Shown here: positions 1-46,748 of the stretch, piece by piece
Layout of the letters: each line of letters begins with the position of its first letter
How positions within the stretch are numbered: the first letter of the stretch is position 1
Assembly (NCBI GenBank): GCA_003563055.1
Contig: PWSY01000052.1
Location: 1-46,748 of the forward strand
From: Anaerolineaceae bacterium
GTDB lineage: Bacteria > Chloroflexota > Anaerolineae > Anaerolineales > Anaerolineaceae
DNA: 46,748 nt
Direction: 5' to 3'
Made by a program: the position numbers and the translations under genes
Notes under the pieces: model-generated
Told to the model about the DNA's origin: nothing
The model's database searches: none
The model's input: only the letters and a program-made list of their open reading frames with translations

Positions 1-1
1 A

Positions 2-109
2 ATGCCTTATTATGATGCGGGTTACGGGGCATATGCCGAAGGAGTCCCCGTTGCGGCAGGCACCTTAACCATCGCCTTGGAATGCAATTTGACCTATTCC
101 ATTGAGTGA
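2..109 (+). CDS. C-terminal end of a SIMPL (DUF541) domain protein, partial
   Basis: The first 36 codons form an open frame that runs in from outside the window and stops at TGA 107-109. The tail reads GVPVAAGTLTIALECNLTYS, which resembles the last strands of SIMPL/DUF541 proteins, where a pro-x-x-x-Gly-x-hydrophobic strand ends the fold with a repeated beta pattern ending in Tyr-x-Ile. These are usually secreted or periplasmic proteins of poorly known role. Only the end is visible, so the start, signal peptide and length cannot be judged. A stem-loop follows at 137-165. The family call comes from this short tail alone and is tentative. Confidence 0.5.
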   Translation: MPYYDAGYGAYAEGVPVAAGTLTIALECNLTYSIE

Positions 110-136
110 AAATTTATCGATCATCCCCTGATAATG

Positions 137-170
137 GAGAGGCGCTGTTGCTTGCAGCGTCTCTCTTAAC
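137..170 (+). terminator. Stem-loop downstream of the SIMPL gene
   Basis: Arms 137-147 (GAGAGGCGCTG) and 155-165 (CAGCGTCTCTC) pair over 11 bp with a single G-U, around a 7-base loop. The T-run after it is short, so termination strength is uncertain. Its place 28 bases after the stop codon supports a terminator role. Confidence 0.5.
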
Positions 171-640
171 AAACCGATTATGCAGGTATATGGATGGAAA
201 CTTATGCAAGATTTTCTAACAATTCACTGTGTTGCTTCACAGGCAATTAATTCTAAAAAAGCTGGGCGCTCAAACAATGTGCCCAATGATGGGACAACTG
301 CGATTGGTAAAGGCATTGATCCCGTTGATGGTACCCCAACCCCCATGGTTTATGTCTGCATCCCTGATGGGTTAATCTATGCCAAAACTTGATACCAGAA
401 AACACCCCCCAAATAACGGCTAAATTGAATGGATAAAGTATTCATCGGGTCGTTGTATTAATGGTGTGACCGCACCTTACGACTTTCAATTGCCCTGCCC
501 CTGGAAGGGCTATTTAGTGAACAGTGTTTACTCGATGGTATACTAATACCATAATCAGGAAACTTTTACTCAGCAATAACATGTAAGGCTGTCGATCCTG
601 GTGAACCGTTTCATATTTCTAAGATTCAGGAGAATACGAT
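171..640. other. Long intergenic region before degV, no convincing gene
   Basis: The only open frame of any size (180-392, 70 codons) has no ribosome binding site and no recognisable domain, and its amino-acid string looks like random or decayed coding sequence. The region holds an 18-bp AT-rich palindrome at 535-552 and, close to degV, an AGGAG at about 628-632 that serves degV. Otherwise I see nothing. Confidence 0.4.
535..552. promoter_or_regulatory. 18-bp palindrome, possible operator
   Basis: The sequence ATGGTATACTAATACCAT has 7-bp perfect arms (ATGGTAT/ATACCAT) around ACTA. It lies about 90 bp upstream of degV and contains a TATACT that could serve as a -10 box, but no matching -35 is visible. 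An operator or promoter element is inferred from position and symmetry only. Confidence 0.25.
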
Positions 641-1504
641 ATGCAAATTGTAACTGACAGCGGGTTTGATCTTTCACCCCAACAATTAAAGGACCACAAA
701 GTACACCAACTGCCCCTTAAGATTGTCCTTAGCGGCACAACTTACCGGAGTGGTATCGATATCCAGTCCGAAGAGTTTTATCACTTATTGGAAAACACCG
801 AAGATATGCCAACCACATCCGTCCCCTCACCGGGAGAATTTCTCGAAATCTACAAGCAAATAATTGAGAAAGACCCGGATATCCTTTCCATACATATCTC
901 CTCCGGTCTGAGCGGCACCTATAACGCGGCTTTGACTGCAGCTAAGCAAATCACTGATGCCAATATCACCCTGGTAGACACCCGCACCCTATCAGCCGAA
1001 ATGGGCTGGCAGATTGAAGCCGCTGCACGCGCTGTTAAAGCGGGCTGGCCATTGGAAAGAATCCTCGATCTATTGAATCAAGTTAGAGATTGTTCCGAGA
1101 TGGTGTTTACCTTGCCAGACCTTTCCTACCTGATCCATGGCGGCCGGATCAGCCATTTAAAAGGGTTGATGGCCTCGCTGCTCAACATCAAACCGATTAT
1201 AGGGGTTGATAAATCAACGGGCAAATATCAAGATTTGAAGAAAAGTCGTACTTTCAAACGCGCCATCAAGGATATCCCTGTCTACATGACCAGCAAGTTC
1301 AAGGAAGGCACCCATTTAAGAGTTCAAGCTGGTCATGCAGGCAATCCGGAGGCTTTGGCGCAATTACGGCAAGCAACGGATGCCCTTTTCAAATGCGAGT
1401 GGCTGCCTGATTGCTCAATTTCACCTGTCCTGGGCGCACACACCGGGCGAGGACTGGTTGGACTGGCTTTTACACCCATCGCAAATTGGCCAGAACTACC
1501 CTGA
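641..1504 (+). CDS. DegV family fatty-acid-binding protein
   Basis: DegV-type proteins bind a fatty acid; in Firmicutes the related FakB presents it to the FakA kinase for acyl-phosphate formation. The 287-residue length is normal. The N-terminus IVTDSGFDLS, the TTSVPSPGEF segment (residues 58-67) and SSGLSGTYNAA (88-98), whose serine contacts the lipid carboxylate in known structures, are all present, as is the C-terminal two-layer domain with HTGRGLVGLAF near the end. The start is set by AGGAG about 8 bases upstream of ATG. No FakA-type kinase is seen in the window. It converges on the LCP gene, with a repeat element and a shared terminator between them. Confidence 0.93.
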   Translation: MQIVTDSGFDLSPQQLKDHKVHQLPLKIVLSGTTYRSGIDIQSEEFYHLLENTEDMPTTSVPSPGEFLEIYKQIIEKDPDILSIHISSGLSGTYNAALTAAKQITDANITLVDTRTLSAEMGWQIEAAARAVKAGWPLERILDLLNQVRDCSEMVFTLPDLSYLIHGGRISHLKGLMASLLNIKPIIGVDKSTGKYQDLKKSRTFKRAIKDIPVYMTSKFKEGTHLRVQAGHAGNPEALAQLRQATDALFKCEWLPDCSISPVLGAHTGRGLVGLAFTPIANWPELP

Positions 1505-1568
1505 CAAAGGCATAAAAATGCCTTTCTTGAAATCCATGTCAGGCTCTTGCCGTTAACATAAAAACCCC

Positions 1569-1676
1569 ATAACTACTCAGGCAGCCCTGCTGTTGATGAG
1601 CAGAGGGGTTGGTGTGGCGGCTCTACCGCCACACCAACCCCTCTAGTTCCCTCGCAGACTGAGCCTGAGCAGTTAC
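1569..1676. repeat. MITE-like palindromic repeat, copy 1
   Basis: A 108-bp element has imperfect terminal inverted repeats: ATAACTACTCAG at the left and CTGAGCAGTTAC at the right. Its centre is a 19-bp perfect stem (1602-1620 with 1626-1644) around a 5-base loop. Its left 19 bases match copy 2 at 36732 with one difference, and its right end shares AGACTGAG and AGTTAC with copy 2. It has no coding capacity. It sits between the convergent 3' ends of degV and the LCP gene. Confidence 0.7.
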
Positions 1677-1711
1677 AAAACCCCCAAGAAATTCCAATCT
1701 TCGGGGTTTTG
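1676..1711. terminator. Bidirectional terminator between degV and the LCP gene
   Basis: Arms 1676-1688 (CAAAACCCCCAAG) and 1699-1711 (CTTCGGGGTTTTG) pair with one mismatch. A GC block is followed by TTTT on either strand, so it can end transcription from both convergent genes. The LCP stop codon lies 20 bases to the right. Confidence 0.75.
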
Positions 1712-1730
1712 TGGTTTGGATAAGCGCTCT

Positions 1731-3134
1731 TTATGGCATGGGATTATTCGCGCCCCAATCATCGCCCAGGACAACAATAAGATCAAAGCCAGCATCGAGG
1801 TCGAAGCGATAGTGAATGTTGTTGGCGTTGAGCCCTAAAATCTCCGAAATGCCCCGCAGCGTATAAGGTGTGCCCTGATAAACATAAACCTGCGAATACA
1901 CCGTATAGTCAGCATTTGCTTCTTCCACAATATTGAAGCCTTGGTCTCTGAGCCAATCTGCGGTTGAGGAAGCTAAACCAGGGTATGAAGACCCATTTCG
2001 AAGCGAAACCCGAGCCCCTTCTTCCCCGATCAGCTCCGAAATATCCCCTGTTGCTACTGGGCCCAACGACCCACTTATTCCAAAGATTTCATCTCGCAAT
2101 AAACGGATCCTGTCCGGCACCGGCCTGAGGATGGCCATATCATCTTCAGATGTGGCAAGCGTCACATACTCGTTGGTGATGACAGCGGTTGAGATATCTC
2201 TGGGGTTAACATCCATGGCTGACCAGGCCAGTTTGATGGCATCGTTCAGGGTCATATTAGTGCGGATCCCGGAAGACAGATCGCTGAAGATCTGCGGTGC
2301 ATTCGCTACCAAGGTTGGCATCAAGTCAAATTCCAGGATACGGCTGCGCAGAGCCATAACAAAATTCTGCTGCCGGCCTGCGCGGTCAAAATCCCCACCT
2401 TCTGTTTTCCTTGCCCGCACGTAAGCCAGGGAAAATTCACCATCCAGGGTGTAGGTGCCTGCCTCCAAGACCCTCGTGTTCCATCTGCCGCGGCGATCCA
2501 GGACCATCTCTTCTTCGAGGGTAATTTTTACGCCCCCGATGTGGTCAATAAAATCCACAAAGGCCTGAAAATCAATCTGGGCATAATAATGAATCGGGAC
2601 TCCCAAAAGTTCTTCAACGGTCTTTGCCGCCAATGCCGGTCCTCCTCCGGGCATGTTATAAACCTCTGCCAGGTAATAGGCCGTGTTGATCCTATGGTAT
2701 TCAAACCCTGGAATTGGCACCCATAGGTCCCTGGGGATCGAGAGCATGCCGGCGGTGTGATTGACCGGGTCATAAGTCAAGACCATCATGGTATCCGTTC
2801 GGGGGGTGTCTCCGGCTTCCCAATCACGGTAATCCAACCCCATCACCAGGAAATTCACCCGGCTGACGCCATCCCAGGGCTCCGGTGCCGGCAAACTGGC
2901 TGGGGGCACATATTCTGTGGGCAGTATTTCCGGGTCTTCACCTTCGATCGTTTCAGCTGCGGGTAAAACCGGGTCGCCAGGCAATAAAAAGGTTTGATTG
3001 GTCGCGACAACATGTCTGACCAAATTGAAACTATATACCGACCCCACAATCGCCAGCAACAACACTGCCCCCAGCAGGATTTGTGTCAGGCGATCCTTGG
3101 GAAAATTTTTAAGGATATTCTTAAAGAATTTCAT
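1731..3134 (-). CDS. LytR-CpsA-Psr (LCP) family glycopolymer ligase
   Basis: LCP proteins move lipid-linked glycopolymers onto peptidoglycan or other envelope acceptors at the outer face of the membrane. The 467-residue protein has a short basic N-terminus, one membrane anchor (about 16-38), an acidic Pro-rich linker and the LCP catalytic domain (about 95-300). That domain has VMGLDYRDWEAGDTPRTDT, SIPRDLWV, the IDFQAFVDFIDHIGGV segment and ARKTEGGDFDRAGRQQ, which hold the conserved Arg and Asp residues that bind pyrophosphate. A C-terminal LytR_C-type domain follows (about 370-460). The start has only a weak GAAGAG ribosome site. Neighbouring Trm112-like and VanW genes on the same strand suggest an envelope group. 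Confidence 0.92.
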   Translation of the reverse strand: MKFFKNILKNFPKDRLTQILLGAVLLLAIVGSVYSFNLVRHVVATNQTFLLPGDPVLPAAETIEGEDPEILPTEYVPPASLPAPEPWDGVSRVNFLVMGLDYRDWEAGDTPRTDTMMVLTYDPVNHTAGMLSIPRDLWVPIPGFEYHRINTAYYLAEVYNMPGGGPALAAKTVEELLGVPIHYYAQIDFQAFVDFIDHIGGVKITLEEEMVLDRRGRWNTRVLEAGTYTLDGEFSLAYVRARKTEGGDFDRAGRQQNFVMALRSRILEFDLMPTLVANAPQIFSDLSSGIRTNMTLNDAIKLAWSAMDVNPRDISTAVITNEYVTLATSEDDMAILRPVPDRIRLLRDEIFGISGSLGPVATGDISELIGEEGARVSLRNGSSYPGLASSTADWLRDQGFNIVEEANADYTVYSQVYVYQGTPYTLRGISEILGLNANNIHYRFDLDAGFDLIVVLGDDWGANNPMP

Positions 3135-3228
3135 ATTTTTCTCTTCATTTTATCGGCTAGGTCTATTAAAAATATTAGACCTAGCATAAAGACTTGATTA
3201 CTACGGCTTTTTTAGCGAGCTGGAAGGA

Positions 3229-3450
3229 TTATTTCATCGGTGGTGGGGGCACTGGCAAATCGGCTTTGCCAGTGTCAACCCATTTGTCGCCCTCATCGAT
3301 CAGCATGACCGGAATATCCTCGACAATCGGGTATTTCCGATCACAATCCTGGCAAATCAACCAGTATTCCTGATAATATGCCAACAAGCCCTCACGCTCC
3401 TGAACGCAGTTTGGGCAACGCAGCATGTCTAATAATTCTTGTTTAACCAT
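3229..3450 (-). CDS. Trm112-like small zinc protein
   Basis: A 73-residue protein of the Trm112/UPF0434 type. Two Cys pairs are visible, CPNC (about 12-15) and CQDC (about 33-36), followed by the typical YPIVEDIPVMLIDE stretch. Eukaryotic Trm112 activates several methyltransferases; the bacterial role is largely unknown, although adjacency to methyltransferases or glycan genes is common. A strong GGAGG lies 5 bases before ATG. It sits between the LCP and VanW genes, on the same strand but with separate intergenic spaces on both sides. Confidence 0.85.
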   Translation of the reverse strand: MVKQELLDMLRCPNCVQEREGLLAYYQEYWLICQDCDRKYPIVEDIPVMLIDEGDKWVDTGKADLPVPPPPMK

Positions 3451-3583
3451 CGAACCTCCGATGCAAAACCTTGATTTAAACCAGGGTAAGAGTCTTTTTG
3501 AGAGTCTTTTAAGCGACTGTTAATTCTAGTTCAAACAGAAAAAAAAGACCAGTCACCTGATTTTAAATTCTACCACACCAGAC

Positions 3584-5443
3584 TTAATCACCATTAGGCT
3601 CAGGAATTCCCTCTGTCCCGGGCCCATACTCGAAAATCGCCTGCCAGGGTTGAAAATGGGTATAAATGGAATCAGAAAAATGGATCTGATCACCTTTGTA
3701 TACTGTTCGGGTCACCGTCACATCTGCCCCATCGGCGGAATAATCAACCTGCTTGATTACACCTTTGGTAAGCTCGGGGTTTTCGCGGTAGAGGGGCTCA
3801 GGTGCCGGGACAACGTTGGTTGGGCCGGTTGTACTCCACTCGACGGTACGCCCATCACTGGTGGAATAAAACTTCCAGGTCAGTGCAAAATTGCCCACAT
3901 AGGTCTCCATTAATAGCCAGTTCTCGGTGTCATTGGTGAATTTCAAGTCGACAATGGGCACATACACGGCTGCATCAAGCCCCGCCAGACGGGTATCGCG
4001 CGAGCCATCCGGACGCATCTCGTAGTAACCTACACGGTATGAGTGGGCATGACGCTCAACGATTGGGAATCCGGCAAAGAAAGCTGTCCGAAAAAGGGTC
4101 GTGCTCACCTGACAAACACCCCCACCCACAGCCCGGATGGTTTGCCCGCCGTAGATGATCAGCGCTTCTGCATAACCGCTGTCAAGGCTGATGTTCCCCA
4201 GGGCCTGCGCCATCGAAAAGGTCTCTCCCGGGGCAACCAGCAACCCATGAAAGCGGGCTGACGAAGCCCTGATATTCTGGACGCGGGCGGCCTCAGACCC
4301 ATAGAAATAGGTTGTCTCTTGATGAACTAGTTCTGTTATCCCTAATGCTTCACCGGTCATGTCATCGGTGACATCCGGAATGAGCGAGGTAAATTGAAGA
4401 TCGATATCATGCTGCCCAGCCATCAGTTGCGTATTGATATGCTCAACACTTGACTTAATATCGAGCTCTTGCCCGATAACCGCTGGCTCGAGCAAGTCCA
4501 ATAGCCCTGACTCATCATTGAAGATAAACCGGGAATTGACCGTTTCGATCAATAAACCAGGCGCAAGACTGCTGAGGTACATATTCATCAAATTTTCATT
4601 GATCGCGATTGTAAACCCAACCTCGTCCGTTTCGACCCCGTCCGCCCTTGTTATGACCAGCATCGAAGCCAGATCAGCAGGCGCTATGGTCCAGGTACGC
4701 GTTTCACCACCATCATTCATAGCCGAGAGGACCAGGGGCTTACTGAGTATCTGTTGTGCCAAATCTGCCTGCGGTCCTACTTCCATAATCACGGGTGCTG
4801 TTTCCGTCACAATAATCGATATCTCCCCCCCTTCCATGCGCGTCAAATAGGTCGAGATTAATGCAAGTGTGCCGTCAATGTCAACTTCACGACCTACCTG
4901 GCCGCCTTGTACAATCACTTCGGTGTTATCCAGCGCCAGGGAAGCTTCCAGCACCGATTGATCAATTTCAGCTGCGATCGACTGCAAGTAATCTAGGGCA
5001 ACCCGCTCGTCATAAATGGCGATAGGTGATAATTGAATCCCGAAAAACCAGGCACGGGCTTTCTCGATCACATTCGAAACAAACCACTCTCGCCGGCCTA
5101 CTTCAAACGCTTTCTGGGCACTGCTGGCGGGTTGCATTGAGTAGCCCAGTTCTTTGGGATGGGCTTCCCAAACCTGTTTACCAAAAGTGAAAACCAGTTT
5201 TTCTTCAGTGGCATAGCCTAAGGCTTGGGTGAGCTTCTGGTCGGTTTCTTCAAAGGTCATCCCTGACAATTCAATATCATATACATAAACACCAGGGTAA
5301 ACACGATCAGCATAAGCTGTTTCAAAACCAACCAGCACCGATAATAAAACCATACTGAATACTATCAGGCTAACCGGCAGCGCCAAAATGACCTGGATAA
5401 GGGCATGTTGTGATCCATTAATTTTCATTTCAGGTTCCATCAT
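3584..5443 (-). CDS. VanW family protein with peptidoglycan-binding-type N-terminal domain
   Basis: A 619-residue envelope protein. It has a signal or anchor segment (about 15-45), a long repeated alpha/beta region of the YoaR/PG_binding_4 type (about 60-330, including VYPGVYVYDIELSGMTFEE), then a VanW domain (about 385-510) with GETFSMAQALG, the GGGVCQVSTTLFRTAF signature and RHAHSYRVGYY. A C-terminal G5-like segment carries VTRTVYKGDQIHF. VanW domains occur beside vancomycin-resistance genes, but their biochemical role is not settled. A TATAAT lies just 12 bases before the first ATG, so either the message is nearly leaderless or the true start is the ATG at 5428. Confidence 0.9.
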   Translation of the reverse strand: MMEPEMKINGSQHALIQVILALPVSLIVFSMVLLSVLVGFETAYADRVYPGVYVYDIELSGMTFEETDQKLTQALGYATEEKLVFTFGKQVWEAHPKELGYSMQPASSAQKAFEVGRREWFVSNVIEKARAWFFGIQLSPIAIYDERVALDYLQSIAAEIDQSVLEASLALDNTEVIVQGGQVGREVDIDGTLALISTYLTRMEGGEISIIVTETAPVIMEVGPQADLAQQILSKPLVLSAMNDGGETRTWTIAPADLASMLVITRADGVETDEVGFTIAINENLMNMYLSSLAPGLLIETVNSRFIFNDESGLLDLLEPAVIGQELDIKSSVEHINTQLMAGQHDIDLQFTSLIPDVTDDMTGEALGITELVHQETTYFYGSEAARVQNIRASSARFHGLLVAPGETFSMAQALGNISLDSGYAEALIIYGGQTIRAVGGGVCQVSTTLFRTAFFAGFPIVERHAHSYRVGYYEMRPDGSRDTRLAGLDAAVYVPIVDLKFTNDTENWLLMETYVGNFALTWKFYSTSDGRTVEWSTTGPTNVVPAPEPLYRENPELTKGVIKQVDYSADGADVTVTRTVYKGDQIHFSDSIYTHFQPWQAIFEYGPGTEGIPEPNGD

Positions 5444-5627
5444 AGCACCAGATTATACTGCACCAAAATCATTAATGCATAATCAGCCTTTATACAACCT
5501 AATTAAGCTGACTCTCTTGTAAAGCAATGAAATCCTTGTCACAACAGCCCCCAAATATTATGTCCCAGAGAATATGTTTCGTCGTATAATTGAGAACAAT
5601 TCCCTCCACAACAGACTGGAAAATCAG

Positions 5628-7400
5628 ATGACTTTTCCCATAATCCTTCTGATCATCATTATCGTTGTTGCGTTGGTTTTATTTTCTATTGAAACTCTAC
5701 CCGTGGATGTAACCGCCCTGGGCATCATGCTGGCATTAATTCTTACCAGGATATTGCCAGCGGAATTAGCTTTTGAAGGTTTTGGAAGTGATACCTCTAT
5801 GATGATCCTGGGGTTGCTGATTTTAACCGCCGCGTTGGTGCATAACGGGGTTGTGCAGATACTCTCCCGCCATATCTTGCGATCGGTTGGTGAAAATAAG
5901 AACAGGCTTTACTGGGTCATAATGGGAACTGCAGGTATATTAAGTGCCTTTATGTCTAACACAGCCACCGCTGCTTTTTTTACACCAATGACCATTGGTA
6001 TAGCAAAACGGTTAAAGATCCACGCATCAAAATTATTAATGCCACTGGCTTTTGCTGCCATCCTGGCCAGTTCTGTCACACTGGTCGCCACATCAACCAA
6101 TGTGGTTGTGAGCGGGTTGATGGTCCAATCCGGGATACCTCCTCTTGGAATGTTCGAGCTCACACCTGTTGGTCTCCCCATCCTGATCATCGGACTGCTG
6201 TATATGTTTTTTATCGGCCAGCATCTCATCCCAATCCGAGATACTGAAAGCCCGGATTTTCAAAACGATATCCTATCCTATTGCTCAGAGTTTAAAATAA
6301 CCCCAGGTTCAATCTGGGATGACAAGAGCCTTGACGAAATTGCCCTGGGTAAAGATTATGATCTCTATGTCCTTCGAATCTTACAGGAAACCGGGGCTTA
6401 TATCGAACCTCGCGCCAACACGATACTCAGGGCAGGCGATCGGGTCTTAATCGAAGGCAATCGTGACAGTCTTTTGGCTTTGCAAAATAAAAATATGGTC
6501 ACATTTACTGGGGATCTTGTGCAAGTTACAGATTTGTCGAGTGGTCTTTCCATGGCGGAAGTAATTGCCCTACCTGGCTCAGTCCTGATTGGGCGAACGC
6601 TTCAAGGACTCAACTTCAGGGAACGCTATGGCTTACAGGTTCTGGGTATTAACCGGAAGGGTGAGACAATTCGCCGACGCATCAGTCATGTCAGGCTGCA
6701 GGTGGGAGATCAACTGTTGCTTCAGGGTGATCCCGATACGATCCGCAGCCTGAGCAATAATAATAATTTCCGGATTGTGTCAGCGCAAATGGATATTATG
6801 CCAGAGTCAAAACGAGCTTATCTATCCCTGACCATTTTTGCGTGTGTGATTTTACTGGTTGCATTCAATTTATTATCACTGCCAGTCGGGGTGCTGCTGG
6901 GGGCATTGATAGCCTTTATTACCCGCTGCATTACACCCACAGAGGCATACCGCCAGGTCAACTGGAGCGCCTGGCTTCTGATAGCCTGTATGCTGGCCCT
7001 GGGGCAGGCGATGGAGGTGTCCGGTCTGGCTGAATTATTGGCCGAACAGATTGTTTCAGTAGTAGGCCTGTCGAACCCCCTTTTATTGCTGACCGCTTTC
7101 TTCTTCATGTCCTTATTGATGACCCAGCCCATGTCCAACCAGGCAGCAGCAGTAGTTGTGATTCCTGTGGCCATCCAAACCGCGGCCATGTTAGGCTTAA
7201 ACCCTCGCACCTTTGCCGTCATGATTGCCGTCGGTGCCAGTTGTTCATTTATCACTCCCCTGGAACCCGCCTGTCTGATGGTATATGGCCCGGGAAATTA
7301 TCGTTTCTTCGACTTCGTTAAAGTTGGTTCGATCTTAACCCTGTTGATCTTCATGATTGCCCTGCTGATGGTCCCCTGGCTGTGGCCTCTGGCAAGCTAG
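5628..7400 (+). CDS. SLC13/DASS-type permease with two RCK_C (TrkA-C) domains
   Basis: An integral membrane transporter of the CitMHS/SLC13 group. Hydrophobic blocks occupy roughly residues 1-200 and 390-590. Between them are two soluble RCK_C domains (about 215-290 and 300-385; PGSIWDDKSLDEIALG and PGSVLIGRTLQGLNFRERYG mark their beginnings). Typical DASS hairpin regions SNTATAAFFTP and VTLVATSTNVVVSG lie in the first half, with MSNQAAAVVVIPVA as the counterpart in the second. The substrate cannot be told from sequence; dicarboxylate, sulfate or another anion is possible. I chose ATG 5628 because relatives begin at the first hydrophobic helix; ATG 5574 would add 18 residues. It ends 2 bases from the convergent fetB. 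Confidence 0.88.
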   Translation: MTFPIILLIIIIVVALVLFSIETLPVDVTALGIMLALILTRILPAELAFEGFGSDTSMMILGLLILTAALVHNGVVQILSRHILRSVGENKNRLYWVIMGTAGILSAFMSNTATAAFFTPMTIGIAKRLKIHASKLLMPLAFAAILASSVTLVATSTNVVVSGLMVQSGIPPLGMFELTPVGLPILIIGLLYMFFIGQHLIPIRDTESPDFQNDILSYCSEFKITPGSIWDDKSLDEIALGKDYDLYVLRILQETGAYIEPRANTILRAGDRVLIEGNRDSLLALQNKNMVTFTGDLVQVTDLSSGLSMAEVIALPGSVLIGRTLQGLNFRERYGLQVLGINRKGETIRRRISHVRLQVGDQLLLQGDPDTIRSLSNNNNFRIVSAQMDIMPESKRAYLSLTIFACVILLVAFNLLSLPVGVLLGALIAFITRCITPTEAYRQVNWSAWLLIACMLALGQAMEVSGLAELLAEQIVSVVGLSNPLLLLTAFFFMSLLMTQPMSNQAAAVVVIPVAIQTAAMLGLNPRTFAVMIAVGASCSFITPLEPACLMVYGPGNYRFFDFVKVGSILTLLIFMIALLMVPWLWPLAS

Positions 7401-7402
7401 AG

Positions 7403-8197
7403 TCAGCCCCTCTCCTCAGCGCGAATCAATAATTGGTCTGCTTTTGAAAACACCTGCTTACGCAATAGGACGACGGATATCAAGACCGTGATGGCTGCTG
7501 TCACAAAGATTGACCCTGAGACAACAAACTGATAAAACCCGGCATAGAAAGGATTCTCGCCTGAAAGTACCATCCCCGCCATGGCGCCGGGAATCCACAC
7601 AATCCCCAAGGATTGCAATCCATTCACATTGGGCGTCAATGCAGCCGTCACAGCCCGGCGAGCGTAAGGTTGAACCACCCTGTCAGGAGGTGCACCCAGA
7701 CTCAAGCCTGCTTCAACCTGTCCGACATGTGAGGCCAGTTCGGCATGGAACCTTTCCATCATGAGCGCGTTAGCATTCATCGCACCATAAACCATCATGC
7801 TGCCGATAGGAATGATCGAAGTCAACTCCTGCTCGATCACACCCAGTAAAGTCATCACAGTGATCACCAGACCGGAACCACAAGCAATGCCCAGGAAGGA
7901 TATCCACAAAGCATTATTGAGATTGTGGATTCGGCGAATGGTCATCACACTGGCAGCGATTATCATCCCTAATATGACCGGTACTGCAATCCACAAATTG
8001 GCACTGAAAATGATGATCAGCAAGAATCCCACCAGCACAATTTGCCCCAGCCCACGCACCAGGCCAATCAGAATTTCTTTTTGGAGCCCCAATTTAAGCC
8101 GCATGGTCACCAGAACTACCAGTAATGCGGCAGTCATGGTCAAACCTGCCTGAGCTGCGCCTAGAAGTATTTGGTCTTCAATCCAATTAGCGAGCAT
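7403..8197 (-). CDS. fetB: FetB-type ABC exporter permease
   Basis: A 264-residue membrane protein of the UPF0014/FetB family with seven or so hydrophobic segments. Family hallmarks include the long internal segment GSMMVYGAMNANALMMERFH and LSLGAPPDRVVQPYARRAV, which is the cytosolic coupling region. In E. coli FetAB exports iron and helps resist peroxide stress; that role is assumed here by homology. Its start overlaps the end of fetA by 11 bases, so the two are translationally coupled. Confidence 0.9.
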   Translation of the reverse strand: MLANWIEDQILLGAAQAGLTMTAALLVVLVTMRLKLGLQKEILIGLVRGLGQIVLVGFLLIIIFSANLWIAVPVILGMIIAASVMTIRRIHNLNNALWISFLGIACGSGLVITVMTLLGVIEQELTSIIPIGSMMVYGAMNANALMMERFHAELASHVGQVEAGLSLGAPPDRVVQPYARRAVTAALTPNVNGLQSLGIVWIPGAMAGMVLSGENPFYAGFYQFVVSGSIFVTAAITVLISVVLLRKQVFSKADQLLIRAEERG

Positions 8198-8879
8198 TGA
8201 GCACCTCCTCTACAGGGCCATCATCGATCAACTTGCCAGAATCAATCAGGATCACCCGATCCGACATACGGATAGCCTGGTCTTTATCATGTGTCACCAA
8301 AATACAGGTCATTTGCTGGGCATTGAGTACCGACCGGATCGTATCTTCAACCTCCTGTCTTGCCGTCTCGTCCAATGAGGATGTGGGTTCATCCAACAGC
8401 AACGCCTCTGGTTTATTAGCCAAAGTTCTTGCCAGACTGACCCGTTGTGCCTCACCCCCGGAGAGATTGTTGACTTCGCGGTCTTCAAAACCAGCTAGAT
8501 CTACGCCTGATAATAATTTTTGAATAGCCAGATTCGTGAGGGTTTCGCCATGCATATTGGGACCATAACGGAGGTTATCCGCCACTGTACCTGGAAATAA
8601 GTAGGGGTTCTGCATCACCATCCCCAATCGGCGACGTAATAGCTTGGGTTGGAACTCGCGGTAATCCTGACCCTCGAACCAGATATGGCCGGATGAAGGT
8701 TCGTTCAAGCGGTTTATCAGGCGGATCAATGTACTTTTTCCAGACCCTGAAGGGCCAAACACCGACACCTTTTCACCGGCAGTAACATCAAAGCTAATAT
8801 CAGACAGGATCACTTTTCCATCGATACGATAAGATAAGGACTCTATACGTAAAAATGATTGAGGTTTTATAGGCGCCAT
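8187..8879 (-). CDS. fetA: FetA-type ABC exporter ATPase
   Basis: A 230-residue ABC ATPase. It has Walker A GPSGSGKST (42-50), a Q-loop at MVMQNPYLFPG, signature LSGGEAQR (near 137), Walker B ALLLDEPTSSLDE and switch His in LVTHDKDQA. It pairs with the overlapping fetB permease as the energising subunit of a putative iron exporter. It follows the ccm/thioredoxin genes on the same strand after a 37-base gap, so it may be read from the same transcript. There is no sign of degeneration. Confidence 0.92.
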   Translation of the reverse strand: MAPIKPQSFLRIESLSYRIDGKVILSDISFDVTAGEKVSVFGPSGSGKSTLIRLINRLNEPSSGHIWFEGQDYREFQPKLLRRRLGMVMQNPYLFPGTVADNLRYGPNMHGETLTNLAIQKLLSGVDLAGFEDREVNNLSGGEAQRVSLARTLANKPEALLLDEPTSSLDETARQEVEDTIRSVLNAQQMTCILVTHDKDQAIRMSDRVILIDSGKLIDDGPVEEVLNAR

Positions 8880-8916
8880 ACTATCTTCTTAACAGATTAA
8901 TCACGTAGGTATCACA

Positions 8917-9486
8917 TTAGTTTATTGGAGATTCCAGCGTGGTTTCAATGGCTGATAACACTTCATTCAACGATGCAAAGGGGCCAATTTTTACAAACCG
9001 CAGCGTCCCACCTCGGTCAAGAATATAGGTTTCAGGCACGGAATGGACCTGATACTTTCTTGAAATTTCACTGCGTAAATCGGGTCCATTGGGGTAAGTG
9101 ATCCCATAATCTAAAAGAAAAGCACGGGATGCTGTTTCCGTGTCCATATAGGCCACACCCAGGAAAATCACCTCGGCATTTTCCTCTTTTTGGGTTAACT
9201 GCCAGGCTGCTTCAAGGAGCATGGCTTCTTCGTCACATGTGTTACACCAGGAAGCCCAAAAATTAATGACCACAACCTTGCCCCGTAAGTCGGTGGTATC
9301 AATGACCTGGCCCGAAAATGTCTCTAATAAAAAATCCCCTGGCTTTTCTCCCAAAGCAATCCGGGGGTCCCTGTCTTGAAATAAGCGTAACCCAACCAAG
9401 ACCAGGATGGCTGTTACCCCGATAAAAACAGCCACCGCCCAGAACTTATTCGTGATTTTGGAATCGTTACGCTTTCTCATTGCCAT
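8917..9486 (-). CDS. ccmG: TlpA/CcmG-type membrane-anchored thioredoxin
   Basis: Thiol-disulfide oxidoreductase facing outward, likely keeping apocytochrome c or CcmH cysteines reduced. It has one N-terminal membrane anchor (about 14-35) and a thioredoxin fold with FWASWCNTCDEE (active-site Cys at about 81 and 84), then the cis-Pro segment VHSVPETYILD. The TLRFVKIGPF strand follows, and the length is usual. I chose ATG 9486, inside the end of ccmH; TTG 9510 or ATG 9498 are alternatives, and the ribosome site is weak, so coupling to ccmH is likely. A general ResA/TlpA reductant is the alternative label. Confidence 0.85.
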   Translation of the reverse strand: MAMRKRNDSKITNKFWAVAVFIGVTAILVLVGLRLFQDRDPRIALGEKPGDFLLETFSGQVIDTTDLRGKVVVINFWASWCNTCDEEAMLLEAAWQLTQKEENAEVIFLGVAYMDTETASRAFLLDYGITYPNGPDLRSEISRKYQVHSVPETYILDRGGTLRFVKIGPFASLNEVLSAIETTLESPIN

Positions 9487-9988
9487 GCTGTTTAACATTT
9501 TCCAGGTCAAATGCGACCTTTTCGAGGTATGGATCTTCTGATAAAATTGTGCGCTTGTCAGGATGTGCTGGTTGCGCTAAAGTGGGTCGGTGCAGCTTTG
9601 CATACATCACCCCCAGGCCGGTCAAGATGATCACTGGCGGCAGCAGATAAAGCAACCAATTTAATCCACGCCGTGGAGGCTCTCCCAAGACCCGGTCACC
9701 ATACTGAGCCACAAAATAAGATTTAATTTCCTGCTCTGTGCGGCCATCGGCCAGCTGCTGCCTGATCAAGTCACGCCACTGCTGACAGGCGTCCAGAGAA
9801 CAAACATCCAGAGAGATATTCTCGCATACAGGACAGTATAATTGACGCGCAATGTGGTTGACCTCGTCATCTGATGGCATCAGAGCTTGTGCCATAACAA
9901 TCTCGTTTGGCAGGAAAATACACATCCCCACGATCATCAGGAGTATAAATTGCCTTGATCTAAGCTTTAATAGGTTCAGGAACATCAT
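9467..9988 (-). CDS. ccmH: Cytochrome c maturation protein CcmH/CycL-type
   Basis: CcmH handles thiols of apocytochrome c before haem ligation. After a hydrophobic signal or anchor, the redox motif CPVC (about 52-55) is followed by the three-helix bundle with DACQQWRDLIRQQLADG and AQYGDRVLGEPPRRGLNWLL, then a membrane helix and a short cytosolic tail. The family normally has LRCPVC; here it is LYCPVC. I prefer ATG 9988 because the frame further upstream (to 10054) is not typical of a signal peptide. It overlaps ccmG by 20 bases and is separated from ccmEF by about 4 kb of other genes. Confidence 0.9.
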   Translation of the reverse strand: MMFLNLLKLRSRQFILLMIVGMCIFLPNEIVMAQALMPSDDEVNHIARQLYCPVCENISLDVCSLDACQQWRDLIRQQLADGRTEQEIKSYFVAQYGDRVLGEPPRRGLNWLLYLLPPVIILTGLGVMYAKLHRPTLAQPAHPDKRTILSEDPYLEKVAFDLENVKQHGNEKA

Positions 9989-10172
9989 TGAATGATAACC
10001 CAAATTTTTTATAAGCATACCATACACAAGCCAGGCGATGAACTCAAAAAGCAAATACCGCTATTATTTTAACGCATCCATCCCCTTAGCGTTTATCCGA
10101 TGAGATCCTGCCAGCTATCAACAGACCCGGATGTTTATGTCAGCGTAAAACCAGGACATGATTTAACTGCAA

Positions 10173-10205
10173 GAGCCTCAAAACACACACCGTGATTCGA
10201 GGCTC
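10173..10205 (-). terminator. Possible stem-loop after the DUF5684 gene
   Basis: A 7-bp perfect stem, GAGCCTC (10173-10179) with GAGGCTC (10199-10205), extended by imperfect inner pairing, begins 21 bases after the DUF5684 stop. There is no T-run on the minus side, so this may be only a transcript-end stabiliser. Confidence 0.3.
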
Positions 10206-10226
10206 AGATTTTGATGATCGGATAGA

Positions 10227-10640
10227 TTAGCTGGCGGCAGAAGGTCCTACGTAATCTGCTTTGCCAAAGCCGAGGATCAGGAAGAAGATCACGTTGAAAA
10301 AGATGAGGCCCAACGCGAATCCGCTGCCTTTACCAAAGGATTTAGCAATATCAAAGGCAAGTACAAAGGCGACAACCACATTTACCAGGGGGATCAACAT
10401 TAACAGCAGCCACCACCAGGGGCGGCCAACAATTTCCAACATAACTAGCACGTTATAGATAGGAATAATAACGGCCCAACCAGGTTTCCCAGCTTTTGTG
10501 TAGACCTTCCACATCGCAATCAGCATCACCAGACTGAGTACCAGGCCGAATAATGCAGCAATAACACCCCCTATGATGCCGATCAGGTCATCCTGCATCT
10601 GAACTTGAAATAAAGTAAAAAACGGTAAAATATTCAACAT
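10227..10640 (-). CDS. DUF5684 family small membrane protein
   Basis: A 137-residue protein with about four hydrophobic segments. The hallmark is AGKPGWAVIIPIYNVLVMLE followed by GRPWWWLLLMLIP and a GKGSGFALGLIFF segment, the pattern seen in DUF5684 proteins, often annotated near signal peptidases. The function is unknown. It stands alone with over 130 bases on either side, and the sequence around 10640-10680 is AT-rich, suggesting its own promoter. Confidence 0.8.
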   Translation of the reverse strand: MLNILPFFTLFQVQMQDDLIGIIGGVIAALFGLVLSLVMLIAMWKVYTKAGKPGWAVIIPIYNVLVMLEIVGRPWWWLLLMLIPLVNVVVAFVLAFDIAKSFGKGSGFALGLIFFNVIFFLILGFGKADYVGPSAAS

Positions 10641-10777
10641 GACAAGAATCCTTTCTTATATTTGAATTGAACTTAAAATAATCTTACTGCTCATACTATC
10701 TATATTTTATACGGAATAACACACTATGTCAATTTTTTTACTTCGGATAAAAATAATAGCTTATTCTATCCAGGGCT

Positions 10778-12352
10778 TCATGGACGCAAGAAATCAAGCG
10801 GTGTAAGGCAATCGGCCCCAGGCTGGGTAAAAGGATCACTCAAAAACTGTTCGATGATGGTCAAAACACATGGTCCCGAATCCATGACAGCATGACCGCC
10901 GCGCGGCACTGTAAAATAGAAATGGTTGGGCAGGGTAGCACTGGCCAGCAGCGCCCAGGCTGGTGGGGTGACAGGATCATATTCTCCCGCCAGGATCAGC
11001 GCTGGTATCTGGCTGGATACGGCTGCCATCTCAAGCACGCCTGCATGCGTTACCTGCCAAATATCACAGACATCATACACCGATTTAAGGTCATCATACA
11101 GGGGTAGTGAAATGGCAGAAGGAAAGCCTTTGACCATTTCCCAGGCATCATTCAAGTCACCAAATGGAAGGGACTCAGCACACTCGACTGAATAATAAAC
11201 CCCATCACTTTCGTACAGTGCCTCGTCAAAATCAAACCAATCTTCACCGTCATATTCTGGCCAATGTTCACCATCCATCAGATCTAATAAGGGGTCATAA
11301 CCACCCTGATAGGCTTCATAAATTGCATAGGGGATGAAAGAAATCGCGCTGGTATCATATAAAAGGTCAGTCATTTCGGCTATAAGGGTACGATCATCGA
11401 GGGTGCTGCCATCATCAAATTCCAAGGGTTCGCTCGTCAATTCGTCTAATAGCTCATAAAAGACCTGTTCCAGACCAGGGAAATCAGCCCGACAACCCGG
11501 ATCAGCAGCACAACCTTCAAACATACGATGCAGTGCAACAGCAATATGATAAGGTTGTTCGGTATAGGCATTGGCATTAGGTGGGTAAACCGAATCCAGA
11601 ACGACACTCCGGATCCCCTCGGGAAAATCTCGCATGACCGTCAGTGCTAACCGGGTACCATAAGATACACCCAATAAATCCCAGCTTTCAATCCCCAGCG
11701 CTAACCGTAGTTCATGGATATCAGCAGCACTTTCTGAAGATTGGTAAGCAGATAAATGTACCCCTTCTGAAATCAAGCGCTCCCGGCAAGCCTGGATCCC
11801 TGACATAACATCCTCCTCCCATTCGATCGATTCTAGTTCAGGACAGCCAAGGTGTGGCTTAGAATATCCGGTCCCCCGCTGATCAAGCAGGATGATATCC
11901 CGGTTTTGACGAAGCGGTGAAGAGAGCCACAGCCCCAGTTCAGATAGCGCACTGTCCCCTGGCCCGCCTGACAGGTAAAGCAATGGGGCATCTTCAGGGG
12001 AAGTGTTTACGCTGGGAATAACAACAATGGCAAGTTTAATCACCGGGCTGTTAGGTTGACTTCTGTCTTCAGGCACATAAAGGTAACCACAACGAAGGTT
12101 TTTAGATGCGGGAAGGTCAAATGGGCAAATGGAAAATTCAAAGTAACTCGCGCCATGTGCTGGATCTAACTGAGCTGCATCAGGAATGAAAATATGATCC
12201 TCTGTGGAAGGCTGTCCTTCTTCGATGATCAACTCGTGACTGTCCACCTCTTCGTCAAGCCAGCTTGCAAAATTGTTTAGATTCAATAAGCCGCAGGAGA
12301 CCACTGTGAACAGGATAATTGGAAAGAACCATAAGACCTTTTTGGTGATCAT
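10778..12352 (-). CDS. Secreted lipoprotein alpha/beta hydrolase, TAP/proline-iminopeptidase-like
   Basis: A 524-residue serine hydrolase, probably an exported aminopeptidase. A lipobox VVSC places the lipid Cys at residue 20. The hydrolase core starts near 85; LSGGPGDSA (127-135) forms the oxyanion side, GVSYG (228-232) carries the nucleophile Ser230, AGEYDPVTPP the Asp and RGGHAVMD the His. The C-terminal part (about 400-520, ending FLRP) is the TAP-like cap typical of tripeptidyl aminopeptidases, with paired cysteines suggesting disulfides outside the cell. AGGAAG precedes the ATG. It is likely transcribed alone, since a terminator follows dpaL upstream. Confidence 0.85.
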   Translation of the reverse strand: MITKKVLWFFPIILFTVVSCGLLNLNNFASWLDEEVDSHELIIEEGQPSTEDHIFIPDAAQLDPAHGASYFEFSICPFDLPASKNLRCGYLYVPEDRSQPNSPVIKLAIVVIPSVNTSPEDAPLLYLSGGPGDSALSELGLWLSSPLRQNRDIILLDQRGTGYSKPHLGCPELESIEWEEDVMSGIQACRERLISEGVHLSAYQSSESAADIHELRLALGIESWDLLGVSYGTRLALTVMRDFPEGIRSVVLDSVYPPNANAYTEQPYHIAVALHRMFEGCAADPGCRADFPGLEQVFYELLDELTSEPLEFDDGSTLDDRTLIAEMTDLLYDTSAISFIPYAIYEAYQGGYDPLLDLMDGEHWPEYDGEDWFDFDEALYESDGVYYSVECAESLPFGDLNDAWEMVKGFPSAISLPLYDDLKSVYDVCDIWQVTHAGVLEMAAVSSQIPALILAGEYDPVTPPAWALLASATLPNHFYFTVPRGGHAVMDSGPCVLTIIEQFLSDPFTQPGADCLTPLDFLRP

Positions 12353-12526
12353 AACAACTTCCTTTTTAATAGCGGTTGAGGATCAAGCCGTGTTTTAGAT
12401 TGATAATGATACTAAATATTTTACTACATAAAAGACCTTATATGTCTAGTTGCTGTCGCTTTTAATCATCTAAAGGCCTGTTGATGACTGGTCAAATCTG
12501 TGCCCTACTGTGGGGGTGATTTAAGG

Positions 12527-12560
12527 TAAAAATGGGCTTCCCAAGAAAGGGATAGCCCAT
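12527..12560 (-). terminator. Intrinsic terminator of dpaL
   Basis: Read on the minus strand, an 11-bp stem (ATGGGCT plus inner TCCC pairing, one unpaired base) spanning 12532-12560 is followed by TTTTT. It lies 56 bases beyond the dpaL stop, a standard Rho-independent layout. Confidence 0.75.
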
Positions 12561-12615
12561 CATAAAGTCTTTTCACCCAAGTGTATGCCCCCTTCACAGG
12601 ATTCTATAAGCCTGT

Positions 12616-13869
12616 TTAGCCCTCATAAAGTGACTGGTATTCTTCTGGAACCGGGTGCCGACCTGACCAGACCACCTTACGAAAATCAACCGGATCGGTA
12701 TTTCCTTCCGAGTTGATTAACAACACTTCTGAATTGCGGTTCAACGCAAGCTGCTCTCGCAAGGGCGCGTATTCAGGACGCTGCATAATGAACATCAGCG
12801 CGCCCAGGGTTGCAGCTCCTGATTCCCCCGAGACGATGAATGGGTCACCGGCTAGCGGTACGCCATAAACACGCATACCTTTGGCTGCGACATAATCCGG
12901 ACATTTAACAAATACATCGGCGGTATCCCATAAAACTTGCCAGGCTTGGGGGTTCGGATCGCCACAAGCAAGGCCAGCCATTATGGTATCCAGGTCACCA
13001 GCAAAACTATGCGGTTTTCCATCCCCTTTTTCTGCTGATAGGTATAAGCAGGCAGCTTTTTCTGGCTCAACAACAACCGAACGGGTTCTTTCAGGGCCAA
13101 ATAATTGGGCATAAAACCCAATGGTAGCCGCAGCCAGCGACCCTACGCCTGCCTGCACCAGCACATGGGTGGGCTTGATGATACCCTGGGCGGCAAGCTG
13201 CTCTTGCACTTCTGAAAAAGCGGTGGTGTAACCTTGCATCACCCATCTTGGAATATCCTCATACCCAGGCCAGGAAGTATCTGAAATAACCTGCCAACCA
13301 TTTTCTTGCGCGTCCTGGTACACCTGGCGGACAGCATCATCATAGGTACCTGGAACCACAACAACCCGGGCCCCATTGCTTTCGATCGCACGAATGCGCG
13401 CCTGGGACGTGTTTTCGTGGACATAGATAACCGAATTAAAGCCCAACCGGGTTGCAGACCAGGCGACACCCCGCCCATGATTACCGTCTGTGGCTGCAGC
13501 AAAGGTAAAATCTCCCAGCTCCTCACGCACCAGTCGAGCGCCTTCCTCCGAGAAGATATTCAGTTCTTTTACCCCAAGCTGGTTTTTAACAAAACTGTAT
13601 ATAGCAAAAGACCCACCCAAGACCTTGAACGAACTCAGGCTGAGCCGGAAGGATTCATCTTTTACCCAAATACCCCCTAGGCCAAGCATGGCGGCCAACC
13701 TGGGCAAACTCTTCAACGGGCTGACATGATAGCCAGGGATACGGCTATGAAAAGCCCGAGTCTGCCGTGAGATGCCAGGGGGAAACAAGCCATCAACTGT
13801 CGGGCTGTGTTCAATCTCACGGGCGCGTTTATTTTCAATCCAGTTTACTGGTGGTGTTTGTGGGTTCAT
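12616..13869 (-). CDS. dpaL: Diaminopropionate ammonia-lyase
   Basis: PLP enzyme that splits 2,3-diaminopropionate into pyruvate and two ammonia. The 417-residue length is close to the usual of about 400. The Schiff-base lysine is K82 in SSFKVLGGS, preceded by the diagnostic VKDESFRLSL. The substrate-loop GNHGRGVAW and the Gly-rich phosphate cradle VQAGVGSLAAA are present, and the C-terminus has INSEGNTDP. The start is backed by TGGAG 7 bases upstream. It lies between the two ccm blocks with no evident metabolic partner, so its position may be chance. A fold-type II threonine-dehydratase relative is the only alternative. Confidence 0.92.
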   Translation of the reverse strand: MNPQTPPVNWIENKRAREIEHSPTVDGLFPPGISRQTRAFHSRIPGYHVSPLKSLPRLAAMLGLGGIWVKDESFRLSLSSFKVLGGSFAIYSFVKNQLGVKELNIFSEEGARLVREELGDFTFAAATDGNHGRGVAWSATRLGFNSVIYVHENTSQARIRAIESNGARVVVVPGTYDDAVRQVYQDAQENGWQVISDTSWPGYEDIPRWVMQGYTTAFSEVQEQLAAQGIIKPTHVLVQAGVGSLAAATIGFYAQLFGPERTRSVVVEPEKAACLYLSAEKGDGKPHSFAGDLDTIMAGLACGDPNPQAWQVLWDTADVFVKCPDYVAAKGMRVYGVPLAGDPFIVSGESGAATLGALMFIMQRPEYAPLREQLALNRNSEVLLINSEGNTDPVDFRKVVWSGRHPVPEEYQSLYEG

Positions 13870-14083
13870 ATATTATCTCCAAACGATTAATTGTCTGACA
13901 AATGATACCACAAGAGAACCAGATGTGCACCTTAAACAACCCCCTGCCAGCGAATATATCTTGATTAACCCCCCATCAGACCATTCAATCGATTATGTTA
14001 TCTGTCAGCTTAGGACCTAACCGATATCCTGGCATTTACCTGCATGAATTTATACACCCTATTACCCGGGATGATCCCCTCTC

Positions 14084-16120
14084 TTATTTAGGGCGATGTG
14101 CTTTACCTCCTTTTCCTGCAGGCTTGGGCCACAGGGCAGTAATAACCCCCAATGTCAGCACCCCTGTCCCAATCCATAACCAGTTAGTCAGCGGATTGAT
14201 ATAAATTCTAAATGTGGCTTCATCCTGCGAAACAGGTCGCCAATCAATCAGGATTGCATACAGGTCTCTCGACAGGTTGCTTATCAGTCCCGGATGGGTG
14301 ATAGCCATGCCCAGACCAGGGTAAAAGTCTCGTTGTGGATAGAGCACACCCACTGGGCTGTCATTGCGGAAAACTGTTATAACCGTCTCGGTAATATTTC
14401 TGCTATCCTGGGACTGATAGTTCTCAAGCCCTGTAAATTCAAACCGATACTGACTGAGGGTGACGCTTTCCCCAAGAGCCAATGTCACCTGTGTTTCCTC
14501 CTGTAAACCTTCAATACCAATGATGCCCACACTCATGAGCACGATACCCAAATGCACCAATAGGCCGCCATAATACCGCCTTTTCGCCTGGAATGGCACA
14601 ACCAGGGCCTTTAAGGCCTTTCCAGGCTGTTGCCGGTTTAAAACAAAGACGGTGTGGGTGCATTCCCCCAGGATCACAAGCCCGCTGGCACCAGCCAGCC
14701 ATACGGCAACCAGCGCATAGGCATTACGCACATCACCATACAACCAGGCAGCAAGCGGGAGCAACAAGGATAACGGCCCCAGCACCACAAGCTGCTTTCT
14801 GAGTTTAAAAATTTTTGTGCCGCCCCAACCCGCCAGGGGACAAACCCCTAACAGGAACAGATTCAATGTGAACAAAGGGCCGTTGATGCGTTTATACCAG
14901 GCCGGGCCGACTGTAACCTGTGTGTCCGTTAGCAATTCTGAGATGATGGGGTAAATCACGCCCAAAAAACAGACCATTAGAATGCTCAACAGCACCAAAT
15001 TCGAGAATAAAACCAGTACCTCTCGTGAAAACTTAAATTCTGGCTCATATTCTACGTGTAAAGATGGCCAGCGGTGGATTATCAAACCCAGCGAGCCCAG
15101 TGTGACCAGGGATAAATAATAAAACATCGGCAGCCCAATATCACTTGCAGCAAAAGAGTGGACAGATGAAAGCACCCCCGAGCGCGTAATAAAAGTCCCA
15201 AACAGCACTAAAACAAAGGTGAGCAGCCCTAAAGCCGTATTCCAGCGCTTAAACCCACCCCGTCTTTTCTGTAAAAACGCTGTATGCAACAAAGCAGTCG
15301 CACTCAGCCAGGGCATCAAAGCTGCCACCTCGACTGGATCCCAACCCCAGTATCCACCCCATCCCAGCACATCATAAGCCCAACGCATGCCAAGCACCAG
15401 GCCCAACGTCAGAAAGACCCAGGTGACCAGCGTCCACGGCCGCGCGATAGCCAGCCACTGGCGGTCATGCCGACCTGTAACCAGGCTTGCAATAGCCAGC
15501 GAAAACGGAATGATGAAACCAACAAACCCTAAATAGAGCGCTGGTGGATGCCAAATCATCCCCGGGTGGCGTAATAAGGGGTTTAACCCCTGCCCATCAC
15601 TGGGCACCAGGGACTGCGCTCCAAATGGTTGAAAAACACTCAGTAGTCGGGTGCCATCCGGGAAGTGCCACAGTCTCTCAAAGGGTATTTCTAAGAAAAC
15701 ATTCAATGATAGGAAAAAACCCAGCGTGACGAACATAACGATCAACACCCAAGGTAAAAAAACAAAATCATCCTGCCATTTTCTAAAAATAAAAAGGGCA
15801 CAAAACCCTGCCAACAGCCAGTTCCAAAATAACAAGGAACCGCTTTGCCCGCCCCACAGTGCGGTCAACTTCAGATAGGGTGGCATATCCTGACTGATCA
15901 CACTGGACACATAGGCCACATCAAATCGATCCCCTATCAACAAACCAAGCATCACAATCAAGCCTACGGTTATCAGAGGGAATATCATCAGCAATGCTAA
16001 CCGGGCTGATTCAATCCAGGGTTGTGATTTTTGCATCACCCCCCAACACGCTGCTATCAATCCATACACGGTTAAAAGAAAAGCAAGCGCAATTGTGAAA
16101 TAGCCAAATGCGGTTATCAT
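14084..16120 (-). CDS. ccmF: Haem lyase CcmF (cytochrome c synthetase subunit)
   Basis: CcmF accepts haem from holo-CcmE and joins it to apocytochrome c, working with CcmH. The protein has 678 residues and about 14-15 membrane helices. The WWD haem-handling motif WGGYWGWDPVEVAALMPW is intact and the flanking conserved histidines are in MIWHPPALYLG and SVHSFA. A large periplasmic loop near the C-terminus (ALGESVTLSQYRFEFTG) is also typical. It begins 6 bases after ccmE, so the two form an operon. ccmA, ccmB and ccmC are not in this window. Confidence 0.95.
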   Translation of the reverse strand: MITAFGYFTIALAFLLTVYGLIAACWGVMQKSQPWIESARLALLMIFPLITVGLIVMLGLLIGDRFDVAYVSSVISQDMPPYLKLTALWGGQSGSLLFWNWLLAGFCALFIFRKWQDDFVFLPWVLIVMFVTLGFFLSLNVFLEIPFERLWHFPDGTRLLSVFQPFGAQSLVPSDGQGLNPLLRHPGMIWHPPALYLGFVGFIIPFSLAIASLVTGRHDRQWLAIARPWTLVTWVFLTLGLVLGMRWAYDVLGWGGYWGWDPVEVAALMPWLSATALLHTAFLQKRRGGFKRWNTALGLLTFVLVLFGTFITRSGVLSSVHSFAASDIGLPMFYYLSLVTLGSLGLIIHRWPSLHVEYEPEFKFSREVLVLFSNLVLLSILMVCFLGVIYPIISELLTDTQVTVGPAWYKRINGPLFTLNLFLLGVCPLAGWGGTKIFKLRKQLVVLGPLSLLLPLAAWLYGDVRNAYALVAVWLAGASGLVILGECTHTVFVLNRQQPGKALKALVVPFQAKRRYYGGLLVHLGIVLMSVGIIGIEGLQEETQVTLALGESVTLSQYRFEFTGLENYQSQDSRNITETVITVFRNDSPVGVLYPQRDFYPGLGMAITHPGLISNLSRDLYAILIDWRPVSQDEATFRIYINPLTNWLWIGTGVLTLGVITALWPKPAGKGGKAHRPK

Positions 16121-16126
16121 CTCGGT

Positions 16127-16636
16127 TTAATTGCCTACCTGGGCGGGTAATGCTTCTTCGTACTTGGTGGGGCACTTTAGAAGGAGTTCTTCTGCGTGAA
16201 ACTCTCCCGCTTCTGTCAGAGTGCCTGTTAAAATAGCCTGTGCCTCATCCCGCAGCATATCTGGTTTTGGGCCGCCATAAGTCACCGCCAAACGAGTGTT
16301 GTCGGGGTCCTTGACCGCTTTGCTCAAAACCGCGCTTAAACCTCCCCTATTTCTAATTTCATCGTTATCTCCCGGGATATGGGCGATTGTAAAATGCAAG
16401 AGGCCTGATTCAGTGTCCAATTGGATGCTTTCCCCAATCACAGCACCGGAAATCCGCAGGTTTTGCCCCCTGTAAGCCTCATGTGATTTTTGCAACTCAT
16501 CCACTGTTATAAAAAACTCGGCTGTTTTACGGGTAGCACTGACAACCATTAAAACAAGCGCTGCTAAAAACAAACTCCCCGCTATAATGAACTTTAATCG
16601 GTTAGCTTTCACACCAGATGATCTCAAAGTTGTCAT
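16127..16636 (-). CDS. ccmE: Haem chaperone CcmE, CXXXY type
   Basis: CcmE carries haem covalently outside the membrane and hands it to CcmF. An N-terminal anchor (about 13-33) is followed by the OB-fold domain: VDELQKSHEAYRGQNLRISG, FTIAHIPG and LTGTLTEAGEFHAEELLLKC. In the standard protein the haem ligand is a His in HXXXY; here the motif is CPTKY with Cys155 and Tyr159, matching the cysteine-type CcmE known from Desulfovibrio and archaea. An AGGA lies 12 bases before the ATG. It is first gene of the ccmE-ccmF pair. Confidence 0.92.
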   Translation of the reverse strand: MTTLRSSGVKANRLKFIIAGSLFLAALVLMVVSATRKTAEFFITVDELQKSHEAYRGQNLRISGAVIGESIQLDTESGLLHFTIAHIPGDNDEIRNRGGLSAVLSKAVKDPDNTRLAVTYGGPKPDMLRDEAQAILTGTLTEAGEFHAEELLLKCPTKYEEALPAQVGN

Positions 16637-16849
16637 ATTCTACACATCCTTAACCCATTACCAATAAAAACGACGGCCTAATTATAATTGAACCCAGCCC
16701 AGTTAGGGAATTAACACACACCTGAAAACGCAGCATACCATTTTAAAAAATTTTCGACTTGAATCCTGATTAGTATCAGAGACTCCTGAACCCCGTATCA
16801 ATTGCGACTATGGTATATTTTAATCACTCAATAAACGCATGGAGCGGCT

Positions 16850-17485
16850 ATGTATATTGCTATTGAAGGTGTGATAGGCGTTGGAAAAACAACCCTGGCG
16901 CGTCTTATACAACCAATCTTTGATGCAGAACTCCTCCTAGAAATCTTTGAAGAGAACCCCTTTTTAAGTGATTTCTACAGCGACCGCGCCCGTTACGCTT
17001 TTCAGACACAAATTTTTTTCCTTCTCAGCCGATACCATCAGCAGCGAAAGGGTGTCCTGGCTGTATCATCTAAAAAGATCTGCCTAATATCCGATTATTG
17101 CTTTGAAAAAGATCGTCTATTTGCTGAGGTCAATCTCTCCGGCGATGAATTAGAGATGTACTTTAAAGTCCACGAAGCCCTGGCTGAGAAGATTGTCCAG
17201 CCAGACCTGACAGTCTACCTCCAAGCGCACACCGATGTGCTCATGCAGAGGATTGCCCAACGAGACCGGCCATATGAACGCCAGATGGATGTTAATTATA
17301 TTGACACCCTCTCCCAGACCTATGACGCACGTTATGCACACAATTCGTCCCCAAATGTGCTCGTCATCAATACCAACCAGCTGGATTATATTCGTCGTAC
17401 TGAAGACCTGGAACACATCTGCCAGCGCATTCGCCAGGCGTTGAAATTGACCCCCTTCCAGGAAAGCCTTCCTATCCATTTATAG
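16850..17485 (+). CDS. Deoxynucleoside kinase
   Basis: Phosphorylates a deoxynucleoside with ATP in nucleotide salvage. A 211-residue dNK/dGK-type P-loop protein: GVIGVGKTT (7-15), EENPFLSDFYSD, FQTQIFFLLSRYHQ, SDYCFEKDRLFA carrying the DR pair, and the lid RDRPYERQM. Base preference (dA, dG or dC) cannot be decided by eye. A GGAGCGG ribosome site lies just before ATG. The nucleotidyltransferase gene follows 21 bases later, so the two are likely one transcript. It lies next to the candidate replication origin. Confidence 0.9.
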   Translation: MYIAIEGVIGVGKTTLARLIQPIFDAELLLEIFEENPFLSDFYSDRARYAFQTQIFFLLSRYHQQRKGVLAVSSKKICLISDYCFEKDRLFAEVNLSGDELEMYFKVHEALAEKIVQPDLTVYLQAHTDVLMQRIAQRDRPYERQMDVNYIDTLSQTYDARYAHNSSPNVLVINTNQLDYIRRTEDLEHICQRIRQALKLTPFQESLPIHL

Positions 17486-17506
17486 TTTATACTCAGGGGA
17501 ATTACC

Positions 17507-18514
17507 ATGCGTATCACACGAGACCTTCTTCATAAGTTTGCCACCCAAACGGTGAAACAGCGAAAGCGAAGTGAACCTGACTTGCACGCCGTCTACCTGA
17601 CAGGATCACTATTAAGCAAAGCCCCCATGCTGGGTGGTACCACGGATATTGACCTGATTTTAGTCCACAAATATCAAGCGCCTGTCCACAGAGAAGTTGT
17701 CTCAATTACCCCTGAAATCTCTGTGGATATTTTTCATAAAATTAAAGATGACTACATCCAGCACAGGAAACTTCGCCACGATGCTTTTATCGGGTACCCC
17801 CTGACCTATAACCATATCCTTCTGTTTGATAGTGACCACTGGCTTGAATTCATCCAGGCAAGTGTCAGTGCAGAATTCCACCGAGCTGATAATGTGTTGG
17901 CGCGCGTGAACAATCTTTCAAGTACTGCACGTGAAAACTGGTTTTCTTTAACGCAAAGCACCCCAAAAACACATCTTGTTTGGCTGAAAGAGTATTTGGA
18001 AATCATCGTTCTAGCTGCAAATGCTGTTTCAGGCCTGATTGGCCCCCCATTAACAAACCGCCGTTTCATGCCAACTTTCAGACTACGAACAGAAGATTTG
18101 GGGGCTGAACATGTTTTTGATACATTCGTTGACTTGTTGGGGCTCTTTGAGGCAGATGGAGAAGTTATCATTAACTGGATCAACGCCTTTGAACAAGACT
18201 TGCAATTCCTTGCGGAATCAACATCCCCGCCTGTCCATCTATCTCCCTGCCGACATCCATATTATCTGGAGGCTTTCAAAGCCTTTGTTGAAACTGATAT
18301 CCCCATCCATGCAGCCTGGCCACTCTTACGCACGTGGCTCGATCTTCAGCTGGCAGTCCCACAACCTTCACCCAGCGTTACCACCTGGGCTGAGTGTTTG
18401 ACCACCCTCAATTTGACAGAGGATGTTATTCCTCAGAAAATTGAAGCACTGGATGCCTTTTTGGACATCGTTGAAGAATTAATCGAAACCTGGTCGACGA
18501 TTTACGGATATTAG
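17507..18514 (+). CDS. Nucleotidyltransferase-fold protein, function unknown
   Basis: A 335-residue protein whose first ~95 residues look like an antibiotic-type nucleotidyltransferase domain: LTGSLLSKAP (G33-S34) and TTDIDLILVH (D47, D49) give the GS...DxD metal site, and the third acidic residue is probably in ISVDIFHKI. The rest (about 100-335) is helical with no recognised domain, ending with VEELIETW. AGGGGA precedes the start. It sits downstream of the deoxynucleoside kinase, probably co-transcribed, which hints at a nucleotide-linked role but does not prove one. Its stop is only about 25 bases before the candidate origin. Confidence 0.7.
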   Translation: MRITRDLLHKFATQTVKQRKRSEPDLHAVYLTGSLLSKAPMLGGTTDIDLILVHKYQAPVHREVVSITPEISVDIFHKIKDDYIQHRKLRHDAFIGYPLTYNHILLFDSDHWLEFIQASVSAEFHRADNVLARVNNLSSTARENWFSLTQSTPKTHLVWLKEYLEIIVLAANAVSGLIGPPLTNRRFMPTFRLRTEDLGAEHVFDTFVDLLGLFEADGEVIINWINAFEQDLQFLAESTSPPVHLSPCRHPYYLEAFKAFVETDIPIHAAWPLLRTWLDLQLAVPQPSPSVTTWAECLTTLNLTEDVIPQKIEALDAFLDIVEELIETWSTIYGY

Positions 18515-18539
18515 GGTTGCCCTTATTTACCAGTTACTT

Positions 18540-18960
18540 AACCAAGCTCACTTGTATTTCTGTTCTTTCCCTGCATACCTGTGGATAACTTCCCCAAAAC
18601 TGGGGATAACTTATACGAAATGTGGATAACTAATGCCTCCAGTATGAAAAACTGAGGGGGATTCTGGAAAACCTCTGGAGAAAAAACCTGGAAAACCACC
18701 TGTTTCGCCCAAATACAGTTTCTCCTAGACTTATGCACTTTATGATAAACAACCCCATGTGGAGAGAAAGGAACAGCAAATCTCCTTATATACCAGGGTC
18801 TTTAATTCACCTTGCCGGATATAGCCTATTTATAATGGTGATTTTAGGAACTATTTTCTTTTATCCACATTTCCACAGTCCCTACGACTAAGACTACTTA
18901 AAATATCTATCCAAATATCAATGGAGAAAAAGTATTAAACAATCCCGACCTTGCTACATT
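18540..18960. other. Candidate chromosomal replication origin (oriC)
   Basis: Non-coding sequence with DnaA boxes and AT-rich DNA. Perfect TGTGGATAA boxes lie at 18580-18588 and 18621-18629 (minus sense), a one-mismatch box TGGGGATAA at 18601-18609, and a perfect TTATCCACA at 18861-18869 overlapped at its last base by ATTTCCACA at 18869-18877. Weaker matches are at 18663-18671, 18674-18682 and 18687-18695. The stretch around 18780-18945 is AT-rich and could unwind. Plus-strand composition changes from C>G to G>C across this point in genes on both strands. Two parS sites lie 5.4 kb to the right and dnaN 9 kb away. No dnaA gene is visible here. Confidence 0.75.
18580..18629 (-). promoter_or_regulatory. 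Three phased DnaA boxes
   Basis: The boxes start at 18580, 18601 and 18621, spaced 21 and 20 bp, which is two helical turns, so all three face the same side of the helix and point the same way. Two are perfect TTATCCACA (minus strand); the middle one differs by one base. This is the usual nucleation layout for DnaA filament assembly. Confidence 0.8.
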
Positions 18961-19022
18961 AGAGGGTAACCTTTGTCCACCAGGCTGCATCTAAACAGAA
19001 AAATTAACAGGAGCGAAAATTA

Positions 19023-19364
19023 ATGCATATGCTTCGAGATTCCTGTTCGGTATTTATCTCCCTTGTGGCCAAAATGGACACACAGGTCGTTGGACATATC
19101 TTGTTTACGCCTGTTTGCCTCCGCCTTAAAGAGGGCAATGAGATAAACGGGATGGGATTGGGGCCCTTAGCTGTCCTGCCAGAGTTTCAAAATAAGGGTA
19201 TCGGATCTGCGCTGTGTCAGGAGGGACTGCGGCGACTAGCATCTGATGGGTATCCCTTTGTTATCGTTTTGGGACATCCAAGTTAATACCCCCGTTTTGG
19301 TTTTACTAGGGCCAGCGCTCATGGGGTCACCTGCGTATATGACGATGTTTTTTTCGCCACCTGA
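19023..19364 (+). pseudogene. Decayed GNAT N-acetyltransferase
   Basis: A remnant of a COG3153-type GNAT enzyme. LRDSCSVFISLVAKMD, VVGHILFTPV, MGLGPLAVLPEFQNKGIGSA (the acetyl-CoA pyrophosphate loop) and PFVIVLGHP are all typical. About 40 N-terminal residues are missing: an AGGAG site leads to an ATG that joins directly to the LRDSC region. An in-frame TAA at 19284-19286 interrupts LGHPS; after it the same frame continues YPRFGFTRASAHGV, the expected sequence, to TGA at 19362-19364. The C-terminal strands are gone. It therefore has an N-terminal deletion, a nonsense codon and a truncated end. Confidence 0.8.
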
Positions 19365-19389
19365 AAGTGAAAGCAATCAAGCAATCTAA

Positions 19390-19605
19390 CCATTCACCCT
19401 GGAGCAATTAGCGATCCTGACAGATGTTTTTGATCAGGCGGTTAGAGATCATGGCAATTTAACGGGTAGACAAAAACGCTATGCTGTCGGTTTTCTGGGT
19501 GTTATTAATGCTATGATTGGGCTGTATGTGCAAAAAGGAGTGATATTGACTGACGAGCTTGTTTACCAGGTTGTCCATCAGTTCATGTATGGAATTTTAA
19601 GTTAA
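19390..19605 (+). pseudogene. Remnant of a TetR/AcrR-type regulator, C-terminal part
   Basis: In frame with TAA 19603-19605, the sequence reads PFTLEQLAILTDVFDQAVRD, then FLGVINAMIGLYVQKG and LTDELVYQVVHQFMYGI, the pattern of a TetR C-terminal ligand domain ending in a helix with HQFMxGI. A TAA at 19387-19389 closes it upstream. Beyond that the frame stays open and reads SPPESESNQAI, possibly more of the same protein. No helix-turn-helix part exists, so it cannot be functional. The family call rests on the C-terminal pattern only. Confidence 0.5.
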
Positions 19606-19670
19606 CGCCTCTATAATTTTTCTAAATATTACACCTAACGGTAAATATGCTTATAAACAAGAGACTATTT

Positions 19671-20012
19671 ATGACAAATCCAAATTGGATTGGGGAAGCG
19701 CTTTTTTACCATATTTACCGCTTGGCTTATGTGATGTGCCTGGTAAACTATAGACCATTATCTATTTCACACTAGCAATTTGCCTTTTACAGGGTGGTGG
19801 AACAGGACGAAAATAAACACGTTTTAGTGGTGCTGAAAAGCGCCCCCGAAAGGGTAGAAATTACCCTTTCTCTTCCGGGGTTAGATGGCGTATGGGTCGA
19901 TTTGATCTCGAACGACACGCATCAATCTGTCAATGGCCAAGCCCATTGGAGAAAACCCCCAAATAGCGGCCAGATATTGGCAAAGGAAACAGGAACGATC
20001 GGATTCAGTTGA
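19671..20012 (+). pseudogene. Remnant of an alpha-amylase family glycosidase with large internal deletion
   Basis: The 5' piece starts at ATG 19671 and reads TNPNWIGEALFYHIY, the standard beginning of GH13 proteins. Near 19718 a one-base loss shifts the frame; in the next frame it continues PLGLCDVPGKL, as expected. After a deletion of most of the barrel, a 3' piece (about 19776-20012) reads FAFYRVVEQDENKHVLVVLK and ITLSLPGLDGVWVDL, typical of the C-terminal beta domain, ending at TGA. So both ends survive while roughly 350 or more residues are missing. Confidence 0.7.
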
Positions 20013-20077
20013 ACGGTATAAAGCTTATTTGGCAGATAAGCAGGATAAAACAGTGCTGAGAATTCATTGGTTCAGGC

Positions 20078-21193
20078 TCACATGCATTTTGGGAAGCAAC
20101 CACCCTGTTCAAGGACAAGTGCTCCGGTATTCGCGTTTTGATAGCGTCGGTGGGGGGTGAGTGTGAGCGCATAACCCGATTTTTCGGCCCACTTACTCAG
20201 GTTGCGTAATTCAATCAGGGCTTTTTTCATTGCAAGTCCATCTTCAATACCAAATCGGTAGGTGAAGAAGCCCGGGTTGTCTTCGAGGTAAGCGAGGATT
20301 GCGTCCCAGGCTTTCACCACCGGGGTCAGCTTGGTTTGATAATCTACTTTTTTAAGTGGTTTCAGTGGTAAGTGCAGATTGCGTATTAGTACATCCATCA
20401 TGGTGGGGTTATAAAGAAAACGCGCATACACTGAGCCATGACTGACCTGGAGGTGATCGGGCAGTGTCAGATCAGATTTATGAGAGAAGACATCGACTTC
20501 GAGATGGTAGACGACATTGGCTTGCAGGCGATATTGGCGCAAATCGTCTTCGGGGATTAAGGCCTTGATCTCCGTCAATATATGCCTGGCCGCAGTCTCT
20601 AAATTGGTTTTAAGAGAAGCTTCATCATCCATTATGCTCACTGGAGGGATAAGCTCACCCACGTTGATGGATAATTTGGGTTGTTTGAATTGAAGGGCTT
20701 TTTCTAAGCCGCCATGGACACCCCCAAACCCAATTGGGATAATGGGGACTTGGGCCTGGTAACTGAGCCAGGCTACCCCTATTTGGGCCTGCATCTGTGC
20801 AGGGTTCCAAATACCACCTTCAGGAAAGATACCGAGGATTCCACCTTGTTTCAGCACATTAAGGGCAAGATTTAAACCTTTGCGATCCAGGTTGCCCCGG
20901 TTGACGGGAATAACGCCATAAGTGTTGACAATGAAGGCATAGTTAGGGTCAAGGGGAATATCACCTGTGCTGATAAATTCCACGGTACCCGGGCAATAAG
21001 CTGCCATCATGACTGCTTCCAAGACAGCGGCATGATTTCCTGCCAGAATGATGGGTCCATGCTTGGGCAATCTTTCCAACCCATTGCTATCAATATCTGT
21101 TAGCAGGGACAACATCCCTTTTGCTAATGTGGTCATTCCTTTACGCACCAAGGCACGGCGCGGAAATTTCAAGTTATTGCCATCATTGCTCAT
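20078..21193 (-). CDS. PlsC-type lysophospholipid acyltransferase
   Basis: Membrane-associated enzyme that acylates a lysophospholipid or related glycerolipid. Motif I is GNHAAVLEA (His54, Glu59), an HX4E instead of the usual HX4D; the Arg of motif II lies in VIPVNRGNLDRKG; motif III is GIFPEGGIWN; motif IV is VPIIPIG. The C-terminal ~150 residues (from about 225) have no clear domain. ATG 21193 with AGGTG six bases upstream is preferred to GTG 21202. Length is about 371 residues, longer than the bare domain. Substrate is unknown. Confidence 0.85.
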   Translation of the reverse strand: MSNDGNNLKFPRRALVRKGMTTLAKGMLSLLTDIDSNGLERLPKHGPIILAGNHAAVLEAVMMAAYCPGTVEFISTGDIPLDPNYAFIVNTYGVIPVNRGNLDRKGLNLALNVLKQGGILGIFPEGGIWNPAQMQAQIGVAWLSYQAQVPIIPIGFGGVHGGLEKALQFKQPKLSINVGELIPPVSIMDDEASLKTNLETAARHILTEIKALIPEDDLRQYRLQANVVYHLEVDVFSHKSDLTLPDHLQVSHGSVYARFLYNPTMMDVLIRNLHLPLKPLKKVDYQTKLTPVVKAWDAILAYLEDNPGFFTYRFGIEDGLAMKKALIELRNLSKWAEKSGYALTLTPHRRYQNANTGALVLEQGGCFPKCM

Positions 21194-21660
21194 ACAATTC
21201 ACCTATCAGTCGAACATAACGCGGAAAATTCATGCATGCGTGAGAAAAGAATTACTCGTTTCATCGTTATCAACCTTAATATGCCATCGATATTATTATA
21301 AGCGATAACCCGGCGACGAAGCGCTTAACATGGGAATACAACCATCACCTAAACGCTTAATAAGTTAGGCCGATCGCAACATCATCCATTTTCGCAGAAT
21401 CAACAAGCTTCATAATTTACACTCCCCTTCCCGCCTACCGGGCACCCTTCTCCTCCCCGAGGGAAAGGGCCGGGGATGGGGTCTGTTACCATTCGAACAT
21501 CGATAGGATAAACTTTTCTCGCATTTTGCGATTGCTTTGAATGATAAATTCAGGAATAATGATTCACTTAAAGGGCAAGTATAATTAATGGACTTGTGAC
21601 ATCAACAGTTATGTCAAGATTGTAAATGGACACTAACTTAGCAAAAACCGGATTATTTAA
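21194..21660. other. Intergenic region with a G/C-rich repeat-like block
   Basis: About 470 bases without a supported gene, lying between divergent plsC-type and FkbM genes. It contains a block at about 21425-21482 with ACCCTTCTCCTCCCC, GAGGGAAAGGGCCGGGG and ATGGGG, a composition common in interspersed repeats of this phylum. Near the FkbM start are a TATAAT at 21580-21585 and a TGACAT/ATGTCA inverted repeat at 21597-21616, possible control elements. No ORF reaches a believable product. Confidence 0.4.
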
Positions 21661-22407
21661 ATGGATTTTTCAAAAATACATTATCAGAGTTTTTTCGGCC
21701 GTCTCATTAGACTGCCGCTTAAATTGATTCCAAAGCGTATGGTTCTGCCCATCGTCCAGGGTCAACTAAAGGGTATAAAATGGATCGTTGGTGCTGGAGA
21801 ACATGGTTATTGGTTAGGGAGTTATGAAATCCGTAAGCGGCGAGCCTTTGAGGAGGTCATTAAACCAGGTTCGATCGTATATGATATTGGTGCCAATGTG
21901 GGCTATTACAGCCTTCTAGCAGGGGTGCTGGTTGGGTCGGAGGGGATTGTATTTGCTTTTGAACCTTTGCCGCGTAATGTAACCTACCTTCGCAAGCATG
22001 TGGCGCTTAATCAGGCTGCGAATATCCGGGTGATTGAGGCAGCTGTCGCTGAGCGTTCAGGCCAGGCTCGATTTAATTTGGGCGCCAGTACTGCCATGGG
22101 GCACCTGGCAGAGTCCGGTGAAATAGCTGTGAAAACGGTGGGACTGGATGATATGCTGGATGCTGGTGATCTGGTACCGCCGCACACGATGAAAATCGAT
22201 GTCGAAGGGGCTGAATATAGCGTGTTGATGGGGGCCCAGAAATTGCTTAATAAGCATCACCCCACACTTTTTTTGGATACCCATGAACGTGAAGCGCATA
22301 AGGCAACAATCAAACTTTTAAAAAGCCTAAATTACTGTTTTAAGATATTGGATGGAAAACCGATTGAGGAATCGAAGGAGATGATCGCATATCACCAGGC
22401 CGGATAA
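21661..22407 (+). CDS. FkbM family methyltransferase
   Basis: SAM-dependent O-methyltransferase, often acting on sugars or polyketides in surface glycan synthesis. In the 248 residues, motif I is VYDIGANVGYYSLLAG (about 74-89), followed by AFEPLPRNVTYLRKHV with the adenosine-contacting acidic residue, then VKTVGLDDML and MKIDVEGAEYSVLMGA, both diagnostic of FkbM. No strong ribosome site is visible before the ATG. It is divergent from the acyltransferase and convergent with the broken methyltransferase, so it is alone. Substrate is unknown. Confidence 0.88.
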   Translation: MDFSKIHYQSFFGRLIRLPLKLIPKRMVLPIVQGQLKGIKWIVGAGEHGYWLGSYEIRKRRAFEEVIKPGSIVYDIGANVGYYSLLAGVLVGSEGIVFAFEPLPRNVTYLRKHVALNQAANIRVIEAAVAERSGQARFNLGASTAMGHLAESGEIAVKTVGLDDMLDAGDLVPPHTMKIDVEGAEYSVLMGAQKLLNKHHPTLFLDTHEREAHKATIKLLKSLNYCFKILDGKPIEESKEMIAYHQAG

Positions 22408-22457
22408 GCCAATAAGGATGGCAGTATATCATGGTCAGCCAAACGAGTTAATGTCGT

Positions 22458-23222
22458 TCACAGGTATGAGCAGGTTTTACTCGATATGAAAACAAGGGAC
22501 TCGCTGTTCATTGGTGGTTCGTTTTGATCATAGGCACTGTGGGAATGGATGCTGGTAAATCCGGCATTTTCCAATAAACAGGTAAATGCCTCAATTGTGT
22601 AGTACCGAATATCCAACTCTTCCCACTCTGTCTCCAAGGTTTTTTCCTCCTGGATTAGGGCGTAATGGTTTATGTGATGCGATGTGTTTTCCTCGAAATT
22701 TCTGTAAGTGGTTGCATTCATCAAAATTTTTATCCCATCAGAACGCTCAACTCAGCGGCTTTCTTCAGTGGGTGATTGTCCTGTACCATAAACCGCCTGT
22801 TCAATCTCAATAATCAACAATCCCCCTGATGCCAAATGGGTATATAGGTGGTCCAGACTTTTTCGAATAATGGTCGGATCTGTTAATAAACAAAAAGACC
22901 CTGCTGGAATTATTATCAAGGGATACGTATCAGGCAATTTAAGGTGGTGTAAATATTGTTGATAAAGCGCAGGCTGTACACCAGCCAATTCAGCTTTTCT
23001 CCGGCAGGCAGACAGCATATCGGGGGAGGCATCCACGCCAACAACCTCGATGCCTCTGGCCATGAGGGGGATCAAAAAACGACCTGAACCACACATCGGT
23101 TCAAGGATGGGGCCACCGGCTTTTTCCGCATAGTCTAAATAATACCGAAATGCACCCTGTGGCGGGCAGGGCTTATCGAGATCATAAAATTCTGTTGATA
23201 ATTTTCCATATTGGGACATCAT
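22458..23222 (-). pseudogene. Class I methyltransferase broken by an in-frame TGA
   Basis: The 5' part (23222 to 22752) has SAM motif ILEPMCGSGRFLIPL, VVGVDASPDML, PAGSFCLLTD and GGLLIIEIEQ. It stops at TGA (22754-22752 on the minus strand). The same frame resumes at once as VERSDGIKILMNATTYRNF and continues to YALIQEEKTLETEWEELDIR and YTIEAFTCLLENAGF, the normal second half of this family. Relatives usually have Trp just before VERxDG, so the codon looks like TGG changed to TGA. A single base therefore separates this from an intact gene of about 254 codons. An assembly error or a very recent mutation are both possible. Confidence 0.78.
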
Positions 23223-23231
23223 AATCCTTAA

Positions 23232-24278
23232 TCACAAATTAGAAAGTTGTACCATGCCGGGCTGTTGCGGAGGGGAATCAATGTGTATAGCTATGGGTAG
23301 AAATTGCTTGATAACATGAGCATTGGTTAACAGGTGCTGGGTAATGCAATTGGTACGAAATTTGGACGCACCGCCAATAAAAGATAAGGGCAACAATAGT
23401 TGGTCGGCAAGGTACTGATCGATGCACCCGATGGAATTCAGGAACTCAAGCATCTGATCTACTGCTTCATCTGCTACCAGCTCAGCGGGTTTCCCGAGCT
23501 CACCCAGGGATGAATAACAGGCACTGGAGGCAAAGGCCCGCCCAGGCTTGGTAAAGGTCGCTTTAAGCATCAGGAAAGTGCCTTTTCCCGGAGATGACAA
23601 ACGGATGGTTTTTATTTTCGTATCTTTGCAGACAGGGTACAGCCGTCTTAATGCCTGGTGTTTTTGACGTTTGGCAATGGAGTCGTCAAGATTTGCTACC
23701 CCGGAAAGGCCCTGGATATGAATCAGATCTCCCCGTTCTTCACAGATAAAGGACTGCAGATTCTTTGCAGGCAATATTTTGAACCCACATTCACCACCCC
23801 CTTTTGGATAAAAGCCAGCTTTGTGGAGCGAGGATTGGGCTCTAAAACCGAGATGTTCCATCAACGGCAGCCAGTGGGCCTGAATGAAATCGAAGCTTGG
23901 GCTCCATTGGACATGGGTGCCGCCGGTGAGGGTTACATCAGAGGACGCCTCACAAACACTAAGGGGGAGGAAAATGGTTTGCAGAACCAGGGCAATCGAA
24001 CCGGCTGTTCCGATATCAAAGTGATAGCGGCCCGGGCGGATATTTGATGGGCTCAGTGTCAGAGCGGTGGATCCAGGAAGAACCCCTTCTGTCCGGGCAT
24101 TGGCAATCTTGGCTATAGCAGCAACAGCAGCCAGATGCTGTGCACGAAGCCCAGGTTGCTTTCGGTTTGCTCTGATATTGTGGATGTGGACCGGTGTGCC
24201 TGTCAGGGCGGAGAGGGTCAGGCTGGTACGTAGGATCTGTCCGCCCCCTTCACCATAGGCGCCATTAATTGTGATCAT
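23232..24278 (-). CDS. rtcA: RNA 3'-terminal phosphate cyclase
   Basis: Converts RNA 3'-phosphate ends to 2',3'-cyclic phosphate using ATP, through a covalent enzyme-AMP. The protein is about 348 residues with the start at ATG 24278 giving MITINGAYGEGGGQILRTSL, the family's diagnostic beginning. Other hallmarks are IRANRKQPGLRAQHL, GGTHVQWSPSFDF, FYPKGGGECGF, SSACYSSLGELGKPAE, and the catalytic His region NCITQHLLTN near residue 320. No rtcB ligase is in view. It lies just left of the parS pair; the intergenic region is shared with the gene at 24509. Confidence 0.92.
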   Translation of the reverse strand: MITINGAYGEGGGQILRTSLTLSALTGTPVHIHNIRANRKQPGLRAQHLAAVAAIAKIANARTEGVLPGSTALTLSPSNIRPGRYHFDIGTAGSIALVLQTIFLPLSVCEASSDVTLTGGTHVQWSPSFDFIQAHWLPLMEHLGFRAQSSLHKAGFYPKGGGECGFKILPAKNLQSFICEERGDLIHIQGLSGVANLDDSIAKRQKHQALRRLYPVCKDTKIKTIRLSSPGKGTFLMLKATFTKPGRAFASSACYSSLGELGKPAELVADEAVDQMLEFLNSIGCIDQYLADQLLLPLSFIGGASKFRTNCITQHLLTNAHVIKQFLPIAIHIDSPPQQPGMVQLSNL

Positions 24279-24325
24279 GGAGGTCACTTTCTGAGGGCTT
24301 GATTATGTCGAATCTTATCATAAGC

Positions 24326-24341
24326 TGTTTCACGTGAAACA
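24326..24341. other. parS centromere site 1
   Basis: TGTTTCACGTGAAACA, a perfect 16-bp palindrome identical to the bacterial ParB/Spo0J consensus. It lies in the intergenic region upstream of rtcA. parS sites load ParB, and usually lie near oriC. Confidence 0.93.
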
Positions 24342-24423
24342 TTGTTAATAAAAACCTCACGTCATTCTATACATACTTGAAAGAGGGGCTATACTTACAC
24401 TAATTATAAATAACTAGGCGGAT

Positions 24424-24439
24424 TGTTTCACGTGAAACA
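24424..24439. other. parS centromere site 2
   Basis: A second perfect TGTTTCACGTGAAACA, 98 bp from the first, in the same non-coding stretch. The pairing of two perfect sites makes chance very unlikely. No parA or parB gene is in the window. Confidence 0.93.
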
Positions 24440-24508
24440 TTCCATTCAATACCAGTATCCGCCCTAGCGTTTTTAACAGGCGGGTCTGTACCTTTGCGGA
24501 GTTTGGAC

Positions 24509-25027
24509 ATGCGCTACAATTTGTTGATCTTCAATCAATATCAGGTGGGTGAGTTTTCTGAAAACGCGTTGATTGATGCGATCAATGAGTCAAATTTAGC
24601 GACGCTCTGTGAACAATATGGGCTGGATAGCAGGATGATTGAACCGGCTTTGTGGCATCTGGAAGTTGTGAAAGCGCCTGATGCTCTTTCTCCTTTCTTT
24701 GCCCTGGTGCGATATGGTGATGAGAGAAAAAGACCGCTTATCATAAACAGATGGGATGCTTCGGAAAAGTCGGGCAAGGGCATTTTGCAGGAAGGCCTTA
24801 ATCATGGCTTGTTGCCGGCTGTCAGAGAACACTTCTGGCTGACCAGGGAGATATTTGCCCTGGAATTTGACCCCGCACAACTGAAGGACATGGGTCTGGT
24901 TTTTGCTTATGAAGTTGCTCGGTGGGTGGCCTTTCAGAGAAGAGGGATTGTGCGCGGTTTGGATGGTTGTTGGTATCGGTTAAATTGCCATAAAGCGTTT
25001 GTCCCATTATTGGCACCGGGTGATTAA
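24509..25027 (+). CDS. Conserved-looking hypothetical protein beside parS
   Basis: I do not recognise this 172-residue protein. The start is ATG 24509 with GGAG 7 bases upstream; TTG 24494 is a poorer choice. It has no signal peptide or membrane segment and is mixed alpha/beta by composition. Notable stretches are RYNLLIFNQYQVGEFSEN, PALWHLEVVKAPDALSPFFA, RPLIINRWDAS and VRGLDGCWYRLNCHKAFVPL. Codon use and length suggest a real cytosolic protein. It begins about 70 bases after parS site 2 and converges on the PEP/pyruvate-binding gene. Any link to chromosome segregation is speculation. Confidence 0.6.
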   Translation: MRYNLLIFNQYQVGEFSENALIDAINESNLATLCEQYGLDSRMIEPALWHLEVVKAPDALSPFFALVRYGDERKRPLIINRWDASEKSGKGILQEGLNHGLLPAVREHFWLTREIFALEFDPAQLKDMGLVFAYEVARWVAFQRRGIVRGLDGCWYRLNCHKAFVPLLAPGD

Positions 25028-25064
25028 GTGAGAATCAGGCGGTTGTTTTTTTTGAACCATTTGA

Positions 25065-27410
25065 CTATTGTAAGCGCCCGTCTCGGCCATGGGGTGATTT
25101 TGAAAGGAAGGCCAGGGCCCGACCTTCATCACCGCTCATGATCAATTCCATGTGGTGGTTTTCTCGATAGTCACTGACTTTTATCAAACGCAAGCGATCG
25201 AATAATTCTGGTTCTACTTGGATCCATTCTGCAAGTCGATTGGGCATATCATAGAAGAAGGTGCGATTGAAAGTATCTTCTCCGATGTAAGTCGCCAGAG
25301 GAAAAATCTCTCCTTCTAATAGATCCTGGAAAAAATGGGTGCCCAGGGATGGTTCGGGGGCAGGGCCAATACCTTCACCAGACAGTTCCACCAGGGCTTT
25401 GCAATTAAAGATGTCAGCATAATCGACATGGACGCCCAGGTCAGGGTTTGATGTCCCCCATCTGCCAGGGCCTACACATATGAAGCTCTGCTCCGCCAGG
25501 GCGACGTTTAACTTGCCAATGGCCCGTTCAAGTTTGTTACGGGCAGATTGTGTTGGCAGGGTGAAGTAACCCTCCGGGGGAACGAACAGTACATAATTGA
25601 TTTCATCCAACCAACCGCCGGCAACCATGATGTTAGATGTAAAAATAATCTGCTCTGGGTCAAGGTTTCGTGGTAGCTCTACCTGGCTGTCTCCCTTCAT
25701 GTAGCTCAAAGGCCGGCATTGAATGAGTGATATTCTAATTTCTGGTTTACCGCCATTCTCAACCACATCAGCGATGAATTCCACATCCACAGGTGACTTG
25801 TATTCATCTTCAAGAATTTTTAATAAATAGCGCATTGTTTCTGCAAAAGGCGTTCGTCTGAGCAGATCTTCAAATGTCAGGATTAATTGGGAAGGTTCTG
25901 CATCAACCAGCTTTGAGCGGATTGAGCGGAAATACCCTTCCTGGTCTACCTGGGCCAGATAGCGTAGGGGGGGATAGTCGCCTGTTAGCACTTCGTGAAC
26001 AGGGAGAGTCTTCATTTTGTTTTCGTCTAAGTCGATCAGGTCAACATATTGCTGTGAATAGCGTCGGATGGATTTGACTGTGTTGGAAGGGCGTAATGTT
26101 GGGTGGCTGAGCGCGACCAGCCGGGGGTAATCGTTGCCCACCCGATCCACAGCCCGTGTACCAAGACCCCAAACCAAACGAATAAACCCCTCTTCGGCCC
26201 TAATTTGCGGTGACCAGCGGTACTGGTTATGGCTGAAGGCAACCCCGGATAGGTCAGGGAGATGATACTGCCGAAAGTGATTGCCTTCTACAGTTTGGAT
26301 TAAAACGGCCATGCGTTCATCATAGTCTTGAAGCCCTTTACTGCGTCTGTAAAGCAAGGCATTCGGGTTAAGGGTTGAGGCATAAATTCTGGCAATGGCG
26401 CGAGTGAGGTACTTCAAGTTTTCTTCAAGTGTTCCCTGATTGGGGCAGAAAATACTTTCATACTTGCCAGCAAAAGCGGTCCCGAAATTGTCTTCAAGTA
26501 AACTGGATGAGCGGACAATCAGGGGGTGCTTTCCCACGGAGGTTAGTAATGTTTCAAGTCGTTGAATTATGCCCGGTGGGAATTCAGAGTGGGAATAGTC
26601 CTCAATAATTTTTGGATAGTCTTGGCGCATCTCATCTTCGGGTTTATATTTTTGATCATTCCAATGGACCAGATTGTTAACCGAAATAAAGGTATATAAG
26701 AGGTCTGATCCCAGATAATAGGATTCAGGTGTGCGTAAGGTCTCCTGAATTTCTGGTCGCACGCTGTCTTTCAAAATACGGGCAGCCAGAAGCAGACCAG
26801 CAGCCTTTCCCCCAATCCGACCGTGACCAATTTTGTGAGTTCGAATTTCAGCAAGATCTGAAATGGTAAACCAATCCTGGGCGATATTAATGTACCTTAA
26901 TTGGTCGCTGATCATATTTCTGATCAGCACCACCTTGATTTCCCGTAATCTTGGTTCCAAATGTTTTCGTTCTGCAGGAGGCATTTTTTCAATCATCATG
27001 CCCTGGTTGAATAATAATTCCTGGGGGGCAACTTCGGGGTTGAATTCATACAGGGCTTCGTGATGGGTGATCCCCCTTTCATTGAGAACCTGCTCGATCA
27101 ATTCTTCAATCAATTCAAAACTCAGGTGATGGCTGAAGTGAAAATCTGTTAATTGGTCTCGCATCAGGGCCTTGCGTCGTTCCCAGACCTCAGCGGGCTC
27201 TTCGATCTGGGGGTGTTGTAAGCCCTCACGCTCCTGAGATTGGATGGCTTTCTGAATAACTTCCTGGTCGAATTCTTTCGGGTCAAGAAAGCCGCGTTTG
27301 AACAGCTCTCCACGCATTAAATCGCGTATGCGATTGGATAGGATGGGGTATTGGGAGAGCGCCAGGTAGACGCTCAAAAGGCGGTCGGTTGCACTGAGAG
27401 GTAGACTCAT
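25065..27410 (-). CDS. PEP/pyruvate-binding domain (PPDK_N) protein
   Basis: A 781-residue cytosolic protein. The first ~170 residues are helical with no known domain. Then a PPDK/PEP-synthase-type ATP-grasp domain occupies about 195-560: KIGHGRIGGKAAGLLLAARI, the nucleotide-binding LIVRSSSLLEDNFGTAFAGK, and DVEFIADV and IQCRPL near its end. The swivelling phosphohistidine domain and the TIM barrel of true PPDK/PpsA are absent, so it is not a complete synthase; a phosphotransfer or regulatory role is possible. The C-terminal ~200 residues include GPGRWGTSNPDLGVHVDYAD, seen in related stand-alone proteins. There is little ribosome site before the ATG. Confidence 0.82.
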   Translation of the reverse strand: MSLPLSATDRLLSVYLALSQYPILSNRIRDLMRGELFKRGFLDPKEFDQEVIQKAIQSQEREGLQHPQIEEPAEVWERRKALMRDQLTDFHFSHHLSFELIEELIEQVLNERGITHHEALYEFNPEVAPQELLFNQGMMIEKMPPAERKHLEPRLREIKVVLIRNMISDQLRYINIAQDWFTISDLAEIRTHKIGHGRIGGKAAGLLLAARILKDSVRPEIQETLRTPESYYLGSDLLYTFISVNNLVHWNDQKYKPEDEMRQDYPKIIEDYSHSEFPPGIIQRLETLLTSVGKHPLIVRSSSLLEDNFGTAFAGKYESIFCPNQGTLEENLKYLTRAIARIYASTLNPNALLYRRSKGLQDYDERMAVLIQTVEGNHFRQYHLPDLSGVAFSHNQYRWSPQIRAEEGFIRLVWGLGTRAVDRVGNDYPRLVALSHPTLRPSNTVKSIRRYSQQYVDLIDLDENKMKTLPVHEVLTGDYPPLRYLAQVDQEGYFRSIRSKLVDAEPSQLILTFEDLLRRTPFAETMRYLLKILEDEYKSPVDVEFIADVVENGGKPEIRISLIQCRPLSYMKGDSQVELPRNLDPEQIIFTSNIMVAGGWLDEINYVLFVPPEGYFTLPTQSARNKLERAIGKLNVALAEQSFICVGPGRWGTSNPDLGVHVDYADIFNCKALVELSGEGIGPAPEPSLGTHFFQDLLEGEIFPLATYIGEDTFNRTFFYDMPNRLAEWIQVEPELFDRLRLIKVSDYRENHHMELIMSGDEGRALAFLSKSPHGRDGRLQ

Positions 27411-27483
27411 TATAGTTTAGGCCTTAATCGGTCGATGATTACCTTCATTTTATTTTAATTTTGTCCAATAGGACAAATTGATC

Positions 27484-27516
27484 AAAAAAACGCTTGTAAA
27501 CAAGCGCTTTTTTATT
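27484..27516 (-). terminator. Intrinsic terminator of dnaN
   Basis: CGCTTG-TAAA-CAAGCG hairpin, flanked by seven A on the left and six or more T on the right, so it works in both directions. It starts 18 bases past the dnaN stop and lies before the next minus-strand gene. Confidence 0.85.
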
Positions 27517-27533
27517 TTATGAGAGAAAACAAC

Positions 27534-28667
27534 TCAGCCGATATGCATGGGCATGATAATGTGCTTGAAGTGAGAGTCCCCCTGGGGATGGATTACCCCG
27601 GGGGTGTTGGCGGCGTTTGTCTCTAGCCATACATTGTCTGATTTGATGACCTCTAAAACTTCGCGCAGAAAACGCACATTAAATGCCACCAGAAGGGGGA
27701 CCCCATCTACCGAAGCGTCAACGAGCACTTCTGAAGTGCCGGTTTGTTCGGAGTTAGCGGAAATCTCTAACGTGCCGGGGCTGGACTCGTCGGTCTCTGG
27801 GATGATGTTCAATCGGGCGACATTTGTGCCTTCGCGAGCGATGATTTCGGCCTGCTTACAAGCTTTGAGAAGGCCTGCTGTTGAGAGTAAGGTGTGGGTT
27901 TTGAAGTTCTGTGGGATAATAGCGCGGTAATCTGGGAAGTTCCCCTCAATTAATTGAGAAGCTAATTCCATCTCATCCATATGGAAGATAACCTGGCCCC
28001 GATCAGGTGGGAACGTCATGATGACGGTGTCATCTCCGCTGCCTAAGATTCGCGATAGTTCTACCAGGGCGCGAGCTGGGATGATAGCTTCAATTGGACG
28101 CGAGACGGCGTTGGGGATGTCGTCATCTCGGATGGAGATTCGGAAACCGTCGGTGGCAGCCATAGTGATGTGGTTGTCTTCCAGTTTGATCAAAACACCG
28201 GTGAGAACAGGGCGTGCCTCATCGGTAGAAGCTGCAAAAGACACCTGTTGTACCATTTCCTTAAAATTGATGACATTCAGGGGAACACCCTCTTCAAGAC
28301 TTGGTTCCGGGATGGGGGGGAATTCCTCCGCATCAATACCTTTGATATTAGTTTCTGAGCTCCCGCAGCGTACATTCAAGGTTTGAGTGCTGTTATCCAG
28401 GGTTAACACGACCTGTTCGGCGGGCAAGTTGCTGACCAGGTCAGTAAAGGTGCGGGCAGGGACGGTAATGGCCCCCTCTCCTTCTATTCGCGCGCCGATC
28501 CACGAAGTAATTCCCAGTTCAAGATTGGTAGCCGAAAGGCGCAGACGGCCTTGATCGGTTTTTACAAGGACATTTGATAGGACAGGCAAGGTGCTGCGAG
28601 GGGAAACGGCTCTCGAGACTATGCTGACACTGTGGGCAAGTTCTTGTTGTTTGACATTAACTTTCAT
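27534..28667 (-). CDS. dnaN: DNA polymerase III beta clamp
   Basis: Ring-forming processivity factor for the replicative polymerase. The 377 residues have three repeated clamp domains: MKVNVKQQELAHSVSIVSRA at the start, EEFPPIPE near 113-120 in the first domain boundary, ATDGFRIS in the second, FPPDRGQ and EGNFPDYRAIIP in the third, and the end HFKHIIMPMHIG, where the family's C-terminal MPM(R/K) groove residues lie. The ribosome site AGGAGAGGTG is strong. It is transcribed towards the candidate origin, that is head-on to replication if that origin is correct. A dedicated terminator follows. Confidence 0.97.
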   Translation of the reverse strand: MKVNVKQQELAHSVSIVSRAVSPRSTLPVLSNVLVKTDQGRLRLSATNLELGITSWIGARIEGEGAITVPARTFTDLVSNLPAEQVVLTLDNSTQTLNVRCGSSETNIKGIDAEEFPPIPEPSLEEGVPLNVINFKEMVQQVSFAASTDEARPVLTGVLIKLEDNHITMAATDGFRISIRDDDIPNAVSRPIEAIIPARALVELSRILGSGDDTVIMTFPPDRGQVIFHMDEMELASQLIEGNFPDYRAIIPQNFKTHTLLSTAGLLKACKQAEIIAREGTNVARLNIIPETDESSPGTLEISANSEQTGTSEVLVDASVDGVPLLVAFNVRFLREVLEVIKSDNVWLETNAANTPGVIHPQGDSHFKHIIMPMHIG

Positions 28668-28789
28668 TGGGTGGGCACCTCTCCTGTAACCTTTTGTTGA
28701 TCTTATTACACCACTATAAAGTATACATCGAAGGTCGATTTTTTACCAGTAATGTTTAACGTGAGCATCGCCTGCGGAGGATAGATTTG

Positions 28790-28818
28790 TTGACACTACT
28801 GTGGCTGTGAAGTATGCT
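28790..28818 (+). promoter_or_regulatory. Promoter of the SRP RNA
   Basis: TTGACA at 28790-28795 and TATGCT at 28813-28818 are separated by exactly 17 bp. The expected start, 7 bases past the -10, falls on 28825, where the folded SRP RNA begins. A near-consensus sigma-70-type promoter. Confidence 0.85.
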
Positions 28819-28824
28819 TACGTT

Positions 28825-28931
28825 TGTCCGGGTGGGACCGGCGCGGCGGAGCCCTGCAAACCCCGTCAGGTCCGAGAGGAAGCAGCGGTAAGTGGGTATC
28901 TCCGGGTGCCGTCGGCAATCCTACCCGGGCA
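28825..28931 (+). ncRNA. ffs: Signal recognition particle RNA, small bacterial type
   Basis: About 107 nt. The apical domain contains CGTCAGGTCCGAGAGGAAGC followed by AGC, the conserved Ffh-binding asymmetric loop region with a GNRA-like tip. The ends TGTCCGGGTGGGA and TCCTACCCGGGCA pair to close the helix, and seven T (28932-28938) follow as a terminator. The RNA pairs with Ffh and FtsY for co-translational membrane targeting. It lacks the Alu domain of the long Firmicutes form. Confidence 0.93.
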
Positions 28932-28995
28932 TTTTTTTGTCTTAGAATGTAAAAACCAAAAGTAACCCCAGCAATTTTGTGATATAAACAACTTG

Positions 28996-29886
28996 ATGAA
29001 CAAACACAACCTGCCTGTATGTGATTATGAAGGCTCTGATTACCAGCAAAGTTTTTGGGATTCAGGGGAGCGCGTGTATGAAGATACCGTTGAAGCCATT
29101 GCACTAAGACGCTTACTTCCTCCCAGGGGTGAATTTATGCTGGAATTAGGCGCAGGTGCAGGGCGTAACACATCTCGATACGAGATGTTTAACCGGGTGG
29201 CACTGCTGGATTATTCACGCAGTCAGTTAGAGCAAGCGCGTGACCGTTTGGGTGCTTCGGAGCGATACCTTTATGTTGCTGCAGATGTTTATCATCTACC
29301 CTTTGTCGATGGGATTTTTGATGGGGCGACCATGATCCGCACTTTGCATCATATGATGGATCCTCAGTTAGCGCTTTTACAGGTGCGTCAGGTGATGTCT
29401 CTGGGGGGGATATTTGTTTTGGAATTTGCAAATAAACAAAACCTTAAAGCCATGTTAAGGTACCTGTTGGGTAAACAGGATTGGAGTCCTTTTTCGAAGG
29501 ATCCAGTTGAGTTCGCAAATTTGAATTACGATTTTCATCCAAAAACCATTCGATGCCATCTAAGAACAGCAAGGTTTGAGGTCGAAAAGCAGTTAACGGT
29601 GTCTCATTTCAGGGTGAATTTTCTAAAAAGGCATATTCCTGTCGGTGTTTTGGTTCGCATGGATGCTCTTTTACAGTGGACAGGGCGGTTAATTCAGATC
29701 AGTCCCAGTGTGTTTTCTCGGTGTCGTGCAGCGGGCAAGGCACACGGTTCTGGCGAAGGGCTATTTAAATGTCCGGCATGTGGTAACCCGTTACAGGGAT
29801 TAAAGAAAGATCTGAATTGCGACAGTTGTGGGGCTGTATGGGTATACCGGGAAGGTATCTACGATTTTCGGATGCCTGGGGGTTAA
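28996..29886 (+). CDS. SAM methyltransferase with C-terminal Trm112-like zinc tail
   Basis: A 297-residue class I methyltransferase. Motif I is MLELGAGAGRNTSRYE (about 44-59), post-I is ALLDYSRSQLEQAR, and DVYHLPFVDGIFDGATMIRT marks motif II, as in UbiE/COQ5-like Methyltransf_11 enzymes. The end has four cysteines in two pairs, CPACGNPL and CDSCGAVW, then YREGIYDFR, resembling a Trm112 zinc segment joined to its methyltransferase. ATG 28996 is preferred to TTG 28993. Its substrate is unknown. It begins 57 bases after the SRP RNA terminator. Confidence 0.85.
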   Translation: MNKHNLPVCDYEGSDYQQSFWDSGERVYEDTVEAIALRRLLPPRGEFMLELGAGAGRNTSRYEMFNRVALLDYSRSQLEQARDRLGASERYLYVAADVYHLPFVDGIFDGATMIRTLHHMMDPQLALLQVRQVMSLGGIFVLEFANKQNLKAMLRYLLGKQDWSPFSKDPVEFANLNYDFHPKTIRCHLRTARFEVEKQLTVSHFRVNFLKRHIPVGVLVRMDALLQWTGRLIQISPSVFSRCRAAGKAHGSGEGLFKCPACGNPLQGLKKDLNCDSCGAVWVYREGIYDFRMPGG

Positions 29887-29995
29887 TCAACAGGCGACCT
29901 GTAATGGCCTGATATTTCGATTAATAGTTGCCTGCCAAGTTTTTCTTTTGTATATCAGGCAAAAATACACTAAAATCTTTGAGAGGTCTTAAAAA

Positions 29996-30601
29996 TTATG
30001 GATTGTTTTCCCAAATGCCTAAAACCAGGTCAGCATAGTCGTAGCCCATATTGATGGGGCCATAGCGAAAGAGTGCTTCTCGATAGGAGCCATGTCTTTT
30101 GTATAAATCGGCCAGCATTTGACTCCCGTAATAAACGTTGAAAGCTGGATCTTGCAAGGCTTGGATCGATGGTCGGTCGCTGAAACATGGGCCATTAGCG
30201 CATATAAACTGAGCTGCAAGGCCATCTCGGGGCATCACTTGCATCAACCCAACAGCGCCGCTGCTCGAATAAGCAAGCGGGTCACCGCTGCTTTCCTGAA
30301 AAATGACCGCGGCGATCAATGAGGCAGGAAGCCCGGTTTCCTGGGCTGATTTTTCGATCAGAGGGTACCATTGTCTCACCCTTGGTGGGTAACTTTCCGC
30401 CAATTCGAGGGAGTCGATTGATTTAACAAGAGTCTCTGGATGGACATGGGTTTCTGCAACCTGAGAAAAGCCATCGTGGGCGGTTGAAAGCTGAGGGTCA
30501 GGATGCTCGCTAAAGTCCAGATTGGCCGCTGCGACTGTGCCCACCCAAACCACAATAAAGCAGCCAATAAGTGCCGCAACGATGATGGTGCCACTTTTCA
30601 T
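29996..30601 (-). CDS. Lytic transglycosylase (SLT domain), membrane-anchored
   Basis: Cleaves peptidoglycan between N-acetylmuramic acid and GlcNAc, giving the anhydro product. About 201 residues from ATG 30601. An N-terminal membrane anchor (about 6-28) precedes an SLT domain with catalytic Glu in AAVIFQESSGDPLAYSSSGA, the VGLMQVMP signature and PAFNVYYGSQMLADLYKRHG, all typical. GGAGG lies 13 bases before the ATG, rather far. It is a stand-alone gene, separated from the Ldh-type gene by about 120 bases. Confidence 0.88.
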   Translation of the reverse strand: MKSGTIIVAALIGCFIVVWVGTVAAANLDFSEHPDPQLSTAHDGFSQVAETHVHPETLVKSIDSLELAESYPPRVRQWYPLIEKSAQETGLPASLIAAVIFQESSGDPLAYSSSGAVGLMQVMPRDGLAAQFICANGPCFSDRPSIQALQDPAFNVYYGSQMLADLYKRHGSYREALFRYGPINMGYDYADLVLGIWENNP

Positions 30602-30721
30602 ACCAACAGGTCTTCCTCCTTTACAGAACATTTGATCATATCGCTATGAAGAGTGTAGCACAAATGTTCTATTGGTGCAAGGGAGGATAAAAAGGCAGCG
30701 GATTATGAAGCGTTAAAGGGA

Positions 30722-31804
30722 TCAGTTATTTGGTTTTAGGTCGAAGGGTACCCCGGCTATTTCTCCGGCCTTTTTGAGTGAATCAACAATTTCAACCATG
30801 AGCGGGACACCATCTCTCAGGTATTTTTCCGCCAGGTCAAATTCTTTTTCTCCGTGGATATAAATTCGATCTTGTCCAGGCAATTTGGGTGTGGCTTTCA
30901 AGGTCCGGATGTAATTATCCATGTCGGTTTTGAAGGCGTTGATTGGACGGAAGTTCTCAACCTTGATGGACGCGAAGAAATGGCCTACATCTGCATTACC
31001 TTCATCTGATGGATGGCCCACCTCTTTACCATAAGCCGACCCGGACAAAACGCCCGAGAGCAAATCAACCAGCAAAGATAAGCCATAGCCCTTATAACCA
31101 CGTAATTCGGCAGGTCCGCCTAAGGGTAGTAAAGCCCCATTATCAAGGACCTGATCTGGTTCACGGGTGAGTTCACCGTGTTGATTGATCCCCCAACCCA
31201 GGGGAATAGGCTGTCCGGCTTTTTCGTAAAGACTGATTCGTCCGATTGAGACGATGCTGGTTGCCATATCCAGGACATAAGGTCTCTCTTCTCCGGCAGG
31301 GATGGCGACAGCGATTGGGTTGGTGCCCAAGGCAACCTGGCGGCCATAAGTGGGTGCGACCAGGGGCTGAGAATTTGTCAGACTGATCCCGATCATATCT
31401 TGTGGTAGAGCCATCATGGCGTAATAGCCCGCAATTCCAAAATGGTTGCTATTGCGAACAGTGGTGATGGCCAGGCCTGCCTTGTCGGCCAGTTCAATAC
31501 AGCGTGACATTGAACGGTAAGCGACTACTTGTCCAAGCCCATTTCCCCCGTCAAGTGCCAATGTTGCCGGGCTTTCTTTGAGAACTTTTAGAGTGGATGC
31601 CGGGTTGATTTTGCCTTTTTTCAACCCGCCGCCATAATAACTAAAAAGCCGGACAACGCCGTGTGAATTGATGCCACGCAGGTCAGCGGACACGAGCACA
31701 TCAGCAGCAATCTGTGCGTCGATCTCGGGCACCTTTAAAGCGGTGAAAAAACGGGCCACGTAGTCTTTTAATTCGTTAACATTAAATATTAGGGCATCAA
31801 ACAT
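30722..31804 (-). CDS. Ldh family (malate/L-lactate dehydrogenase, YlbC-type) NAD(P) oxidoreductase
   Basis: A 360-residue NAD(P)-dependent enzyme unrelated to classical Rossmann lactate dehydrogenases. Signatures are SADLRGINSHGVVRL (catalytic His at about 48), VRNSNHFGIAGYYAM, NSQPLVAPTYGRQVALGTNP and GYKGYGLSLLVDLLSG. Possible substrates are malate, L-lactate, 2,3-diketogulonate, ureidoglycolate or sulfolactate; the sequence does not tell them apart. A strong GGAGG lies 6 bases before ATG. It is divergent from the GDPD gene. Confidence 0.9.
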   Translation of the reverse strand: MFDALIFNVNELKDYVARFFTALKVPEIDAQIAADVLVSADLRGINSHGVVRLFSYYGGGLKKGKINPASTLKVLKESPATLALDGGNGLGQVVAYRSMSRCIELADKAGLAITTVRNSNHFGIAGYYAMMALPQDMIGISLTNSQPLVAPTYGRQVALGTNPIAVAIPAGEERPYVLDMATSIVSIGRISLYEKAGQPIPLGWGINQHGELTREPDQVLDNGALLPLGGPAELRGYKGYGLSLLVDLLSGVLSGSAYGKEVGHPSDEGNADVGHFFASIKVENFRPINAFKTDMDNYIRTLKATPKLPGQDRIYIHGEKEFDLAEKYLRDGVPLMVEIVDSLKKAGEIAGVPFDLKPNN

Positions 31805-31956
31805 GAATCTTCCTCCAGTCGGTTCATTCTAGGGCGAATTCATTATAAGGTAAAAATGAGCTGTTCTTGCCAATACTTTCTCGATTATTTCTAAATGGGG
31901 GTACCATTGAGAACCCTGCGTGCTATAATTACGCTATAAATAGGAGAAGAGCAGAT

Positions 31957-32664
31957 ATGATACCGAAGATAATAGCTCACCGTGGAGCCAGTGGGGACGC
32001 GCCCGAAAATACAATGGCCGCATTCCAGTTAGCGCTTAGCCAACACGCTGATGGGATCGAGTTGGATGTAATGCTCTCTAAAGAGCGAGAGCTGGCTGTG
32101 ATCCATGATGATACTGTTGATCGGACAACCAACGGCTCTGGGCGTGTAAGGGATATGACTCTTGAGGAACTCAAAAGCCTGGATGCCGGGGAGGGTCAGA
32201 CAATTCCAACCCTGGCAGAAGTCTTGGCGCAGTTTGGGGGAAAATGCCTGATTAATATTGAATTAAAGAATTATTCTTCGATCTTTGACAGCCTGCCCAT
32301 CAAGGTTGCCGACCTGGTCAAATCCCTTGGTCTTAGTGATTCAGTAATCATATCCTCATTTAATCCTTTTAACTTGCCTCGATTTCATCGCCGCCTACCT
32401 GAAGTTGACCTGGGGTTGATCACCTTGCCCCAAAAAGACAGCCTCTGGCTCTGGCGTTTATTCCGTTATGATGCTTTGCACCCTTATTATAGTGATGTTG
32501 ACCATGAGCTGGTTGCCAAACTACACGCAAAGAACAAGCAAGTAAATGTGTGGACAGTGGATGAACCCCAAGAAATCCAGCGATTGGGGACATTGAACGT
32601 GGATAGTATCATTACCAATTACCCGCAGCGTGCTCGTGAGTCCTTGGAGTCGATATCCTCGTGA
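31957..32664 (+). CDS. Glycerophosphodiester phosphodiesterase
   Basis: Hydrolyses glycerophosphodiesters to sn-glycerol-3-phosphate and an alcohol. About 235 residues from ATG 31957, chosen because AGGAGAAG lies upstream and homologues start MIPKIIAHRGA. The motifs HRGASGDAPENT, EGxELDVMLSKE-like GIELDVMLSKERELAVIHDD and INIELKN are the metal and catalytic sites, and VNVWTVDEP is near the end. No signal peptide. Its stop overlaps the GTG start of the next gene by 4 bases, so the two are coupled. Confidence 0.93.
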   Translation: MIPKIIAHRGASGDAPENTMAAFQLALSQHADGIELDVMLSKERELAVIHDDTVDRTTNGSGRVRDMTLEELKSLDAGEGQTIPTLAEVLAQFGGKCLINIELKNYSSIFDSLPIKVADLVKSLGLSDSVIISSFNPFNLPRFHRRLPEVDLGLITLPQKDSLWLWRLFRYDALHPYYSDVDHELVAKLHAKNKQVNVWTVDEPQEIQRLGTLNVDSIITNYPQRARESLESISS

Positions 32665-35477
32665 AAAAAAGTAAGATCTTATTGCAGATTTTCTGTTTCC
32701 TGGCGTTGATCGCTATCAGTATTAATGCCATCCCTGTTCGGGCTGAATTGGAACCAAGCCGCGCTGAAGCGCTTTTTGAGAAGATGAGCGCTGAGGAGAA
32801 AGTTGGGCAGCTATTCCTGGTCACATTTGATGGGACAGAGGTTGAAGAGGGATCTAATATCCATAACCTGATTACGAATCACCATATTGGCGGGGTGGTT
32901 CTTCTTGCAGAAAACAATAATTTTCTGGAAGAAAACACCATTGCTCATGCACAGGAATTAATTACCGCTTTACAGCGATTGGAATGGGACACTGCCAGAG
33001 TTGATAATCCTAACTATATCCCGTTATTTATAGGGATGAAGCAAATTGGGAATGGCTTCCCTGGTGATCAAATCCTGTCGGGGATGACCAAATTACCTTC
33101 TCAGATGGCCATCGGCGCAACCTGGGATCTGGAACTGGCAAGACGGGGTGGTGAGGTGCTTGGCAAAGAATTAAGCACTTTGGGTGTTAACCTTTACCTG
33201 GGGCCCAATTTAGATGTGCTTGAGACAGCCAATAATGAAGCAGTCAAGGCCCTGGGTGTGAATACCTATGGTGGTGATCCGTTCTGGGTTGGGGAAATGG
33301 GCCAGGCTTTTGTCAGGGGTGTTCACATGGGCAGTGATCTCCGTATGCTGGTTGTTGCGCAAAATTTTCCGGGAACAGGAAACTCAGATAGAGCACCTGA
33401 ATTTGAAGTTGCCACGATTCGTAAATCCTTAGAGCAGCTCAAGCAAATTGAATTGGCCCCCTACTTTTCACTGACTTCGCCCGCTGTAGGGGAGCCCGGA
33501 CGGGTGGGTGCAGTCATGGTATCCCATATTCGCTATCAGGGTTTTCAGGGGAATATTCGGGCAACCACCAGGCCAATCAGCTTTGATCCAAATGCACTCC
33601 AGCAGGTTATGGCGCTGCCCCAATTTCTCACCTGGCGCGAAAACGGTGGTTTGATCATCAGTGACAATCTTGGGAGTGGCGCGGTACAGCGTTTCTTTGA
33701 TCCGAATGACATTAGTTTTGACGCACGTTCAGTTGCCAGAAACGCCTTTTTGGCAGGCAATGACATCCTGTACATTGATGGTCTTGTCGCCACTGGTGAC
33801 CCTGACGCTAATACAACACTGCTGTCCATTATTGAATTTTTTGTTCAGAAGTATCGAGAAGATTCTGCTTTTGCTAAACGCGTGGACTCATCTGTATTAA
33901 GAATATTGGAGGCAAAAGCGAATCTCTACGAAGATTTTGTTGTCTGGGATGTTGTTGGGGAGCAGGGAGAACTTGACATTATTGGGCAATCTCAGGATGT
34001 CACCTTTGATATCGCTCAAAACGCGGTCACATTGATTAGTCCCTCCGTTCAGGAATTGGATACTTTTATCCCATCACCACCGCTTTGGCATGAGGATATC
34101 ATCATTTTCACCGATGTTCGCACTGTTTATCAATGTGATGATTGCCCGCCCACTAGTGACGTTTCGACCAATGCACTGGCTAATGCGCTGATTGGTCTTT
34201 ATGGGCCACAAGCAGGAGGGCTGATTTTGCAGAATAAATTGGCCTCATATTCTTTTTTACAACTGGCTCAGTTTCTAGACAATGGTGAAACCGAAACGAG
34301 CGAGGCGCTGTCCTCAAACTTGCGTGCAGCGGAATGGGTTGTTTTCAATACACTGAATACCAACCCGAACCACCCGGGGTCTAACGCACTTCAAAGGGTG
34401 CTGGAAGAGCGGCCTGACCTGCTGGATGATAAAAAAGTGATTGTTTTTGCAATGGGTACGCCAACCTATTTAGATGCGACCGATATATCAAAAATCACAG
34501 CTTATTATGGGCTGTACAGCAAGGCGCCTGAGTTCCTTGATGTTGCTGCCCGGGTATTGATGCAGGAAATTGTCCCAACTGGCGCGCTGCCCGTATCGTT
34601 GAATGCGGTGGGTTATGACTTGATTACAATGACGGCACCTGACCCAAACCAGGTCATTAAATTAGAGCTGGTGCTTCCCGAAATTCCGGCTGAGGGCGTA
34701 TCCGAGGAGCAGTCCCCAGAACCAGCCCAGGATATTACACCTGCGCCTGATGAGACGACAAAACCTTCCTTTGAGCTGGGCGATACAATAACCATTCGCA
34801 CAGGGCAAATTTACGATCACAACCAAAACGTGATCCCGGACGGAACCATTGTCCGGTTTAATTTTCGGATTTCGGGTGAGCCCGGTATCACTCAGCAATT
34901 TGAAACAATCACAACAGCTGGAAGGGCATCGTTTAATTATCTTGTTGAGACGGTGGGCTCACTTGAAATCAGTGCAGTGAGTGAACCCGCAACCCAATCT
35001 GAGACATTACAAGTTGTTATTTCCTCAGATGGCAGCACAACGGTGCTTGCGTTTACACCGACACCGGAAGTTACCCCATCGCCAACCGAGGTACCAACAG
35101 CCACACCAACAGAACAGCCTACGGCTACTACTATCGTACCTGATGAACCCGATCCCAACAGCTTTCCTACTTTGGGTGAGTGGGCTTTAGGTGTGATTGT
35201 GATGGGGTTGGGTGGTGGACTGACATTTTTAATCGGTTATATTTGGTGGGGCTCTTCCAGGTGGGGGATGCGTTCTTCATTGTGCGCCTTGATCGGCAGT
35301 TTGTTGGCGTACTCGTATCTCAATTTAGGCGTTGAGGGCACAAAGCACTGGATGGAAACTTCCGGCACGATATTTGTCATAGAAATGGTCGTGGTGGGTC
35401 TGCTTGTTGGGTGGATTGTGGCGTTAATCTGGTGGATGCGGACAGAAGGCCGTTACCCATCGCGGCGACTCAGATAG
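32661..35477 (+). CDS. GH3-like surface protein, probably altered catalytic loop, membrane-anchored
   Basis: A 938-residue exported protein: signal peptide (about 1-28, ending PVRAE), a NagZ-like GH3 barrel (about 35-410), a second domain (about 430-680), a Big/Ig-like domain (about 705-790), a Thr/Pro-rich linker and three C-terminal membrane helices. GH3 enzymes use an Asp nucleophile; D335 in IISDNLGSG fits. The loop that is normally KHFPGHG, carrying the NagZ acid/base His, is here QNFPGTG (234-240), so the usual His and the preceding Lys-His are lost. It may be inactive or act differently. It has a GTG start coupled to the GDPD gene and no evident ribosome site. Confidence 0.8.
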   Translation: MKKSKILLQIFCFLALIAISINAIPVRAELEPSRAEALFEKMSAEEKVGQLFLVTFDGTEVEEGSNIHNLITNHHIGGVVLLAENNNFLEENTIAHAQELITALQRLEWDTARVDNPNYIPLFIGMKQIGNGFPGDQILSGMTKLPSQMAIGATWDLELARRGGEVLGKELSTLGVNLYLGPNLDVLETANNEAVKALGVNTYGGDPFWVGEMGQAFVRGVHMGSDLRMLVVAQNFPGTGNSDRAPEFEVATIRKSLEQLKQIELAPYFSLTSPAVGEPGRVGAVMVSHIRYQGFQGNIRATTRPISFDPNALQQVMALPQFLTWRENGGLIISDNLGSGAVQRFFDPNDISFDARSVARNAFLAGNDILYIDGLVATGDPDANTTLLSIIEFFVQKYREDSAFAKRVDSSVLRILEAKANLYEDFVVWDVVGEQGELDIIGQSQDVTFDIAQNAVTLISPSVQELDTFIPSPPLWHEDIIIFTDVRTVYQCDDCPPTSDVSTNALANALIGLYGPQAGGLILQNKLASYSFLQLAQFLDNGETETSEALSSNLRAAEWVVFNTLNTNPNHPGSNALQRVLEERPDLLDDKKVIVFAMGTPTYLDATDISKITAYYGLYSKAPEFLDVAARVLMQEIVPTGALPVSLNAVGYDLITMTAPDPNQVIKLELVLPEIPAEGVSEEQSPEPAQDITPAPDETTKPSFELGDTITIRTGQIYDHNQNVIPDGTIVRFNFRISGEPGITQQFETITTAGRASFNYLVETVGSLEISAVSEPATQSETLQVVISSDGSTTVLAFTPTPEVTPSPTEVPTATPTEQPTATTIVPDEPDPNSFPTLGEWALGVIVMGLGGGLTFLIGYIWWGSSRWGMRSSLCALIGSLLAYSYLNLGVEGTKHWMETSGTIFVIEMVVVGLLVGWIVALIWWMRTEGRYPSRRLR

Positions 35478-35527
35478 CACCAATCATGATCGCCCTGGAG
35501 GCTTTGATTGTCTCCTGTTTTGAAGTA

Positions 35528-36514
35528 TTAAAAATTGCGTAAAATGGTGAGCAGAAAACTGATAATTACCAGGGTGCCTGCCAGGAATAATAATATTTTT
35601 TCAGGTTTGCGGACCACTCTTTGCTGGATATGGTTAGAGCGAAAAGGACTTGTTATTGGGGCGTCTTCTATAAACAGTGCCTTGACAAATGCATCGATAT
35701 CTTTAGGACGGTCTTCTGGGTGAAGTTGTAATGCCCAATGAATGGCCCGTTCTGTCCTTACGGACACCTCTGGATTGATCTCTCGGACGTGTTGGAGATT
35801 CCCCGGGCTCAGGAAGCGGTCTCGTACATTCATGGGTGCTTCGTTGGTGAGGAGGTGGTAAAGGGTGCCGCCAAAGGCATAGATATCACTGCGGGCATCC
35901 GTGTGACCAGCATCGCCGCCATATTGTTCCAGTGGCGTATAAAGGGCTGTGCCCTGGCCCTGCAATACGGTGATCGTCACCTCGCCCGGCGCAAGGACTT
36001 TCACAAGTCCAAAGTCAACCAGTTTGACCACCCCGCTTGGGGTGAGTTTGAGGTTGCTGGGCTTGATATCCCGGTGCAAAATGGGGGGGTCCTGTGAATG
36101 CAGGTATTTAAGGACATCGGCTAATTGGTTTGCCCAATTTAAAACATCCGCTTCATTCAGGAAGGTCTGTTTTTGACGGGCTTCTATCATCTTCTGACGT
36201 AGGTCATTGCCGGGGACAAAGTCCATTACCAGGTAGTCGCGATCGCGTATAGAGAAAAAGTCAGAAACTTTAGGCATGTTTGGGTGGTCAAGGCGCGCTA
36301 AAACGGTTGCCTCACGCAGGAATTGTTCTCGCGCTTCCAGGAGCATTTGGTCAGGTAATGTGCGCTCGTGTTCCACCTCTTTAATCGCACACAGACGTCC
36401 CTCAAGACGTATATCTTCAGCCAGGTAAATACACCCCATCCCTCCCTGTCCAATTATATTTTTTACCTGGTACCGATTTCTTAGCACACTACCAGGTTTA
36501 ATCGGGACTGGCAT
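35528..36514 (-). CDS. Hanks-type Ser/Thr protein kinase with C-terminal membrane helix
   Basis: Signal-transducing eukaryotic-like kinase anchored by one C-terminal helix (about 303-325). The Gly-rich loop is GQGGMGCIYLAED, the ATP-binding Lys is in LCAIKEVE, the catalytic loop HRDIKPSNLKL, and LVDFGLVK holds the DFG. No extracellular sensor domain follows the helix, so the input is unclear. I chose ATG 36514, with GAGG 8 bases upstream, over TTG 36529. It converges on the GH3-like gene and is divergent from priA across the second repeat copy. Confidence 0.92.
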   Translation of the reverse strand: MPVPIKPGSVLRNRYQVKNIIGQGGMGCIYLAEDIRLEGRLCAIKEVEHERTLPDQMLLEAREQFLREATVLARLDHPNMPKVSDFFSIRDRDYLVMDFVPGNDLRQKMIEARQKQTFLNEADVLNWANQLADVLKYLHSQDPPILHRDIKPSNLKLTPSGVVKLVDFGLVKVLAPGEVTITVLQGQGTALYTPLEQYGGDAGHTDARSDIYAFGGTLYHLLTNEAPMNVRDRFLSPGNLQHVREINPEVSVRTERAIHWALQLHPEDRPKDIDAFVKALFIEDAPITSPFRSNHIQQRVVRKPEKILLFLAGTLVIISFLLTILRNF

Positions 36515-36830
36515 TGACGGTAACCTCAATAATTAATGATTAACATCCGGTCTCATTTTCGGCGTGTGACCGGTTTTGGTTGGTTAAGGTCTTATGCTGG
36601 GTATGGATTTATTAATCAACAACCCATGCAAAAGCACCATCTAAATTTCTACTGCTGAGTAATTTTACCAGAGATGACCTCAAATTGTTATATCCCTGGG
36701 GCAGTTTTTTCCCATCCTCATATTCTTTAACGTAACTAGTCAGGCAGCCCTTTTGCTGAAGGTTGGGGGTCAACCCCCCAAATTCTCTTGTAGACTGAGT
36801 AGTTACTCTTTATCAAGGTAAAATCATCTC
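36515..36830. other. Intergenic region between kinase and priA
   Basis: About 315 bases. The right third is the MITE-like repeat copy 2 (36732-36806). The left part has no open frame of note. A partial CCGGT/ACCGG stem lies at about 36547-36573. priA starts 24 bases after the repeat, so any priA promoter must lie in or upstream of the repeat. Confidence 0.4.
36732..36806. repeat. MITE-like palindromic repeat, copy 2
   Basis: 75 bp bounded by GTAACTAGTCAG at the left and CTGAGTAGTTAC at the right, a nearly perfect inverted repeat. Its left end TAACTAGTCAGGCAGCCCT and right block AGACTGAG...AGTTAC match copy 1. The central hairpin differs: TTGGGGG (36763-36769) with CCCCCAA (36775-36781), a short 7-bp stem compared with 19 bp in copy 1. 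No ORF. Confidence 0.7.
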
Positions 36831-39347
36831 ATGGTAAGGTATGTTGAAGTGGCAATCAACCTCCCGCAGATTGAGGATAGCTATCACTACCATCTTTCGC
36901 CGCAGTTGGAGGGGTTGGTCGAAACAGGTTCTTTGGTGATTGTGCCTTTTGGCAGACAGCGTGTGCAGGGCGTTGTGCTGCGTTTCGTGGCTGATCCTGA
37001 AGTGACAGAGACCAGGCCTGTTGAGGCGCTGGTGGATGAAAAACCCGTACTAACGCCAGTGCAGATAGCCTTAGCAGGATGGATGGCAAGCGAAACGCTC
37101 TCGCCACTAGGTGCTTGTATAAGCTTGATGCTTCCACCTGGTTTGAGCCAGCGCGCAGATTCACTGGTTAGGTTGATACCAGATAAGACGATTGAGAAAT
37201 CAAAATATTCAACACTTGAGAAAAGGCTGATCAACCTATTAATGGAGCGGGGTGAACTCCGAGGTCGACAAATTGACGCGTCAATTCGACATGTTGAGTG
37301 GCGTGGTGCGTTAAGCAGACTGGCCCGTCAGGGTATTGTGCAAACCAGTCCAATCCTGCCCCCACCACGGGTGGGTTCAAAAACGGTTCGGATGGTACGG
37401 TTGGTCATAAATCCAGATCAGGTCAACAACTACGATCAGCGCCTCAGCCGGGTGGGCCATGTGCATGATCGCCGCATGGGTGTCCTGCACATGCTAGCAA
37501 AGGAAACCGGGTTGGTTAAGCCCAGCCAAATCTACGTCGAAACCAGCGCCAATAATAATGACTTAAAGGCTCTGGAAGACGCAGGCTTAATCGAGTTTTG
37601 CTATTCCCAAGTGTGGCGTGACCCTGTCGACGAGATGAGTTTTGTGCCGGCTTTAGTGCCGGAACTAACGCACGACCAATCACGCGCCTGGCGCCAGATT
37701 AAAACCGGATTGGATTGGGTTTCCCAGGGAAGAACGCCATCACCATTTTTATTGCATGGTGTAACCGGCTCAGGAAAAACCGAGCTTTACCTACGAGCAG
37801 TAAAACAAATACTTGAGATGGATAAGTCTGTCATTGTCCTTGTACCTGAAATTTCACTGACTCCCCAAACCATAAAGCGCTTCCTTTCCCGCTTCCCCGG
37901 GCAAGTGGGTGTGGTTCATTCCCAATTGTCTGAAGGTGAGCGCTATGATACCTGGCGGCGGGTACGTAATGGAGAGCTGCCCATAATTGTGGGCCCACGC
38001 AGTGCGCTTTTTTTGCCAGTGGATAACCTGGGTTTGATTGTGATGGATGAATGTGATAACGAATCCTATGATCAGCAGGATGCTCAACCCCTTTATCGAG
38101 GCGCTGATACAGCTGTGGCCTGTGCTCACTTAGCTGGGGCCGCGATCATCCTTGGGTCAGCCACACCCCAGGTGGCACAATACTACCACGCTATCAGTGG
38201 CAGCTATACCTGTGTTAACCTGCCAAAACGCATCCTAGCACATCGGGAGACTATTGCCCATTATGCCCGAAGCCTGGGTATAGACCTGCCAAACCAGCCT
38301 GGTGAAGGGCAGACGACAGACTTGGGCTTGCCTCAAGTTTCTGTTGTGGACATGCGCCAGGAATTACAAGCGGGCAACCGTAGTATTTTCAGTCACAAGT
38401 TGCAAGCTGCCCTTGCGCAAGTGTTGGAAACGAATCAGCAGGCAATCTTGTTTCTCAACCGCCGTGGTTCAGCCACTTATGTGTTTTGTAGAGAATGTGG
38501 ATATGTGGCTAAATGTCCGCAGGATGATAAACCGCTCACCTATCATCGTGCCCTGGATGGTCTTCTGTGTCATACCTGCAGTTATGAACGGAAAGTGCCC
38601 CGGGTATGCCCGGATTGCGGCAGTACCCAGATCAGGCAATTGGGTACTGGAACAGAAAAAGTTGAAAAACTGGTAAAAGAAAGGTTTCCTTTAGCCCGGA
38701 CCTTACGATGGGATGCAGAAACCACCCGTAAGAAAGGGGCGCATGATCGTATTCTCACCCAGTTCACCAATCGCCAGGCAGACATTCTGATTGGCACTCA
38801 AATGTTGGCAAAAGGCCTTGACCTGCCATTGGTGACGTTGGTTGGGGTTGTCTTGGCGGAGGTTGGGCTCAACCTGCCGGACTATCGAGCAACTGAGCGT
38901 ACTTTCCAGGTGTTAACCCAGGTGGCTGGGCGAGCTGGACGAAGCCCTCTGGGTGGCAGCGTTATTTTACAAACCTACGAACCGGATAATTATGTCATCA
39001 AAACTGCTGCCCAGCAAGATTATGGGGCTTTTTACGAGCAGGAGATGGCTTATAGACGGGAATTAGGTTACCCACCTTATACCAGGTTAGTGCGGTTGGA
39101 ATACCGCCACCATGAGGCCCGCAAGGCAGAAAGGGCAGCCCGTTTATTAGGTGAACAAATGGCACAATGGATTGTTGAGGAAGGTCTTCATATTGACATT
39201 ATCGGTCCAGCCCCCTGTTTCTTTTCACGGATGTACGGGCAATATCGATGGCAAATTGTCTTGCGTGGTGATGACCCAACACAATTAATCAGGCACCGTC
39301 AACCCCCAGATTGGCGGATCGAAGTTGACCCGCCCAGTTTGTTATAA
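36831..39347 (+). CDS. priA: Primosomal replication restart helicase PriA
   Basis: ATP-driven 3'-5' helicase that reloads the replisome at stalled forks. The 838 residues have the N-terminal DNA-binding part (VIVPFGRQRVQGVV), helicase motif I GVTGSGKTE (310-318), ILGSATPQ, then GTQMLAKGLDLPLVTLVG and QVAGRAGR. Two departures from the family: motif II, usually DEEH, is DECD (406-409); and the zinc module has seven cysteines because the residue normally Cys in the second pair is Asp565 (CPQD). The flanking pattern LTYHR and the later CHTC and CPDC are normal. The start ATG 36831 follows a weak ribosome site. Confidence 0.93.
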   Translation: MVRYVEVAINLPQIEDSYHYHLSPQLEGLVETGSLVIVPFGRQRVQGVVLRFVADPEVTETRPVEALVDEKPVLTPVQIALAGWMASETLSPLGACISLMLPPGLSQRADSLVRLIPDKTIEKSKYSTLEKRLINLLMERGELRGRQIDASIRHVEWRGALSRLARQGIVQTSPILPPPRVGSKTVRMVRLVINPDQVNNYDQRLSRVGHVHDRRMGVLHMLAKETGLVKPSQIYVETSANNNDLKALEDAGLIEFCYSQVWRDPVDEMSFVPALVPELTHDQSRAWRQIKTGLDWVSQGRTPSPFLLHGVTGSGKTELYLRAVKQILEMDKSVIVLVPEISLTPQTIKRFLSRFPGQVGVVHSQLSEGERYDTWRRVRNGELPIIVGPRSALFLPVDNLGLIVMDECDNESYDQQDAQPLYRGADTAVACAHLAGAAIILGSATPQVAQYYHAISGSYTCVNLPKRILAHRETIAHYARSLGIDLPNQPGEGQTTDLGLPQVSVVDMRQELQAGNRSIFSHKLQAALAQVLETNQQAILFLNRRGSATYVFCRECGYVAKCPQDDKPLTYHRALDGLLCHTCSYERKVPRVCPDCGSTQIRQLGTGTEKVEKLVKERFPLARTLRWDAETTRKKGAHDRILTQFTNRQADILIGTQMLAKGLDLPLVTLVGVVLAEVGLNLPDYRATERTFQVLTQVAGRAGRSPLGGSVILQTYEPDNYVIKTAAQQDYGAFYEQEMAYRRELGYPPYTRLVRLEYRHHEARKAERAARLLGEQMAQWIVEEGLHIDIIGPAPCFFSRMYGQYRWQIVLRGDDPTQLIRHRQPPDWRIEVDPPSLL

Positions 39348-39443
39348 AGAGGTGATGGTCATTGTCAATTGGGTTAACCGCATTCACAACCTCACGTTAT
39401 AATTGACGAAGGTTTTATCTTTTATAATGGCAGGATAATTTTT

Positions 39444-40340
39444 GTGCAAAGTATGATTTACGGGTTTCGCTTCATCGGTCTTTGTTTTTCGCTGACCAAA
39501 GAAAACGCCCAGCTTTATAAGCCGTGGCTCTACCTGATGGCTGGGAACCTGGTATTGCTCATTGTCTGGGTTATACCCCTGGCAGGGGTGGTTGGCTGGT
39601 TGGTTTTGAATCCAGTGGGGCTGGCCCTGATTGGGATGATCGGTGTCTTTGGCGTGGTAAGCCTTGTGGTATGGGGTGAGGCCACGGCTTTAAAGACCTG
39701 TCAGGCCTTCGCCCCCTTGATTGAAGAAGCGGAAGATCGGAAAACCCAGAATTTCCCAAGCCATATTACAGCAGGTCGTTGGATGGATGGCTTTCTGTTC
39801 GCTTTAGCCAGGCCTGGCTGGCGGCTGATCTATTGCTTTTATCAACTTTTTAATTTGGCGCATCAGGATCAACTTGAGTGGCTGGGCGCACATTACCTGA
39901 TCCTGCCTGTGATCAGCCTTGAAGAAAAAACCCTGGCCCAGGCCGCAAAGCGGGTTGATCAAATTATTACTGATAAACACCTGCCATTTCGACCCAGTTT
40001 TGTTAAGGTTGGTTTGATTGCAGATTTTATTCATTGGTTTTTTGTGGCTGTTGGATTGGGGTGCGGTTTTATAGTGGGTTTTTCTATTGCTAACCCAACC
40101 ACCGCAGGTCTCTTACGTCGGGTCGTTGGCATGACGGTTGGGTGTTGTGTGGCGGTGATATTAATCACATTAGGCAGCTTATTCCGTTCCTTCACCCGGG
40201 CATGCTACTACACGACAATTTATCACTGGGTGAGGAATATTGAATCTGCCCGGCATTCAGGTGAGGTTGGTCAGGCCTCATCGCCGAAAATTCTCAAGAA
40301 GGTTTTAGGAAAAACGCCATCAGGGAAAAAGGAACGATAA
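39444..40340 (+). CDS. Membrane protein of unknown function, four or more helices
   Basis: A 298-residue protein I cannot assign. Hydrophobic segments occur near residues 28-60, 60-82, about 195-220 and 230-255, with a soluble stretch between (about 85-190) containing ATALKTCQAFAPLIEEAEDR and LPVISLEEKTLAQAAKRVDQ. The latter resembles small membrane proteins that gate or assemble within bacterial inner membranes but no family name is safe. A GTG start is supported by AGGA upstream; ATG 39453 is also possible. It is followed after 1 base by the phosphoribosyltransferase, suggesting one operon. Confidence 0.65.
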   Translation: MQSMIYGFRFIGLCFSLTKENAQLYKPWLYLMAGNLVLLIVWVIPLAGVVGWLVLNPVGLALIGMIGVFGVVSLVVWGEATALKTCQAFAPLIEEAEDRKTQNFPSHITAGRWMDGFLFALARPGWRLIYCFYQLFNLAHQDQLEWLGAHYLILPVISLEEKTLAQAAKRVDQIITDKHLPFRPSFVKVGLIADFIHWFFVAVGLGCGFIVGFSIANPTTAGLLRRVVGMTVGCCVAVILITLGSLFRSFTRACYYTTIYHWVRNIESARHSGEVGQASSPKILKKVLGKTPSGKKER

Positions 40341-40341
40341 A

Positions 40342-40839
40342 ATGCAACAAAGAAAAGAAGTATTAACTTGGGATGATGTTGATAAATTGGTTGATCACCT
40401 TATGCCGCAATTTGAATTAACATTTGACGGGATGATCATGATTTCGCGTGGCGGCATTGTTCCTGGTGGTCTGCTGGCAGAATCGATGGATATTCAGAAA
40501 TTATTGATTGCTTCGGTCGACTTTCCTTCAGAGTTGGAAGAAATGGAACGCCCTCGTCTTCTGGCCTGGCCCAATTTCTTGATGTTTCCAGAGGATGACT
40601 TGTTGAAGGCTGAACGTATTTTGATCATGGATGATGTTTGGGGGTCCGGCAGGACCATAACCTCGGTAAAAAACCGGGTCTCTGCTGCCGGGGGATTTCC
40701 ATATACCTGCGTGCTACATTTCAACCCCTATCGTAGTCTTTTTGGCACCAATCGGCCGGATTATTTTGCAGCCATAACCGACGCCTATATTATCTATCCA
40801 TGGGAAATTGATCGGGATTTCAATGGCGCCTTGCTGTGA
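40342..40839 (+). CDS. Purine-type phosphoribosyltransferase
   Basis: A 165-residue type I PRTase. The PRPP loop is ILIMDDVWGSGRTI (about 93-106) and the N-terminal ISRGGIVPGGLLAE is the PPi-binding loop. It resembles xanthine/hypoxanthine/guanine-type enzymes (Gpt-like), ending with the hood segment IIYPWEIDRD. Which base it uses is not visible. AAGGAA lies before ATG and the gap to the upstream membrane gene is 1 base. It may link the membrane protein to purine uptake, but this is inference. Confidence 0.85.
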   Translation: MQQRKEVLTWDDVDKLVDHLMPQFELTFDGMIMISRGGIVPGGLLAESMDIQKLLIASVDFPSELEEMERPRLLAWPNFLMFPEDDLLKAERILIMDDVWGSGRTITSVKNRVSAAGGFPYTCVLHFNPYRSLFGTNRPDYFAAITDAYIIYPWEIDRDFNGALL

Positions 40840-40964
40840 AATACTGAAATATTTTGCTTTAGGTTTGTCAATATCAGGAACACAAGATTGATTAATGATC
40901 GCCACAGGTCGTCCTGGGGACCATAACCTTACTGTTTGGCTTGAGCAATAAAAAGGAGCAAGCC

Positions 40965-42830
40965 TTGAGACAAAACTTTCAAGTAGGACAATACAGGCCA
41001 ATCTATCTTTGGGGTGGCCCGGGCACCATTCGAATGAATAAAATTAAGTTCATGAACTACCCGGTAGATGACGCCATTCATAGAGAAGCGCACTCTGCGT
41101 CTGCCGCAAAGCTGGTGGTCAGCGATTTGCACACCAACTGGGTGCATTTGACCTATGATTGGGGGTTTCCACCCGAGGTTGAGGTTGAGGATTGGGAGGA
41201 TTTCGGGCGAGCGGCAGAAAATTACCATTACGCGGGTGCTTCAGTGTTTGCCTATATTCAGACTTCTAACTGTGTCTATCAGGGCAGTTACATCGAAAAG
41301 GATTGGTACGCCAGGAATCCCACCGGCCGCAAGGTGTTTTATTATTCCGGACGGTATATGGTCGACTGGACACACCCGGAATGGCTTCAGCATCTCAAGG
41401 ACATGGTTAAAGGTGCAATCGAAAGAGGGGCGGACGGCATCTTTTTTGATAACCTCTGGTATGGGGAAGAGCCCAACAGCCTAATGAAGGCTTGGTTGGG
41501 CGGCGCCGGTTGTTATTGTGAGCGCTGCCAGGCTCTCTACAGGGAAGAAAGAGGTGTTTCCATCCCCAACAAGATCTTGCCAGATCGGGACGAGGTTGCT
41601 GATTACCTTCGTTGGCGTGCAAATCAGGTCACGGCCACAGTACAGCGGTTGGTGGAATTTATACATGACTTAAAACCAGATGTTGTGATCAGTGCCAACG
41701 ATTACGATGTCACCATGCGCAACAGTTACCTGATCTATGGGATTGATGTGGAGGCGTTGTCAAAATGGCAGGATGTGGTCATGGTCGAAAACTTTGCCCT
41801 GCCACGCTGGTCGCCTGGGGGGCACGTTTGCCTGGTGAATAATGCGCTGACCCTTCGGAATACCCGTGAATTTGTTCGTGAGAACGCCCATTTAAGTGTT
41901 CTTTCCTATGATGTGGGCATTGGTTTTGATCCTGTCTACCCGCCGCGAAGGCATCAACAGGGGATCGGTGAAGCAGCCGCATGCGGCGCAAGCATGACGA
42001 TCAAGGGCACGGATTATAACGATGGTAGCCTAATGACTCTGTTGACAGCCCCGGCATATCATCCACAGCATAAGGCCATCGGGGACTATCATCGCTGGCT
42101 TGAAGAACACCAAGTGCTCTATCAAGAACGTACCAATTGTGCTCCGTTCGGCTTACTGCATCCAGAAGAAGACCTGTGGCGGCACTGGATGGAGATGGCA
42201 CCAATTTATTATGGTGCCGGGCAAGCGCTGACGCTGGCTGGTATCCCATGGCGCGTAATTCGTAAAGGGGACTCCCTATCCGATTTGTCCGTTATTCTGA
42301 CCTTTACGCCCAAAGACCAGGATTACCCCCCCTCCGATGGGCACATAACCCATGTGCACGTTCCTGCTGTACCTGGTTGGGATTGGCAGAAATTGGGCAC
42401 AGTTGCCAGAGGTGGTCTATGGCATGACCTGGTTGAAGCGGTTGGTTTGTTTTTGTTGCGGTCTTATCATGCCAATAAATTGGCCCGGCAAATTATGGAT
42501 AAATTGAATATGGCCAAACTGGTCACACAGACGCCACTCTTTGATCTTCCTGATGCGGCGACAATAGATGCATTAATGGGAGTCTTACCACGGCAAATAT
42601 TTCCTCAGGTCGAGGCCCAACAACCGGTGTTGATTGAAACCTGGCAAAAAGGGACTGAAAAGCAGGTGCACCTGATGAATTATGCTGATCAATCACAGGA
42701 GGTCAAGGTCCATTTTTCATCGCCGGTTAGCGCAAGGATAATCTCACCAGATAATGGGTTTACCCAGAATCTGTCGGGAAAATGCCTGACGGTCGTGCTG
42801 GACATCTATTGCATTTTGATCTTGTCCTGA
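40965..42830 (+). CDS. Putative glycoside hydrolase, GHL-type TIM barrel
   Basis: A 621-residue cytosolic protein resembling uncharacterised GHL6-like glycoside hydrolases. The barrel (about 10-330) has HTNWVHLTYDWGFPPE, SVFAYIQTSNCVYQG, GADGIFFDNLWYG (likely acidic catalytic residue on this strand) and CYCERCQALYREERG, then KPDVVISANDYDV. C-terminal segments (about 380-620) form a Rossmann-like and a beta domain ending LTVVLDIY. I chose TTG 40965 because AAGGAG lies 6 bases upstream; the ORF begins at TTG 40941 without a site. It is followed by the MFS gene after 83 bases. Confidence 0.7.
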   Translation: MRQNFQVGQYRPIYLWGGPGTIRMNKIKFMNYPVDDAIHREAHSASAAKLVVSDLHTNWVHLTYDWGFPPEVEVEDWEDFGRAAENYHYAGASVFAYIQTSNCVYQGSYIEKDWYARNPTGRKVFYYSGRYMVDWTHPEWLQHLKDMVKGAIERGADGIFFDNLWYGEEPNSLMKAWLGGAGCYCERCQALYREERGVSIPNKILPDRDEVADYLRWRANQVTATVQRLVEFIHDLKPDVVISANDYDVTMRNSYLIYGIDVEALSKWQDVVMVENFALPRWSPGGHVCLVNNALTLRNTREFVRENAHLSVLSYDVGIGFDPVYPPRRHQQGIGEAAACGASMTIKGTDYNDGSLMTLLTAPAYHPQHKAIGDYHRWLEEHQVLYQERTNCAPFGLLHPEEDLWRHWMEMAPIYYGAGQALTLAGIPWRVIRKGDSLSDLSVILTFTPKDQDYPPSDGHITHVHVPAVPGWDWQKLGTVARGGLWHDLVEAVGLFLLRSYHANKLARQIMDKLNMAKLVTQTPLFDLPDAATIDALMGVLPRQIFPQVEAQQPVLIETWQKGTEKQVHLMNYADQSQEVKVHFSSPVSARIISPDNGFTQNLSGKCLTVVLDIYCILILS

Positions 42831-42913
42831 TCCAAACCAAGCCGGCAGGATCAGGGTTAAGGTTGATATCAATTTGACGAAATTCCTTATAAAACTGATT
42901 TAGAGGAGACCAT

Positions 42914-44368
42914 ATGGAAAGAAAAATTCGCTGGCATGATTATATTTCGATCAATATCTTTTATTTTGCGCTGACAGCGCGCTCGCAAACCCTCACGCCA
43001 CTCATCCTGCCCTTGCTGGTGCAGGTGTTTATGGGTGATGAAGTTAAAGGGGCCGCTTATGGCAACCTGCGGTTGTGGGCGTTGATGATCGCCGTCTTGA
43101 TGCAGGGGCTGGTTGGCATTCTTTCAGACCGCAGCACCTCACGTTTTGGGCGGCGGCGGCCATTCATCCTCATAGGTGGCGTGGCTGAAGTATTGGTCTT
43201 TCTAACGATCGGCGTGATCGCAGCGACTCTGGAAGGCGTAACCGGGTACTGGGTTTTGTTTGGCACATATATCCTGTCGATGCTCTCATCCAATACCGGC
43301 CATGCGGCTGTCCAAAGTTTAATACCGGATATCGTCCCCGAATCGAAACACGGCATTTTCGCTGGCGTCAAGGCATTTTTCGAGCTTCCAGCCCCCCTGA
43401 TCTTTGTGTCTTTTGTGATTACCAGAATGGTAGAAGTGGGCAATATCTGGGGTGGCTTGCTCATATTGAGTGCAGTGGTGTTGGTCTGCACCGGGCTTGC
43501 CATGTTGGCACCGGAGAAACCGATTAAAGAGCCCCCATACGAGATAAATTGGAAGCCCATCCTTCGTCTGGTTGGGATGACTGCTGCCTTCACAGCCATT
43601 ATTCTTGGTTCAGGTGCGCTGGTGAATTTTGTTAACTCACTGGCCTCTGCCCTGCCAGACACGACTGAATTGATTGTGACAGTGGCAGTTGGCGTGATAG
43701 GGATGATCATTGCGGTGGTTCTGGGTGTTTGGGCGAGTGTACGTCTCAGTATGGGTGGCCAGGGGAGCGGTGATAATGCCTCTTTTACCTGGTGGGTCAT
43801 CAATCGGCTGGCCTTTCTGGTAGGCTCGACCAACCTGGCCAGTTTCGTTTTATATTTCCTCCAGGAACGTTTTACGCACCTTGAGGGTGCCGCGGCTGCA
43901 GGACCGACCGCCATGCTGGTGATGTTTGTTGGCGTGGCCATCCTGATCTCTAGCATCCCGGCTGGGTGGCTGACGGATAAATTAGGTAAGAAACCGGTTT
44001 GTGCATTCAGTGGCGTACTGGCAACACTGGGCACGGTTGTGGTGATTGCCTCGGTAGATATGACCATGCTTTATGTGGGCGGGTTGCTGGTAGGTATTGC
44101 CATCGGATTTTTCTATTCCGCAAGTTGGGCGATTGGCACCACGCTGGTACCTAAAAAAGAGGCAGGCCGATACCTTGGGATTCAAAACCTGGCTGGGGCA
44201 GGTGCAGGCGCCGTGGGCGCTTATATTGGCGGCCCGATCGGCGATGGCATCGGGTTCACGGTATTGATCAGCATTTTTGGGTTCCTGTTCCTGGTCTCGA
44301 CACTGGCCTTGTTTGGAATCAAGGACGAGACATTGCGGATGGATGGGGCAGGTGTGGCTACCGGTTAA
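42914..44368 (+). CDS. MFS transporter, sugar/GPH-like
   Basis: A 484-residue 12-helix transporter. The A-like motif is LSDRSTSRFGRRRPFILIGG (about 72-92) and a second is GWLTDKLGKKP (about 350-360). The helices are broken by an enlarged middle loop near 200-225. Closest in style are SLC45/GPH carbohydrate carriers. GAGGAG precedes ATG. Its upstream neighbour is the GHL-type hydrolase, so the two plausibly form a unit that imports and degrades a glycan; the substrate is unknown. Confidence 0.87.
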   Translation: MERKIRWHDYISINIFYFALTARSQTLTPLILPLLVQVFMGDEVKGAAYGNLRLWALMIAVLMQGLVGILSDRSTSRFGRRRPFILIGGVAEVLVFLTIGVIAATLEGVTGYWVLFGTYILSMLSSNTGHAAVQSLIPDIVPESKHGIFAGVKAFFELPAPLIFVSFVITRMVEVGNIWGGLLILSAVVLVCTGLAMLAPEKPIKEPPYEINWKPILRLVGMTAAFTAIILGSGALVNFVNSLASALPDTTELIVTVAVGVIGMIIAVVLGVWASVRLSMGGQGSGDNASFTWWVINRLAFLVGSTNLASFVLYFLQERFTHLEGAAAAGPTAMLVMFVGVAILISSIPAGWLTDKLGKKPVCAFSGVLATLGTVVVIASVDMTMLYVGGLLVGIAIGFFYSASWAIGTTLVPKKEAGRYLGIQNLAGAGAGAVGAYIGGPIGDGIGFTVLISIFGFLFLVSTLALFGIKDETLRMDGAGVATG

Positions 44369-44389
44369 TTTGACCGGGGTTGACTGAGC

Positions 44390-45670
44390 TTAAAAACCCA
44401 ATAAGCGAGCTAAACCCCCGACAACGACGGCGATGATCGAGAAGTCATTACCGCCGAAGGCATTGATAAAACCAGCCGTGGTGTTCAATGCAAAGGGGAC
44501 AGAAATCGCTTGAAAGACGATCAAAAGAACGCCGCCTACAATGGAGGCAATCACAACACCGCGAATGCCACCGGTGGCATTCGCGAGAACAGCGCCAGGG
44601 CCGACATCAAAAAATGCAGCCACAACGAGGGGGAGCAAAAGGTAGGGATATCCTGCGAGACCGAAGATGATTAAAGTAATTAATGAAGTAATCATTGCAA
44701 TCGGGAACCCAATCGCCAGCGCATTTTGACCAAAGGGGAAGACCATGGGGCAGTCCAAAGCAGGGATCGCATCCGGAACGATCTTCCTGGCAACACCTCG
44801 GAAAGCGGGAACGATCTCAGCTAGCATCATGCGAACACCGGCGAGCAAAATGGACAGCCCAGCGCCGAATAGAACGCCCTGCATCACAATCCACAGGAAC
44901 CAAAGCCATACAACCCCACCGGTGTAGGTTTCAGCAGCAAAATTGACGCCTGCGGTGAAACCCATCACCAGGTAGAGTAGGAACATGATCAGCGAGGTGG
45001 ATACGGTCATTGACTTAAACCATTTCCACCCTTCAGATAGTTTCAGATCTTCGGATGATTTCTTGGGGTTGCCAAACCATTGTCCGACCAGGGCTCCGAT
45101 GACTGCAAGGACAGTGGTGGTATGACCGATGGTGAAATCTTTCCTGCCGGTTAACTTGAAAATAAAGGGTGCAATGATAGCTGGCAACACCGTGGAAAAC
45201 AGGCCATGGATAAGGCTGCCCAGGATGATGATCGACAATCGAGCGAGCTGTCCGCCATCAGCAAGGGCCCCCACCACGATGAAGGCGTTCCAGAACATAA
45301 TGTGGCCGGTCAGGAAGACGTATTTGAGCCTGGTCACTCTGGCGAGCACCAGGTTGACAAGGAAGCCAAACACCATTACCAGGACGATCTCAACGCCATA
45401 GCTACCAAGGAAACCAACCCAGTCAGCAGCTACAGGAGAGCCTTCGTGGGCATAGATTTTCCCAAACAGAACTGAAATTGGGCTGATCACGCTCACGATC
45501 ACATCCACAGCTGTGAAGATGATGAGCACACCAGCCATGGTTTTAATGGTGCCGGTGATGACATCGTAGAAACGCTTTTTCAACAGCATTAAACCGACCA
45601 GCGCCACAAAGCCCAGCATCAGCACCGGTAATAACCGGGGCACGAGATTAATAATTATTCCAACAGCCAT
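44390..45670 (-). CDS. ulaA: PTS ascorbate-type IIC component (UlaA-like)
   Basis: A 426-residue membrane permease of the EIIC-GAT/UlaA (SgaT) family. It has many hydrophobic segments, and the characteristic motifs are GHTTTVLAVIGALVGQWFG, the central DAIPALDCPMVFPFGQNAL (UlaA has a similar DCPVVFPYAPNA), and FFDVGPGAVLANATGGIRG. Transports L-ascorbate or a related sugar acid with phosphorylation by IIB. AGGAG lies 8 bases before ATG. The IIB gene lies 101 bases upstream. No IIA subunit is in view. Confidence 0.85.
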   Translation of the reverse strand: MAVGIIINLVPRLLPVLMLGFVALVGLMLLKKRFYDVITGTIKTMAGVLIIFTAVDVIVSVISPISVLFGKIYAHEGSPVAADWVGFLGSYGVEIVLVMVFGFLVNLVLARVTRLKYVFLTGHIMFWNAFIVVGALADGGQLARLSIIILGSLIHGLFSTVLPAIIAPFIFKLTGRKDFTIGHTTTVLAVIGALVGQWFGNPKKSSEDLKLSEGWKWFKSMTVSTSLIMFLLYLVMGFTAGVNFAAETYTGGVVWLWFLWIVMQGVLFGAGLSILLAGVRMMLAEIVPAFRGVARKIVPDAIPALDCPMVFPFGQNALAIGFPIAMITSLITLIIFGLAGYPYLLLPLVVAAFFDVGPGAVLANATGGIRGVVIASIVGGVLLIVFQAISVPFALNTTAGFINAFGGNDFSIIAVVVGGLARLLGF

Positions 45671-45750
45671 GATTCACTCCTGATAACTGGTCAAGGGATA
45701 AAACAGGTTAATCGATGATTAAGAGGCCATAGTCAATAATTTTGTTAATC

Positions 45751-45769
45751 ATCACAAACGTTTTGTGAT
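45751..45769. promoter_or_regulatory. Palindrome between the IIB and IIC genes
   Basis: ATCACAAA-CGT-TTTGTGAT, 8-bp perfect arms, 3 bases past the IIB stop. The centre ACAAACGTTTTGT looks like LacI-family operators, though one base breaks the symmetry about CG. Alternatives are an attenuator or RNA-stability hairpin that lowers IIC expression relative to IIB. Confidence 0.4.
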
Positions 45770-45771
45770 GG

Positions 45772-46068
45772 TTATAACGTTTTGTTATTCAGATTTTTAA
45801 TTACCGGGATGACCCGGTGCTCAACTTCATCGGTGCTGAGGAAATTATCAATGAGGATAAGGGCTTCAGGCACATGCTTGAAGAGATAGGCCAGATCCTG
45901 GGAGGTGACGACAAGATCATAATCCTGGCCAACAGCCGTATCTGAATCGGCACAGAATGTTTCTGCTTCAAAGTTGTACGCAGCCAGGACATCATCAAGG
46001 GTCATCTTCAAAACGAGTGAGGTTCCCAAACCAAAGCCACACACAACCATTACCTTAAGGGGTTTCAT
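45772..46068 (-). CDS. ulaB: PTS ascorbate-type IIB component (UlaB-like)
   Basis: A 98-residue cytosolic phosphocarrier. The phosphocysteine is Cys10 in VVCGFGLGTSLVLK, followed by the family's small alpha/beta fold with QDYDLVVTSQDLAYLF. It accepts phosphate from a IIA domain and passes it to the sugar in UlaA. GAGGAATG precedes the ATG. IIC follows downstream. A separate or unlinked IIA must supply phosphate, since none is encoded here. Confidence 0.85.
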   Translation of the reverse strand: MKPLKVMVVCGFGLGTSLVLKMTLDDVLAAYNFEAETFCADSDTAVGQDYDLVVTSQDLAYLFKHVPEALILIDNFLSTDEVEHRVIPVIKNLNNKTL

Positions 46069-46210
46069 TCATTCCTCATTTCATTTTGTTTTGTAATTGT
46101 ATTGACGCACGATTATGAATACAGGCAAAGCAGTTAACAGGCTAAGCTTATTTTATCAGGCCTTTTACTTTTTCGATTCAGTGGAGTGAGATGGGGGAAA
46201 ACACCAGTGC

Positions 46211-46239
46211 TTGACATTTTCTCTCTGCCTTTGCATAAG
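46211..46239 (+). promoter_or_regulatory. Promoter upstream of the GH127 relic
   Basis: TTGACA (46211-46216), 17-bp spacer, CATAAG (46234-46239), with the expected start about 50 bases before the ATG at 46297. The -35 is perfect and the -10 matches 4 of 6, so this could still drive transcription of the decayed gene. Confidence 0.55.
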
Positions 46240-46296
46240 AGGTTATTGGTAAGAATGAATGGTAAACTGATCCAATAAACTTGTCTGGGGTGGTTT

Positions 46297-46554
46297 ATGG
46301 AAGGTGTATATAGAAAACCAATTGTTTTTTCAAAGCTCAATATCAGGGATGCCTTTTGGGCGCCGCGTATGGCTGCCAATCGTGAGAGGGGAATGAGGGT
46401 AGTCTATCAGCAGTTGAAGCGTACGGGGAGGGTAGAGGCTTATGATTTGAACTGGGAGCCCGGGAGTGACCGACCGAAAACCATTTTGGTTGCCAAAATA
46501 TCAGGATTGGCATTATACTTAAGTTCAGACCACCAGGTAAGGAGTTGTGTGTGA
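46297..46554 (+). pseudogene. Truncated beta-L-arabinofuranosidase-like (GH127) gene
   Basis: The frame reads FSKLNIRDAFWAPRMAANRE, then QLKRTGRVEAYDLNWEPG, the N-terminal pattern of GH127 (HypBA1-like) enzymes. Beyond that the match decays: the expected IFWDSDVAKWIEAAAY is replaced by ILVAKISGLALYLSS, then a stop at 46552-46554 after only 85 codons, where relatives have about 650. Start and promoter look intact while the body is lost. GH127 removes terminal beta-L-arabinofuranose from plant glycoproteins. Confidence 0.7.
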
Positions 46555-46662
46555 TTAGCAGCAATCTGTAACATTCTTAACGTTTTGGAAAGTTGTTTGT
46601 CGGTTGACAAGGTCTAACCGAGGGCTTTCCCTGGTTATTTTGTTTTAAGAAGGCAGGTTGAT

Positions 46663-46748
46663 GTGTTCTCAGTGCAGAATCTTACCAAATCATATGGTCT
46701 GAATACCGTAGTAAGAAAAATTTCATTCAGTCTAAAGCAGGGCGAGCG
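46663..46748 (+). CDS. Start of an ABC-F-type ATPase, partial
   Basis: From GTG 46663 the frame reads VFSVQNLTKSYGLNTVVRKI and then SFSLKQGER, the beginning of the first ABC domain just before Walker A. The FSLKQGER end is typical of soluble ABC-F proteins (ribosome-associated ATPases), though an ordinary ABC ATPase is possible. AAGGCAGG lies upstream. The window ends before the P-loop. Confidence 0.6.
   Translation, partial: MFSVQNLTKSYGLNTVVRKISFSLKQGE

Follow-up and report, generated by a model that had tools for sequence, protein, structure and literature searches.

In Escherichia coli and in cyanobacteria, oriC is separate from dnaA. The same separation is described for some species in an excerpt of published work (PMC10225481). 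In Bacillus subtilis, according to excerpts of the structural study, DnaA captures the first two bases of each DnaA-trio, and its Asn187 meets the amino group of the middle base (PMC10721633). Cytosine in the middle of a trio supports strand separation in vitro about as well as adenine and growth in vivo better than guanine or thymine, and the authors of that study suggest that homologues might read a range of sequences (PMC10721633). Similar excerpts give A as the middle base in the trios of Helicobacter pylori and Thermotoga maritima (PMC8235120, PMC10316083), a survey from 2021 required 3'-NAN-5', with trios lacking the middle A suspected or allowed for (PMC8287927), and a 2026 review still gives NAN as the trio (PMC13220808). 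Among the matches listed, judged by title and the start of the abstract, we found no report of an Anaerolineae oriC or of natural C trios.

We analysed a window of 46,748 nucleotides, which is an entire contig of a 2.47-Mb draft genome in 256 contigs (75.5% complete). Judging from its sequence and that of its relatives, the stretch 18580-18940 is very probably the site at which chromosome replication starts (oriC) in a little-known anaerobe, a Brevefilum-like member of the Anaerolineaceae (Chloroflexota), and it is remote from dnaA; among the named kinase loci, those nearest to the locus of the window come from Brevefilum sp. and Anaerolineaceae. A preliminary description had listed this stretch as a candidate oriC away from dnaA, and that reading is supported by the skew switch, the conserved box cluster, and the remote dnaA. 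An oriC apart from dnaA is already a known arrangement, and the new part is the mixed A/C trios. The features are collected in Table 1.

Table 1. Features of the origin region and its surroundings, with the facing elements of family f39. Positions refer to the window unless a genome and contig are given.
Feature	Position	Strand	Basis or remark
Deoxynucleoside kinase (PF01712), conserved left neighbour	16850..17485	+	
335-aa ORF without Pfam hit, second gene of the kinase operon	17507..18514	+	
Exact DnaA boxes TTATCCACA	18580, 18621, 18861	-, -, +	Box scan
Box triple, co-oriented (exact, one-mismatch, exact), 21/20 bp, each about two helical turns	18580..18629	-	
Exact DnaA box, first box of the unwinding element	18861..18869	+	Conserved in genus alignment
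Second, weaker DnaA box TTTCCACA, tandem	18870..18877	+	Sequence and genus alignment
GC-rich spacer of four bases	18878..18881	+	GTCC in window; GCCC commonest in genus
Five DnaA-trios 3'-GAT-GCT-GAT-TCT-GAT-5'	18882..18896	-	Plus strand CTA CGA CTA AGA CTA
AT-rich stretch into which unwinding presumably continues	18897..18940	.	AT-rich in genus alignment too
Degenerate inverted DnaA box facing the trios	18920..18928	-	Three mismatches in window
Cumulative GC-skew minimum of the window	19125	.	0/10000 permutations of 1-kb blocks as deep
Perfect parS-type 16-mer	24326..24341	.	
Second perfect parS-type 16-mer	24424..24439	.	
f39 facing elements (L303)	G446:C5:96491-96590		
f39 facing elements (L304)	G453:C58:8191-8290		
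f39 facing elements (L305)	G460:C1:5481199-5481298		
f39 facing elements (L306)	G526:C2:3553499-3553598		
f39 facing elements (L307)	G648:C1:2761274-2761373		

The preliminary description had counted three perfect and two one-mismatch DnaA boxes in non-coding DNA. The three exact boxes are present, together with one one-mismatch box at 18601 on the minus strand; the second one-mismatch box is absent, and the next-best box is a two-mismatch one that abuts 18861-18869. The phasing of 20-21 bp given in the same description agrees with the measured spacings of 21 and 20 bp, and no ORF of at least 100 aa overlaps 18515-19000. The box cluster in 18580-18940, in non-coding DNA, is far beyond chance. 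With two points per exact box and one per one-mismatch box in a 300-bp span, it scores 7, compared to a maximum of 4 in 300 Markov-1 simulations of the window. Counted singly, boxes with at most one mismatch are in modest excess in the window (19 versus 12.6 expected, a number reached in 4 of 100 shuffles). The segment 18900-18949, at 72% A+T, is the highest among the 50-base segments given over 18500-19100.

The GC skew flips its sign within a few hundred bases at the locus. Four hand counts of G and C in the preliminary description are exact, and its claim that the skew changes in genes of both orientations holds for 33 genes hand-picked from the ORF list: the plus-strand skew on the left is -0.066 in four plus-strand genes and -0.091 in 11 minus-strand genes, and on the right it is +0.102 in nine plus-strand genes and +0.052 in nine minus-strand genes. 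Because the organism's own genome is a fragmented draft, the chromosome-wide skew check was run by proxy in the congener G009, using 40 sampled stretches over a 2.717-Mb contig, and there the skew turns from minus to plus only once, at the box triple homologous to that of the window. In G009 every sample between 758 kb and the stretch that ends at 2120800 has a negative skew and every other sample a positive one, and the only plus-to-minus switch, between 702 and 758 kb, is roughly half a chromosome away from the minus-to-plus one. At closer range, the local skew minimum of G009 is at 2121780, with the triple at 2120894 and the box/trio element at 2121180, 600 bp off the minimum.

The locus is at the chromosome skew minimum in the window and in the sampled G009, and in G344 it is only within 20-45 kb of it. 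The 4.145-Mb contig of G344 has broadly two switches, with the minus-to-plus one between 632 and 657 kb and the element at 677 kb; the 20 kb expected to be negative has a skew of +0.044, so the switch is 20-45 kb off the element, and two samples of the plus arm are slightly negative (-0.006 and -0.004). In G202 the skew flips locally at the element and is noisy over the genome, and the skew of the complete relative G031 places the origin no more precisely than about 0.18-0.32 Mb, its dnaA being at 0.385 Mb. Among the 36 relatives with at least 3 kb on both sides, the skew is lower on the left in 31, going from minus to plus in 24, and is not lower in five. The single-contig genome G047 (4.40 Mb) shows no clear skew in 19 sampled stretches, compared to the strong skew in the genus of the window.

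The locus does not have the common arrangement in which oriC adjoins dnaA. The dnaA gene is on a separate contig in the own genome, and in G009 it is at 2.4405 Mb, 319 kb from the element. An origin at the own dnaA was considered and rejected: the 20 kb around the gene contain no exact box and 11 scattered one-mismatch boxes, and no skew minimum lies at the gene. The neighbours named in the preliminary description were recovered as well. The operon of the PF01712 kinase lies on the left and a broken GNAT gene on the right, neither being dnaA; dnaN is at 27534-28667, 8.6 kb off and without dnaA; and two perfect parS-type 16-mers lie 5.4 kb to the right of the element. Two parS are also present in G009, at 2129597 and 2129654. 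The 335-aa ORF of the kinase operon, which separates the kinase from the origin, has a tblastn match in all 110 kinase loci searched, including 32 without a box cluster, so the operon either predates the origin's residence at this site or does not depend on it. Further features of the surroundings are the GNAT acetyltransferase remnant itself (19023-19286, with an early stop, immediately right of the origin), a small SRP RNA at 28830-28929 adjoining dnaN, and a 619-aa protein encoded at 3584-5443 with a VanW-like stretch that scores below NCBI cut-offs.

The cluster is conserved in relatives in both position and sequence. A kinase query matches in 55 of 61 genomes, some of them with only weaker paralogues, and the congener G001 gives no kinase match. 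Conservation in near relatives, a check proposed in the preliminary description, is evident within the genus, where 13 of the 14 other loci carry three exact boxes with 21/20 spacing at nearly the same distance downstream of the kinase. No boxes stand by the kinase in the congener locus L018 (G008), which, lacking the triple, was left out of the genus alignment and the trio counts. When 12 genomes were searched whole, the exact triple was found in seven, once in six of them and twice in G027; the own genome has no exact-pattern triple because its middle box has one mismatch. A 21/20 triple with at most one mismatch per box, anywhere in the locus, is present in 38 of 80 named relatives. For 78 of these 80, at least 1.8 kb downstream of the kinase was available, and a cluster was sought within 6.5 kb or up to the contig end. 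Such a cluster lies by the kinase in 46 of the 78, compared to 4 of 55 upstream control stretches, and 45 of the 46 clusters are 785-1673 bp downstream of the kinase, with one (Longilinea) at 5 kb. The other 32 relatives (e.g. L111, L112, L125, L134, and L179) keep the kinase/ORF operon and have no cluster beside it.

The alignment of 14 genus loci, including our own, reveals a second conserved block, which consists of a box, a weaker box, four GC-rich bases, a triplet repeat, and AT-rich DNA. At 18861-18896, the window has the parts of a Basal Unwinding System (BUS), namely DnaA boxes, a spacer within 16 bp, and trinucleotide repeats, and the box-pair pattern has a single match in the own draft genome. 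The preliminary description did not remark on this trio element (18861-18906). The genus loci were picked by the box triple and not by their trios. On the trio strand, the middle base of trio 1 is A in all 14 loci, and the middle bases of trios 2-5 are A in 28, C in 27, T in one, and G in none of 56 cases. The trios of the window and of three congeners suggested that A and C alternate strictly; this was rejected, since other congeners put C at other trios. On the kinase-gene tree of the genus, at least nine middle-base changes are needed, at least eight of them between A and C. An inverted box 22-25 bases beyond trio 5 is also found in the genus, with at most one mismatch in 11 of the 14 loci and at most two in 13, the window being the fourteenth.

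We then searched 400 genomes of the order with a pattern in which the box pair is fixed and the trios are open. The pattern gives 78 sites in 77 of the genomes (39 of 130 genera), compared to about two for a backward-pattern control. Of these sites, 59 (32 genera, 6 families) have YTR at the first trio and were kept, and the 19 without a YTR triplet at base 5 after the second box were dropped; many of the dropped sites look like chance, and a few (genus g17 and three sites of g33) could be genuine elements with a different spacing. With one site per genus, the middle bases of trios 2-5 are A in 78, C in 43, G in 6, and T in one of 128 cases, C exceeding G with p = 6e-8, and at least one C is present in 25 of the 32 genera. 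Trio 1 served to select these sites, so the set is uninformative about it. The third base is T in 113, C in 11, and A in 4 of 128, and the first base is G in 90, T in 20, A in 15, and C in 3, being variable in trios 3 and 4. The triplet regularity ceases beyond trio 5. We also re-implemented singly a published-style rule that asks for three consecutive 3'-NAN-5' trios, applied at the box pair in any register; the window fails this rule, and 25 of the 59 sites and 10 of the 32 genera pass it.

Thirteen dnaA regions (nine Bacillota and four Actinomycetota) were used as controls outside the order. Four of them gave a box pair and trios, and nine were uncounted, six having no box pair by the pattern and three having a box pair without a trio-like repeat. 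The middle bases are A A G A C in Arthrobacter and A A C C A in Nonomuraea, and the idea that the A/C rule is unique to Anaerolineales is weakened by these two Actinomycetota, both with C and one with G too. By eye, C is also seen elsewhere in the phylum: G726 and G648 have it at late trios, as do G424 and G662 when the spacer may be 3 bases long. Because C occurs mid-trio in the controls and elsewhere in the phylum, the A/C rule may be general where AT pressure is weak, as far as this small sample goes.

In f39, a large-genome family of Chloroflexota, five loci carry two box-pair/trio elements that point towards one another inside a span of about 100 bp, with an AT-rich core between them. The cumulative skew minimum of the 10-14 kb regions lies between the facing elements in all five cases, four of which belong to genus g185. 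Five further f39 regions were inspected: in L308-L310 the skew minimum lies inside a wider convergent box pair (about 330-340 bp), and L311 and L312 have no such pair. The f39 arrangement looks like a symmetric origin with an unwinding element on each strand, which is relevant to the loading of two helicases, and the inverted box facing the trios in the genus of the window is a half-symmetric version of it.

The residues that hold the trios in B. subtilis (E183, N187, I190, I193, R202, and E228, in B. subtilis numbering) are identical in the DnaA of the window organism, as aligned with 8btg. N187 is identical in all 12 DnaAs read (L001 and L034-L044), and the exceptions are residue 193, which is Val in G027 and Leu in G031, and residue 228, which is Ala in G031. 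Cytosine could serve in the middle of a trio because DnaA is proposed, in excerpts of the 2023 B. subtilis structural study, to recognise the amino group (PMC10721633). The near-invariant third T and the first base that varies in trios 3 and 4 are not as the B. subtilis structure predicts. Of the 12 DnaAs, 11 have His and one has Gln at residue 196, the position that meets the third trio base in B. subtilis, and we would guess that His196 is a new contact behind the near-invariant third T.

The sequence elements, their conservation, the skew switch, the position of dnaA, and the identity of the DnaA contact residues are direct observations, from which we infer DnaA binding, unwinding, helicase loading, base capture, and ParB binding at the locus. 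DnaA, encoded elsewhere on the chromosome, would bind the phased box triple on the left and the tandem pair at 18861-18877, and a DnaA-ATP filament would grow from this pair onto the minus strand of 18882-18896 and capture the first two bases of each of the five trios. The DnaA pocket in the order would take either of the amino-bearing bases, A or C, as the middle base of trios 2-5, with the box-proximal trio retaining adenine. The duplex would open into the AT-rich stretch, the helicase would then load, and forks would depart in both directions, giving rise to the GC-skew switch. ParB on the two parS sites may organise the new origins.

Box clusters away from dnaA in E. coli serve titration or regulation roles, and with this precedent the boxes of the window could form a site that titrates DnaA or is regulated by it (datA-like, or in a promoter region) while the origin lies elsewhere; the nucleoside kinase of the upstream operon would be a plausible DnaA target. 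We consider such a role highly improbable, since the sampled skew of G009 switches only at the locus and on the far side, a full box/spacer/trio element is present, and parS is nearby. It is more improbable still, to the point of being hardly credible, that the stretch belongs to an integrated plasmid or some other element and serves as its origin. A dead gene does adjoin it, but the same site by the same two-gene operon recurs in 45 of 78 named relatives, ordinary chromosomal genes flank it on both sides, and the skew in the congener G009 is chromosome-wide.

With the locus read as a chromosomal oriC, the trios allow a further claim. Anaerolineales, and perhaps other lineages, probably run their origins on mixed trios, 3'-N(A/C)T-5', whose initiator would read the amino group and not adenine as such; only the box-proximal trio would need A, and selection would have exchanged A and C time and again, keeping G and T out. 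The A/C pattern could instead reflect base composition, the tuning of duplex stability, or the site of another repeat-reading protein, and the regular CTA/CGA repeat with its near-invariant third base, unexplained by the B. subtilis contacts, is in keeping with such an account. Stability or composition would, however, permit G like C on the trio strand, where C is far more frequent than G. In addition, nearly all of the parsimony changes in the genus are A/C transversions and not transitions, the trios follow the box pair and 4-base spacer in the B. subtilis register, and the regularity does not extend past the fifth trio. On this evidence an origin of the pattern other than base capture appears rather unlikely, and the mixed-trio reading is the one we prefer. 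If it is true, most of these elements would escape any trio search in which A is compulsory. If the A/C pattern is functional, evolution has run the cytosine experiment in many genera, which would turn a mutant result into a recognition rule, and the pattern may help explain the 15% of predicted origins that escape the published search. A/C trios in places where well-studied bacteria have adenine offer a natural test of the initiator's grip on DNA. For a group known mostly from drafts, the candidate oriC could be of use in genome rotation, metagenome growth estimates, and replicating vectors.

Like other oriCs separate from dnaA, the locus in the window is a DnaA-box cluster at the skew minimum without an adjoining dnaA; it differs from them in that its neighbour is a kinase/orphan-ORF operon and that dnaN stands nearby without dnaA. 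The BUS of B. subtilis (boxes 6/7), as given in excerpts of the published descriptions, resembles the element of the window in its two tandem boxes, 4-base spacer, and AT-rich continuation (PMC8287927, PMC10721633), and its trio register is the same, with a first trio 3'-GAT-5' after G-C pairs (PMC10721633), whereas it has six trios compared to five in the window (PMC8235120). The dnaA-dnaN gaps of Priestia megaterium and Latilactobacillus curvatus also share the box pair, spacer, and trios with the window, whereas their middle bases on the trio strand are all A and they lie beside dnaA. Compared to the BUS of B. subtilis, the element of the window is not beside dnaA, has A or C in place of A in the middle of its trios, has a near-invariant third T, and has a variable first base in trios 3 and 4, and residue 196 is His in the DnaA of the window organism and Asn in that of B. 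subtilis.
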